Shown one piece after another: positions 1-64,000 of a stretch of DNA of 64,000 nucleotides. The DNA comes from Antedon mediterranea. Taxonomy: Eukaryota; Echinodermata; Crinoidea; Comatulida; Antedonidae. The DNA is taken from positions 2,214,288-2,278,287 of the forward strand of contig NC_092676.1 of assembly GCF_964355755.1 (NCBI RefSeq), in the 5' to 3' direction. The notes beneath the pieces were generated by a model. It saw nothing but the letters and a program-made list of their open reading frames with translations, was not told the origin of the DNA and searched no databases. How positions within the stretch are numbered: the stretch's first letter is position 1; every line of letters starts with the position of its first letter. Made by a program: the position numbers and the translations under genes.

Positions 1-84
1 TAAGTCCTGTTCATGCATCCCACTCCTGCCTCAAGAATGGGATGGAAAAATTATATTTTACATTTTTTTCTTCTGTTTTCTTAG

Positions 85-615
85 AAACATTAAATAAATC
101 ATTTAAACTGACTTTAGACAGTTTTTCAACTTGGTACGATAAACGAAACCTTATCAAGAAACTGAAAGTTTTGTATCAAGGTTACATTGCAGAAGCCGAC
201 TTACATAATATCTCTAAAACAATGGACTTGCTGAATCAATTAACGGATTCTGGAGATCTGAGTTTAACAGATCACACCATTCTCTATGATACAATCAAGG
301 CCACCAAACAGTTTGGTCTTGTAGGCCAGCTTAAAAAGCACATTCCATCTTTTCCTGATGTTAGAAAAAGAGTTATTACAAAATTCAGCCATCATCAACA
401 AAAGATTTTGAATTTAGGCGATGTACTGAGACAGGAGGATGTGAACAAAATTGATCGCATGTACAATGATCCACCAAACAATTATCAAGATAGGTGGAGT
501 CTTCTTCTGGATCTACAACACAAACTAATCATTTGTGAAGATAACAAAATGGATGAATTTATTGAGACCTTAAAGGGTCTTGGACTACATAGAGCTGTAA
601 AAACTCTAACTAAAG
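85..615 (+). other. Exon with tandem DED-like domains
   Basis: The exon begins after TTTTCTTAG at 84 and ends before GTAATT. The first repeat shows LKVLYQ, then DLLNQL, then SGDLS and LYDTIKAT; the second shows NLGDVLRQEDV, LLLDLQ and FIETLKGLGL. Spacing and hydrophobic pattern fit two consecutive death-effector folds, but no diagnostic DED charge triad is certain from eye alone; CARD or death domain is the alternative. The Met at 42 lies in the upstream intron and is not the start. Confidence 0.6.
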
Positions 616-3600
616 GTAATTCATGAAACCTTCTTACATTATAAAAAAATTCAATTCCATTCTCATGCTAGATAGTTGATCTAAAATCCTATAGTACTCC
701 AATTTTAAATGTTATCAATATAATTTAAAACAAAAATTTGCTGTTAACAAAGAAGATGAAATTTATAGAACTGGCTTAATAAGTTTTCTTAAACTGCATG
801 AATGATGATGCGCAGGCCCGTAGCCAGGGGGGGTTTTTATGGTTCGGGCGAACCCCCCCTTTACAGCGAACCCCCCTTAACCAACTGCGAACCCCCATCC
901 CCGACATGCTCAATACCTCACCCTCATCTCCAAAAATCCTCCAAATACGTGCCCCACATTACAAAAAGTTGTTTGTAAATTGAAAAATTCGTAAACTTGT
1001 TTGTGAACCTTCTTCTCTGTATGAGCGTCAACTAGTGATACGTGTCTGTAAATTTCTAAAAGCTGCAAATGAATGAATGAATGAAACGAGCTGGCCCACG
1101 AACGATTCGTACAAAGGACACCGCCAGACAACTGCGTACCTATAATTGTTTAGATCACTGGCAATCAGGCAGCATGCATAAAGTATATAGCCTTCCGACG
1201 TACATCAGTATTTATGTGTGACTATGAAGTATAATGTATCATAGAGGATTATAGTGAATATTAATATTTTACACTATAATATCTATGGTATCAAGTACTG
1301 TAGTTCACATTATGGCATCCGATTATTTTTTTCTAGACCACCAGCCGATACGTACTAAAATGTATCAATATCACCTATTTACATATTTATATTCCTCAAC
1401 AAATTACTGTAAATAAATATTATAGATAGAGCTAGCAAATAGCATTTGCCTTCACCCAGTGTGCTTTTTTCGGGGCTGCTCCTAGATATACGTTCGCATT
1501 GAACTTGAACGCAAAACAAAATACGGAGTAAATGATCAAACAATCGGCGGTTCCGCACAGAGCACGCGCATCTAACATACGGCAACAAATAGTTATCGTC
1601 ATTTAAATTATCGACGTGTTTGAGGAGAAGGAAAAAAGTACGATCTTTTTGCTTATTGGTTATATAGCATGCTGCACGAGAGTGTCTTTTCCGGCCATCT
1701 AGGGGTGTCATTTAACAAAATTCGCTTCGCATCAGGCCCCACCCCCAAATATTTAGTGTCCGAACCCCCCTTGACAGATCCTGGCTACGGCCCTGATGCA
1801 CACAGTATTAACAAAATATTGATCAAATGCTAACATGGCAAATGCAAGTAAAGTAAGATTTGTAATACACCATGCAATATTTACAAAGGTAAAGTAGGTA
1901 TTTTAATATAATAATATAATAATAAAAATGTATTTTTTATTTATTACAGATGTTCAAATACCACTTACTCTAAAACGGAAGACAGACTCTGAAGATCAAC
2001 CACCTCAAAAAAAGATCTGTGATGAAATTCCATCACAAAGTACTTCCACTGAAGATAGCCAATCTATTCAAAAAAACCTAGATGAAATATTGCAGTCATT
2101 ACAAAGAACTATTGATGAAATTATGCAATCTTTACCAACTGTCTCTGAAGTTAGGCCATCACTACTAAGAGATATTGATGAACATCTGCAATCTTTATCA
2201 CTTGGCACTCAGACTATTAGTCCATCTGTACTAACTATTGATGAAAGTCTGCAATTATTACACAGAACTATAAATCTCACTGATGACACACCTACACAAA
2301 CATCTATTGACAACAATCTCCAATCATCGCAGATTCCTCTAACTGATAGGCCATCAGAACTAAGAAGTATTGATAGCAAACTGCAATCTTTAACAAATTT
2401 TCTTAAAAACAATCAACGATTTCTGTTAATGTTTACACCAAGTGCTTGCGATGTAATTGTTCAATGTAGCAAATCTGCAAACATGAAAACAACAGATGAG
2501 CAGATATTATTTTCTACACTACGGGAACTGAATTACTTTTTCCAAAAACGTGGGCTTAATTTAACACAAGCAGAACACAGTTCTATAATTTTTAATCTGT
2601 CTGTGCTGGATCCCATTGCTTTGGTAAACCTTTGGGAAATGTACAAAAGTGGAAAGCTTCTGGTAAAATTATCAGAAATATTAGTGACAGGAGAACATCA
2701 GCAGACATTTCAAATGGAATGGATAACAGACATTGACAAAGACAAATACCAAGAAGCACTTTGTATGCTTGAAGAAGAAGGTGAGAAATAAGTTTTGATT
2801 TACGATTCATTCTATCTCAGTTCATCCCCAAAATAGGCATTTTTAAACTCGATAGTTCAATCTAAAGAAAACTAATATTTTACAAGCTGATGGGCAGCAG
2901 GCGTATTTTAAAAAAGGTTGAATTCCCGAGTAAAATCCTTGATGCTCAATAAAAACTATGAAGAGCGTCTTTAATATTTTGTTGAAGTGAAAGATTATGA
3001 ATTTAAAAATGTTGTTAAATAAGAAATTTTAAAACTTTAAGAAAAGTGGAAAATGGATTATTGCTAAATTAAACTTACTTGCTTGGAAATAAAAAAGGGG
3101 GTGTGCACTTTTTAGAGTGATTTATTTACACAAATTATCAACAAAATATAACACTTTATGGAGGCATTGGGACGGTAAATAATATCACTGAATTTAGAAT
3201 ATTTTATTGCAACTTCACTTTTTTTATTAAATATCTTTTGAATTAGATAAGTCTGTTGATTTAACCTCCAAAGAAGATTCAGATGATGAAAATGTTGATT
3301 CAAAAACAGGTGAGCTATTAATTAAAGTTATCTTAAGAGCAAGGAAGAGTGAAATTACACTCACTATTCCCTGATTAAAAGATCACTCTATATGTTTGAA
3401 GTCATAAAAAATGTATATTTTGTTGGAATGTTCACTCCGTTTTGAAAGCTTTATTTAATCTTTACCTTAATTTTAGCACCTCATTGACAATGGTTAACAA
3501 ACACACCAATTCAATACTATTTTAAATCAACTTTACTGCAATGCCTAATATTTTAACAGCAGTGTTCAGATTTGAGTGGTTACATCAATGCATTTTTTGA

Positions 3601-6073
3601 TAATCAATTTATCCACATCATTTTACATTTTACAAGAAATTGTTGATTTTATTTATCCTATAAGATACATTTGGCCATTATATTATAAATTCAATTTGAA
3701 TTGAAAAAAATATAATCTTCTCATCTGTATTCTTTATAAGAAGCAATTAATGAACAAACGGTTAGTCAGTCACAGGTTGTCATACATGGTTGATTTTATT
3801 CAGTTAAAAAATTCAAGTTTGATTTTAGTAATTTTTCAGTGAAATTAATCTGATGTTTATTTATGTTAAAACAATTTATAATAGTTATTCTTTCCTTAAT
3901 AAAACAATTACACATCTTATTGACGACCATTTAAATTTAAAAATATGCATTGCTTATAAAGTACTTATAATTGTTTACAGGTGATTCCAGGATGGCTGCC
4001 AGTAAGCCAAATAAGTTTTTAGAAGACATCAATAAGCATCTTGAGTGTAGCATATGCACTGATCAACTAAAGGATCCAAGAACTTTAAGCTGTCTACACA
4101 CCTTCTGTTTGACATGTCTAGAAAAATGGGTGACAACTAAAGGGACACTAACTTGCCCCACATGCTGCAAAACATATCCAATTCCAGAGGGCGGTCTTCA
4201 CAAGCTTGTACCGAATACATTTATAAAAAACATTTTAGAAACTGGAGAACTTTTGGAGAAAGATGCTAAAAATTGTGTTTGTGGGATGGGTGAAAAAGTA
4301 GAGAGTTACTGTCAGGATTGTAAGGAGTACATATGTTCCATTTGTTGCACCAGTCATAGAGGAATTCCTGCCTTGAGAAGTCACAACTTATATTCCATGA
4401 ATGAGATGAAAGAAATTAGCCAAATGCAGATTGCATTATTAAATTCTTCCCAGTGTCTGCTTCACAATGAACATTTAGAACATTATTGCATAAATTGTGA
4501 AAACCCAATCTGTGAGAGTTGTACAATCTTGGGCCACAGAGATTGTGAAGGAAGACAAAAGCCAATTGCAATTTCAGAAGCTAATAAAATACTTACGAAA
4601 ACTTCAACAGAATTAGAAAACAGCTTAAAGGAGGTTCGTGAGATTGATACAGAACTGGATAAAAATAAATCAAATTCTTTAAAAGATATTGAAGATTATG
4701 TAAAAGAATCCGTGAAGAATGGAGAGGCAATGGAGAAGCAAGTAAAAAAAATATATGAAAAGAAAAAGACAGAGATTGATGAACAAATGGATCAATTAAA
4801 AAAAACAACTTCTGATGTGAACACAAAACTGAATTTACTCCATCAATTATTGAAAAGCAATGAAGTATCACCAATAAAATTAGGTAAAACGGAAGTTTCA
4901 GGACTGAAAGATAGAATTATTGATTTACCAAAAACACACCCAATTGATGATGGAAAAATTCACTTTGCCCAAATCAAACAGCAATTCATTCAACTAAAAC
5001 AGTTAGACACTGAAAATGCAAAACCTGTGACAACAGCTGACTATCTAACATTACAAGCAAAGAAATCTGTGATAGAAAATGAAACCATCGTAGTAAAAAT
5101 AAGAAAACAAAGTAAATGCAAAATAGATGCAAGTCAACTGAATGCGATATGGACAAAATATGAACACAATGAAGTAAAGTTTGAAGAAGAAAATGGAGAA
5201 TTTGTTTTGACAAGAGAATGTACAAGCCCAGGAGCTTGTAGATTAAAAGTAAAAGTTGATGGCAAACACATCATAAATTCACCAATGACAATCACAGTAG
5301 TAAAAGAATTAATAAATTCTATCGACCTAGGCTTGGTTGGTGAAGATGTACTTAAGTATGAAGATGATTGCTTGCTGGTTTCACATTATACAAATAAAAT
5401 ACTTAAGTATAAAACATCAGGAGAACACATTGGTAAAATTAAACTACCAAAAGGTACGCAAGTTTACAGAATGTTCAAAATGAAGAATGGTAACATAGCA
5501 TTCAGTGACAATGTTGGGAAGTGCATTACAATATGCACAATGGAGGGAGAGGTGGTTAGAACATTTGGTCAAGGAAAATTGAAAAATCCAAAAGGTATCC
5601 ACGTCGATGATGAATCAAATGTTGTCTACGTTGCTGATTATAATAATGGTACAGTGGCATTGGACATTGATAGTGGACAGGTCATTAATAGATGGTCACA
5701 GCTTAACATGCGTGTAATGGATCTTACTTTTACAAACCAAAAGCAAATTCTCATATTAACAGATAATCATGGATTACAACTATATCATACTGATGGAGTT
5801 CTAATAACAATTCTTGATGATCGTGATGATGATGATTTTTTTTTTATGCAAAGGCAAAGACTGACAAAGCCAAGAGCAGTAGTAGTTGATAAATTTGATA
5901 ACATTATTGTATCAAATTCTCAAAATGTACAACTCTTTGATAAAGATGGTAAATTCATCAAAGAGATTGGTAAAAGAATACAGGCAGAAGGATTATGCAT
6001 CATTTCACATGAGCCACGGAAAATTGCTGTAATACACAAGCCTACAAAATCATTACAAATACTTAATTACTAA
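85..6073 (+). CDS. DED-like / TRIM (RING, B-box, coiled coil, filamin, NHL) fusion protein, 5' partial
   Basis: Exons are 85-615, 1950-2780, 3247-3309 and 3981-6073. All four acceptors and three donors are phase 1 and the joined frame is open for 1,172 residues; earlier exons lie outside the window. The first exon has two DED-like helical repeats (about residues 20-90 and 100-175, with the hydrophobic pattern of death-effector domains). The second exon has a basic patch (KRK, QKK), degenerate ID-x-x-LQSL repeats and a C-terminal helical module ending LEEEG. The last exon, counted from the internal Met at 3992, has a C3HC4 RING (Cys19 to Cys58, CSIC, CLHTFC, CPTC), two B-boxes (about 97-200), a coiled coil (about 205-300), a filamin repeat (about 350-445) and NHL-type beta-propeller strands to the end. 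TRIM-NHL proteins are usually E3 ubiquitin ligases or RNA regulators, and DEDs recruit death or immune signalling partners; a combined role is inference. The Met at 3992 has a good context (AGGATGG), so a shorter TRIM-only product from an internal promoter is possible. Confidence 0.8.
813..1795. mobile_element. Nonautonomous hAT-like element in intron of the DED-TRIM gene
   Basis: The left end reads CAGGCCCGTAGCCAGG and the right end is its near inverse, CCTGGCTACGGCCCTG, so these are terminal inverted repeats of about 16 bp. Runs of GAACCCCCC follow each end in inverted orientation. CAGGGGCGTAGCCAG-type ends are common in animal hAT elements. No transposase ORF lies between, and an 8-bp target duplication is not clear. 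It accounts for most of the 1.3-kb intron between the first and second visible exons. Confidence 0.6.
2781..3980 (+). other. Introns of the DED-TRIM gene with a 63-bp micro-exon
   Basis: Two introns flank exon 3247-3309, which encodes an acidic Ser/Asp-rich linker of 21 residues. The micro-exon is bounded by GAATTAG and by GTGAGC, and its phase (1 in, 1 out) keeps the frame. The intron sequence itself is AT-rich and shows nothing else recognisable. Confidence 0.6.
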
Positions 6074-6116
6074 AAGTATGTAAAAAGCTATCACCAAACT
6101 GCATTCTACTACTTGT

Positions 6117-6826
6117 TTTTAGTCGCGTGGAAGCGACTCTATAGTTCACTATGTCGGTCGGTCGGTCGGTCGGTCTGTCGGTCCGGTATCACTATGCGTT
6201 TTTTCGCTTTCTGACCTTATCTTGATATCAGTTTAATCTAGCTAGGTCAATTTTTCACAGTATATTCCTTATGGCCCAGGATTCGATGTGGTTATGTTTT
6301 CACGATGCGCAATAAAAAATTACGCGGTCTACGCACGATTTAATGAAATCACGTTTGTAATCATATCTTCACAACCATGAATCACAATTAAATAAAATTT
6401 GCTACTCATAAATTTCAGGGCATAAATGGCAATACAATTACGTGCGTAGCGCATGTAACGCATGCGTACGCGCGCTTAAAATTTTCAAAATTTATTTTCG
6501 ATGAAATAAGAGTACGTTTCAGGCAATTTTAAGCGTTTACAAAATTGCCATGAGTGCGCAGATTTTTGCATGCGCACTGCGCGTTACATGTTTGCGCACT
6601 CTTTTTGCCCGATTTCTGTTTTCTTGACTTACTTTTCAACTCGAAATTACGTTATACGAGCACGTCAAAAGTGACAGGCTACCCACGTGTAAATTAAAAA
6701 AATATAACTGTTTTTAAACATTTCAAAATTTTTAAACATGTTCAGTAATTTCGGTCAGTTGGTAGGTTGGTCGGTCGGTCGGTAAACACTAAGCACGCGG
6801 CTGCAGCCATCTATATGGCCTTGTTC
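6117..6826. mobile_element. Interspersed repeat, family 'GCGTGG...CGGTC' copy 1
   Basis: It starts with AGTCGCGTGGAAGCGACTC, followed by TAGTTCACTATGTC, a (CGGT)n run, and CCGGTATCACTATGCG. It ends with a second GGTCGGTCGG run and GCACGCGGCTGCAGCCATC. Two further copies start near 7366 and 7990 with the same TAGTTCACTATGTC and GGTCCGGTATCACTATG words. No coding capacity is visible. The class is unknown. Confidence 0.55.
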
Positions 6827-7182
6827 TCTAAAATTTAACTTTGCTTCTTTTTTTACTGTAGAGAATACTGGCATCATTTATTTTTTAATTTAAACTAAGA
6901 ACTATGGAATTGGTAACCAGCACTTAAATATAACTCCACTTTTTATGAGTCACAAATCTTTGTATTAACTAAAAACAGTTTTTATTTTGAACAAATTGAT
7001 AAATCTTTCTGTAAATTTTGTAAGAAAATGTCATACCATATACTGTAAATTATAACACATTTGCTTTCCAAAGCCTGGACAAAATTATATGTTATTTTGG
7101 ATTAATATGTACAATTAGTAATCTGTGTTCACAATACAAATAAATTAAAAGTTTTATTTCTAAAAAATACTGTGTTTTTTCA

Positions 7183-7284
7183 CCTGTTCAGGAAGTATTT
7201 GAAACTCGAGGTCATAGGTCAACTTTGTTACCTTCCGCTTGTGAGAGGTACAATACAGTAGCTGCACATTATAATCTTTCATCT
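7183..7284 (-). pseudogene. Ghost copy of CDK5RAP1 exon 5
   Basis: On the minus strand this stretch matches real CDK5RAP1 exon 5 (16162-16282) over nearly its full length. It keeps TGCAGCTACTGTAT, GACCTATGACCTCGA and the donor end CCTGAACAGGTGAAA. Frame-breaking changes have removed the GCDNMCSYC coding sense. It lies 1.1 kb past the stop of the first TRIM gene, in the same relative order as the real exon 5 lies past the TRIM paralog at 14414, with the 0.7-kb repeat at 6117 accounting for most of the extra distance. Confidence 0.75.
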
Positions 7285-7361
7285 AAAATAAAATTGAACA
7301 ATAGCATACAATAAATTATCAAAAACATGATTGTTATAATTTTCATTCTATGGGCTTATTT

Positions 7362-8085
7362 TTAGTTCACTATGTCTGTCTGTCTGTCTGTCGGTCCGGT
7401 ATCACTATGCGTTTTATCGCTTTTCTGTACTTTTTGAACTGTTTTGATGTCAACATGTGGGCATTTACGTGAAATTGTGCACCTCCTGTTGTGAATGAGT
7501 TGCGCAACGTGATTTACGCGCGATTTAACGATTTTCTCGTATTTAAACATAGGTCAAAAACCAAATAACATGTTAAATTGAAACTTTGCAAAAGTTTAAT
7601 TTATATTAGGGGCTAACTTTCTGTTGAAAAAAAAATGTGTGTTTTAAACAAAGTTACACGCGCACGCGCATTTAAAATTTTAAAATGCGCAAAATTAATT
7701 TTTAATCAACTTTCTAGGCGTTTCTTGTCATTTTGAGCATGTCAAAATTCCCATACGCGCACAAATTTTTACGCACGCGGTGCGCACGTAGCGTTAAATA
7801 CATACATGATTTCGCGTGATTTATGTTTTTGCAGCCTTTTCTAATAACTTTACCAACTTTTAAACAATTTCGACTTAAAATTACGTCAAACGAGCACGTC
7901 GAATTGGATAATTTGCGCACGTTTTTTATGAAAAAGTTCAAAAATCCGTCAAAATTATGCATTTTTAGTCGCGTGGACACGACTCTATAGTTCACTATGT
8001 CAGTCGGTCTGTCTGTCGGTGTGTCTGTCGGTCCGGTATCACTATGTGTAGCACGCGACTTAATGGCTGTTGGCCTTGTTAAGTA
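7362..8085. mobile_element. Two further, nested or truncated copies of the 6117 repeat family
   Basis: One copy begins at about 7362 (TAGTTCACTATGTCTGTC) and runs into a second short copy at about 7964 (TAGTCGCGTGGACACGACTC). The second ends at GCACGCGACTTAATGGCTG. The second copy has lost almost all internal sequence between the CCGGTATCACTATG box and the GCACGCG end, so it looks like an internal-deletion derivative. Confidence 0.5.
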
Positions 8086-8390
8086 GAGGTGCAATGTAAG
8101 CATAAGGTATTAATATAGTGTTATATTCACAATACATACCAAAAGTTTTGTATTAATTTACCTCTTTACCAGAAAGTACTTGAACCTCTTATGTCTATGA
8201 TTTTATTCTGCAAGCTTTCTAAATACAGCAGAACTAAAATTAAGAATAACAACAACAATATATAAATGATAGTTGTTATTACTAGGTAGTGATTACTAAA
8301 GTTTAAATATTAAATTGAAGAATAAATTGTGAAATAGTTTGCATTACAAAGACTATTTTAGAATTTATATACAAAATATATTTTAAAAAT

Positions 8391-9024
8391 TTAAAGACCC
8401 CTTCCCTGCAATTTTGGACGTTTTTTGGAAAATAATACATATATATCACTTTAAAAACATTAAACCATGTCATTTCTTGTCTTAAATGTACGTTTTATGG
8501 TAAATTATGATAAAAAGTGAGAAACAATGCACTACCTAAGTAGCTCGCGGCGATCGACCTCTCGTGGACGGTCTTAGGCCTAGCCTAGCTAGGCTTAGTT
8601 TTGTAGGCCTAGCTGGTAAACATCGGTAACGTACGAACATCGTACGCGAGCTATATACCTAGCCGGACGTTGTATAGTTGCTACATTAATTGTCTTTCTA
8701 TTTTTGCCAGACTCCGTTGATACAAATTGGGGAAAACCCGGTATTTTCGCTGAAAAGTTAGGAGTCTTCCATTTGTTTTGGCCTCACGATCGATCGAAAA
8801 GTGGGCGAATTACAGGTGAAAAACAAAAATATCAATCCGCGCGCAATGCATTTTGGGATTTATAGCGGGCCGCTATAATTATTAGAATCGGCTTATTTTT
8901 CACATTTTTAACCGTTTAAAGACGAAAAAAGTTATCGCAATAGGACCATATAGTATTATTTTTACATTAAATATAGTTTGTGATCTTAAATTAGATCTAA
9001 AAAACGTAGGGAATGGGGCTTTAA
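8391..9024. mobile_element. MITE with 19-bp terminal inverted repeats and TTAA ends
   Basis: The left end TTAAAGACCCCTTCCCTGC and the inverse of the right end, TTAAAGCCCCATTCCCTAC, match at most positions. The element is 634 bp with no coding capacity. If TTAA is the target duplication this would be piggyBac-like; TA or TAA duplications of other superfamilies are equally possible. Confidence 0.6.
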
Positions 9025-9985
9025 GTATTAAATTTGAGATGTTTTGTTATAGGAATGTAATGGATGGGTGCTTATTTATATTTGATTTGTAAATATGTAA
9101 ATGTAATTCACTCACCTTGTAACTTTATAGCAAATGAAAAAGGTAAATTGTATATTACAAAAATTAATTGACATCAATAAAACAAACTTTAGCAATTTAT
9201 GGGAATGAAGGTTTATTTTTCAATCTACCTTACAACAGTCAATCTTTCAATGAATGAAATATTATTTCTATTCCTACTGTGAATTATTTCAACCACATAC
9301 AGTAAGCATAGTCACTAGGCCTAGACTTTTTGTGTAGAAGGCATATTAGCAATATAAAACATCACAAGAAAAAGAAAAAACTGAAACTGGTACCATCAGT
9401 CTTCAAAATGTATTTAGTTCTGATTCATCGAGTAAACACAACAAATCCTTGAGTTGCCATTTTGAAGAAAAAAAACGGTGCCATATCGTTTTGGTCGCAG
9501 AGACGAGGAGCAATTATTACAACCGCATGTTTATTTATCACCAGCTTCTATCGCATGCAAGAAAATTGTCAACATTTTTTTACAGAAAGCTGAACATTCA
9601 TTAGTACCATTCATTATCATCATTAGATATCAATTTTCCATTCATTAGAACAAATAGTGAATGGCATGTGATACATCAATTGTCAAGGATACACTCAGGT
9701 GTGTTATAATCATTATATTGCCTAGCTAGGCTATACGGCAAAATAATGCACTCATCACACCTCCTCTTGATACATCAGTTTTTTTTAAACCACCTGTTTG
9801 TTGTTAAAGTATTTAATATATCTGAAAGAACAATACAAACAATAAAAACATTTAATTGACAATAAAAATATATTTGAATGATATTTAAAATAGTGTTACA
9901 AAATGGATGCTTGTGAACGACAGAAGACATTATCAAAATCAATGGTCTGTTGAATTAAATTACATTTGTAATAAAATAAAACCTA

Positions 9986-12900
9986 CTATAATTGTCCATG
10001 TGCAAATTTCCTTTCTTTTTCTGTTGTTGAAAAAGTTGAGCAGCTACTGTGGTAAAGTGCTTTTCCTTTTAAAACCTGTGAATTTGAATCTGTGATCTGA
10101 AAATAAAAGAAAATCAATATTTTAATGTTTTGAACGTAGTAGTAGTATTGAAAGCACTAACTGTAAAAATTAAGAATAAATTAATTTTCTTTTTTTTTAA
10201 TTGCTACCTTAACAATCTGTTATTTTTTAATATATTGTATTTTTGTATTGTACTGTATATAAAGAGCTTTTTATTATATGTTATACTTTTTTATATGTTA
10301 CTGATTACAAAATAAAGAATAAATGAATCAATGAAATGAAATAAATGTCTTACAACACAGTAACTAGGAGTGAAGAACATTCTTGACATTGACCCTTGAT
10401 ATTGACCTTTGACATGGACCTATGACATTGAACTATCAAATAAAATAAAATGAAGAATTACTTGAACAGCAATGAAGTCACCAACACTTATTGTTTGCAT
10501 ATGAGCAGAAGTTTCGCTTTCTGGAATCGTTTTATCCGATATGATAACTTTTGTGTTTGCGTCAATACGTCCTGCAAAATCCTCTTGTGATCTCTTACTT
10601 TTCTGTTAATAACAAATAACAAAAGAAATTATTCAAAAATAATTTCAATTAATAATTAAGTTAGCAAAGCACAACTTCCAACTTGATTTTGATCGAAAAA
10701 TTCAACATGATAAACTTTAACCCTTCAATTAACACCAATTCCTGTCTTTCTACATATTCTTCATCTAATAATTTAACATGATAAACTTTACCCCTTCAAT
10801 TAGCACCAATTCCTGTCTTTCTACATATTCTTCATCTAATAATTTAACATGATAAAACTTTACCCCTTCAATTAACACCAATTCTTGTCTTTCTACATAT
10901 TCTTCATCTAATAATTTAACATGATAAAACTTTACCCCTTCAATTAACACCAATTCTTGTCTTCCTACATATTTTTCATTGACTTTCCTCATTGATTCTC
11001 TTGTGACTTTAATTATTTCATTTAATCTTCTTTTTTTAATCTCCTCAGGAACGTCGTCCTTCATTCGATGGTAGGCATGTGTTTTCTAAAAAGTACATTA
11101 AAAATTAAATTCTACATATTCTTCATCTAATAATTTAACATGATAAAACTTTACCCCTTCAATTAACACCAATTCTTGTCTTCCTACATATTTTTCATTG
11201 ACTTTCCTCATTGATTCTCTTGTGACTTTAATTATTTATCTTACAGAAAGCCACAGAAAATGTAAAAAACTTTATTAACACATCCAAAAAGAAGTAAAAT
11301 GTAACTAATACACATGTGTGAGTGCAACCAATAGAGCTAAATGCTGACTCTAAAGACCAATTTACGGTAACGGTAAGCGGGAAAACGGCCTAGCTTGTCC
11401 CATGTATCTATCCTGAGCAGAAACCATCTGTTGCTCAATGTTGTGTGTAAATGGTCATAAGGAACAACATAGATTCTACATTTTTATTACAGTTATCACT
11501 CGTCTGTGTAAATTGGTCTTAAAACCATGACTAAATTATCACATTGTATTAGCCTGACAAACAGTAACCCTGTAAATCTGGCCGTACAGCCATTTGGATA
11601 TATTAATAAGTTTGATCCAAAAACTTGACTGCTGAAAATCATCATACTATTATCATTTTCTTTCAGCGTACCTCGGAATCTGAAAATATTATAATATCCA
11701 ATTTGTAGAATGTTATTTCTTTTATTTCCCCTTTGTATCAAGTGGAATAGGAATGAGGTTAAGTGATTGAGTAGATTAGGTTGAGGGGGTAATTCTGTTG
11801 AGTGTATTACCTGTCGCATACTATAAGCAAAGAGAAATGCATAGTTGTAATTGACTTGTTGAAGCAGTGACAACGTGTCTTGATGTTCAGCTTCTGTTTC
11901 ACCACAGAATCCTGTGATAAAGTCACTCGTCAACGAAACATTAGGCAACACCTCCCTCACATGTTCTACAAGTTCAAGATAGGCTTCACGTGTATACCTA
12001 CAATTAATAGCAAAATATTACAACTTTAAAAGTTTAGGTTGTTGTTGAGTTTAAGTATAGACTTTATTCATGCTATAACTCAAGAATGAAAGTGTTGGCA
12101 AAGACGTCTGTCAAAAAGTGGTCAGGTTGAAACCTTACCAACCGTACTGGTGGGTGCCTAAATAAAAATATTGCACACAAAGATGATTATTTACCCTCTT
12201 CTCATTCTATGAAGTACATCTGAGTTACCGCTCTGAGCTGGTAGATGTAGGTGATTGCAAATATTGGTTCGATCCTTTATTACATCAAGTACCTGCAAGA
12301 GGACAAATATTTATCAAAACTATTTATATACATTATAAGCCTATTTCAAATAATGACTCTATTCTTTCTTTTATTTGGAAATCGAATTTCTTTATTTGGA
12401 AATAGAACTTCTTTATTTTGAAATCAAATTTCTTTATGTGGAAATAGAAATTCTTTATTTGGAAATAGAATTTCTTTATTTGGAAATAAAACCTCTTTAT
12501 TTGGAAATAGAACTTCTTTATTTGGAAATAGAACTTCTTTATTTGGAAATAAAATTTCTTTATTTGGAAATAGAATTTCTGTATTTGGAAAAAAGAATTT
12601 ATTTATTTGGAAATAGAATTCCTTTATTTAGAAATAGATCTCCTAAACTCCTTGGTCAGAAGTGACAACCATTATGGTCAAAATAATTTTTCGAGATATC
12701 ATCAATTTCTTTTGACAATTTATCTGCCAATTCCATTTTTAAAGGATGTAATAAAAGAGTAAGAGCAATTTTTAATTGACACAAATGTTAATCTGATCCG
12801 TTTACCTCATCTGGGAAATCTTTAGGATGCGGAGAAGTAAATCTTATCCTCATTTCTGGATCAACAAGTGAGACTTTATCAAGAAGATCTGCAAAGCGTA

Positions 12901-15900
12901 AACCACCAACTTTTGGCTTATAAATCGAACTGAAACCTTTCGCAATGGAATCAACTGCACTTTGTTTTGAATAATATACATCTTCAGATACATCACGATA
13001 GCTGTTAACATTCTGTCCAAGTAAGGTTACCTCTTTCACGCCCTGTAATAGAGAAATTATGGATAATTTATAGTCCTTGTTAGAAAAATTTGTTAAAGTA
13101 TGTGAAACATATTGGCCTAATTTTTATAAAAATGATATTGTTACAATCTAACCTTAAAACTACTGACCTATTGACAGAGTTTTTACAAACCAAAGACATA
13201 TCCTCATGTTAACAGATTAAAATTCACCAATAATGATGAAAAACTAATTAAAGTTTACGATAAAGATGGAAAGCTGAGTTACCCACAAGCAGTAGTAGAA
13301 AGATGAAATCATTATTTGATAAAGATGGTAAATTCATAAAAGTGATTGGTGAAACAAAATGGGCAAAAGGTTGTTGTTTTCATTTCACATCAGCCACGGA
13401 AAATGTCTGTAATAAATCAGTATGATAAAACACTGAAGATATTCAATTACTAAAATTGCAATAATCTATGAACTGTGAAAATCAATCACTCTCTAACAAT
13501 AACACTTTTCAAAACGGTTTCGAGCACCCTCTATAAAATCCTTACAGCTACAGTGTACTATATTACAGGAATATGGGCAAAAGGATTACGCCTCATTTCA
13601 AATCAGCCAACAATTGCTGTAATAAATCCGTCTACCACCAAAGCATTACAAATAATTAATTACTAAAACTATTTGATAATCTATCACCAAACTACACCAG
13701 AGTTACCTCTTTTATGCCCTGTAATATAAAAAACTATGATGCAAGTTGCTACCAATAAACTTTGGTAAAGAAACTAAGGTGCATTAATTAACCTGGATCA
13801 TTGTTAGCTAATTTGCATAAAAGTTCTGTAAGGTAGTTTACTTATTTTAAATAACCTTAAAGGTATGTTAGTCAATAAAATAATGTTTGATGATAATCAT
13901 CACCCTTCTTTCAATATAGACTTATTAGGACACAAGGTTAAGGTCAATAACAGTCCAGTCTGTTAATAGTCACATGGCAAAATATATTAGTTTATGTTAC
14001 TAAATAGCATAAGCATTATCCAATACAGGAACTTGTGTTTTAAGGTCAAACCATTGTTTGAAACAGGATATAAACAAGAAAAAACAAGGATTGTTTATAT
14101 ATATATAAATATATTATATTGCAACATCGAATATACAGCAACAAATGTGTGTTAACAATGTTTAAAAGTTTTTAGATTAAACGCGACTATTGGTGTAAAT
14201 TACAACCTAATCAATCTAGACTTTCTTGTAAAGGTAAGCTTTTTTTTTAATGACAAATATATAAAAGTATGAATAATAACACTCATATAGAATTCTTGAG
14301 ATGGTTAAAGCGTGACGGTTTAAGTCATATGTCTAATAAAAGTCCTCAATGATCCAGATATTGACAAGATTTGCTGCCTAAAGTGCCATTTTATTGTGAA
14401 CAGGTTTTTCAAGATGGCTGTTAGTAAGGTGAATACATTTATAGAAGACATCAACGATCATCTTGAGTGTGGAATATGCAAGAATCGACTTAACGATCCC
14501 AAAACTTTAACTTGTCTCCACACCTTCTGTTTGACATGTCTAGAAAAATGCATGACAACAAACGGGACACTCACTTGTTCAACATGCTCAAAAACTTACC
14601 CAATTCCAGAGGGTGGGATTACAAAGCTTTCCACAAACACATTTCTAAAAAACATACTTGAAACTGTTGAACACTTTTTGGAAAAAAATGAAAAGAAATG
14701 TGTTTGTGAAAAGGGTGAACAAGTAGAAAGCTACTGTCAGGATTGTAAGGAGTACATATGTTCCATTTGTTGTGCCAGTCATAAAGGAATTCCAGCCTTG
14801 AGAAGTCACAAGCTATATTCAATGAATAAGATGAAAGAAATGAGCTCAATACAGATTGCATCATTACATCCTCCACAGTGCGAGGTTCATAAAAAACCTT
14901 TGGAATTTTACTGCAAGGATTGTGAAAACCCAATCTGTGTGAATTGTACAATCCTGGGTCACAGAGATTGTGAAGGTAGACAAAAGCCAATAGCAATTCC
15001 AGAAGCATTTAAAATATTTAAGGAAACTACAACAAAATTAGAAAAGGATGCAGATACCTATACAACAGAATTAGAAAAGAGCTTAATAGAGGTTTACGAG
15101 ATTGACATAGGACTGTACAAAAATAAGAAAAATTGTTTGCAAGATATTGAAGATTATGTAGAAGAAACCATTACGGCAATCGGAAAGAAAGGAGAGACAC
15201 TGAAGAACCAAGTGAAAACAATTTATGAAGAGAAAAAGACAGAGATTGGTGAACAAATAACTGAATTTAAAAAAACAATATCTGATACGAAAACAAAACT
15301 GAATTTACTTCATCAAATATTAAAAGGCAATGAAGTATCAGCAATTGCATCGGGTAAAATGATAGTTAGAGCACTGACAGACAGAATGAATGATTTACCA
15401 AAAACACAGCAAATCGATGACGGACAAACTGACTTTTATCAAATCAAACAGCAAGTTGTTCAACTACAAAAGTTCAACCCTGAAAATGTAACAAAAGTGA
15501 CAACAGCTGACCATTTAACTTTACAAGGAAATGAATCTGTGACAGAAAATGAAACCATTGTAATAAAAGTAAGAAAACTAAAGGAATGTGAAATAGATGC
15601 AACTCAACTGAATGCAACATGGTCACAGCAAACTAAGTTTCAAGAACAAAATGAAGAATATGTATTGACAAGAAAATGTACAAGCCCAGGAGATTGTAGA
15701 TTAGATGTGACAGTTGATGGCAAACACATCATAAATTCACCAATGACAATCACAGTACAAAAAGAATTAATCAATTCTATCAAATTGAACTATGGTGGCC
15801 AAAATGTAGATGAAGATGATTGCTTGTTGATTTCAGATTGGACAAATCAAATATGTTAGTACAAGTATAATTTATTAGAAGTATATATTGGTACAATTAC

Positions 15901-18900
15901 ACTACTATAAAAGTAAAAGTTTACAGAATGTTCAAAATGAATAAAAGTTCTTGTTAAAGTGTCTGATAATGTTGAAGTTGGAAAGCTGAAACCCCCATGT
16001 TCAGTAATATTTGATAAAGATGATAACATCATTGTATCAAGTCAATATAATGTATAAAAATGTTAACTTTTCACAAAAAGTTGCTGCAATAAATCAGTAT
16101 AAAATATTAGAAACATAGACAGACATATTTAAGAACTGTACAATACGTAATAATGTTTTACCTGTTCAGAAAGTACTCTAATCTCTTCTAAAATCGAGGT
16201 CATAGGTCGACTTCTTTCTCTTCCTCTTGTGAAAGGCACTATACAGTAGCTGCACATGTTATCACAACCTCTCATTATAGAACTACAATTAAGGACAATA
16301 AAAACAATATATTTCTTTGCCTATTGTGTTTATATATACACATAGATAAATGATAATCACCAGTAGTAAAATAATTCTCAAGTAGGAAGATGTTTTGCTT
16401 AACTCTGCAAGTAAAATGTAGATCATTGGTTGAAGGTGTATTGTCCCCCAAAAACATGAAGAATGAAGATTAATAATAAAAAAAAACCTTGAATAGCATT
16501 TTTAACAAAGTTAATCACTTCCGTAGAAAAAAATGTTTTAACTCATAAAAAGACAAAACAGTTAAATTCAACTGAAAGCCTATTGACTTCCAGTTTTTGG
16601 CTTTAAATCTTTTTTTTTTGCTTTCTTTAAAGATGTATTGTCACCCTAAAAAAATAATTCTTAAACATGTTTTGTTGAATGTTCCATAATAATTATCCAC
16701 TTTGACCAAAAATAGGATTAGCTAAAAAAAACTGTAATGCAAAAAATAGTCAAATTGGCTGCGAGCCACTGGGTTTTTGTCGTTTAATAAGTGAAAACAT
16801 TATTTTTTTTCTTTTTAACTTTATTAAAACTAAAAAATAAGTCTGATTTAATTAATCTTCATTTTTCATGTTTTTGGAGGACAATACATCCTGAAAAGGT
16901 TTTTCAGGTAATTAATTTGTTTCCATCCAATTTTTGGTATTAAAAGTTAAAAAAAACATTTGCAAAAATTAAATTTTTTCAAGGGGAAACTATATCATTA
17001 AGAGAAAAAATTTGTATTCAGATGGAACTTGACCAACTATCTTCCTATTATTATCCTCTCTCCCACAACCCTCAAGAATAAAAAGAGAAGATCAAATAAA
17101 ATATGTTTTAATTGTTATCATATGCATCCTTTCCCTGGTTGCTAAACCCAGAGTTTAAACAAAAAAACAAATAAAAGATTGTTTGTTTAAGAGTATAAAA
17201 TAAAATCCAAATTATGTATTTTTGCGCTATGTATTCCTTCTTTTCTCATTGTTTTCTAAATCGCAAGACTGAGTTTACATACACAAATGCAGATGGTGAG
17301 TTTTGGTTGAGGCGTACAGGCATCACGTCTGCATACGTCTCATCAATAGATAACATAGTGTTAATGGCAGCTTGCCGAGATTCTGAAACATCCAGTAAAC
17401 GTGGTAGATCTCTATATGCATCAGGACCGGCAATTACATCAATTATTTTACTTTTATCAAGAATCTTCTTCTTCAGCCTCTCTGCCATACATCCTGTAAA
17501 AATAAAAGTTAGCAAATCAAGTTGATCAACCTGGAGAATGTTCATAAAGCTCTGTCTACACTATAAAACTGCCTAAATATGGTAGTGATATGCCCAAATA
17601 TGGTAGTGATATGCCCAAATATGATAGTGATATGTCCAAATATGGTAGTGGTATGACATCATCATGTCAATAGATGGGCACATCACATTTTTTTGTCACA
17701 TAAAGTTTGATAGTGTAGACAGAGCTTAACACATGGGTACCAAAACACAAACCAGATATTGTAACAAATGATAATTTAATTTAAATTACACTTATGGTGT
17801 AGTAAAGTTTTAAACAAAAGTTTAAAATTTAAAGAAAGAGTATAGAAAGAATTTCCATATTTTTAAAGATTTTTTACATTTTAGTTTTGGAATATTCTGT
17901 ACAGCAATTAAATTTTATATAAACAAACTGGAAAATCATTATATCTACTCACCGAGCAAACCTATCTTGAGTGGTACTTGTTTTCCTCTCCTTGATTCCT
18001 TAAGAGAATGAAAGTGTTGTAATCGATTCCAGATTCTTGTTTCTGCATTCTCTCTTATTGCACAGGTCATTAATAAAATTACATCAGCCTAAAAAGAGAA
18101 AAACAATGTTTTAAAGCCCCATAATTGATTTATTAAGAAGGGAAGCGAGAGGGTTCATCTTGTTTTCCTGCCGACGTAATGTTACAGTGTACCTCGGTTC
18201 AACTTCATCAATTACAGATTTCCACGATTTTTAACATTAATTTTTACCCCCTTTCCTGTAAAATCGTTAAATCGTGTAAATTCAACGCAACTTGCCACAA
18301 CGGTATATCGACAGGCAAACAGTCTTTAGACTTGCCCCAAGTAGTTATTGTCTTTTTTGTGTTAGTGGGCAAGTGCAAAAATATTTTACTAATATTAAGT
18401 CAAAACTCTCTCTAGAACCTAGACTGCAACACCACAGGTTGAATATAGAAACCTACTATCTATACTGTTTACTGTTAAAAACCAATTATAATTATTATGT
18501 CGCTCTTTGTAAGACCCAAGTTATGTTTTCATACCTCTTTTACATCATCAACTTTTTTATAACTGTTGGTTTTTAGTATCGACCAGACAATCTCCATGTC
18601 ATTAACATTCATCTGACAACCATACGTCTCAAAGTAGACTAAACAGAAAATAAACACAAATTGTTGTTAGGTTCATCAACAGAGATGATGCGATATTAAA
18701 ACCACATTTATTCACATAATATTTAATAAACACTCAAAAGAATTATTTTGACAATTGTGTTTACCAATTAATAATAATTGCGTCAATGACATTGCGATCA
18801 TAGTAACGTGCAAGGAGTTTAATCGTGGCATTAACAATGAAGTAAACTCTTGGTAACCATACTAGACCTACAACTGCAGTCATTATATACATATAACAAA

Positions 18901-19222
18901 TTCATACCATTTATTTTTACAAACCTTTTCTATTTTGACCAGAAAACGTAGATGTAGATAAATATGGTATTTTATCATCATCATCATTCTCAAGTTTATT
19001 TAAAATATCATACTGTAATGCTTCTTGCTTTATAAAGTCTTTTAAAGAAGGACCTTCCTGCAAATTGTTAACTGTGTCATTGTTACTTGACCTGTTTCTG
19101 TGAGCTAGGCCGCTGAGGTGAGCTTGGAGCCCTCTATGCCTCAATTCACCGGCGAATAAAATACGACTTTGGCCTACTGCTCGACACGTTGCCCTGCTGC
19201 TTGAGCTGACGATAGAAAACAT
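9986..19222 (-). CDS. CDK5RAP1: CDK5RAP1-like tRNA methylthiotransferase, 11 exons, complete
   Basis: Exons on the minus strand: 19222-18925, 18638-18535, 18088-17953, 17493-17283, 16282-16162, 13042-12806, 12292-12195, 11997-11811, 11085-10936, 10602-10462 and 10096-9986. They join without frame breaks to 597 residues, about the length of vertebrate CDK5RAP1. The family adds a 2-methylthio group to isopentenyladenosine at position 37 of (mainly mitochondrial) tRNAs. The MiaB-like N-terminal domain has the three cluster cysteines in TYGCQMN (Cys107), MTCAIRE (Cys143) and GCMAERL (Cys181). The radical-SAM motif is GCDNMCSYC (Cys256, 260, 263). [29 protein letters not shown] and GFCGETE follow, with a C-terminal TRAM region (ELVLIEG onward). 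The N-terminus is Arg/Ser-rich with few acids, consistent with a mitochondrial presequence. The intron between exons 5 and 6 contains antisense TRIM sequence. Exon 9 adjoins a tandem repeat that contains its own splice donor. Confidence 0.95.
10695..10945 (-). repeat. 72-bp tandem repeat spanning the exon 9 splice donor of CDK5RAP1
   Basis: About four units of 71-72 bp occur, phased by TTTACCCC at 10787, 10859 and 10931. On the minus strand each unit repeats the end of exon 9 (TTGGTGTTAATTGAAGGG) followed by the donor GTAAAG and a short intron stretch. The true exon must end at the first unit (10936), because exon 10 continues with the conserved KSKRS segment. Since 72 is a multiple of 3, the first units also read open as repeated [17 protein letters not shown]. 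Confidence 0.8.
11112..11238 (-). repeat. Partial duplicate of CDK5RAP1 exon 9 inside the upstream intron
   Basis: This piece repeats part of exon 9 plus one repeat unit (ATTGATTCTCTTGTGAC, TCTTGTCTTCCTACAT, TTTACCCCTTCAATTAAC in + orientation) about 260 bp away from the original. It begins and ends without an acceptor, so it is a dead fragment, not an alternative exon, unless cryptic sites are used. Confidence 0.7.
12361..12640. repeat. 21-bp minisatellite in CDK5RAP1 intron 6
   Basis: About 13 copies of TTTCTTTATTTGGAAATAGAA are seen. The unit length is a multiple of 3, so the + strand reads open as repeats of EIEFLYL for about 90 residues. It lies inside an intron of the minus-strand gene with no start context or codon constraint, so it is not called as a gene. 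Confidence 0.85.
13190..13452 (+). pseudogene. TRIM-NHL 3' relic
   Basis: The stretch keeps TTTGATAAAGATGGTAAATTCAT-like sequence and TTTCACATCAGCCACGGAAAA and ends ATTCAATTACTAA, matching the last 260 bp of the DED-TRIM gene (5800-6073). Stop codons and indels break the frame. It lies in the intron between CDK5RAP1 exons 5 and 6, in opposite orientation. Confidence 0.8.
13555..13667 (+). pseudogene. Second TRIM-NHL 3' relic
   Basis: The terminal 110 bp of the NHL domain appears again, reading [10 protein letters not shown] and TKALQIINY to a stop, parallel to the functional gene's ending SLQILNY. It also keeps the post-stop words CTATCACCAAACT found after the stop of the gene at 6073. Confidence 0.8.
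13700..13733 (-). pseudogene. Ghost of the CDK5RAP1 exon 6 acceptor end
   Basis: The + strand reads GTTACCTCTTTTATGCCCTG followed by TAATA, nearly identical to the acceptor and first codons of real exon 6 at 13028-13050. Only about 25-30 bp of exon survive, directly after the second NHL relic. Confidence 0.55.
14414..15859 (+). CDS. Truncated TRIM paralog (RING, B-boxes, coiled coil, filamin), NHL lost
   Basis: The reading frame of 481 residues from the Met at 14414 is closely similar to the last exon of the gene at 85-6073. It has RING (CGIC, CLHTFC, CSTC), two B-boxes ([20 protein letters not shown]), coiled coil and filamin repeat, then stops at WTNQIC. Decayed NHL sequence continues to 16090. 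The RING has Cys for the Trp before MTT and CSTC for CPTC, which may weaken E2 contact. The sequence ACAGGTTTTTCAAG before the ATG corresponds to the intron acceptor of the parent but is one base shorter, so phase-1 splicing to upstream exons would go out of frame; the DED part is therefore not joined here. It lies antisense inside the CDK5RAP1 intron. It could be expressed as a short TRIM protein or be a recent pseudogene. Confidence 0.75.
   Translation: MAVSKVNTFIEDINDHLECGICKNRLNDPKTLTCLHTFCLTCLEKCMTTNGTLTCSTCSKTYPIPEGGITKLSTNTFLKNILETVEHFLEKNEKKCVCEKGEQVESYCQDCKEYICSICCASHKGIPALRSHKLYSMNKMKEMSSIQIASLHPPQCEVHKKPLEFYCKDCENPICVNCTILGHRDCEGRQKPIAIPEAFKIFKETTTKLEKDADTYTTELEKSLIEVYEIDIGLYKNKKNCLQDIEDYVEETITAIGKKGETLKNQVKTIYEEKKTEIGEQITEFKKTISDTKTKLNLLHQILKGNEVSAIASGKMIVRALTDRMNDLPKTQQIDDGQTDFYQIKQQVVQLQKFNPENVTKVTTADHLTLQGNESVTENETIVIKVRKLKECEIDATQLNATWSQQTKFQEQNEEYVLTRKCTSPGDCRLDVTVDGKHIINSPMTITVQKELINSIKLNYGGQNVDEDDCLLISDWTNQIC
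15860..16090 (+). pseudogene. Decayed NHL remnant of the TRIM paralog
   Basis: After the stop, similarity to the parent continues in broken frames: TTTACAGAATGTTCAAAATG, TCTGATAATGTTG and TTTGATAAAGATGATAACAT are recognisable. Deletions have removed most of the propeller. The remnant ends about 70 bp before CDK5RAP1 exon 5. Confidence 0.8.
16436..16891. mobile_element. MITE family D (ATGTATTGTC ends), two adjacent copies
   Basis: Ends read ATGTATTGTCACC and GGAGGACAATACAT in inverted orientation, with internal AACATGAA / TTCATGTTTTTGG. A first partial copy starts at 16436 and the second spans 16632-16891. Related copies lie at 55595-55896 and, partial, at 19740-19827 and 62098-62332. Confidence 0.6.
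17545..17729. mobile_element. Palindromic MITE family A, copy 1
   Basis: It starts AAAGCTCTGTCTACACTAT and ends with the inverse TAGTGTAGACAGAGCTT. The left half contains four tandem copies of AAATATGGTAGTGATATG, and the right half has GGGCACATCACATTT. It sits in a CDK5RAP1 intron. Other copies are at 30768, 50634, 52437 and 52745. Confidence 0.85.
18152..18330. mobile_element. MITE family C, divergent copy
   Basis: The left part reads TTGTTTTCCTGCCGACGTAAT and the right part TATCGACAGGCAAACAGTCTTTA, an imperfect inverted pair matching the ends of the better copy at 53817-54024. Confidence 0.5.
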
Positions 19223-19970
19223 GCTGTGGAAACGAGAATGCTTTCATAAACAGCTAGATAAAAGGGAACATATCATTTATAATTATACTATTAGTGTAGT
19301 AATATACTGCTAAACAACAATACTACAGTGGTATATGCACAATAATAGAAATTATCTCGACTTTTCTAGGCCCGTCGAGAGATCCGAAATCAAAACAACC
19401 GCGTTTCTCTGCGCTATGTGAACCATAGTGTTTCACCTTCTCGTTGTAACGCCTTTGAGCGTTTTACCTTCTCGTTGTAACGCCTTTGTCATGTGTAACG
19501 CAAACTTTCAGAGCGATTTTTAAAATATGAAACAGTCATAATTCCGTTTTATCGACAAATAAAATATAATAAAATTACCAAGAAAAAGACAACATATTAT
19601 CGTTTATGAATTATTATTCCTTATATACAAATTTAAAAATGTAAATATATTGTCGCACGAAAAAAATATTTTTTGGTTTAATAATATGCCATTTTAATTT
19701 CACATAGGCCTAATAGTTAATCACTTAACTTTTTACTTTAAAAAATGTAGTTTAAATAAAAAATGAATCAAATTGACTGAGAGCCAATGAGTTTTGGGTT
19801 TTCATGTTTCTGGCGACAATACATTTTTAATAAACAAGTAGAAATTATTTATTAATTTAAGCTGTTATAAGGCGGTTTATAGTTACCACCTCTATTTTGT
19901 CCAATTTTAATCAACATGAATAAAATGTGTATCGTAATTCAGTCGTGCAATAAATCTTGTTTGTATAAAT
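19223..19970. other. Upstream region of CDK5RAP1; no gene seen
   Basis: It holds the presumed CDK5RAP1 promoter, without a clear TATA box. A short direct duplication, CCTTCTCGTTGTAACGCCTTTG, occurs at about 19436 and 19469, and a partial MITE D lies at 19740-19827. Nothing else is recognised. Confidence 0.5.
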
Positions 19971-20859
19971 AATTAAGAGCCATTGTCTGTAAGAATCAAA
20001 GAAATATCAAAAAGAGTGGCAGACTAAAAAAAATGGATTTCTTTCAAATTTTGCACATGGCTATATATGTGTTGAGAGAAATCAAATATAAAGTATTTTT
20101 TATTTCACACGTATATTTCCATGGCAACGGCCAAATTTGTGTTTTTGACAAATTTTGTCCTTTTTTAAGGTTTTTTAAAATGGATATAGGTACTACTTTG
20201 ATGAACGATATTTTTGTTTTGTTCATTTAATTATAAAAAATAATTAGTGTATGCATATTAACAATGCATTGTGTACCTGTTTCAAATTTTTTTATTTTTT
20301 TTTATTTCATACTTTGGGAGATACCATTTATTTAAAAAGGGGTGTTTTTCACTTTTTTTAAATTGTTCAATGCAACTAAACTTTACTTCACCATAACGCC
20401 CAAAGTGGTGTATTTTTTTAGCTGATTTATTACAAATAGGTAGTTCTAATGTTTAATAATTGATTTCTAAAATAAAATACTGGGGTAAATTTAAAATCTA
20501 CAAGCAGTGTTGCGAGAAACATAGGCATTTTTGTAAAAAAAAAACATGGTATATTAGTAAAAACATTTTATTTTCTTTGATTATTTGATTTGAAACTCAT
20601 TTGTCAGAAAAATTCTTAATGTTTTATATAGTTCTAGTTGTGTTGTGAGAAATCTAATTATAGATTCTGCATTTCCCAGTTTTAATGTCATTTTATAGGT
20701 TATATCCTCTGGAAATTTGAATAAATTATCAGATCGTTGTGAATTTTAATCTTTGCAACAGATTACTCCTCTCTTATTTTGAAGCTCCTCTTTCATTTGT
20801 TTACTTCTTTTATTTGCTAACCTAAGCAGATCCCACATGCCCATCCACCACCACTTTCG

Positions 20860-20884
20860 ACTACCACCCCCCCCCCCCCCCACC
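20860..20884. repeat. Poly-C tract
   Basis: A C run of about 14 bases, followed by CACCCC, lies within the foldback element. A related C/G run is at 55002-55018 and a G run at 54819-54834, each beside sequence describing CAGTGG..GGATCTAGG-like ends. Confidence 0.7.
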
Positions 20885-21384
20885 CCGACTATAACCATAA
20901 AACTGCAACACTTTGGTCGATCATCCACTATAGAGTGTCAAATGCATGCATTCAAGCACCACCCACACTGCCGCTACTATCGCCCCAATAAATAGACGGA
21001 TTCAAACTCCTCCATCCCACCCCCTGCCCCTTTCTCCAAGCCCCCACCCACCCCAAGTTAAAAATTGCAATGCAAAAGATAGGACATAAAGTTAAGTTTT
21101 TAGACCCTCGCCTTCAACCTCCTAACTATTTAAAAGTCCTGGGTCCACCACTTTCCCCTCCCCAAAATAGAACCAATCAAAAGTCAATGATATACTCAGG
21201 TATGTTAATGCTACATAACAAATATTGAAGCCCTGATTTGAAATTTCATTTCATTTAAGGTCAGCATGTAAAATATCACACTTTATTATTAAATATTGGT
21301 TTTAAATTCTATATTTTTTTTACTGTGATGGTTGGATTCAGTATTAATTATTAATTAATAATGATCTGATAATTATTTAATTTT

Positions 21385-22860
21385 CCTTAGTTATGCATAG
21401 CAACAGTTACTATGGTAACTAAAAATGAGATATTCTTTAGATTTTGCATATTTATCTCATACAAATTTAAATTTGTAGATTATTAGCAGGCATGCCTTAT
21501 TTGCATTTTCAAATTACCGTTTCACAAGGTCATATTCGTAAGCACTTTCTTCTGTGATTATTTTCGGCCACCTCCCTTAACGGACGCACTTTGAAAAGCC
21601 TGTTTGGTTCTTCCTATCTAATTAGTGCATTTGGTGCTTACCGTAAGCAGCTGCGGGCACCTTTTTATACTAAAAATGAGATTTTTTGTAAGCGGCCAAT
21701 CGAAAAATGTGATACTTATTGCATGGACCTATGAATTAGAGGTGCATGTTTATTGTATTTCTTTATATATTAGCTTTATTTTGAAGAGGTTTTAAAAACA
21801 TTACTGTGAAGAGATGAGAAAACTACACAGATTTTGACCGACCATTTTTCATAATTATGATAAAAGTTTTTAAAATTTGTCTGAAAATGCTAAAAAATAC
21901 TAAACCACCTGATTATTAATAATAATAGGCCTACAATTAGCTGGAAAATTGAGAGGCTCGTTTCGTTAAGAATATCGTATATAGCCATAATAAGTGATTT
22001 TGGCCCTTTATCGGCAGAACCTCCCGTAAGGGGTCACCGCCCGTAAGCGGCCACTTTTCCAGGTCCCGAGGGTGGCCACTTACGGGAGGTTCAACTGTAT
22101 TTAAAAAAACAATTATCCTTAGTTATGCATAGAAACAGGTTCTAAGATAACATAAATAATACATTTTGACATAACTTGACCCAACAAATGACCCTTTCAC
22201 AAGGTCAGACATTTTCTGGGATTCAGTAGATAAGTAAATTTGGGAAAAGGTAGTAAAGCTATGTAATCTATTGTTTGTAGTCATGAAACCCCATATTAAA
22301 AATATTGTACTTAGTTACGTATAGAAACAGTTGCTACAATACACTATAGGTAAAATGTTGATGTCATTTGACCTCAATATGTAAAATTTTTTTTTTTTCA
22401 TGAAACTCCATATTTAATTTTTTTTTTAAATATCATTTGTTACGTAAACAGGTTTAAGATAACACTAAAGGTAATTTTGTTTACCTTTAGTCAGATTCGT
22501 CAAGACTTTCTTTCTGAGATTATTAGGATTCAGTATTTAAAGTAAATTTGGCAAAAAGTAGAAATGTAAAACTATGTAGAAAAAATGTTTTGTATTTATG
22601 AAAAACCCCTTATTTTTTTTAAATTTTCGCATAGAAACAGTTACTATGGTAAAATGTTGACCTCAAAATGAATGAATTTACAAGGTCAAGTTTGTCATTA
22701 ATGGAATGCAGTAGAAGTAAAATTGAGAAAAATTACAAATGCAATCAATTCTTTGTATTTATAAAAACGCCATTTTTTACGTTTAAAAAAAAATTACTTT
22801 CCTTAGTTACACATAGAAATGGTTGCTAAGGTAACACTATAGGTAAAATATGAAAATTGT
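21385..22860. repeat. Degenerate tandem units inside the foldback element
   Basis: About six diverged units carry the words CCTTAGTTATGCATAGAAAC, a GTTACTATGGTAAC-like word and TTTACAAGGTCAGA, spaced roughly 150-250 bp or more apart. A separate block at about 21545-22100 (CGTAAGCGGCCAC, ACGGGAGGTTCAACTGTAT) looks like a nested insertion. Confidence 0.55.
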
Positions 22861-24172
22861 TGAGAATTGTTATGAACTATCTTGTAAATTTTGATCAAAC
22901 ATTAATAGTTGTAGTAAAGTGAGGACCTGTCCTGTTTTGCATTCTGACCCATTTTGACCTCAAATGACCTATTTACAAGGTCAGATTTTTTGGGAGGTCT
23001 TTCTGTATCTCTTTACACAAAATAGATTAAAAAATTTATAAAAGCCATTGACGCAATTATTTCCAAGTTTAACATTATTTTCCATCAACTAAATATTTCA
23101 ATGCAAAATACTGTTTTTCTGGCAATTAATTTAAATAAACCTGGCAACACATTCTCCTATTTTATCTAAACTATTCGTATGACTCTAGTAGCATTATGAC
23201 AAGCCACATATACATTTTATTATTGGATTAGCCATATTTAAATTGTGTTTCATGTGTTTTGTTTGTTGATATTTTGTTATATTTTTTATATTTTTCGTAT
23301 TTTCCTGGCAACACAAAACCTATGTACGAAATTTACCCCAGTGTTTTTTTCGTGATTATTGTTGACAAACCTATTGACTATCAAATTAAAAAACCTCATT
23401 GATTTAAAAACACCACTTTGGAAGTTATAGGTACGTTTATGAGGTATACTTTTATAAAAAAATATCTTTTAAAAACACCCCTTTTTAAAATAATGGTATC
23501 AACCAAACTCCATTTTGTAATTTATTTTTTTTCTACATTAAATGGAACTCAATACATGTTGTTTACACTGCTATAAACAAAAACTGTATACTGTAAGTAT
23601 TTTTGGTTAAAATAAGTATACAAGTTTGTACTTTTTCACTATAGAAAATCTGTGAAAAATGGCAAAAACATCAAAATTTGGATAATTGACCGTTGTCATG
23701 GCAACGGAGGCTAAAAATTAAAATGAATGTTGTAGATATGATTTTTATTGAAATGTCTATTCATGGTAAAAATTTGAGAGAAATCTATTTTTTTACATCT
23801 GCCACCAAATCTTTGATTTTTACAGACAATGGCTCTTAATTTAACATTTAATATATTTAATATTTTAGTGACACTATAGAGCGCTTTATAAACTGGAATA
23901 GGGGACGACTCCCTTTGTTGCCCATTTATTTGAAAATATAAACAATTATACAAAATTTAGTACAGACGGGAGTACAGACCATCCACCAGTAATTTTCATC
24001 TCCGTTGTGTACTAATTTACATCTTTTTGAAATTTTTATCCGGACGCGGTTTAAGAAGCGCAAACGGGAGAGGAACGCATTGTGAACGAGAGAAAAACGT
24101 ACTTTAAAATCCCAAAACGAGGCTGTGTGTGTGCATCCGAGCAAAAAATTATAGATTGTTGAAATTGACAAC

Positions 24173-27100
24173 ATGGCAGCTTTGCACTGGCTAGAACTTT
24201 TGGAAAAAGAGTTTGATAAAGCATTTGTAGATTTAGATATACTTCTTGGAGAAATAGATCCTGATCAATGTGATATAACGTACGATGGCAGACAAAAAAT
24301 GACAGCATTGAGTGCAGCATTTGCTCAACTTTGCCATAAATCACAGACGATTTTTCAGAATAATGCAAAATATGAGGTAGGCAGCACTTGTTGTACAGAT
24401 AGGATCCGAGAGATTACTCGGGCTCGGCCTGATCTCATATCAGGAGGAAGTGACTCGGTTACTAACCGGTCTGATGATATTGAAGCCTAGCTAGCCTAGT
24501 AGTTAACAAAATTGGTAAAAATATAAAAATAAATACTGTCTGTAATGTAGTCTGTAGGCCTATTTTTTGATAAACATATTTATTCCCTTATTAAAATAAA
24601 AAATTATTAATAATAAAATGCATATCAAAAATATAATAGAAATAGGCATAGAATTTCACCATCCCTCCTCCTAAGGCTAATCCTATTATTAATATGAGTA
24701 GGCTTGGCTATAGTATATCAACTATTTTATATAATAGTAAGTTACTACTTTATTAGAATCAATTGACTGAATTTGATATTAATGACTATTATTTAGTTTA
24801 TTTGCCACTGTGAACATGAAAAATTGCCAGGCAATATTAATTAGGCCTACACTGGTTCGTTTACCTACATGTGTCACATGGAGAAAAAATAATTAAAATA
24901 GACTGATTATTATTGTATAATGTATTTACACAAGCTGTGCATAATTAGTTATTGGTGAGCTTAGAGCGATGCGTACTCTCATTTAATTAGAAAATACCAT
25001 CCTCCTGCATTATAATATTAACATTATTATCCATTTACTGTAATTAAATGATGACTAATTTTTCTATTTAATTATAAATTAAACAACTACAATATATCTT
25101 ATACAATACCTGACATTGATTGAAACACACTATGTATAAAAAATTCTGTAAAAGTATAATTTAAAACTAAATTTACAGTCTTTTAATTTTAAATACTCTT
25201 TAAATATTTTATTACTAATGTCAATTTTTTTTTTGCACCCAGGTTTACTCATTCCTGATTTAATGACTTGCATAATATTAAATCATAATTTTATAACAAT
25301 TGAGTTTAAATAAAATGCTCAATTATTAAATATGCAAATAAAAATGTAATAATTACACAGTTGAATATTAAATATACCGCACAAAAGCTTGCTTATTTCA
25401 CAGTCAAATGTGATATGACAGATGTACAATATTTAAATATTGAATACATTTTTATCTAAATTCTGCATTCTAACTAAAATTACAAAATTAAACACAACAC
25501 ATAAAACAATATTTTAAATAAAGATTTAACTAAATTTTAAACCTACTAAAAAATAGTTAATTTCATCGGCCAGAAAGTGAACCTGGATGACGTATCTGTG
25601 ATAAATCACAATGTGTAATAACAAATAAAGATCTTTTATTTTTGCGTTTTTAGGCCCAAATTATGAATCTAAGAGCAGATCTATGTGAGGTGCAAGCTAC
25701 CAAGGCAGTGCTAGAAAAAGAGCTACACAATCAACTTCTACAACTGCATGCTGTACAGTTACAATTGCACGTCAGCACCGGACAGAACGTTGACTCAGAT
25801 GCTATTAAGGCTAAATTAGTAAGTACACACTTATTTGTACATGATTTATGTTTTCCATTTTAAGCTACATATAAAAAATTAGTATTGAAAAGGTTTGGCA
25901 AAACACTCAAATTGAACAAGCAACGTATAGAAAATTGTTAATAAACAAAAACTTACCTTAATACTTATTATTTAACTAGCTTACTTAATATTGAACTTAC
26001 AGTAAATAGAAATGTTCTATAATAAATGAAATGATCTCTAATTAACAAAATCAGAAATATTAACAATGCAATAAACCTATATAATTTACATATTTCAGGA
26101 AATGTCCTGGTTTTTCCAACCCAGTAATTCATTTATACTGTGTGTCTGATACAAACACATGGACATTGGTCTAGGTAGCAGTATACAAATCTCTTGGACA
26201 TGTGATTCTGACATGTTCAATGTATTCCCTTTGCAGTCGTATGGAATTCAATTACAGTCATTACATACCTTTAATGGACACAGTTAGAGTAATAAGAACC
26301 ATTTAGAGTGCACAATAGATTGGTTTAAGGTAATAACAGCTAGAAGCCTGAAACTGAATAATTGAAACATTAAATTGAATCGCCTTTTGTTTTGTTTTAA
26401 TTTGTAGGAAAAAGAAATGGATAATCACATGGCGGACTCAATTAAAGAAGCTCGTTTAGAGGCAGAGGTAAATGAGTTTATTAAAGAAAACGAAAGGTTA
26501 AAGCATCATGTTCTGGCATTACAAGGTGAAGTGTATGGATCTAGACTTGCTGCAAAGTATCTAGATAAAGAATTAGCTGGCAGGTGAGTTGTCAGACAAA
26601 TTTCTAAATACAGTGTCACATATGAGTTACTTACCTGTATCTAATAACAAAGAAGATTATTGCATGTGTTTCTATATGTGTACAGTATCTAGGCAATTGA
26701 CATTTAGTCAGGCACATTTCTAGTTACAATGTCTCACTTAATGAACTTTTTGTTTCCCTTACCTTAATAAAGAATTTGCGGACAGGTGAAAATAGAAAAA
26801 CAAATATATTATATAAACCTACAGTATGTCGATTCTCTCACAGTATCTAGGTACAGTATTAATGACATGTTTAGTCAGACAAATTCCTAGATACCATGTC
26901 ACATGTGACCATTTTCCCTAAGCTTAGAATAACTCTTACGATACAGTTGAGTGTGTGTAACATGTGAAAAACAAAAACAAATTTGTCTAAAAGATACTTA
27001 ATAAATTAAAATATAGTAAGCATTACTTCTTAAATTTGATTGTTGACATGTCATTTACCTCTAGAATCCAACAAATTCAGCTGTTAGGACGAGACTTACG

Positions 27101-30100
27101 TGGTCCAGAACACGATAAATTGTGGAACCAATTAGAGGCTGAGATACATCTTCATCGTCATAAAACGGTCATCAGAGCGTGTAGAGGAAGAGGAGGAATC
27201 AAGAAAAAACTACCTCAACCAGTGGGACATGTAAGTATTTAAAGTAGAGAGATATCAATAAGGCCATGATGGTTGTATGTCGTGTAGCTTGGTCTTATGG
27301 GATGAATAGTTTCATACATTCATTGTGTGTCTCATTCTTAGACAGGCTTAGAACTGTCAACCAGTTAATAACAAGATAATTTCTAACCATTAGAATTCAG
27401 TCAGTTTGTTTCTGCTGTAGTTTTGATTTTGAGAATGTGAGTTGTTTGTACCTTTAACTACATTTTTACTTTTTTATTTTAGGAAAAAGCAGTTCAAAGT
27501 CGTGGAGTTGGTGACGTTAGGAAAGTTCTGCTAATTAAAGAACCAAACGAAGGTTTAGGAATGTCAATCACTGTGAGTTGATACAATAATTATTATTACA
27601 TAATGATAATATTAACTGTCTATTATTTGCCTAGCTTACCTGGATAAACCAAGATTGGCTGTTCCCCATTAGGAAAGAGGAAATAACTCAAAAAACAAAT
27701 AACAGTAAATTAAGGAGTACAATGAGAAATATAATAAAAATGTTGCTGATATTACAATTGACAAAAGCATGATGAAAGGTCGTTCCTAATGCTAGATTGG
27801 ACATGACATGACCCGTATGTAATTTCAACACATAACATTGATTGACACATTTATATTGAATCTATTAACATTTATTGATGTCAACTGTTATTTATCAGGG
27901 TGGTAGAGAACATGGTGTCCCAATACTGATTTCAGAGATTCACGAAGGAATGCCAGCTGAGCGATGTCAGGGACTATTTGTTGGTGATGCGATAATATCA
28001 GTCAATGGTTTTGATCTCCGCACATCGAAACATGCGCAGGCTGTTGATATACTCTCACAACAGGTAAATATCATAATACTTTCACAACAGGTAAATATAT
28101 CATGATATACTCTCACAACAGGTATTTATGTCATGATATACTCTCACAACAGGTAAATATGTCATGATATAATCTCACAACAGGTAAATATGTCATGATA
28201 TTATCTCACAACAGGTAAATATCATAATACTCTCACAACAGGTAAATATATCATGATATAATCTCACAACAGGTATTTATGTCATGATATACTCTCACAA
28301 CAGGTAAATATGTCATGATATAATCTCACAACAGGTAAATATGTCATGATATAATCTCACAACAGGTAAATGATGATATATGATTAATATTAATTTTTTT
28401 TTTAATATTTCATTTTTACTATTCATAATATAATTATTATAATAATATAAACAATATATTAATTTCATTAAATCTACTAAAAACTGTTATTACAATATTT
28501 TTTCCCTCTAAATAATGAAGATATTGGTTGTCATGTCAAACATAAATACTAAGTTATCAAAGTGCTTTCTGTATAATATATACATTTAATAATCCAGGAT
28601 ATGTTTAGTTTTCAAATTTATTCATAATCCGTGGAATATATTACGGATGTGTAAAGCTTGATAGATGGAAGATGGCAACAGTGTTGCTAACATGTTATTC
28701 ACTCAGCATTCTTTAGTTGGGTGCCTGGTGGATAGATACATATTTTCATTTTGTTTTATAATTATTGTTTATGAATAAAATGTTATTTTAGAGTAATTTC
28801 TGTGCCAGGCATGTCTATATCACTATTATAGCTCAGAAATAGCTGTTAGCCTGTTTTGATTATAGAGCCTGTCTAGGGCATACACATGTGCTTGCCACCC
28901 CCATATCTTTCATTAGAAACCCCCTCCCCCTTCCTCATTTTAATTAAACAAGCCTTCACACATATCAACATTATAATACTATTTAACACAGAATAAAGGT
29001 TTAATATATTGTAGGCATTTTTATTAATATATTTTTTAATTAATTTTGTTCATTTTATTTTTCAGCAAGGAGAAATCAGAATGGATGTACAATTTGTTGC
29101 GCCTGACTCGGACACGGATGACGACGATGATGATGGGTGTGAGGATAATATCCGGTGAGTAATCTAAATTTGTTAAAAACAACCTTTTAATGTACAGAAA
29201 ATTGATTAGGTATTTATAACATTTGAAACATTTAAGAGAGCACTGACAAACAACTTAGAAATCAAATGTACTGACGTATGCTGTAATAAGCACTTCTATA
29301 TATAGGTATCTTGTGATGTTGCCTTTATTAATCAAATAGTTAGATAAAATGTTTAAAATGTACCTTGATTTACTAGAGCTTGTATCAGGGATGCCAATAG
29401 TTATATTTTAAAAGGGTTTATTTTTAATAATGGTTGAACATGTTTTGGTCGTTGGTGTTACCATTTTGTGGTTGTTTGTGCCAAATTCTACTATACACAT
29501 CACACAGGGGTCACAAGAATTACATTTCATAATTATAGGATTTTACTCTTTCTTTTCCTAGAAATTTAATTTGAAATGTTGCCTTTTTTTGTGATAAATA
29601 TGTTTACACTTTTTATCGTTATTATTTGATGTTACTTCTTCTAAATCTAAGTTGACTATACATCTGTAATATCGTTGTATTTTTATGAAGATGAATAATA
29701 GGTTTTTGTATCCTTGATGTTGTCTAATCCATTACTACCCTTTTGTATTGGTGTTGTCTAGCAGGACCCATTATTGCTCTTCTTCACTGGTGTTGTCCAG
29801 AACCATTAAATACATTTTAAATTAATGATTTTTGTTAAAATTTATTTTATGAGCAAATTTACTAAAAAATAAACAAAAACCAATGAATCTATGTCTATAA
29901 TAAGACTTTTAAGAGATTATAAATAAAATGGGTTTTTTTTATTTGTATTTTGTATTCAGTAACGCTAGTTGCCCTGTAGGTAGATCGACATTTAAAATTA
30001 GAAATAAATTGAAAACATATCAGGAATACTTGCAGGCTACTTCTAATAATATAGTACAATTTACTGCAATAAAATGCAACTTAAGTACACGTATCCATTA

Positions 30101-33100
30101 CAATTGAATGCTCATTGTGTTGTAAATAACGATCTATGGAAACAAATTACTTGAAATTTGTGGATTATTAAGAATAAAATGAGTTTCGTGCTATACAATT
30201 TAAGAATAAATACTACTTAATGAATCTCATGATAAAATAGTACTTTGTAGTGTACAATTTACTATTAGTAAATTAGAAGTAAATTATTTTTTATTTTGCT
30301 TCCTTTGTGCAAGTTAATATGCCAGAAAGGATCAGTAATTGATGGAATTGCTCTTAATTTGAAGTAGAGTATAAGTCGCATAAATACTGCAGTTGGATCA
30401 ATGCAGAATTCCAGCATTTTATTTGACCTATGACATTTAATTTGTAGCAATTTGTTCCATAAAAACGTTACATATTTTGAATCTTTTATTATTTTAACTT
30501 TGAATTTGACCTGTGACATTAGTTTACAATAGAATCTATCAAGTGGTGACACTTTCCATTAAACTAGCTTTTTAAACACTACAGTCAACCCCTATTTTGG
30601 GGACACCGTATTTAAGGTGACACCGTATTTAAGGTGACACCGTATTTAAGGTGACACCGTATTTAAGGTGACACCGTATTTAAGGTCACACCGTATTTAA
30701 GGTGACACCGTATTTAAGGTCACACCGTATTTAAGGTGACACTTTGATGTCCCCTTTATAGAGGTTCTTAAGCTCTGTCTACACTATCAAACTAGTTTGA
30801 CAAGAAAATGTGATGTGCCCAAATATGGTAGTGATATACCCAAATATGGCAGTGATAGGACATCATCATGTCCACACATGGGCGTCACATTTAGGATGTA
30901 GCAATGAGTTCCATGCATATAACAATGTCAAAGGTTAATATTGATTTATCCCTATTCATTGCTGCGTTGGTCTAGGATGAAACTTGTGTCTGATCGATTG
31001 GTAAGTTAATGATGAAGATATGTAAGTGTCTTTAATACTGACATTTGTTTACAATTATGTAAATCTTGGGTAGAATTGCGCATTATCAATTGTTATTAAT
31101 TTTTTTTGGTTAATTTATACGTAATTTTACTTTCTATAGACCAGAGATTCCAAAATAAAAGATTGAATGAATGAATTATTATTTCTAAATCTCAAAGCAA
31201 AGATTTTTATTATGAACGATAACAAAATAATTTTTCTTATCTGTAGTTTTATTATTCATTGTATTGAAAATCTATTGTATAATTTAGAATACCTTGATCT
31301 AAAAGGTTGTCACATTGGTGGGCACATGATAAATTTAAAGTGTTGAAAATTATTATGCAAACTTGTGCGTACGACATACAAAACTCGCAGTTTGCACCAG
31401 CTCAACTATGTAAATTAAAACATATTATATATATATAATGTTAATTTTTGTTTTAGTAATATAATATTATAACCAATGCTTGTTTTTAAACATATTTATA
31501 TCATCATGTATGTCGTAACCTGCATCATAATACAATATTAACTTTTGATATTGTATCGTTAATCTGTGTTCTGTCTACATATCTATATATAAATTTACGT
31601 AAGGGCAAAATTCGGTAAATCGCGCCTTCTAGAATTTTTACTCGATGGTATATAAAGTTGGTTCGTACTTTCGGTACTGATTTTAACCACCTGATGTAAC
31701 CCTGTTTCCTAATTAAATTAAGTTAGATAATTAGTTATTGACGATTAAAACGAATTTAGGTTCAACGATTTGCCCCAAATAGGGGTGTTTTTCGATCGTG
31801 GTATACACTGTCTAATGGATGTCCATCTTGAAAAATACCCACCACAAAAATGCGAGGAGGCTTCGCAATTTTCTATCTCCTCCTACGATAATTGTTTTTA
31901 ATAGCTGAAAACCGGTTGAACAGCTAGAGTACAGCATCATAATGTTGAAGACAGGCCGATTTTCTTTACAAAATACTATTTTGATAGATTTAATATACGT
32001 TTATAGAAATGTATTGATTTGCAATGAATGAAACATTCCAAATTATTGCATACCTCCATGGTTTAACACAAGTAGGTAAATTTATAGACCCTTGGAGAAT
32101 AAACAGAAATAGTATTGTAATGCTATACAATACTGCAAATAGGTATTAACCACTTTTGATCACCATTTGAATCAAAAGTGTGTTGGTACTGTTAGATATA
32201 ATATAAACAAATATACTAATAAACTTTATCACTGTGAGTGTGGGTAGTCCCTACTTTTAGATTATAAACACATAATAATATAATACTTTATTACCGTCAG
32301 TTGTTTCTCAACGTTTGTATTAATTAATAATTACAAAAATATAAACGTATTAGTGGTCTTTAAATGTACTTTACTATGTCAATCGACCATGAGACAGTGA
32401 CAGTTTCAATAAAGTATTAAATCGGAAATGTTTTACTCTATTTAGTGGTATATTATTTATAGGCCTATACAAAAAATACTTCGTTAATGATTGGATAATA
32501 AAGAAATATAAAAAATAATTTAACAAAATTGGGTTTGTTTAAATGAGTCCAAATAACAAATTTCGACTCATTTTGTGACAAGTTTCTAGGTGTTAATTTT
32601 GGTTGACTACATAAATCATTGTGTCTACTTATTTGTTTCTGTAAACGACAATGTTTTATAGTCCTGCCGTACGTACATTTGAAATCGCCAGCTTTTTACG
32701 CTGAAATTACTATGTATTCGAGAACCATCTGTGGGCACGAACTAGATGGTACGCGAGCGAAGCGAGCGTACCATCTAGTATTATTAATTCTAACAGCGTT
32801 GGAAATATTCTAATTATAACTGTTCAGTTCTTTTGATTTATTGTTTTGGTTCGTGAGTTTTATTTTGCGAGAGAAAAAAAATGGGTAAATGTAAACCAAG
32901 AAATATAAGTATCTTGTAGATGAAAATACATTGAAATTATTCCAGATTTATTAATTATTAAACAGCATATTTGAGATCATTTTTAAAAAAAAGGGTTTAT
33001 TTTCAGGGGCAAGGCTTATAAAGTTTAGTTATTCACTAACGTTAATGTTTGCTTGGTAATCTCTTTCTAAGGACTGTTTTATTTGATTTTTTAAATCTAG

Positions 33101-35408
33101 TTGAGTATTAATTTTAAGGAGAATATGGTTCAACCGTTGCAGTTTGACCATCTAAACGTAAGGTTAGGGTTCAAATCCTCGCTGGTCTTTTTTTAGATGT
33201 TGCAAAACACTTAAACAACCTTTTGTTTGTGATGATTCTACTGTAGTTACTGCAGCATTAACTATTTTACTGCAGAAATGACTAGCATTACTCCTGTATA
33301 AAATCAACTCCAAATAAAGGCCCTTAAGCGTGGTTCCCACTAGAACGCAATGCAGTGACGTATCAACACAAAGTGCATTTTTGCGTAATCAAAAGTACAA
33401 ACCGACGATGCAATAGTGCTGAAAATATCGTAGGTTTGATTTCATGCAGGCGGTGGAAAACACAATGATTGGAAGGGCATTTTCTTACGTTGCGTAGATT
33501 GCGTTACGTTGCGTAGATTGCGTTACGTTGCGTAGATTGCGTTAGCGAACTAAGCTTATATAAAACAATCACAGTAGAACCTTTAGGACATCTATAAATA
33601 TTTTTTAACTGTAATACATTCTCTGCAGTAACGTCAGTAGAATTATTTAAACATTTTACCTAAATGCAGTCAAACAAATGTAATAAATTTGCATATTTAA
33701 CTTGATGTTTCCCTAATTCTTATCCCTATTCAAGTGTGATATTATCAGTTAAGTGGTGAGTGATGTCAGCGCAGCATATTTCGTTCACATGAGACAATTT
33801 AGCAAACAAACGCAAGAGAATTCTGTTTAGCTTTGTTCACACAGAAACTTGAGCTGATGCACCTGGCAATGCATATAATTTAGTCTACTCATGGAGGTAT
33901 AACATTGTTTTATATCTCTATGGTCTACTACTACTAATACAGTACTACAATTATCTAGTACAGTAGTTTGTGATTAACACCCAATCTGAACACAGCTCTA
34001 ACAACTTAGAGATGAGTTGAAAAACACTTCTAAATTCACAAAACTCGACATATTCTCCACCCGTTTCATTCATATTAAAATGAGGTGGACACATTTTTAG
34101 GTTTTCCTATGTTAATTGGCTGATTTGTAATTCTCTTGCATTTTCTTTGCGCCGTTTACATTTCTCTTACGTACTTGGATTTGTTAAGTTGCCCAATTTG
34201 AGTTTTCTCATTGTTCTTGTCTTTCATTTTTAAGTACCATCAAGTTGCCATGTTGCTTATCATTTCAGCAAAGACCTATCACTTGCTTAGGAATATTATT
34301 TTATTTGATACTTTTATTATTTGTCAAACACACGAATCAGGTTTATGGTGATATTTTTTATTTAGCATGATGGTTTATTTTTGTTCTCATTCTGAGAATT
34401 TCTTTTTTTTTTTCCATGTCACTAGGTGACTAATTATTTATAATGATAGCTTATTAATTAGTAATATGGTCAAAACAAATTAATGCTTTGTGGACGCGGT
34501 GGAAGTTTTTTATAATTAGCGGGAGATGATACACACTATTTGGAGACTTTGGTCATTATCGGGAGAGTTGGGAGGTCTGAATACCAAACTTAAGGTGACC
34601 AATGTGATCAACAATATTTACTAGATAACACCTTAGTAATAATAATATATACAATATGAGTTAAACGCAGCATTAAGAAATGAAACTCCTAAAACACAAA
34701 TTATAATCTACAAATAATCTTGAAACCAAAATAGTTAAACATTTTTAGGGGAATGCTTTGTAACCTTACATTGTAAGCCACAGATGCACGATGCATGTGT
34801 ACAGTATATGCATGTTTGCTGTATAAAGGAATTAATTAATGTGATATAATGTGTTTGTGATGTAATAAGCATGAGAGGTCAGGTACATTTCAATCAATTT
34901 TTATTACATAATTATTTTTTTTTAAATTTCAGCACAGTTGCTTTCAAATTAATTACTGTTTATGCTACCTTATCACATGTGATTTTCAACACAATTGTTC
35001 TCTATCATTTGTTAAGTGTACATTCATTATGTCTGCTATATTAATGTATTCGCTATAATTTTGTTTGACCCCACTTGACCCCTGCTTGTTTATTTCAGAT
35101 CTCATGTATTTGATGAGAACGCTAGCGAGTACGTGGAGCCTTGTCAGTACAACGGAAACGGCACACAGACGCCACCACTCCTAGAGAACAAGGCCGTTAT
35201 TAACCAAGATACCGACTGTCAACCAATGAACACAGAACAAGCACAAAGTCCGCAAAGCAAACCAAGTCCATCCGATTCGCCAAAGAATACACAAATTTCT
35301 GATAGTAAAGCTGATTCTAGACAGATAGTGGTAGGACATGTTGAAATGGAAGCAGTACAGAAGTCGCCAGGAGCAACCGGTGATGGCGCCCTCTTTACAG
35401 CTCATTGA
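24173..35408 (+). CDS. GOPC: GOPC (Golgi-associated PDZ and coiled-coil protein), 8 exons, complete
   Basis: Exons: 24173-24376, 25654-25818, 26408-26583, 27065-27230, 27483-27572, 27899-28063, 29066-29154 and 35099-35408. All join in phase to 454 residues, close to the vertebrate length. GOPC (PIST, CAL) is a Golgi scaffold that binds Rab6/TC10-type partners through its coiled coil and the C-termini of membrane proteins through its PDZ domain. Residues 1-68 begin [20 protein letters not shown], typical of the family. The coiled coil covers about 69-210 ([18 protein letters not shown] and neighbours). The PDZ domain covers about 248-336, with the carboxylate loop GLGMSI at 261, then [19 protein letters not shown] and [13 protein letters not shown]. 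An acidic run (DTDDDDDD) and a Ser/Pro/Gln-rich tail follow. The tail has diverged from vertebrates. Intron 7 is 5.9 kb. A polyadenylation signal AATAAA lies at 36393. Confidence 0.95.
24377..25653 (+). other. GOPC intron 1
   Basis: The intron is strongly AT-rich with simple A/T runs. I see no repeat family ends, RNA genes or extra exons in it. Confidence 0.5.
28055..28375 (+). repeat. Minisatellite made of GOPC exon 6 splice donors, 11 copies
   Basis: Each unit (27 or 31 bp) repeats CTCACAACAG|GTAAATAT or GTATTTAT, that is the last ten bases of exon 6 plus the donor. The first copy is the real exon end (28063). Units 1-5 have the same variant order as units 6-10 (one 27-bp, then four 31-bp), giving a higher-order repeat of 151 bp. 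Every copy keeps an intact GT donor. Confidence 0.9.
29155..30580 (+). other. GOPC intron 7, first part
   Basis: AT-rich intron sequence. Two or three loosely similar lines around TGTTGTCTA(G)CAGGACC / GTTGTCCAGAACC at 29715-29815 repeat each other. No gene is seen. Confidence 0.4.
30598..30745. repeat. 17-bp minisatellite
   Basis: Roughly eight to nine copies of GGTGACACCGTATTTAA occur with single-base variants. They are preceded by CAGTCAACCCCTATTTTGG and followed by ATGTCCCCTTTATAGAGG, which look like the imperfect ends of a small inverted-repeat element in which the array sits. Confidence 0.85.
30768..30893. mobile_element. Palindromic MITE family A, copy 2 (right end missing)
   Basis: It starts TTAAGCTCTGTCTACACTA, contains AAATATGGTAGTGATA and CATCATCATGTCC, and breaks off after GGGCGTCACATTTA without the right inverted repeat. 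Confidence 0.75.
30894..33120. other. GOPC intron 7, middle part
   Basis: Mostly AT-rich unique sequence. A perfect hairpin lies at 32741-32779. No exon with suitable phase (2) was recognised. Confidence 0.4.
32741..32779. repeat. Perfect 14-bp inverted repeat (hairpin)
   Basis: Arms ACTAGATGGTACGC (32741-32754) and GCGTACCATCTAGT (32766-32779) are exact complements around an 11-base purine-rich loop, GAGCGAAGCGA. The GC content stands out from the AT-rich surroundings. Confidence 0.9.
33121..33194 (+). other. tRNA-like / pol III promoter-like segment
   Basis: A TGGTTCAACCG word resembles an A box, GGTTCAAATCC fits the B-box consensus about 45 bp later, and a T run follows. The cloverleaf stems are not convincing, so a tRNA-derived SINE relic is more likely than a tRNA gene. 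Confidence 0.3.
33324..33560. mobile_element. MITE family B, decayed copy, with 19-bp triplicate
   Basis: The left end TTAAGCGTGGTTCCCACTAG is the family B terminus, but the right end is poorly kept. At 33485-33541 the 19-mer TTACGTTGCGTAGATTGCG occurs three times in tandem. Confidence 0.6.
33561..35098. other. GOPC intron 7, last part
   Basis: AT-rich intron sequence with no recognised element, up to the acceptor TTATTTCAG at 35098. Confidence 0.4.
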
Positions 35409-36392
35409 GGTCAATATCCTATAAATTATGTAAAGCATTTATTTCCATTTTAAGAAATTTATCTAAAAATAAAATAATCGAAAATCAAACTTAGCTATTG
35501 ATTTTATTAATGTAAGTTATACTCAAAGGGAAGTATTATTAGTTACATTAATTATATTACTAACTAGGAATTTGAAGCAATATAGGTTGTACCTTACCTC
35601 TGGGAGACATTTAATATATAGAATCCATTGAGTATATTAAAAATTTATGTTGAAGTTGCCTGAATTAAAGGTGCTCCAAACAGCTCCATCCATGATAAAC
35701 TGTACTGTGTTAGTTCCCATTGTATAATGAAATACTATACTGTTGTACTGTGTTGGACCATGGAGAATTACTCCATAGTTGGACCAACAATCTAGATTAT
35801 TAGTTTACACTGAATAACAGGCAACTCTCCCGAATTAGGCCTTCCTGGAAGCTTGCCCAATACCAGACGTTACCAAATGCTCCCCTGTTATTTAAAATAT
35901 TTTTAGGTCTAGTTATTTGGTATTGAGAGAGTTGACTAAAATTATGATTAGAGATTAAATCAACGGATGTACTGTAGTTTCTGTGTGGTGTTGATTGACA
36001 TCCAGGTATTAAGACTTAAAGGGGCCTATGCTTACATTATCTTAATGTTTATATGGACTTAATAATTTATTGTTTAACATTTGAGTTGGTTGTGGTTGTA
36101 TGTAGAAAAAGACCTAGATACAATATCTGTATTGTTTGTCTTTCAACGGACGTTGGACTGTCGATATATTATGTATAACACTAACACAGATTACCATTAC
36201 TCTAATAATATGTGATTATAAAATGAATACTGTGTCCAAGTATGAAATAACAGAATCGATATTACAGAAAAAAACAGTAACAACTAAATTATAAAGATAA
36301 AGATGCGTTTATTCCTAAATTTCATATATTAAGCTGTTTGATGTTACCCATATTTTGTTGTAGAATAGAATGGGTCTAATATTTCTATTGTA

Positions 36393-36398
36393 AATAAA
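36393..36398 (+). terminator. Polyadenylation signal, probable GOPC 3' end
   Basis: AATAAA occurs about 985 bp after the GOPC stop, in TTGTAAATAAAGTT. It is the most typical signal in the 3' flank; use is not proven. Confidence 0.4.
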
Positions 36399-36419
36399 GT
36401 TATTTAAAATAATTACTCA

Positions 36420-37680
36420 TTTGTATAGATGGATTATGAGTTAATAGAGAGAAGGCGGTTAATAAATAAATAGTGGAGGTGGGTGGGTAATACTGCTTTT
36501 TAGAAGAAGGTAAGAGCAAGGAGCCGCTTGAAATTGGTGTAGATGGGGAACCCTGAAAATGGAATCTTTACTAGTGGTTGTATGTTTGTTTGTTACTATT
36601 TTGCTCCTCCATAGACATGGAATATCAAAATTATTGTACTGGTCGTGGGAAGGTTTTAAACTACATTTAAAAACTGCCCTCAGATGGGTATTTCTACTAG
36701 TAGAGAGTAAGTCCGATACTAAGTGCCATAATCTGTAAATTTGCTCACCACAACTCTCTTTTTAAACAGAGAATAAATTTGGTGTGGTCTTCCCTGCAAC
36801 GGCTGTTCATTTTTTTACAGCCAACACTTGAATTTTGCAGTACATTTTCTGTATATATACATTTATGTGCATTTGTGATAAATTGTGTAAATTTACTCTA
36901 TGTTCATTTGTATTGTGAGCGATGGCCAAAGTTTTACATTATCAAATCACTTTCGTTTTCTTGTAATATCTTCCAACGTTTTGCATCTTTCTTTTAAGAA
37001 TTTTTAACTTTTGAATTACATAATTAACAGAAATTTATAATTTTTTAAATTTACAATATTTAATGTTTTTCTAATGTTGGAAGGGTGTAGGGAATTAATT
37101 AGCATTTATTTAATGAAAACATTTATTAAATAAATAATTGTTAAATGTGGAAAATGTTAAGCTATCCAATCATACTGTGAAAACCCCAGTGGTCCAATGG
37201 TTATGCATTTGCATCATTCAGGTGATTTCGAGTTCGATTCTTGATTGTTGTTACTTTTTTACTTGGATTTTCTCAGCTTTTCTTTATCACATAAAATTTA
37301 TAAGAATTTCAAATATAAAAATGTAACAGCGAGATATATCAACACCTTGGTAATATATAGTATACTGATTGCCAAATATTTAATGTATTTTGTAGTTTCC
37401 TTTTCTAAAGTTCCCGTAGAATTTCCTAGATAGATGAATCTATAGATTTTAACATCAATATTATAACAGTCACTGGTAGTAAAGATATAGCATTTGGAAT
37501 ATCTGTAAAATGTACTTAGTTGTAGTAGTGTCATTTGTGGCCCAGAGGTTCACTGGAATATCATTTGCTATGAACTTATGGGCCACCATACATGTGTTTA
37601 ATTCAGAAAATAACACCTAATTAATTCTGTAATTAAAAATGTGAATGATTTAATATCGCTATTTGATTATCATTAATTAA
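36420..37680. other. Intergenic region between GOPC and mGluR
   Basis: Short G-rich piece at 36470, a repeat fragment near 36640-36690 (GAAGGTTTTAAACTACATTT) that also occurs at about 54096-54120, and a tRNA-like piece at 37181. No gene is seen. Confidence 0.4.
37181..37250 (+). other. tRNA-derived SINE head
   Basis: TGGTCCAATGGTTATGC fits an A box and GAGTTCGATTC a B box, about 35 bp apart, as in tRNA genes. The acceptor stem does not pair well, so a SINE relic is favoured. Confidence 0.4.
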
Positions 37681-37724
37681 TAATTAATATCAATTTATTG
37701 ATCAGAATAGGTCAATCGATACAT

Positions 37725-37982
37725 ATTGATTGATTATTTAATTGATAATATATTGAATTGATTACATTATTCATTATTGATTACATTATTGATTATTGAT
37801 CACATTATTGACTATTGATCACATTATTGATTATTGATCACATACTGATTATTGATTACATTATTAATTATTGATCACATTATTGATTATTGATCATATT
37901 ATTGATTATTGATCACATTATTGATTATTTATCACATTGATTATTGATCACATTATTGGTTATTGATCACATTATTGATTAG
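37725..37982. repeat. AT-rich minisatellite (TTATTGATTATTGATCACA)
   Basis: About 13 imperfect copies of an approximately 19-bp unit, with TGATCA palindromes in most units. Some units are shortened. Confidence 0.8.
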
Positions 37983-38294
37983 ACACGCCTACACCTTACA
38001 TCTAAATTGATTAGTGCTCAAAATAGTATTTTCTAGAAATAAGATATTTGTTTATTAAAAAGCAATTTAAATTTTAATACTCGTCTTAAATTTAAAGCAG
38101 TACTTTGTAGTTTAATATCAATGGTTGGTTTTGTTACATGGAAGTTAATATATATTTTGTTCTAAAAAATATATTATATAATACATATTGTCATGTTTCT
38201 GTTAATGTAATGTTATCATGCCTATATAACTGTCTTATATATTTCATAATTCACTAATTTCAATATGCTGTAATGTACATTATAATCAGACACA

Positions 38295-38405
38295 GTGGAT
38301 GGAGCTAAGGGTTGGGATAATTGGGTGAAACCAGGGGTACATTGGGTGAAACCAAGGGTACATTGGGTGGGTTGCCATTTGTTGAGGTCAGGGGTGGGTG
38401 GTTGG
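38295..38405. repeat. Short 20-bp direct repeats
   Basis: ATTGGGTGAAACCAGGGGTAC-like words occur three times in the G-rich stretch 38318-38375. No function is visible. Confidence 0.5.
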
Positions 38406-39120
38406 TTGGTTGTAGATAGTATTATTTTTAAAGTTAATACATACTGTACTTATGTACACTGGAACACTTTAATTCACTATTTCTCCGTCACATATTAATA
38501 GTACAATAATATATTCAAATTTGTTTTATTCTGTGTTCCAAAAGAGTAAACAAATATATACATTTTAAGATAACAAATGTAATAAATATGATATAACCAA
38601 ACTATGTTCCAGAAATTATTTTTCTGTTTGTTTTCTTGTTTACAGTATACTTTATTGTTAATGTTTGTTTGATTTTCAATCAAAAGCCTTTATAAAATTT
38701 ATATAGATGATTTATTAATCACAAGAATACTTTTGGTATTATGTGATATTAATTGGTTTTATTTTAGATTTATGTTAATATTGTTTTCTATTTGTTATTT
38801 TCACTATAATCTTTGTTATTTTACCTTCAACGATAATTTGTACATAAATGCGTTCATGATCTATTGTGTTGACGCATTGGTGACGCGCAATACCAGAATT
38901 GACCGTATGTAAGATGTAATCAAAGCAAGTATAAATATAACAGTGTTTCAACTGATCTTTTTGTGTAAACAAATAGTTAATGAGAGTTTTGAATTTCCAC
39001 TAACGTGCGTGTGCGTTTGGTGTTGACGTCATACTTTGAATACTACATCATTGCAGCTGCTCATATTAAGGAATGCGAATACAAGTACAGTACTGTATTA
39101 GCGAAGTACAGTTATAGCTC

Positions 39121-39292
39121 TAAAGCGTGGTTCCCACAAGGACGTAAACGCAACGCAAGCGAATTGACCAATCACAAGCGATGGCTTATTCGCTTGTGAT
39201 TGCTAACTGTCTATAACTTCGCTTGTCATTGGTTAAAACGCTTGCGTTGCGTTTACGTCCTTGCGTCACGTTCTAGTGGGAACCAAGCTTTA
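39121..39292. mobile_element. Palindromic MITE family B, best copy
   Basis: It begins TAAAGCGTGGTTCCCAC and ends GTGGGAACCAAGCTTTA. The interior is nearly self-complementary (GCAAGCGAATTGACCAATCA and its inverse region, CGTTTACGTCCTTGCG). Length is 172 bp. Related copies are at 33324, 42604 and 56881. Confidence 0.9.
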
Positions 39293-39795
39293 CAGAGCAT
39301 AACGTGTGGTGCAGTATCAAATAAAGAAAATGTAAGAGAAATATATGCTGTTATTGATTAAGTTGGATTGAGGAGAACGACATATCCATAGAAGATGTGC
39401 CGCATAGATTAGCTTACTCGTTCGAGCACTCATTTCAGTTGCAATTTTAATTTTTTATATAAAATATTTTGTTTGCTCACACACCCCACATGAGCAAGAT
39501 GTTATGCTCATATGTAATTTCAATCTGTTATGCTGTATACGTCGTCACTATGCAATGTATACGATCGATATCAGAGCAAAGTTCTTTGTTTTAATCATCT
39601 TTTAATTTATTTCGATTTTAAAATAAACAACTACATCTGCAGTTTCTGTTTTGTCATTTTTTTAAATATTGTGTTTTTAAAGATAAAGATTAAGTACGGT
39701 AATTTATTAAGTTGACACGTGATTTCAATTATATGAAAGTTATATACTGTAGTCGTTACTCATACTCATAGCGGTCCGTGTTGTTCGACGCGTCG

Positions 39796-40053
39796 TCGTC
39801 GTCACCGCCGCCGTTGTGTAGCAGGATTACTGACATATAAGATGAATATTCCCACCGTCGCCGTCACCGCCGTCGTAGCAGGATTACTGACATATAAGAT
39901 GAATATTCCCACCGTCGTCGTCACCGCCGTCGTAGCAGGATTACTGACATATAAGATGAATATTCCCACCGTCGTCGTCATCGCCGTCGTAGCAGGATTA
40001 CTGACATATAAGATGAATATTCCCACCGTCGCGTCGTCGTCACCGCCGTGTAC
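39796..40053. repeat. 57-bp minisatellite, about four copies
   Basis: Units carry GTAGCAGGATTACTGACATA, AGATGAATATTCCCACC and GTCGTCGTCACCGCC. They are multiples of 3 and read open on both strands (MNIPTVVVTAVVAGLLTYK on +). Degenerate GTCGTC-rich continuation extends to about 40390. It lies 0.4 kb downstream of the mGluR stop. Confidence 0.85.
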
Positions 40054-40457
40054 TACAAAACCGGTCAAAGGATACTCCCAACGTCGTCGTGACCACAGTC
40101 GTATCAGGATCAGTATATAAAAAATAACTCAATGCATATTCCCATCGTCATGTCGTCACCGCCGTCGTAGCAAACTTCAACAAAATCGCTCTATGCATAT
40201 TCTCGTCGTCACCGACTTCGTGGCAGGATTCCTAGCGATACCCGTGTATGCCTTAAATAATGTCCACCGTAGTCGTCACCGCCATCGTAACCTATGGATA
40301 TTCCTAACGTCATCGTTCGTTATGATCGGCTTCTTACTGTTGTCGTCGCGTCGTTGTGTCGTCGTCACCGTTGTCGTATGTTCATTAAAATTACATGTAC
40401 AGTAGTAGTAAAACGTGGTCTATTTATAATATTTAAAACAACTATTAACATTTGTAT

Positions 40458-43400
40458 TTATGATGTAGTTTCAGCTTGTTCCGTCACACCTGCTACGGAT
40501 ACTTGTGTCGTATTTTCTCTGTTTTCCTGAATCGCCGGCATGGCGTCACGGATCGATGTCTTCGTATTTGCTCTAATGCGAGACTGCGTAAACACATTCA
40601 TCTCCTCATCATTTACAAAGTACAACGCATATATCTTAACTACAAACAAACATATTAATGCAATTGTTCCATTAATAACCAATCCATATCCTTTGTATAT
40701 AGCCTTATATTGAGGTTCATTCGTTGTAAAGTATGGTGGGCTAAACGCGACAATTATCACCAGTGTGCTAAAGCTACAGAAATTGATAAACCGTGTTTCG
40801 TTGTAGTTGTCTGGTAATTTGCGTGTCATAAACGCATAGACGCAGGATATTAAGACTAATATAATATTGTATGCTAAGGATCCGATGACTTCAATGTCTA
40901 CAGTTCCTTCAGTGTTATCCCACGCTGAACAGAGCATGATCACGGTACCTTCGTTTTTGTTTGGCATTATGTACTTAACTGTCGGTGGTACAATTAGCAA
41001 CCAAATAAGCATCCATAATATCTGAAAAAGGTGATGATTTGTTATTTTTTAATATAAGGTTTAACATAAAGAAATTATTGAGTGTTAGTTAATTAGCAAT
41101 CTTTCGTTTTCACGATGTGCCATAACGCACCTGTCGAGTCGAAAAATCATTCCATGGAAGATCATACACATAATTTAATGAGCATGCGCAGAATGACTGT
41201 TTGCCTCAATAGCTGCGTATTATCTGAAGTTGGTTAGGTGACCAGATTACAACAAAGAAGAGTTATGTCGGTACAATTCACACTAGGGAAGAGCGACATT
41301 ACATTGTTACTTACTATAAACGAAATGTCATCGTCTACCCGCCTTCCCTCTCTCATCTTAACTTAAACAACATTGATATAGGCCTATATATAACATTTAA
41401 GAAGAGACATACCTGAAAAATAGCCACCGAGAACGCAATGAGTAATTGAGACTGGGAACTGATGAACTTCGGTCTCCGTGCGCTCTTCGCACTAGTTTTA
41501 AATATACGATATACTCGAACAGTTTTTGTCGTTACTGAAGCATATATCAACGCCACTGAAATCGGTGATCCTATTCGTCGAAAGACGCATACACTTGGAC
41601 CTGGACGAATACCGTGGAATAAGGCACAGACGAACCCACAGAATATGCCACAGAAAATGATGTAGCTAAGTTCTCTACTGGATGCCTTGATCAACGGTGT
41701 GTTTCTGTTTTTGATGTATGCAACCAGTATGACGAAAGTCACAGTGATTCCAGCACTTGACAACATGATGAGAATTATAGCCCACGGATGTTCTTTAGTT
41801 ACAAACGTTCCATCGATAACTTCACATCTTGTTCTGTTTTCATTTGGAAAATAAAAAGGCGGTTCATTTGTATCGCATGGTTCGCAACGTGTACCGCGGT
41901 CGCTATCAGTGACTATCGACGAAGATAGGCATTTGACGCACGTCCAACAACACGGCGTTTCTTCCGAGATTATGGTCGCATAACCCGTCTCACACGGATC
42001 ACTACAAGAGGATTTCGGTTTAACGGTTGAATTATCGTTTGTTATGTTCCATTTCACTTCACTATCATTTTTAAAATTACTTTCTTCACTCCAAGATCCA
42101 ACATCCACAAATGTATACACGTCGTTTATCTTTTGTAAATTCTTTATTTTATACCTTGGTTGGGAGTCTCCATTTTCGTCAAATGTTACCTGTCCGTTTG
42201 AAGGACTGTCAAATCTGGTTTTCAAAAGAAAGGGCATGAGAGCTTTGCCGTCATCCGGGGTGAATTTTGAGCATCTTTCGCTATTTATTTGACACTGTTG
42301 GTCCTTCATATCTTGTAGGGCGTGAATAAAAGATAACACGCTGTCCATGACTAGACTATCGTGCGCCGGTGAATCGGTGTCATTTGCTATCGGAGCAAGA
42401 GTAAGATGGTCGCAAGGAGGGAGACCAATTATAGGTTCTCTACTCGAACAATTCCTGTACCTCTCCCAAAATTCAATAGCCCAAGGATTATCTGTATCTG
42501 AAGGGGTGATCGAGTAAAAATATTCGTCAAAAGTTGGAATAGAATTGGAGTATGGCTGGATTGTGAGAGCACCTGAAATGATAAAGAAAACTTACGATTA
42601 CAGTAAAGCTTGGTTCCCACAAGAGACGCAACGCAAGGACGTAGACGCAACGGAAGCGAATTGACCAATGACAAGCGACTGTGCGAATAATCCATCGCTT
42701 CGAATTGGTCAAATTACTTACGCTTACGTCCCTGCGTCTCTGGTGGGAACCAAGCATTAGATTCTGCTAATTACCAATTGGGCAGTCGATCTTTTGAATG
42801 GTCGGTTGGTAAACTAACCATGACACTCGATTACTTACCTAACGCTGCGTCTTCGTTTCCTTTGACTGCATTTAAACCATAGTTTCCCCATCCATCGCTA
42901 CCAATCCATATGAACCGATTTTTTATACCCAACCTGCTCACAGCTTCGAAGATTCCACTGGCAACCTCCAGTTGTACGTACAATATGACAACAGTAGCTT
43001 TCTTTGCCATATCCAAATCGTTCACAACCTCATTGTAATACTCGTCAGGGGCGTGTATAGAAACGGATTTAGTCGTAGCTAAGCATATACCCAAGTCTTT
43101 AATTCTGAATTTAAACGCTTTTAACGCATTCTCTCCATATGAATCATCGGAATTCACGAATGAAACATACGTCCAATTATAGAACACTAATATATCCACT
43201 ATTGACTGTATCTGGTATTTATCAGGAGGAACGGTCCTTAAGAAATATTTGTATTTCAGTTTATTACTTAGTTCGTCACTTGTTGATAGGTAACTTATCT
43301 GTGGGATACCATACACACCGAACAGGACGGCTGCTTGCACGGATGAGCTGCTTCTTTGTGCGCCGACGACTCCGGTTACGCGCTTAGTAGACTCAGTACA

Positions 43401-43784
43401 CGCACCCTCCGTACTGTTTGCGCAGTCGCATTTACAATGGCATTCATTTGTCCTTTGTTTGGGAATTAAGTTTAACGAACATTTGAGCGTCTCGGAAGGA
43501 TACGAACACGTATCGTATATTTCATAACCTATAGTCATATTAGGAAAAATATTATCTTCATTTATTTTATTGATTGTATATACCATTGCTTCTACACGCT
43601 TCAATGAATTTAACTCCCGAATTTGTCCACAAGTACCGGTCGTTTCATCGTACAGGTGTAATGGAAACAAGCCGCCTAGTATTATATCTCCTTGCTTGGT
43701 ATAGTTTTTAGCCTGCAAAGATTCTCCAAATTGTAGACTACAAACGATAATAGAGATCAGTATCATTTCTATCGATAACTCCAT
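40458..43784 (-). CDS. Metabotropic glutamate receptor (class C GPCR), 3 exons, complete
   Basis: Exons on the minus strand: 43784-42839, 42572-41413 and 41021-40458, joined in phases 1 and 0 to 889 residues. Residues 1-25 are a signal peptide. The Venus-flytrap domain (about 30-500) keeps glutamate-contact positions known from mGluR1: Arg63 in RVEAM, Ser147 in SSSSV, Thr168 in STSDELS, Tyr216 in SYGE and Asp297 in GSDGW. The Cys-rich domain (about 505-560) has CSDPCETG and CCWTCVKC. Seven membrane segments (about 578-830) follow, with FCG..CGFVCALFHG, SVTTKTVRVYRIF and RLPDNYNETRFINF-like loop sequence (here KLPDNYNETRFINF). The C-tail is short (about 45 residues), without an obvious Homer motif. 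Family binding of glutamate is well supported; subgroup is not decided. Intron 1 contains a MITE B copy. Confidence 0.95.
42604..42759. mobile_element. Palindromic MITE family B in mGluR intron 1
   Basis: Left TAAAGCTTGGTTCCCAC and right GTGGGAACCAAGCATTA, with inner GCGAATTGACCAATGACAAG and its inverse. It fills over half of the 266-bp intron. Confidence 0.85.
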
Positions 43785-44905
43785 TGTGATAGGCCTACAC
43801 TAGGCTTATTAAGAGCTTGAACGTGGCACTTGTTCTAAAATAGAAACAAATAATACTTTAGGCATAATTTTGTAATGAACAAAATAAAAATGCTTTCGTG
43901 GTAAACTTTCTAGCACAAATAGCTATAAACAGCATGTTGTTTTAGTCTTACTGGTTAGAATATTCTTATCAAATGGAATTCTGTTCAGTTGTTAAAGTTC
44001 TCAATGTTGGGGTATTGGAAGGGGCTCCTCCTTATTTACCAAAACAATCTAATATTTTTTGTTACAATCCTTTGGTTCAATAACCGAGTTTGACTTTCAA
44101 AGGTTTTTACTGGTAAAGCTTACTTTCAAACGGACATTATAGTCTACAGTTGCTGCATGGTGACATTTTTATAAACTATATTTTGACTGCAGAAATAATG
44201 GTTAGTTGGATCAATTTGTTAGAACACCTAAATGGAAGTTTCCATCAAGGTTCTTTCATCTGAGTAAGAAACGGTTGATTTGGTTGTCTGTAATTAGGCT
44301 ATTTAGTGATCAAACCAAAGCGAAGATTGCCTTATTCAATGAAACATAAGGTTAGTTTCTATTCCAATAATATCAAACCTGAAAGCCTAGCAAAACCTAT
44401 ATGCAGTTGGTCATTTTTTATGGATGGGATAAGACACAATTTAGTGAATTCTAGCATCATGTTTACCACCGCGATACTAGAAACACCTGCGCTAGGTTTG
44501 CTGTAATAATGTCGATTCTATGTAATTACTAAACATACTCACCTCTTACATCAAGAAGATTGAAAGCAGACTGAGATGACAAAACACTTTTTTCTCCAGC
44601 TAAAATCTATCATCAGGTTTAATCGTACAACACAGTACTAGAATTGCACAAGGCGGTTTATAGTTTATTTGATTCCATATTACTAATAAACACAAACATA
44701 CTCACCACTTATACCACATACCCACAGTTTACTACTATCGTGTACCAACAGTTGGTAAAGTTATCTTTAAATAAATATACTCAGTGTTTTTATTTAGCAG
44801 TGATCGTCACAATGTGGACTTTACTCTCAACAATAGAGAGACTCTGAGAATTACTTAAAATTAACACCTCAACATTATACTTGAAAACGTGTTTTTGTAA
44901 ATTTA
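43785..44905. other. Upstream region of mGluR
   Basis: No coding exon is seen. The 5' untranslated exon(s) and promoter of the receptor are expected here, but no TATA or Inr can be singled out. Confidence 0.4.
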
Positions 44906-44907
44906 AA

Positions 44908-45209
44908 ACATCGTCTGCTGGCACTTCATATACCCGCAACTAATTATTGTCTGCTAACACTTCATATACGCGCAACTGATGATCGTCTGTTAACAATTCA
45001 TATACGCGCAACTGATGATTGTCTGCTAATACTTCATATACGCGCAACTGATGATTGTCTGATAACACTTCATTTACGCGCAACTGATGACTGTCTGCTA
45101 ACACTTCATATACGCACAACTGATGATCGTCTGCTAACACTTCAAATAGGCTCAACTGATGATCGTCTGCTAACACTTCATATACGCGCAACTGATGATT
45201 GTCTGCTTT
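44908..45209. repeat. 36-bp minisatellite, about eight copies
   Basis: Units of TCTGCTAACACTTCATATAC plus GCGCAACTGATGAT(T/C)G. The 36-bp period keeps one frame open on the minus strand as VYEVLADDHQLR repeats for 83 residues. There is no flanking gene structure. Confidence 0.85.
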
Positions 45210-47245
45210 TTACTGAAAGTCATCAGAGACTGATTATCAATTATTAACTATGTTTAATATGGATCGATATTAGTAGGCTTATAATAACGGTCTAACGAGA
45301 CGGGTTTTAGGTCATAAGGCACTCTGAAGATAAGTGTATCTTGTTTTCTGATAATAGTACTCAAGAGAAGGAGAGGATGTTTAAAGCTTCCAAATGGGTC
45401 CGAAGTGTGGTTTTAGTAGAGCATAACACGCAACATTTTACAAACATAAACAAGATAAATTTATTTACACAAGTGAAAAAAACATGAACAACTATGTAAG
45501 TTGCGGTATCTATAAATAGTTTGAATCACTAACAAACACTTTGTAGGAATAGCCTAATTATGATTGATCAATGCTTTAGTAAACTAAATTATGCGTCAAT
45601 TGAATTTGATATATAAGTTCCCATGTCTGCGAATAGGCATACCAATTTTATAGAAAAACATGGACTTTTTAAAAATTTTAGGTCCATGATAAAAGGTAGT
45701 ATTTAAGCTAAGCTAAGAAACCGGTATTTTTTAAACCGGTATTTATATATAGGCCTATAAACTTTATTTATTCCCGAATTTGACGATAGAAACCAGAATC
45801 AATTGTTTTTTTTTAAGCTTATTTAAACATCGGTTCTTTATGTGAACCCATTTCTGGTGTCAACAAAATACCGCTATTTCAAAATCCGTATCTGCTCAGT
45901 AGAAACAGGCCGTACTACTATAATATACTGTTGTACTTTATCTACATTATTAACGATGACATTATTCAGTTGAGATTAAAATTCAACACGGCGCTAACTT
46001 GAAAAAAAAGTGGAAATCAACATTACGTACAGAAATTACTTTATAATGAAAAGTTAATAGATCCTAATTTGATTGAAGTGCCGTGTAAACAGCATCTTAA
46101 TGCAGTATGGCGGGTATTTGTAGAGGTGTTAATGTCAAATACTATTTACAGCTACTTTTAGGAAATCGTAGAGTGCTATCTATAATGAGTAAGCAAATTC
46201 TCCAAGTGTATCTAGGTAAATGTCATCCTGCTTAAACAATATATGATACAATTATAACATGTGACGAACATATGACGCCAGTATCAAGGAACTTTCTTAA
46301 GATAGTGAAATCAAGATTATTGAGAATCGGGTAAATTAGTTATCATGAATGTGGATAAAATTAATTGCATTAGAACTCATCATACAAGTAACATGTTAAT
46401 ATAAAGAAGGTAGAATGGTGTGCGAGTGAATGACGAGTAAGTGTCGAGTGGGCAGTAAATAGTTTGTTGTTTTTGTTTTCCAAGATTGTTGAAACTATTA
46501 AATGTAAACTTATTTCCAGTTCTATTTACCTTCGTAGATTGTCAAATATTATAAGTGAATGCAACTCATCAGTTATTTAAGAAGTGTAACAAAGTCTTAA
46601 ATATCATTTTCCGGGACAAAAACAAATCACGATCGTACTTTGCACTCGATTGACTCGACACTTTTTAGACTTCTCTCTCATCTATTATGTTAGAGAGAAA
46701 TCACTGTTAGCTTCGAGCGTTAGTATGAAAAATGACGTCAGTCAAAAATATTAATAAATCATGACATATAAATAACTGGTTGTTTTATAATATAGTCAAC
46801 CACATTTTAATTAGATCACTGATTATGTGTTGGGCTTATATCGAATACAATACAAGGAGAGCATTATACCCACACATTTCAAACCCATTAACTACACGTC
46901 CCCTATGGGCTTTCGTAATATTTAAAGATCACCACAGAACAATTATTGCCCCGGTACGTCACACAATATCAACAATGGAATGACAACCATACAGTGTTAT
47001 GTACTATAGTTATTCAAACGGACTATAAAATTCCTAAAGTGAAGCCATCACAAAAGAAGTTACCTATATCCGACATACAGGTTGTATTTAAACCGTAATA
47101 CTGCGAATCTTATTGTACATTGGTTCGTTTTACCTCAAAAGTAATCACTCGGAATTGTAAGTTGAGTGGGTTTAGCATATCTTACTGCGAATCGAAGCGG
47201 GAAACTTTATTCGATCGTCTGCTAACAACTTGATGTACTTTTATT
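45210..47245. other. Intergenic region between mGluR and the astacin gene
   Basis: AT-rich, divergent promoters expected. Two GAAACCGGTATTT/AAACCGGTATTT words at 45717-45745 and otherwise nothing recognised. Confidence 0.4.
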
Positions 47246-50200
47246 ATGATGGATATTATTTCGAAGAGGTTGATTTCTGTTTATTTTCTTGTAATCGTTT
47301 TGGCGTGTTTTTCGAGTTTACGTACTACATGTGCTCCTGTACAACAAGACGAACTTCGACCATGGGAGATAAATGAAGGTTGGTCATTTTGCAATTGCTA
47401 ATCCGCCCCCTTTCCAACCCCGCAATTACCTTTTAATTCGATTAATTGATATAATATTATTATAAATGTGAAATACAAAGGTCTATTTTACGTACAACGA
47501 ACGTATACAAAGTTTGTTTGAATTTAGATAACTTTATTTGACAAATAGGATAATTATACGATTTAAATACCTATACAAATTGGTATAGTAGACAGTAGTT
47601 CTTAGGAATATTATGCTACGATACGTCTATTCATCATGTCATGATGTGAAAATAATGATATGTACAGTAAAAAAAATGGTGATAAAATGGGGTCTTCGGA
47701 AAGCAGAAAGGTATATATTTAATATCATATTATAACAACACTTTAAATAATAAAATAAAACAAATACATTTTTCTTGTCAACGAAAGTTTTAAATTGATA
47801 AAATTAATTATCAACCTACATTATTGTTATTCTCCTATTAAAAAACAATTTAATTTTATATATTTATCACGTTTTATTGTATGTTATTTTTATATTAATT
47901 TATTTGTTATCATCTCATTTCGTTATTTTGATTCTTTTTTTCGTTTGTACATTCATTTATTTGTAGGCTTGTGCCCACCCGCATTGGCCGATCTTTGCAC
48001 GTCTGGAAATGATGGTATGTATTTTGTGTTTGTTTATTGTTTACTTCACATTTTCATTCAGTATGCAGTATTACTCATAAAATGATAACATAATTCAAAC
48101 AAAGCCGGTGTGCTTATGGTGTCCAAAAAAAGTCTGGAAATAAACTTTAGGATGATGGTAAACATTGAAAAAGAGAAAAAGAGGGGAAGGCCGGCGTTTT
48201 GGTTGCTTATTTAGATTTAATTTTGTAGGATAGTATGTTTTCCAATGTTAGAGATTCCATTCCATTTATTTGTACAAAAGCTCATCTTTATTTTTCTCAA
48301 TCCTTCTTAGATAAACCAACTTCTATTACACTTATCCAAACCGATATGTAGTTATTCGAAAATCCTTTAAATTAGCCATTTCTAAACTGTTGTATGGATA
48401 TATTATTTACTTTTGATTGGTCCATGTTTTTTTAAAATCAAATACATCAGATATCTTTTTTACCATTTTCTCAGCAAAAGCTCCTTCTGATGTTAAAATG
48501 AATGACGTTATTTCAGTCCAAACTCAGTTTCATCTCTTACGAAACTCAGAACCTGGTAAGCTCCACCATATTACTTAAAATGTAATTTTTCTTTCTTTGC
48601 ACAATCACGGTGGTGGATAGCTTATCATAATCATATAATTTCAATAACAAAAATCATTTTGATGACATAAGCAGCTAAATTAGTATGTCAACTTAGACCT
48701 CCCATATCGACAGGATTGCCTGAAGTATTAGGTCATCTTCTGGTTCCAGGAAAGCCAAAGCTTTCTCAAGAAATTAAAATTACTCCAACCAATCATGACC
48801 GTTTTAATAAAAGATGTTTGGAAACAAATCATAATGTTCATAATTTGTATACATTTATTATAATGAATATCTTTCTACTAACATTATTGAAAACATGTAA
48901 TAACATTACACATTTTATGTACATTCACTTAATTTTACTAACAATCAAAATATACGACATACTTTAATCTGTTATTAACAGATTAAAAAATATTCTCTAC
49001 ATTTATTTTGCTTACAATATAAAAAAATTCTGTGAAAAACTACCTATAATACCAAATGCTGATACAGTGTTTATTTAGCATAAGAAGCTTAACTACAATT
49101 TGGTGTATTTTGTATCAAAATAAAAAATAATTGTAACTATCGGTTGACCACAATAGTGATAACAATAATATCTGGCATCTATCAACAAACACAACGTCAA
49201 AATTGTGACACAAGGACCGACATTGTGTGTACAAATTGTTTTGACGTTACCTCATTGAAACTACTAGTATTTATTTCACAAAGCGCCACAGGCATACAGT
49301 ATATATAGGGACTTAATAGGGTTCTTTACACAAGAGATACCACAGGTCTATATTATATACAGTATTAAAAGATTTCTATTCAAACGATATATTTATTTGT
49401 ACAAAATGTTTATTATTTTTATATAACAAAATTTCAGGTTCATAAAATAGACAAAGAAACACCTAATGAACAACCCACGCTAACCAAAGATTTTCTAAAA
49501 TTAGACTATTTCATTCTTATATTTAAATAAGATTGTAATAATTTTTGACTAAACACCTGGATGATGAAAATTAACAACCATTTAAAAAAATTGAATAGGA
49601 CAGCGTTGGCTTTAACACAATAAATTTATTACAGCGAATTAGTTTTCAATGTTTGAGACACACTATAATACAATATTTAGAAAAAAGTAAACACAATCAT
49701 TATTTTAATTTAGCAGTTGGATAACTACAGTACACTTCGGAGCATGAAACGCTATACTTAACCCAAGTATTATTTTGAGGCTTAGGTAGTAGTGTGATTT
49801 GGCACCTTAAAAATACTGGACCAGAGCCAGATTTGAACCAAGGGTTATGGTATGTTAGCTTGTTCACCCAAGGTACTATGAAATCACAATAAAGACAGGA
49901 AATAATTTGTAACAGACTCTCGCATATCACAGACACAATAATCACGAGTTATTGAACATATTGACCTGTTTGGAATGCATGTACTGTGTATTTACCAAGC
50001 ATACCCATACTCTATATGCTACCTTTATACACAATACCCATTATTTAAATGGTATTTCTAACTGTCTCCAATCCAACAATACATCTACCGTTTTCCAACC
50101 TTTGTCACGTCGAGTCAATATCCTTGCTAAAGTTCATTACAACTAATTTCAGATGCTTATCAGTATTCAATATTCTGTCGCAAATTTTTACGGTGTTTCT

Positions 50201-53200
50201 CTCCGATCATTATGAAGCGGATATTAGTATCTGTAGAGGAAAAAAAATGTGGTTATATGTATAATTCATTCCAAATAGTTTACTTCCCGTCATTGTATAG
50301 GATATAACTTTTAATTTGTGGTTTACCAAATGAATATAAACATATCACCTACAATCACAAGTAAGGTTGTAATACTAAGCAAAAGAAAGTTTTCTTTGTG
50401 TTTTGTTTTAATTGGTTGTGAAATCAATACCTGTCAATATTACTTGCAGTAAAACCACATAAAAAGGTATAATGTAGGAAAAATTAAAATAGATTTGTTG
50501 ATAAAACGAAAAAATGTCAAGAATGCAAATTGTCAGCATAACGGATATATCAGAAAATGTTAACAATGTATTGTTATAAAAAACAATTTTTTTTTTTAAG
50601 ATGAACTTCTTATATTGTAAATATGCAAGCATGTAAAGCTCTGTCTACACTATCAAACTTTATGTGGCAAAAAAACTGTGACATTTATATAGTCCATATA
50701 TGGACACGATGATGTCATATTACTACTATATTTGGGCACATCACACTTTCTTTTGTCAAACTAGTTTGATAGTGTAGACAGGATTTTAAAGGGATTCTCT
50801 TGTCCACAGCATTTTTACCATCACTTTCACTGCTGGTACAAATATAGTTTAAAAAGGGCATTTCAAGTTATAAGGGTATTATATCTATTTAATGATAATA
50901 ATAACATATGTTCATATGTACCTTTCATTTTAAGCACTTGGCATACTTCATTCTCAAACACATATCCAAATTAATTTAATTTAGGCTACATAGAAATATG
51001 ATATTATACATTGGTCTTAGCACGCTGGAATCCCCTGTTAGGTCAAACTTAATGTTAGTGGCGTGGAAAATAAGTAGGCTTCTTCGCCAACAGGTGGTCT
51101 CTAACTCAGTCCATGCTCAGTGTGATCGTCTTCTATTGCACTTGTTTGTCAATGTTTAGTATGAAAATAGTTTTTTTAATATATAAAGATAAAAACTCTG
51201 TAAATAATATGTTTCACAGTGTAGTTTGGTTGATTTTAATATTTATATACTAATTGTTTATATTTATATTTTCATTTACGGTAGGGATATTGTCAAAATT
51301 ATTATACTGCAGTAAACAGTACAGTTACTGCAATGTACAAATTTAATTTATTTCAATGTAGAACTTATGAGTCACTGCAATGTATGATTACACAATAAAG
51401 GTTGCTAAATAACTGCATAAACAGGTAAAGAGAAAACAAAATGTAGTTACTGCAATAGATTAATTTTTACATAGCCCTTATGTAGTGAATTTATTTTAGT
51501 TGGTACCGAGCTTTCTCAGGCGTATATAACTCCACGCGACGTACACAGCTGTCACTGAATGATAACTCATACAAAAAGTATATTTTACTCAACTAGAACT
51601 TTTATTCCTTGTAATTCGTTTAATACATCTTTCTACCACTACCAGTCAAGCCTTATTTTCTTTATCATCTTTCCGTTTATCTACTCTGATCTTATTCTCT
51701 CTTCTCCCTTAATATCTATTACATTCCACTTTTATACTGGATATGCAAATTTTAGGCTTCAGAGGAGGATAACATTTTCCCTCCAAAATTTACACGATTT
51801 TGATTGGCTAATATAAGGCGGACCTGGTCTAAAGCATCCTTCTCTAAACACAGACAATCACAACATCAATAATATGACAAAGATTATCAAACAAATTGCA
51901 GTTAAATTGAGCTTAGATTGAATTTTCCATATTCTAATTGTGCATAATTTATTAGAAACACAAGACAGCTTTACTTCACCGTTCTTTGAGGGCGATATTG
52001 TCCTGGACTTGGACAGTCAATTTCTTTTGGCGAAACAGAATCTTGAAATGGACAGTCGGCGGTCAAGACGAGCAATACGAAGACCAAAGGCTAGGCTATG
52101 GCCACGTGGCGTCATTCCATATGAAATTGACAATGGATTTGGTGAGTATATTTCTATCCGACATTCTACACATCTTTATGAACAGAAGGTACAGTGCCTT
52201 ATTTTATTATTTACTGTATATTTATCTAAAAACTTTTTTTTTTTGGTACTTTCAGATGAAAAGACAATTGACATCATAAAATTGTCAATGAGACAATGGG
52301 AACGAAACACTTGCATTGATTTTAAAAAGAAGCGAAAGTCGGACAAAGATTATTTGCAGTTTAGGTATCAGCCTGGGTAAGCAGCAACTCAAAAGTAGTA
52401 AAAATGGTATTTTTGGTTTGCACCATTTATATTGTCTTAAGCATTGTCCACACTATCAAACAAGTGTGATGTGCCCAAATATGGTAGTGATATGACATCA
52501 TCGTGTCCATATATGGGCACATCACATTTTTTGTCACATAAGGTTTGATAGTGTTGACAGAGCTTAAGAACTTGGTGTTTTATGATACATTCTTGTATAT
52601 TTGTAGTTGTTGGTCATACATTGGCCGGCAAGGAGGAAAGCAGATAGTATCATTTGGACCTGGTTGTGCCATACCTGGAACTATCATACATGAACTGGGA
52701 CATGCAATAGGATTCTGGCATGAACAGGTAGGTGTATACACTCTTACACTCTGTCTACACTATCAAACTTTATGTGAAAAACAAATGAGATGTGACCATA
52801 TATGGACATGACATCATATCACTATCATATTTGGGCACATCACACTAGTTTGATAGTGTAGACAGAGCTTTATGAATATATAATTTAGCAATGGTTGAAT
52901 ACTTTGGTTAGGTTTCAGTCTGTGTGTACTGTGTGATCACCAAACAGAGATAAAGCAGAGAACTCAAGAGGAACCCAAGAAAAGTGCTGCTATTGGCCGA
53001 TTTTTTTAGATAAATCCTAAATTAAATTAAACATTTTGCATATTTAACCTTTGAACTATCATCGGAATCATAGAAGTCAATAGAAACACAGCCAGTCCCA
53101 ATGTCACAAATCAAGGCCTACTGAGTTCAGTTGTGTTTAGTACCATTTGAAATTGGAACTACAATCTTCAAAATGTAAACATTTCAGGGTTTTTGGATGA

Positions 53201-54622
53201 ATATAAATTCATACTCAATCAGTTAATAAAATGTTTTGTACTTAACAGGGACGTAGAGACAGAGACGATTACATTACAGTACTGGATAAAAACATAGCTC
53301 CTGGCTTAGAAAAGAATTTTGGAAAAATCGATAAAGGTAACATCACCTCAATGGGTTTTGCCTATGATTATGAAAGTATCATGCATTACGGGGAAAAATA
53401 CTTTACGAAAAATGGTAGGCCGACCATCAAGGTGAAGAAGGAGTACAAAGATCGTAAATTTGAAATAGGACAGAGAGACCACATAAGTGATTTGGACAAG
53501 GCGCAGATAAGAGCCATATACAAGTGTAATAAGACTCCAGTTAAAGGTATGTGGGTTTGTCTAGCACTAGACTGGCAAAGAAAGAAACATCAGCTATTCT
53601 TTCAAATAAGTTTACAAAACTATTGTAAAAAGGTTAAATCAATAAACAAAAGATTAAAAAAAGCACTTAAATTTTATAAATCTATGGAGGTTTGTCTGTT
53701 TGTTCGCTATACAAGTTTTGTCTACTGCATGCATCCATACACAAGGGGTATAAAATGACCACCACTGGAAGGTTTTAAAGAACATTTGAACTGGAACCAA
53801 GGTGGGGTATAAGAGTAAAGCCTGTTTTCCTGTCGACGTAATTCGACGCTATCGTTAACAATAATCGGCGATCTTCTACGTAAACATTGAAATGTTAACG
53901 ATTTACAGGAAAAGGTACTCGCTATTGTTACTATTTCAACTTGATCGTTTTCAAACGATCGTCGTTGAACTGTAACGATCAACGACGATAGCGTCGAATA
54001 ACGTCGACAGGAAAACAGGCTTTAGGTAGGGGGGGAAACAATATAATATGTGGGATAATGATTGTGGTATCAAAAAGACCAGAATTGTACTTGGAAGGGT
54101 TTAAACTACATTTTAACCCTCCATCAGGGGCAGAATCCCCTAAATTTCACAAATTGTAATGCAAAACATTGGAAATATAATGCAAATTAAGTTTACCACT
54201 TCATTTTCACTTATAGGCCCCCACCCTCTCTATTTCAAAATCCTGGATCTGCCACTGTCCATTGAGTGGAAGGGGAGCACCTACTGAGGGGTAGGTATCT
54301 TTGCTAGTAATGTATAAAGATACCAATTAATTCTTGTAATTTATTTTCAGGTGCGTGTTTTAAAAGCAAAGCTGGAGACGGCCGTGAATACCGAGGAAAA
54401 TTAGATTACACGGAAAAAGGGATAACTTGTCAGAAATGGTCATCGAACTGGCCGCACCGGCATAACTATTATTCCGAAGTCAAAAAGGTACAAGACAAGA
54501 AGGGCTTCGGCGATCACAATTACTGTCGAAATCCCGGTGGAAGGAGAGAAAGATTATGGTGTTACACGACATTGAAGGACAAAACCTGGGACTATTGTGA
54601 CATCAAGATTTGCAACAAATAG
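47246..54622 (+). CDS. Secreted astacin metalloprotease with C-terminal kringle, 8 exons
   Basis: Exons: 47246-47378, 47967-48014, 48475-48555, 51956-52141, 52256-52376, 52607-52727, 53249-53546 and 54351-54622, giving 419 residues. Residues 1-30 are a signal peptide ([16 protein letters not shown]). The propeptide carries FFEGD (97-101), whose Asp blocks the zinc in astacin zymogens, and the furin-type site RRSRR (122-126); the mature chain would begin AIRR. The catalytic domain has [13 protein letters not shown] (218-230, Glu219 catalytic, three zinc His) and the Met-turn SIMHYG with Met275 and Tyr277. A kringle (332-417) with six cysteines, LWCYT and WDYCD ends the protein. Kringles bind proteins or lysine side chains; here it may target the protease to matrix, which is inference. 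EGF and CUB domains of tolloid-type members are absent. The small exons 2 and 3 rest on phase and propeptide logic and are less certain than exons 4-8. Confidence 0.9.
48556..51955 (+). other. Long intron 3 of the astacin gene
   Basis: 3.4 kb of AT-rich sequence holding one MITE A (50634-50787). I found no other exon with phase-1 ends. Confidence 0.45.
50634..50787. mobile_element. Palindromic MITE family A, copy 3
   Basis: Left end TAAAGCTCTGTCTACACTA, right end TTTGATAGTGTAGACAGGAT. The interior has TATATGGACACGATGATGTC and GGGCACATCACAC. Confidence 0.9.
52437..52566. mobile_element. Palindromic MITE family A, copy 4 (astacin intron 5)
   Basis: Left CTTAAGCATTGTCCACACTA and right TAGTGTTGACAGAGCTTAAG, with AAATATGGTAGTGATATGAC inside. 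It fills most of the 230-bp intron and ends 40 bp before the next exon. Confidence 0.9.
52745..52870. mobile_element. Palindromic MITE family A, copy 5 (astacin intron 6)
   Basis: Left ACTCTGTCTACACTATCAAA and right TTTGATAGTGTAGACAGAGC. It starts 18 bp after the exon 6 donor, so two adjacent introns of this gene each carry a copy. Confidence 0.9.
53817..54024. mobile_element. Palindromic MITE family C (astacin intron 7)
   Basis: Left AAAGCCTGTTTTCCTGTCGA and right TCGACAGGAAAACAGGCTTT are perfect inverses. Inner arms CGACGCTATCGTT and ACGATAGCGTCG continue the palindrome. Confidence 0.9.
54096..54330. repeat. Interspersed repeat fragment ending GGATCTGCCACTG
   Basis: GGGTTTAAACTACATTTTAA, TGTAATGCAAAACATTGGAA and CCTGGATCTGCCACTG resemble the inverse of CAGTGGTGGATCTAGG at 54808. 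CAGTGGCGGATCC-like ends are typical of hAT MITEs. Related text occurs near 21000-21150 and 36640. Confidence 0.45.
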
Positions 54623-56658
54623 TTGAAGGTGAAAGAATTATTTTGTAATTAAAAACAGAAAAAAAAACAAAATGTACAATGGTTATACCAATCTGTGAAT
54701 AGAGGTTGGAGTATTATGTATTGAAGCATGAAATTACTGTACAAATGCTGTATCTATATACATATTATTTTAGTAAGCAGTATTTATGTACATAATAGCA
54801 CGCCAGTGGTGGATCTAGGGTGGGGGGGGGGGGGAGCTAACAACCCACATCCCTGCCAACACAATCCCACAATATAATCTGAAATTCATTTATCATACTA
54901 AAAAATATAAACAAATTTCATAAACTTCACACACAATTGTGATGTATAAATTATTAATATAATAGAGTGATCAATGATACTTTCTTTTTGTGGCTCCCCT
55001 ACCACCCCCCCCCCCCCCTCTTGTGAATGAATTTCTAGGTTGGTTACTGGATTTACATTGGTTCCTATTACTGTACAAGATCTCTATAGAAATCTAAATC
55101 CTTAGTTTAATATGAAATGTTGTTTGTGTTACTCAATAATTTAAATAAGTTTTTAATATTATTTATTATATAACATATAATATTATTTTATCATCATTCT
55201 TTATTTAATAAATTATAACATTTAATACTGCAAATATGTTGTTAATTTAAAATATTGGTATGCAAAATTATATCAATTCCTCTATCAATATTATACCTCA
55301 ATTTTTTATAATTAATTAAAAGTTATAAAATCAGTATTTTAACAAAATTGGTAAAATTCCAACAGTGTATATAATCTATATTAAAATAAAGTATTATATT
55401 TAAGCGCATAATCGTATATATTGAATTCTGAATTAGAAAATTTAGGTTTTACAAAAGAGGAATGTTTGAAATGTTTTAAAACTAATTATTATTTGAATAT
55501 ATATATAAATAAGGTTATCAAAATATTCTAAACAGGGTATAACATTAGTAAAAAACATCCCAATTGGAAATTATTGTAATGCAAAACAATTTAAAGATAT
55601 ATTTTCCCCAAAAAACATGAAAAATGAAGATTAATAATTCAGACTTTGAATAGGCCATTTTGCAGTTTTAATAAAGTTATTCACTTATAAAAAGACAACA
55701 GTTAATTGTAACAGAAAACCATTGTCTGAAAAGACAATTTAAGCACTGTTTTGCTTTATATTACATTTTTTTTCAGGTAAAAATATTTTTTTTTTATCAT
55801 CCAGTTTTTGGTCAAAGTTAATAACTATCATGTGACATTAAAATGACATATTCAACAACAAATTTAATTTTTTTTTGTAGGGGGACAATATATCTACAAT
55901 AAATGTAAATTAAACAGAAAAATAGTTTACATTGAATTGCACAAAGGGCAACAGTATATTTAGTTTTACATCTTAGAAAGTTTGGATAATTTACCTGTAT
56001 ATAAATTGTGTTTTTTTTTATATTTGTATATATTATAAATTTTAATTGAATACATTTACCATTCTGTATATTCTTAAATAAATAAGAAAATTTTTTGTAA
56101 CCGGTAAATTGGTTTTAGAAATAACATGTATATTTTTAATAGTATTACAACCTTATACTCATTACCTGGTTAGACATCTTGTTTTCAATTCTTCTTGAGC
56201 CAATTAAAGTATTCTGTATATTAAAATTGAAATAAAATTAACAATCTTAAAATATGTATGTGTAATATTTTATTTCATAGGTGATGCAATCGGCCATGGG
56301 CCCAACTAAGAATGTGTACTAGATAACTACTACTTTTATCTCCCCTATTGGTCTATTTGTGTCTAGCTGCCAGCTGGAGTAATGGCTATGAGCACTCACT
56401 GGCTAAACTCAGCGCCCAGAGAAAAAAACAGGCCTTAAAAATATTTCGAAAAAGGCTAAAAAACGTGCGAGGCCTTCAGCCTAGGAGGGCCAATTAGGGC
56501 CAATTAGGGTCCTTAAACCAGGGGTCTCAGGCCTCTGTTTTAAGCCACTGTAGCTGCAACAAAGGTTTACAGTACATTCATTCAACAGGAGCAGAAATGA
56601 ACCAGGTGTCTAAATAGTCAAATGTGCCATTTACATTCTTAAACACTAACCTAATACT
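54623..56658. other. Intergenic region between the astacin gene and LYRM2 (convergent)
   Basis: It holds the 3' untranslated regions of both genes. It also has a G tract at 54819, a C tract at 55002, a MITE D copy at 55595-55896 and AT-rich sequence. No gene is seen. Confidence 0.45.
55595..55896. mobile_element. MITE family D copy
   Basis: AGATATATTTTCCCCAAAAA at the left and GTAGGGGGACAATATATCT at the right form the diverged inverted ends; AACATGAAAAATGAAGATTA matches the copy at 16455. Confidence 0.65.
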
Positions 56659-57961
56659 TCACTTTACAAGATCAAGTGTCGTACACATCTGCTTGAAAGT
56701 CATTTTTCCTTTTGTTAACATCATTCTGATAGACTCCTTTAAAAAAACAAAGCGCATTATTAGTTGTTATAACCCACTTAAGTGAATTCTTGTCATTTGA
56801 TTTGATGATTTTGGGTCACATGATATGTACTAGTCTATAGCACTCTCTGGAGTGCAGTGTATGCAATGTATACAATCGATTAAGATTGGTTCCCACTAGA
56901 ACGTAACGCAAGGACGTAAACGCAACGCAAGCGTTTTAAACAATGACAAGCGAAGTTATAGACAGTTAGCAAACACAAGCGAATAAGCCATCGCTTGTGA
57001 TTGGTCAATTCACTTGCGTTGCCTTACGTCCTTGTGTTGCGTGGCTAGTGAGAATCACGCTTTACTGTAATATTAATAACTACATAATCAATGTTTAAAT
57101 GTGTGGTATCTGTTGTTACTGGGAGGGATAACATGTTAATAGGGAGTTTCGCAATCTTACGAATACGATAACGAAAACGTCACGCACACGTATTCGTTTT
57201 TCGTAAGCCAGTAAAAATCTGTTTCGCATGGCAACAAAATATTGATGGCGCCGTACAAAATATGACTGCGGTAAATTTGAGCGAAGCGCAGGTACGTCTT
57301 GCTTGGCTGCCAAGGCCTAGCGTAACGGCGATCAACATCAAATCGAGTGAGGACTTTTAAAAAAGCTGCTATTTATCAAAATTTACCTGGCATTTTAGTA
57401 AATTACTTTAATGAAGAAGGATATACTGTACCTCGTCTGTTATGTGTTTCTGATTTCTGAACTCTTGCCTAACCCACAATGTTAACTCCTTTCGTTGACT
57501 TTCATCTGGAATTGTGCGTATAGTTTTCATAATATCTTGATAAAGCTGTAGAACTTGTCGTCTAAGCATAAACTATTGAAAAGAGGAAAATTATTATAAA
57601 ATTATGAAATTTGTAATTAATTTTTTGAGCATTACAAATTCATTGATTTTCTTCAATTCAACGAGAGGTATCTCAATGTCTAAACTTAATTTTAGGGCCT
57701 GGAATAGCAATAAAATCAGGTAGTGAGCCCTCTCTGTCTAGCTGGCCTTAGCTAGCCGGCCTCCTAGTTGATTCTCCCTACATGTTGTAGGCTGCGTACG
57801 AGCTGGCTCTGGGTGGGCAAAACTAGGCTAGGCTAGGTAGGGGCCCGGGTAGGGGCCTAGCTGTAGGCTAGATAAGTCTGATAAAAACGAAGGTAAATAT
57901 TTTCTAATAAAATATCAGCTTCATTAATTGCAATCTAACCTACCTGTTTCAATGAAAGCAT
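56659..57961 (-). CDS. LYRM2: LYRM2-like LYR-motif protein, 3 exons, complete
   Basis: Exons on the minus strand: 57961-57944 (MLSLKQ), 57572-57432 and 56736-56659, all phase 0, giving 78 residues (vertebrate LYRM2 is about 88). LYRM2 is a mitochondrial matrix protein linked to complex I. Family features seen are LSLKQF near the start, the LY motif in VLQLYQDI, ELTLWVRQEFRNQK and ESIRMMLTKGKM. The third residue of the LYR motif reads Gln (LYQ), not Arg, which is unusual because that Arg helps bind partner proteins. None of the three exons is long enough to stand out as a long ORF. Intron 2 holds a MITE B copy. The upstream presequence appears short; an earlier in-frame start was not found. 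Confidence 0.85.
56881..57064. mobile_element. Palindromic MITE family B (LYRM2 intron 2)
   Basis: Left TAAGATTGGTTCCCACTAGA, right CTAGTGAGAATCACGCTTTA, inner AACGCAAGCG and its inverse, with GACAAGCGAAGTTATAGACA also found in the copy at 39121. Confidence 0.85.
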
Positions 57962-59060
57962 TGTAAACTTTCCGGAAAAACTAGTAAACACAAATTTGTA
58001 TTTGTCAGAGCGAGAGAGACACAATCGACTCCCTAGCGCCACACTTCGCTCGCTCTATTTATTTATTTGGATAGCGCCCCCATACGTTAAAAAACTTTAC
58101 GAAGTTTCGCGCGAAAACCCAGAGGAAAATGTTTTCACTAAAAAGCGGTTGTTTTAATAGAAGTTTTAACAGACGGAGTTGTAACTAAACAACTCCCTGG
58201 AATAATAATGAATATTCAGATGACATCGGATATTCTAATTAGGACAAAGACGTTTCCGAATAAGTAAATTAACATTAAATAAATAATTAAATGAATCAAT
58301 CATTTAAACTTTAAACAAACTTCTGCGCACACGCGCGCAATTAGTCTCTTTCTGTATATTTATTTTTCAGTTGCTGGGGTTGATGCGCATAATCTGAATA
58401 TTTCCAAATTTTCTATCATTAGGTGCCACCATGGAACTATAATATATTATATTATAGTTCCATGGTGCCATCGACGATAGTGGTGGTTAATTGTGGATTT
58501 TACAGAGAAATATAAGTCAGTGAAACAAATTAAGTCAAAATGTAAGTTATTCACACTTCTGAATTAGTGTGTGAACGCTACATACACCCATTACACTATT
58601 TGTTCTCCAGGCAGCCTCCGTGTGAACGTAGTTATAGTCAAACTCATCATTAGTATTTCTAATTGAAAGATTAAACTGTTCAATGATATTCAAAATTAAT
58701 TAATCATATTGCCACGTGAAGTTGTGACTGTAATGCATTTTGAGTGGACATTGTGGTGAACAATAAACGTAATTATAAACATATGAGAGAACGTTCCGTA
58801 ATTGTGAATCTTTATAAGCTTTGACTAAATGTTGAATTAAAAATCTTGAATGGCAGTTTATGATTTTTGGTATGTTTTACCCGTGTATGTGACGCATATC
58901 TACTTTGTGTTTTAAGAGAAGGCGTCCACAATAAGTAATCCGTCCTCCTGTAATCAGTTTTAATGTGTTTTATACTCGGATTATATAATTGAATCCGGAT
59001 TGCAATCCGAGAATCTATCTATATGTTTATTTTCCATCATCATCATGTATCTTGTCATGT
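57962..59060. other. Upstream region of LYRM2 and intergenic DNA
   Basis: Includes the LYRM2 promoter (relatively GC-rich 58000-58110, CTCGCTCTATTTATTTATTT) and the cruciform at 58427. No gene is recognised. Confidence 0.4.
58427..58467. repeat. Perfect palindrome with 20-bp arms
   Basis: CACCATGGAACTATAATATA (58427-58446), one T, then its exact inverse complement (58448-58467). The centre is AT-only. Flanks GGTGC/GCCATCG extend it imperfectly. Confidence 0.95.
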
Positions 59061-59065
59061 TGTAT

Positions 59066-59135
59066 TTTTGTGAGGGTCCCTATTGATCAGCTTTGTTTGG
59101 ATGGACCACACTCGTAAAATATTGTTGAAATACTA
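59066..59135. repeat. SINE-like 3' tail, copy 1
   Basis: TATTGATCAGCTTTGTTTGG and ATGGACCACACTCGTAAAA match TGATCAACTTCGGTTGG and ATGGACCATCCTCATAAAA at 59875-59910, so both are ends of one dispersed family. Confidence 0.55.
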
Positions 59136-59511
59136 CTACTAGGTTTCAGCTTGACGCGCGCGCAATGAGAGGACGTGAGCGCGCGATTTACTTGACCAAT
59201 CACGGCACGATGGTTAATAGAACTGTTGTTTGTGATTGGTCAATGTCGTCGTACATGCTTACGTCATTGCGTACGATGCATCCAAATGTGAAATCAATCT
59301 TATTTAAATGCGCGTATTACTATGGTGATCTCCACATCATCCTCAGACTGTAGGGAGCATACTTGGAACAACTTGTCTCTGTTGAAACTTTGAAAACATT
59401 ATTTTAACTTCAATGCTCCAGCTTTCTTTACTTGTTCTCTTTCTTTAAATCCAGACATGCTTTAACTTACTCTGCTTCAACTTACGCTTCAAATTACGTA
59501 GCCATAACATC

Positions 59512-59775
59512 GGCAGGGGTTCGAGGCTAACTCACTCTATGGTTCTGGTGGTAGAACGAGTCTTCTCGGATAAGGACTATAAACCGTAGGTCCAGTGTAC
59601 ACATCTAGCTCGTGTGCACTTTAAAGAACCTAGTACATCTTTCGAGACGAGTAGGGGGTTACCCCGGTGTATTAGTACATCACAGCCACTGATCACCAAC
59701 TGGACCCTCTGGGAGACCAGTCTTTGACTGAAGAGGTTACCCAGTATAAATATAAATTTCAATTCAATTCCTTCA
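59512..59775 (+). mobile_element. SINE-like element
   Basis: It contains a B-box-like GGGGTTCGAGG, then TCTTCTCGGATAAGGAC and TAAACCGTAGGTCCAGTG, GTGCACTTTAAAGAACC, GGGGTTACCCCGGTG and a simple tail TAAATATAAATTTCAATTCA. The TCTCGGATAAGGAC...AAACCG(T)AGGTCC block is, as far as I recall, a conserved central domain of SINEs in many marine invertebrates; the exact domain name is uncertain. No coding capacity. Confidence 0.6.
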
Positions 59776-59861
59776 AATATTTACTCAAAACCACCCAGGT
59801 AGCATATTAATTAATTTAAATCAAATTCTGAAGATTTCTATTATAAATGTTGTGTTATTTT

Positions 59862-59920
59862 GGTGGTGGCCTAATGATCAACTTCGGTTGGATGGACCAT
59901 CCTCATAAAACATTAATAAT
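59862..59920. repeat. SINE-like 3' tail, copy 2
   Basis: See copy 1 at 59066. It begins TGGTGGTGGCCTAATGATCA and ends CTCATAAAACATTAATAATC. Confidence 0.55.
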
Positions 59921-60523
59921 CGAATAATAATAGAAAGATGAAGGACGTACGCATGAACAAATTTGGTAGAATTATATTTAAAAAAAAGTAATTTCGTGTT
60001 TCCATCAGTCATAAGGGTTAGAAGTTGCTACACTCCAATACCGAGATCTCACATCAACCCCCAAATCCTACCACACAGCGTTACACTGTGCGCTAACTGA
60101 ACTGTCGTACAACAGGTCATTAAAATAAATACTTATAGTAGATACTTATTTTACTTTTAATTGAACACCTGAAGAGTCATGTGACGACGAAAAACCAATC
60201 GGGGAACCAAATTTTCAAATGCAGCAACAGTTAAAAAAAACCTTTAAAACTTAGGATGAAGAATAATTAATAACTATACTTTATATGGACTGATTCCATT
60301 TCAGATATTATTTAATTGAAAATAATTTTATATAAAATTAACATTAAATTTCTGTGTATTGTTTAGTCAGTTATGTTTATCATTAAAAAAAAAGTTATTT
60401 TAGTTACGTAACTCTTTTACCGGTTTTCATTTTCCACCTCATTCACTTTTTGACTGCGCTTTCTTACAGACTTGATTTAACTATATTATTGCCTTTGCCT
60501 TCATTAGTTGCCTTACTTGAAAA

Positions 60524-60542
60524 CATGGAACGAAGAGTAGAA
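60524..60542 (+). CDS. Possible first coding exon of a gene running off the right edge
   Basis: AAACATGGAACGAAGAGTAG has a good initiation context and codes MERRVE, then a strong donor GTGAGC follows at 60543. I did not find a following exon in the remaining 3.4 kb, so the gene, if real, continues beyond the window. Chance occurrence is quite possible. Confidence 0.25.
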
Positions 60543-63500
60543 CGGTGAGCAACATTTAGACATTTAACTTATTAACATTGTTTAAATATTTTTTTTCATA
60601 AATTCTATGCAAGTTTTTTTAAAATCTAACTAGGCTCGCCTAGGCTAGGCCCAGTGAAGTTTGTTTATTTAATGTACACTGAGTAGGCCGCGCCTATTTA
60701 TCGATCGGCGCTTACCTAAACTAAGTTGTTGGCTTGATGTCTACTTATTTAGCCCAGGCTGAGATGGGATATGACCGGTTGGGCCGCCGACAAGTTGAGC
60801 CGCCGGTAATTTCTATGAAACGCCCAGTGCGTCAAAATAATTCAAATGTTTCTATGACGAAAACTGACAAATAAAAGAACATTTTTTTAATGGCTGCCAT
60901 TTTGAGCAAGAAATGACATAAAGTTTAAAACTGTTATCAACATTTTTATTGTCTTAGTCTTGATGTCAATTTTGTGTTTTATATTTATTAAGATTCACCA
61001 AATAAATGTTTGCTTCTATTTTCTTCCACTCCGGATTGATGAATTTGAGTTCTGTCATCTGAATTTATTACAGTTTGTTAGTTTGGATATATGTCATATA
61101 ATTAGCTCAAGCTCAATAGGCCTATGTGTGCCAACAGATGTTTTTGGGCTAACATAACATTTGTTATTCTTGAAACTTGGTGACTTCAAAATTAATTCCA
61201 TTTTATTTGACCACCTTTCAGCCGCCATTTTGAATTTCAAAATGGCCAACATTCCACACTAAACCTGGTCATCCATGATGTCATTGGAAAGGGAATATAA
61301 AACAGATAATTTTTTTCCATTACACCCATATGAAAAAAATGCATAGTTGTAGTTACTTTAGCAATTCTGTTGAAGGATTGTTGAATATGACATTTTACTT
61401 ACACTCTGAAAATGGAGAGTAGCCAATGATGTATTCATATTTTAAATTAATATTAACATGGATAGAGTTCAAATGGATATAGAATAATTATTGAATATCA
61501 AAGAAAACAATTCTTTCAATAAGTTAAAATGAAAAGTAAGATTTAGTTGACTTTAGCATTCCCTACAGTGGCAATATTACTCCAGGGAGTAACTTGGAAC
61601 TAACCCAATCAGGTGTGAGAATGTCTTTCTATGACAAGACACTGACCAACAGAATAAAACAAATCCATTTAAAATAGTTTTCCCAAACTGTACTGTTTAG
61701 TGCCTGGGTTGGTTTCATTTGATAGTTTTTACAGTTTTACTACTTACTGTCTGTCCCAATTTTTTCAAGTTTATGTGTACATACTGTAGATTTTTGTTAT
61801 TGTGTTTGTCAACATGAGGTGTTCCTTCCCTTTACCAATTTTGCTGATTTCTGACCATCATTTTAGGGATTAAGGTCTAGGACTATTAATTGCATTTTAA
61901 TTGGATTACGATAATAGCTTGTTTAGATTAGGAAGTTTATTGCTTAAGCAAGTAAGCAAGGTCAGCTAGTGCTCTCTGCCAAGTAAGCTGGAACTACTTT
62001 CTAAATTCATTAGCTCTGGTGTTATGTTTGTATTATACTTTATAGGATTCCTTTTTCTACTATAATAATATGTGCTTTATTATAATATATATATGTACAG
62101 TATTGTCACCCAAAAACAATGAATATTTTATTTATTTTTTAAATACGCAATTTTGCAGATGCAAAAAAATGTTTTCTCTTTAATAAAAAGGTAAATTCAA
62201 TCAAAAACCATTGACTTTCAGTCAATTTGATTTTTTTTTTCTATAAATTGTTTTTTTTTTATCCAATTTTTGGTCAAAGTAAATATCTTATGGGACTACA
62301 TACACCTCCTTGGCCGAGATAAAATATTGTCTTGAAAAAGTGAATAAAATATTGAATATGTTATTGTCATTTATAGGTATTTCAACTCCTTATTAAAACA
62401 TTTTTCTACCAATTGCAATTTTCTACCCAATTGAAACATTGTACTATCCATTTTAGCTTTCATGCTAGCCAAATCAGGGGCGTTTCGGCCTATGGACGAT
62501 TCGTCCCGAGACGTTTCGGCCCACTTTTTTATGTCGAAACGTCAAACTTTTATAATTTTAAGCAGAACAAAATTGTATGTATAAAATTTTATTGCCGATA
62601 ACAAAACTGAGTTTTATATTGTTTATATCCAGACGTAATTAAAATTATAAATTTAATTGCCACCGAGCGAAATTGTAGTGTAGACCCTAACTAATCCGTC
62701 CAAGCTACGCCCGCCTCACTCATCGGCCGGCCATCCATGGTCCGCCGTCTCTCAATCGACTCATCTATCCTATCGCGAGAAGCATGATGTTGGTCTCAAT
62801 TTATAGTGGGCTGATTATTAGTTTGAAAACAGCTTAGGGCATTTCTTAAGTGATTTTTTATTCAACGTATTCTTCCTTGGTGAATCCTTTGCCCATTGCT
62901 AGGCTGTGTAAATCAGTAATTAAAGTTGTGATGCGAAAAGTGTGTGTAATTATTCCACAGGTAAAACAAATAGGCATAAGAAACCAATCGCACAGGACCT
63001 CGTAGTGTGCAGAGGAGAGACTTTCTTCTCGAGCGGAAGATCATCGTAAACAAAATTGGTAGAGTCCATTAAGTATGGGGTTGTTTACTATTTACGAACA
63101 TATTAAACACGCGCTTCGACCACTGTGTAGGCAAAATATTGATTTTGTTAAATCCCTAAATTGATAATTGCGTATTCTGTAATCACGTGACTGATGATGT
63201 AATTCTCAGCGACCTACTAAATGCACATGATTTAATGTGTTGGGAAAAAGCTTGCTGTTTATAATGCACATCGTTAACATCTATGCTGCCACATGATTCA
63301 CGGTGCTATTCGCGTTTCTTGGCGTAAATTGGCTGGCGCGTAAATGAAACAATTGATTTTACCAAATTGGTTCCTATTACTATTTAGCCGTTGTCGACAT
63401 AGCGATCGGCGGCTAAGCTAAACTTACACTAGCAAACATTTGCTAGTTTTGACATTTTCAACTACCAATTATCAAGAATCTACTAGCAAAATGCTAGTTT

Positions 63501-64000
63501 GCTAGCGTGAATTTCGAGCCCTGTTATATATAAATTTAATACGCCATTCAATCAAGTAAACCATCTACATGCTCTCGACCACGTGTGCAGCGGCAACAAA
63601 ACTATTGTATTTTTTCTTAGCAGCCGCGCGACTCGGTCACTTAATTACGCACAAGAAAAATAGTTTGGAAATTTTATTACATCAAAATAAATTAAATCGT
63701 TTTTTCTCAATAATTAGTATAATCATAATATTGACATTATAATATAACAATATTTACTGCAAAATAACGTGATTTAAGTGTTACAAATGGATAAAATAAA
63801 ACAGCATTGCGTCTTATGTAGGCCTAGTGCATGCATCATCGAGGAATTACTATCACTACGCTCATTGACATGATTGAAAATGTATCACGTAAACTTAACT
63901 GATTTTCACGATTCGAACATGTAAAAACAATATTTTTTTATAATGAATACAACTGTATGAATACTTTTATTTTTTTCTTTACGGAAACATTTATTTTATT
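60543..64000. other. No gene recognised
   Basis: AT-rich sequence with a weak MITE D-like piece (62098-62332) and a repeat near 62475-62530 in which TTTCGGCC(C) occurs twice around CGATTCGTCCCGAGACG. The last kilobase shows nothing I can name. Confidence 0.35.

Follow-up and report, generated by a model that had tools for sequence, protein, structure and literature searches.

The locus and the predicted gene

The window analysed here is a 64-kb stretch (C7:2214288-2278287) of a genome of 354 Mb in 18 contigs, and all coordinates refer to this window unless a contig is named. The window begins within an intron of the gene under discussion. Four exons of this gene lie on the plus strand: E1 (85-615), which encodes a tandem death effector domain (DED); E2 (1950-2780), with a basic start, an LQSL-rich linker and a TRADD-N-like domain; E3 (3247-3309), a short acidic exon, DKSVDLTSKEDSDDENVDSKT; and E4 (3981-6073), a TRIM-NHL exon that includes the stop codon and is preceded by an acceptor AG at 3979-3980. 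E1, E2 and E3 are each phase 1-1. A sequence-only reading of the window had proposed four exons with matching phase-1 boundaries, and this holds: the junctions 615/1950, 2780/3247 and 3309/3981 are all phase 1, AG or GT is present at all seven of the expected splice dinucleotides, and E1 to E4 are all open. In mononucleotide shuffles, E1 was open in 0 of 2000 and E2 in 0 of 2000.

That reading contained neither the TRADD-N-like end of E2 nor the start exon, which was located by comparing the DNA upstream of the various copies of the gene. The start exon, ATGGCTACGTCAG, reads MATS and precedes a GT at C7:2213181, that is, at window coordinate -1106, ~1.1 kb outside the window. The pattern ATGG[CT]NNNNTCAGGT, which was composed after seeing examples, occurs upstream of E1 in 12 of the 16 copies scanned, some of which had fewer than 700 bases of upstream DNA; it was missed in copies A, L007, L013 and L018. 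Once the start exon is added, the exons join into a frame of 3,531 bases that has a single stop, at its end, and encodes 1,176 amino acids. The splicing of E1 to E4 is inferred from the genomic DNA, and the predicted protein order is tandem DED, linker, TRADD-N, TRIM-NHL.

Intron 1 holds a transposon-like element (813-1795, no strand assigned) with 16-base inverted ends that are 94% complementary; it is not a coding part of the gene. Elsewhere in the window, exons read by eye like a CDK5RAP1/MiaB-type methylthiotransferase (11496-12017, minus strand), a class C, metabotropic glutamate-like receptor (40458-43799, minus strand) and an astacin-type metalloprotease (51922-53758). A broken TRIM-NHL copy, with four stops in the match, lies at 14414-15973.

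Domains encoded by the four exons

E1 is a tandem DED, with DED1 at about 153-335, as given by the Pfam stretch, and DED2 at about 384-614, as given by the fold match. At a limit of E 5, the Pfam DED model matched 13 of 13 aligned family members, with a best value of 4.6e-08; the window copy itself gave E 0.00031 and 21.4 bits, below the 35.9-bit cut-off. In an AlphaFold model built from 13 sequences (mean pLDDT 69.7), the first 40 residues are poor and the model is good from residue 101 on. Since DED1 is poorly modelled and DED2 well modelled, DED1 rests on sequence and DED2 on fold. A Foldseek search with this model returned 117 rows at E <= 10, with no match at E <= 0.001; the best 10 rows were all death-effector-domain structures (probability 0.66-0.99), from caspase-8, cFLIP, FADD assemblies and vFLIP. 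In VIA-align 2, rows 1-20 were all DEDs, at Z 8.1 to 6.0 and mostly over about 100-176 of the model, although helical bundles may reach such Z values through their common arrangement. Taken together, the Pfam, Foldseek and VIA-align 2 results rule out an identity of E1 other than a DED, and they confirm the two DED-like folds that had been suspected in the first exon. Searches of PDB sequences with E1, E2 and their profiles returned no DED or TRADD chain. The canonical DED motif is RxDL; it was not apparent when the E1 sequences were read by eye. Between the window copy and 10 copies outside its cluster, the dN/dS of E1 is 0.26-0.58.

In E2, the basic start and the LQSL-rich linker, which the sequence-only reading had correctly picked out as an LQSL-repeat linker, run from 1950 to about 2533, and the TRADD-N-like domain from about 2534 to 2780. 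The identification of this end as a TRADD-N domain of the DEDD/TRADD type is supported, but more weakly than the DED and TRIM assignments. PF20694 (TRADD-N) matched 4 of 14 members, with a best value of 0.00049 at a limit of E 5, and at that limit there was no match in the window copy of E2. A genome search with PF20694 found two places only, C8:15157657 and C11:12810065, neither of them in the DED/TRADD-N cassette family; one is a gene that reads by eye as DEDD-like, the other an exon that reads by eye as NCOA6-like. Therefore, the curated model does not reach the cassette family. When profiles were compared with hhalign, the 14-member E2 profile aligned to the TRADD-N of L021, a DEDD/DEDD2-like gene of the same genome, over 71 columns with E 0.00052 and a probability of 31%. 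A 19-sequence profile, consisting of the 14 members and five more distant relatives from the same genome, scored 31.8 against the DEDD-like TRADD-N (probability 67.5%), and the best of 200 shuffles scored 17.9. An NCOA6-type TRADD-N was considered for the E2 end and set aside, as it was unmatched, the NCOA6-like segment scoring 8.7 vs 31.8 for the DEDD-like one. Likewise, DUF7006, the best Pfam match of E2 (1.7e-05, 25.4 bits, cut-off 27), lies in the linker and was taken as a low-complexity match. The AlphaFold model of the E2 end has a mean pLDDT of 69.2 and a pTM of 0.44, and none of the 30 PDB rows returned for it was useful; it is given no weight here. DEDD2-clade families have a conserved Ser (the “uS” motif); in the likely column of this motif, which was picked by eye, 7 of 14 members, including the window copy, have Ser and 7 of 14 have Cys.

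The E3 peptide SVDLTSKEDSDDE (3247-3309) has what we take to be a resemblance to a SUMO-interacting motif. If this is true, the presence of a RING in the same protein would point towards a ligase of the SUMO-targeted type.

E4 is, by its domain sequence, a TRIM-NHL exon. An 11-base leader (3981-3991) separates the acceptor from the TRIM ATG at 3992-3994, an internal or alternative start codon. Within the exon, Pfam places a C3HC4 RING at 4046-4165 and a B-box region at 4289-4546, in which the best stretch is 4289-4384 and a second box, at about 4454-4546, comes from a weak related match. A filamin repeat (5087-5290) and the best NHL stretch (5582-5656) follow. The sequence-only reading had described a complete TRIM-NHL protein; its RING and B-box stand above the cut-off, its NHL stretch just above (20.1 vs 20) and its filamin repeat below (17.4 vs 26.9).

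A constant cassette with changing downstream partners

E1 has at least 150 matches in its own genome (150 of 318 candidates were scored), and E2 has 37. We examined 17 loci with E1 or E2: the window copy (W), two sister units of the same C7 cluster (A and B), and L005-L018. The downstream effectors given here are adjacencies in the same orientation, and the downstream Pfam scan covered ten open reading frames picked by eye. Read from the genomic DNA, the cassette is reused before different effectors at other loci, with TRADD-N at the junction between the constant and the variable part. A TRIM lies downstream in 3 of the 17 loci (W, A and B), and a PARP or PARP12-like sequence in another 3 of the 17: L006 (Pfam PARP 2.3e-18), L011 (CCCH just above the cut-off, PARP12 winged helix below it) and L012, which was assigned by near identity to L011. 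Leucine-rich repeats (LRRs) occur downstream within the fetched DNA in L008 and L015 and, according to genome coordinates, at about 8-12 kb in L007, L013 and L014. Other downstream domains are Death in L009, ZU5 in L010 and an AAA_11 helicase-type domain in L017; in L005, L016 and L018 no downstream effector was recognised by eye. Among the 15 copies tested, the E1 acceptor is phase 1 in all but B and the E1 donor in all but L008 (14 of 15 each).

Two observations concern individual partners. The PARP exon of L006 (4370-5830 of that locus) has a long acidic repeat tail, and a MuDR DNA-binding model matches the whole protein at 3.8e-07 with no single stretch passing. A large LRR exon family is found on C4, C8 and C11, and several of its exons lie within a few kb of DED exons; it is perhaps a common partner.

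Among the TRIM matches listed, the association with E1 is confined to one cluster. An E1 exon stands 2.0-3.9 kb upstream (start-to-start) in 3 of 73 TRIM rows, namely those of the three C7 units W, A and B; TRIM rows outside this cluster are at least 49.6 kb from any of 187 DED places. The sister units, A (C7:2185888-2189621; L001, L002) and B (C7:2199718-2204565; L003), have DED, TRADD-N and a TRIM exon without a RING. The TRIM part of A is interrupted by an in-frame stop, and in B the E1 start and the E2 donor are out of phase, so both sister fusions are damaged.

Are the death folds of the window copy truly joined to its TRIM-NHL part? The sequence-only reading had the death folds in phase with the TRIM-NHL, which is borne out at the level of sequence by the phase-1 junctions and the open joined frame. 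We favour a single transcript that would span all exons and join DED/TRADD-N to TRIM-NHL, with a probability of roughly 0.6. Of 16 copies, 13 have a phase-1 donor at the end of E2 (it is phase 0 in B, and none was found in L011 and L012), so the cassette normally runs on into a further exon. Between E3 and 12 kb, no other plus-strand open reading frame of at least 60 amino acids reads by eye as a known domain. In A and B, the RING-less TRIM exon stands directly behind E2/E3, at other acceptors that read phase 1 by eye.

A real though rather unlikely alternative is that two genes lie next to each other on the same strand. The first would be a DED/TRADD-N gene closed after E2 either by a short terminal exon or through retention of the intron (EEEGEK-stop), and the second a stand-alone TRIM-NHL gene that starts at 3992 and has a non-coding 5′ exon. 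The TRIM part has three stand-alone neighbours, S1-S3, and the E4 acceptor and an 11-base leader of equal length also precede the ATG of S1 and S2. Because of this identity, the matching phase at the E4 acceptor is weak evidence for a fusion, being expected in 1 of 3 cases by chance. The leader of S1 contains a stop in frame. In S3, 11 bases follow a CACAAG, and a broken copy, P, has a 10-base leader that is out of frame. The TRIM part of W groups with that of S1 (85/91 DNA, 84/90 protein), and a TRIM clade of W, A and B is mildly rejected (p 0.0399, 0.0402); in the DED/TRADD-N trees, the clade of W, A and B is neither supported nor rejected (p 0.104, 0.0844, 0.169). Two separate genes would also be compatible with candidate mini-exons in intron 3 (e.g., from 3477) and with AATAAA/ATTAAA words before 3981. 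A blastn search for the promoter or 5′ exon of the stand-alone TRIMs in W matched the acceptor-leader-ATG region only (45 bases from S1, 49 from S2), and the upstream DNA of S3 gave no match to the window copy. On the other hand, a two-gene arrangement is opposed by E3, which keeps the phase and for which B shows, by eye, a counterpart whose splice sites are similar, by the phase-1 E2 donor in most copies, and by A and B themselves, where TRIM exons without the RING start stand behind the cassette. As proof of fusion, the loss of the RING in A and B is weakened by RING-less TRIM-NHL units on C4 that seemingly have their own ATG (C4:26771951-26779730 and C4:1857374-1859233).

It is very improbable that the locus is a decaying relic of a cluster that once made fused proteins, in which W is the least damaged copy and no longer expressed: the lesions in A and B, two further broken TRIM copies in the C7 cluster and a TRIM dN/dS of 0.56-0.72 within the cluster would fit, but W shows no damage in its 3,531 coding bases or in any of its seven splice dinucleotides.

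Relation to known systems and proposed working

Kaur et al. (2021, eLife, PMC8195603) describe lineage-specific DED + TRADD-N families that have expanded in marine animals and carry variable effectors, and among the fused partners in their account are TRIM ligase domains, PARP, UPA-ZU5, LRR and Mov10. Since that paper already covers families with effectors of this sort, among them TRIM, the window gene is a new member of a kind that is already known, and the earlier suggestion of an undescribed system is not supported. Like the DEDD2-clade families of that paper, as far as its account goes, the window gene as predicted has a constant DED followed by TRADD-N, a variable effector and an expansion in the animal's genome. 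Unlike them, it has its DED in duplicate, a linker rich in LQSL, and an NHL-type TRIM; the term NHL has 0 occurrences in the main text of PMC8195603. In the literature surveyed by titles and the openings of abstracts, with subscription papers mostly outside its scope, no paper beyond PMC8195603 appeared to join these domains.

TRIM-NHL proteins of the TRIM2/TRIM3 kind, listed as class VII, share with E4 the order RING, B-box, filamin, NHL; in the window, however, exons for DED and TRADD-N stand before the TRIM part in matching phase. The DEDD-like gene L021 (C8:15155900-15158400; named by eye) resembles the cassette in having a DED, a lysine-rich linker and the TRADD-N to which the E2 profile aligns, but differs in that one DED is seen, with no effector in the fetched 2.5 kb. 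The tandem layout of the DEDs is that of caspase-8 and cFLIP, which are also among the best structural matches to E1; in contrast to these, no caspase domain is seen in the window gene, and its first DED is poorly modelled here.

On balance, we lean towards the window gene being a member of an expanded innate-immunity or cell-death family, with TRIM-NHL as the variable C-terminal effector. The gene probably couples a module for cell-death signalling to an enzyme that attaches ubiquitin. A scheme can be outlined from general background on DED polymers and the activation of TRIM RINGs, and from the model of Kaur et al. (PMC8195603), which in their account proposes that TRADD-N is a switch between its flanking domains. 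After an upstream death or infection signal, the DEDs would bind to or polymerise with other DED proteins, and TRADD-N would act as a hinge between the DEDs and the effector. The TRIM coiled coil would dimerise, DED-driven clustering would join the RINGs and so turn on ubiquitin transfer, and the NHL propeller would pick the target. A short TRIM from the ATG at 3992 could be made additionally.

How might the cassette gain its effectors? We offer, as a tentative and rather improbable proposal, that it captures a splice acceptor just before the start of a downstream gene. The cassette would come to lie upstream of an intact gene whose ATG follows a splice acceptor by just a few bases. The constant phase-1 donor would then read into the acceptor already present, so that the two are fused in frame and no splice site has to arise anew. 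The downstream gene would keep its own start, and a single locus could then yield the effector in DED-clustered as well as in free form. In L011, the ATG of the PARP12-like exon behind the cassette follows a phase-1 acceptor at a distance of two bases. The same AG|CA-ATG occurs in two further copies of the exon, L030 and L031, yet roughly 4 kb of DNA upstream of them contains no match to E1 or E2, and the listed E1 matches include none beyond it. The 94% match between L030 and L011 starts about 80 bases ahead of the ATG and continues downstream; L031 stands further apart and, by eye, has a weaker pyrimidine tract at the acceptor. The window TRIM (leader of 11 bases) and the L011 PARP12-like exon (leader of 2) thus share acceptor position and leader length with copies that have no cassette seen directly upstream, and in both cases the leader fits a phase-1 donor, which suggests acceptor capture; these are two cases noticed after the fact and do not prove a rule. 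This route differs from retrotransposition, the source of fusions proposed in the account of Kaur et al. (PMC8195603).

If spliced as predicted, the window gene would encode a ubiquitin ligase whose RING might be turned on when the death folds assemble, and TRIM-NHL would be one of several effectors carried by a shared cassette. Capture of an effector from next door, if true, could show how such immune proteins arise. With two effectors each present in copies linked to the cassette and in copies that appear free of it, side by side, the origin of this architectural diversity would be directly testable in one animal.
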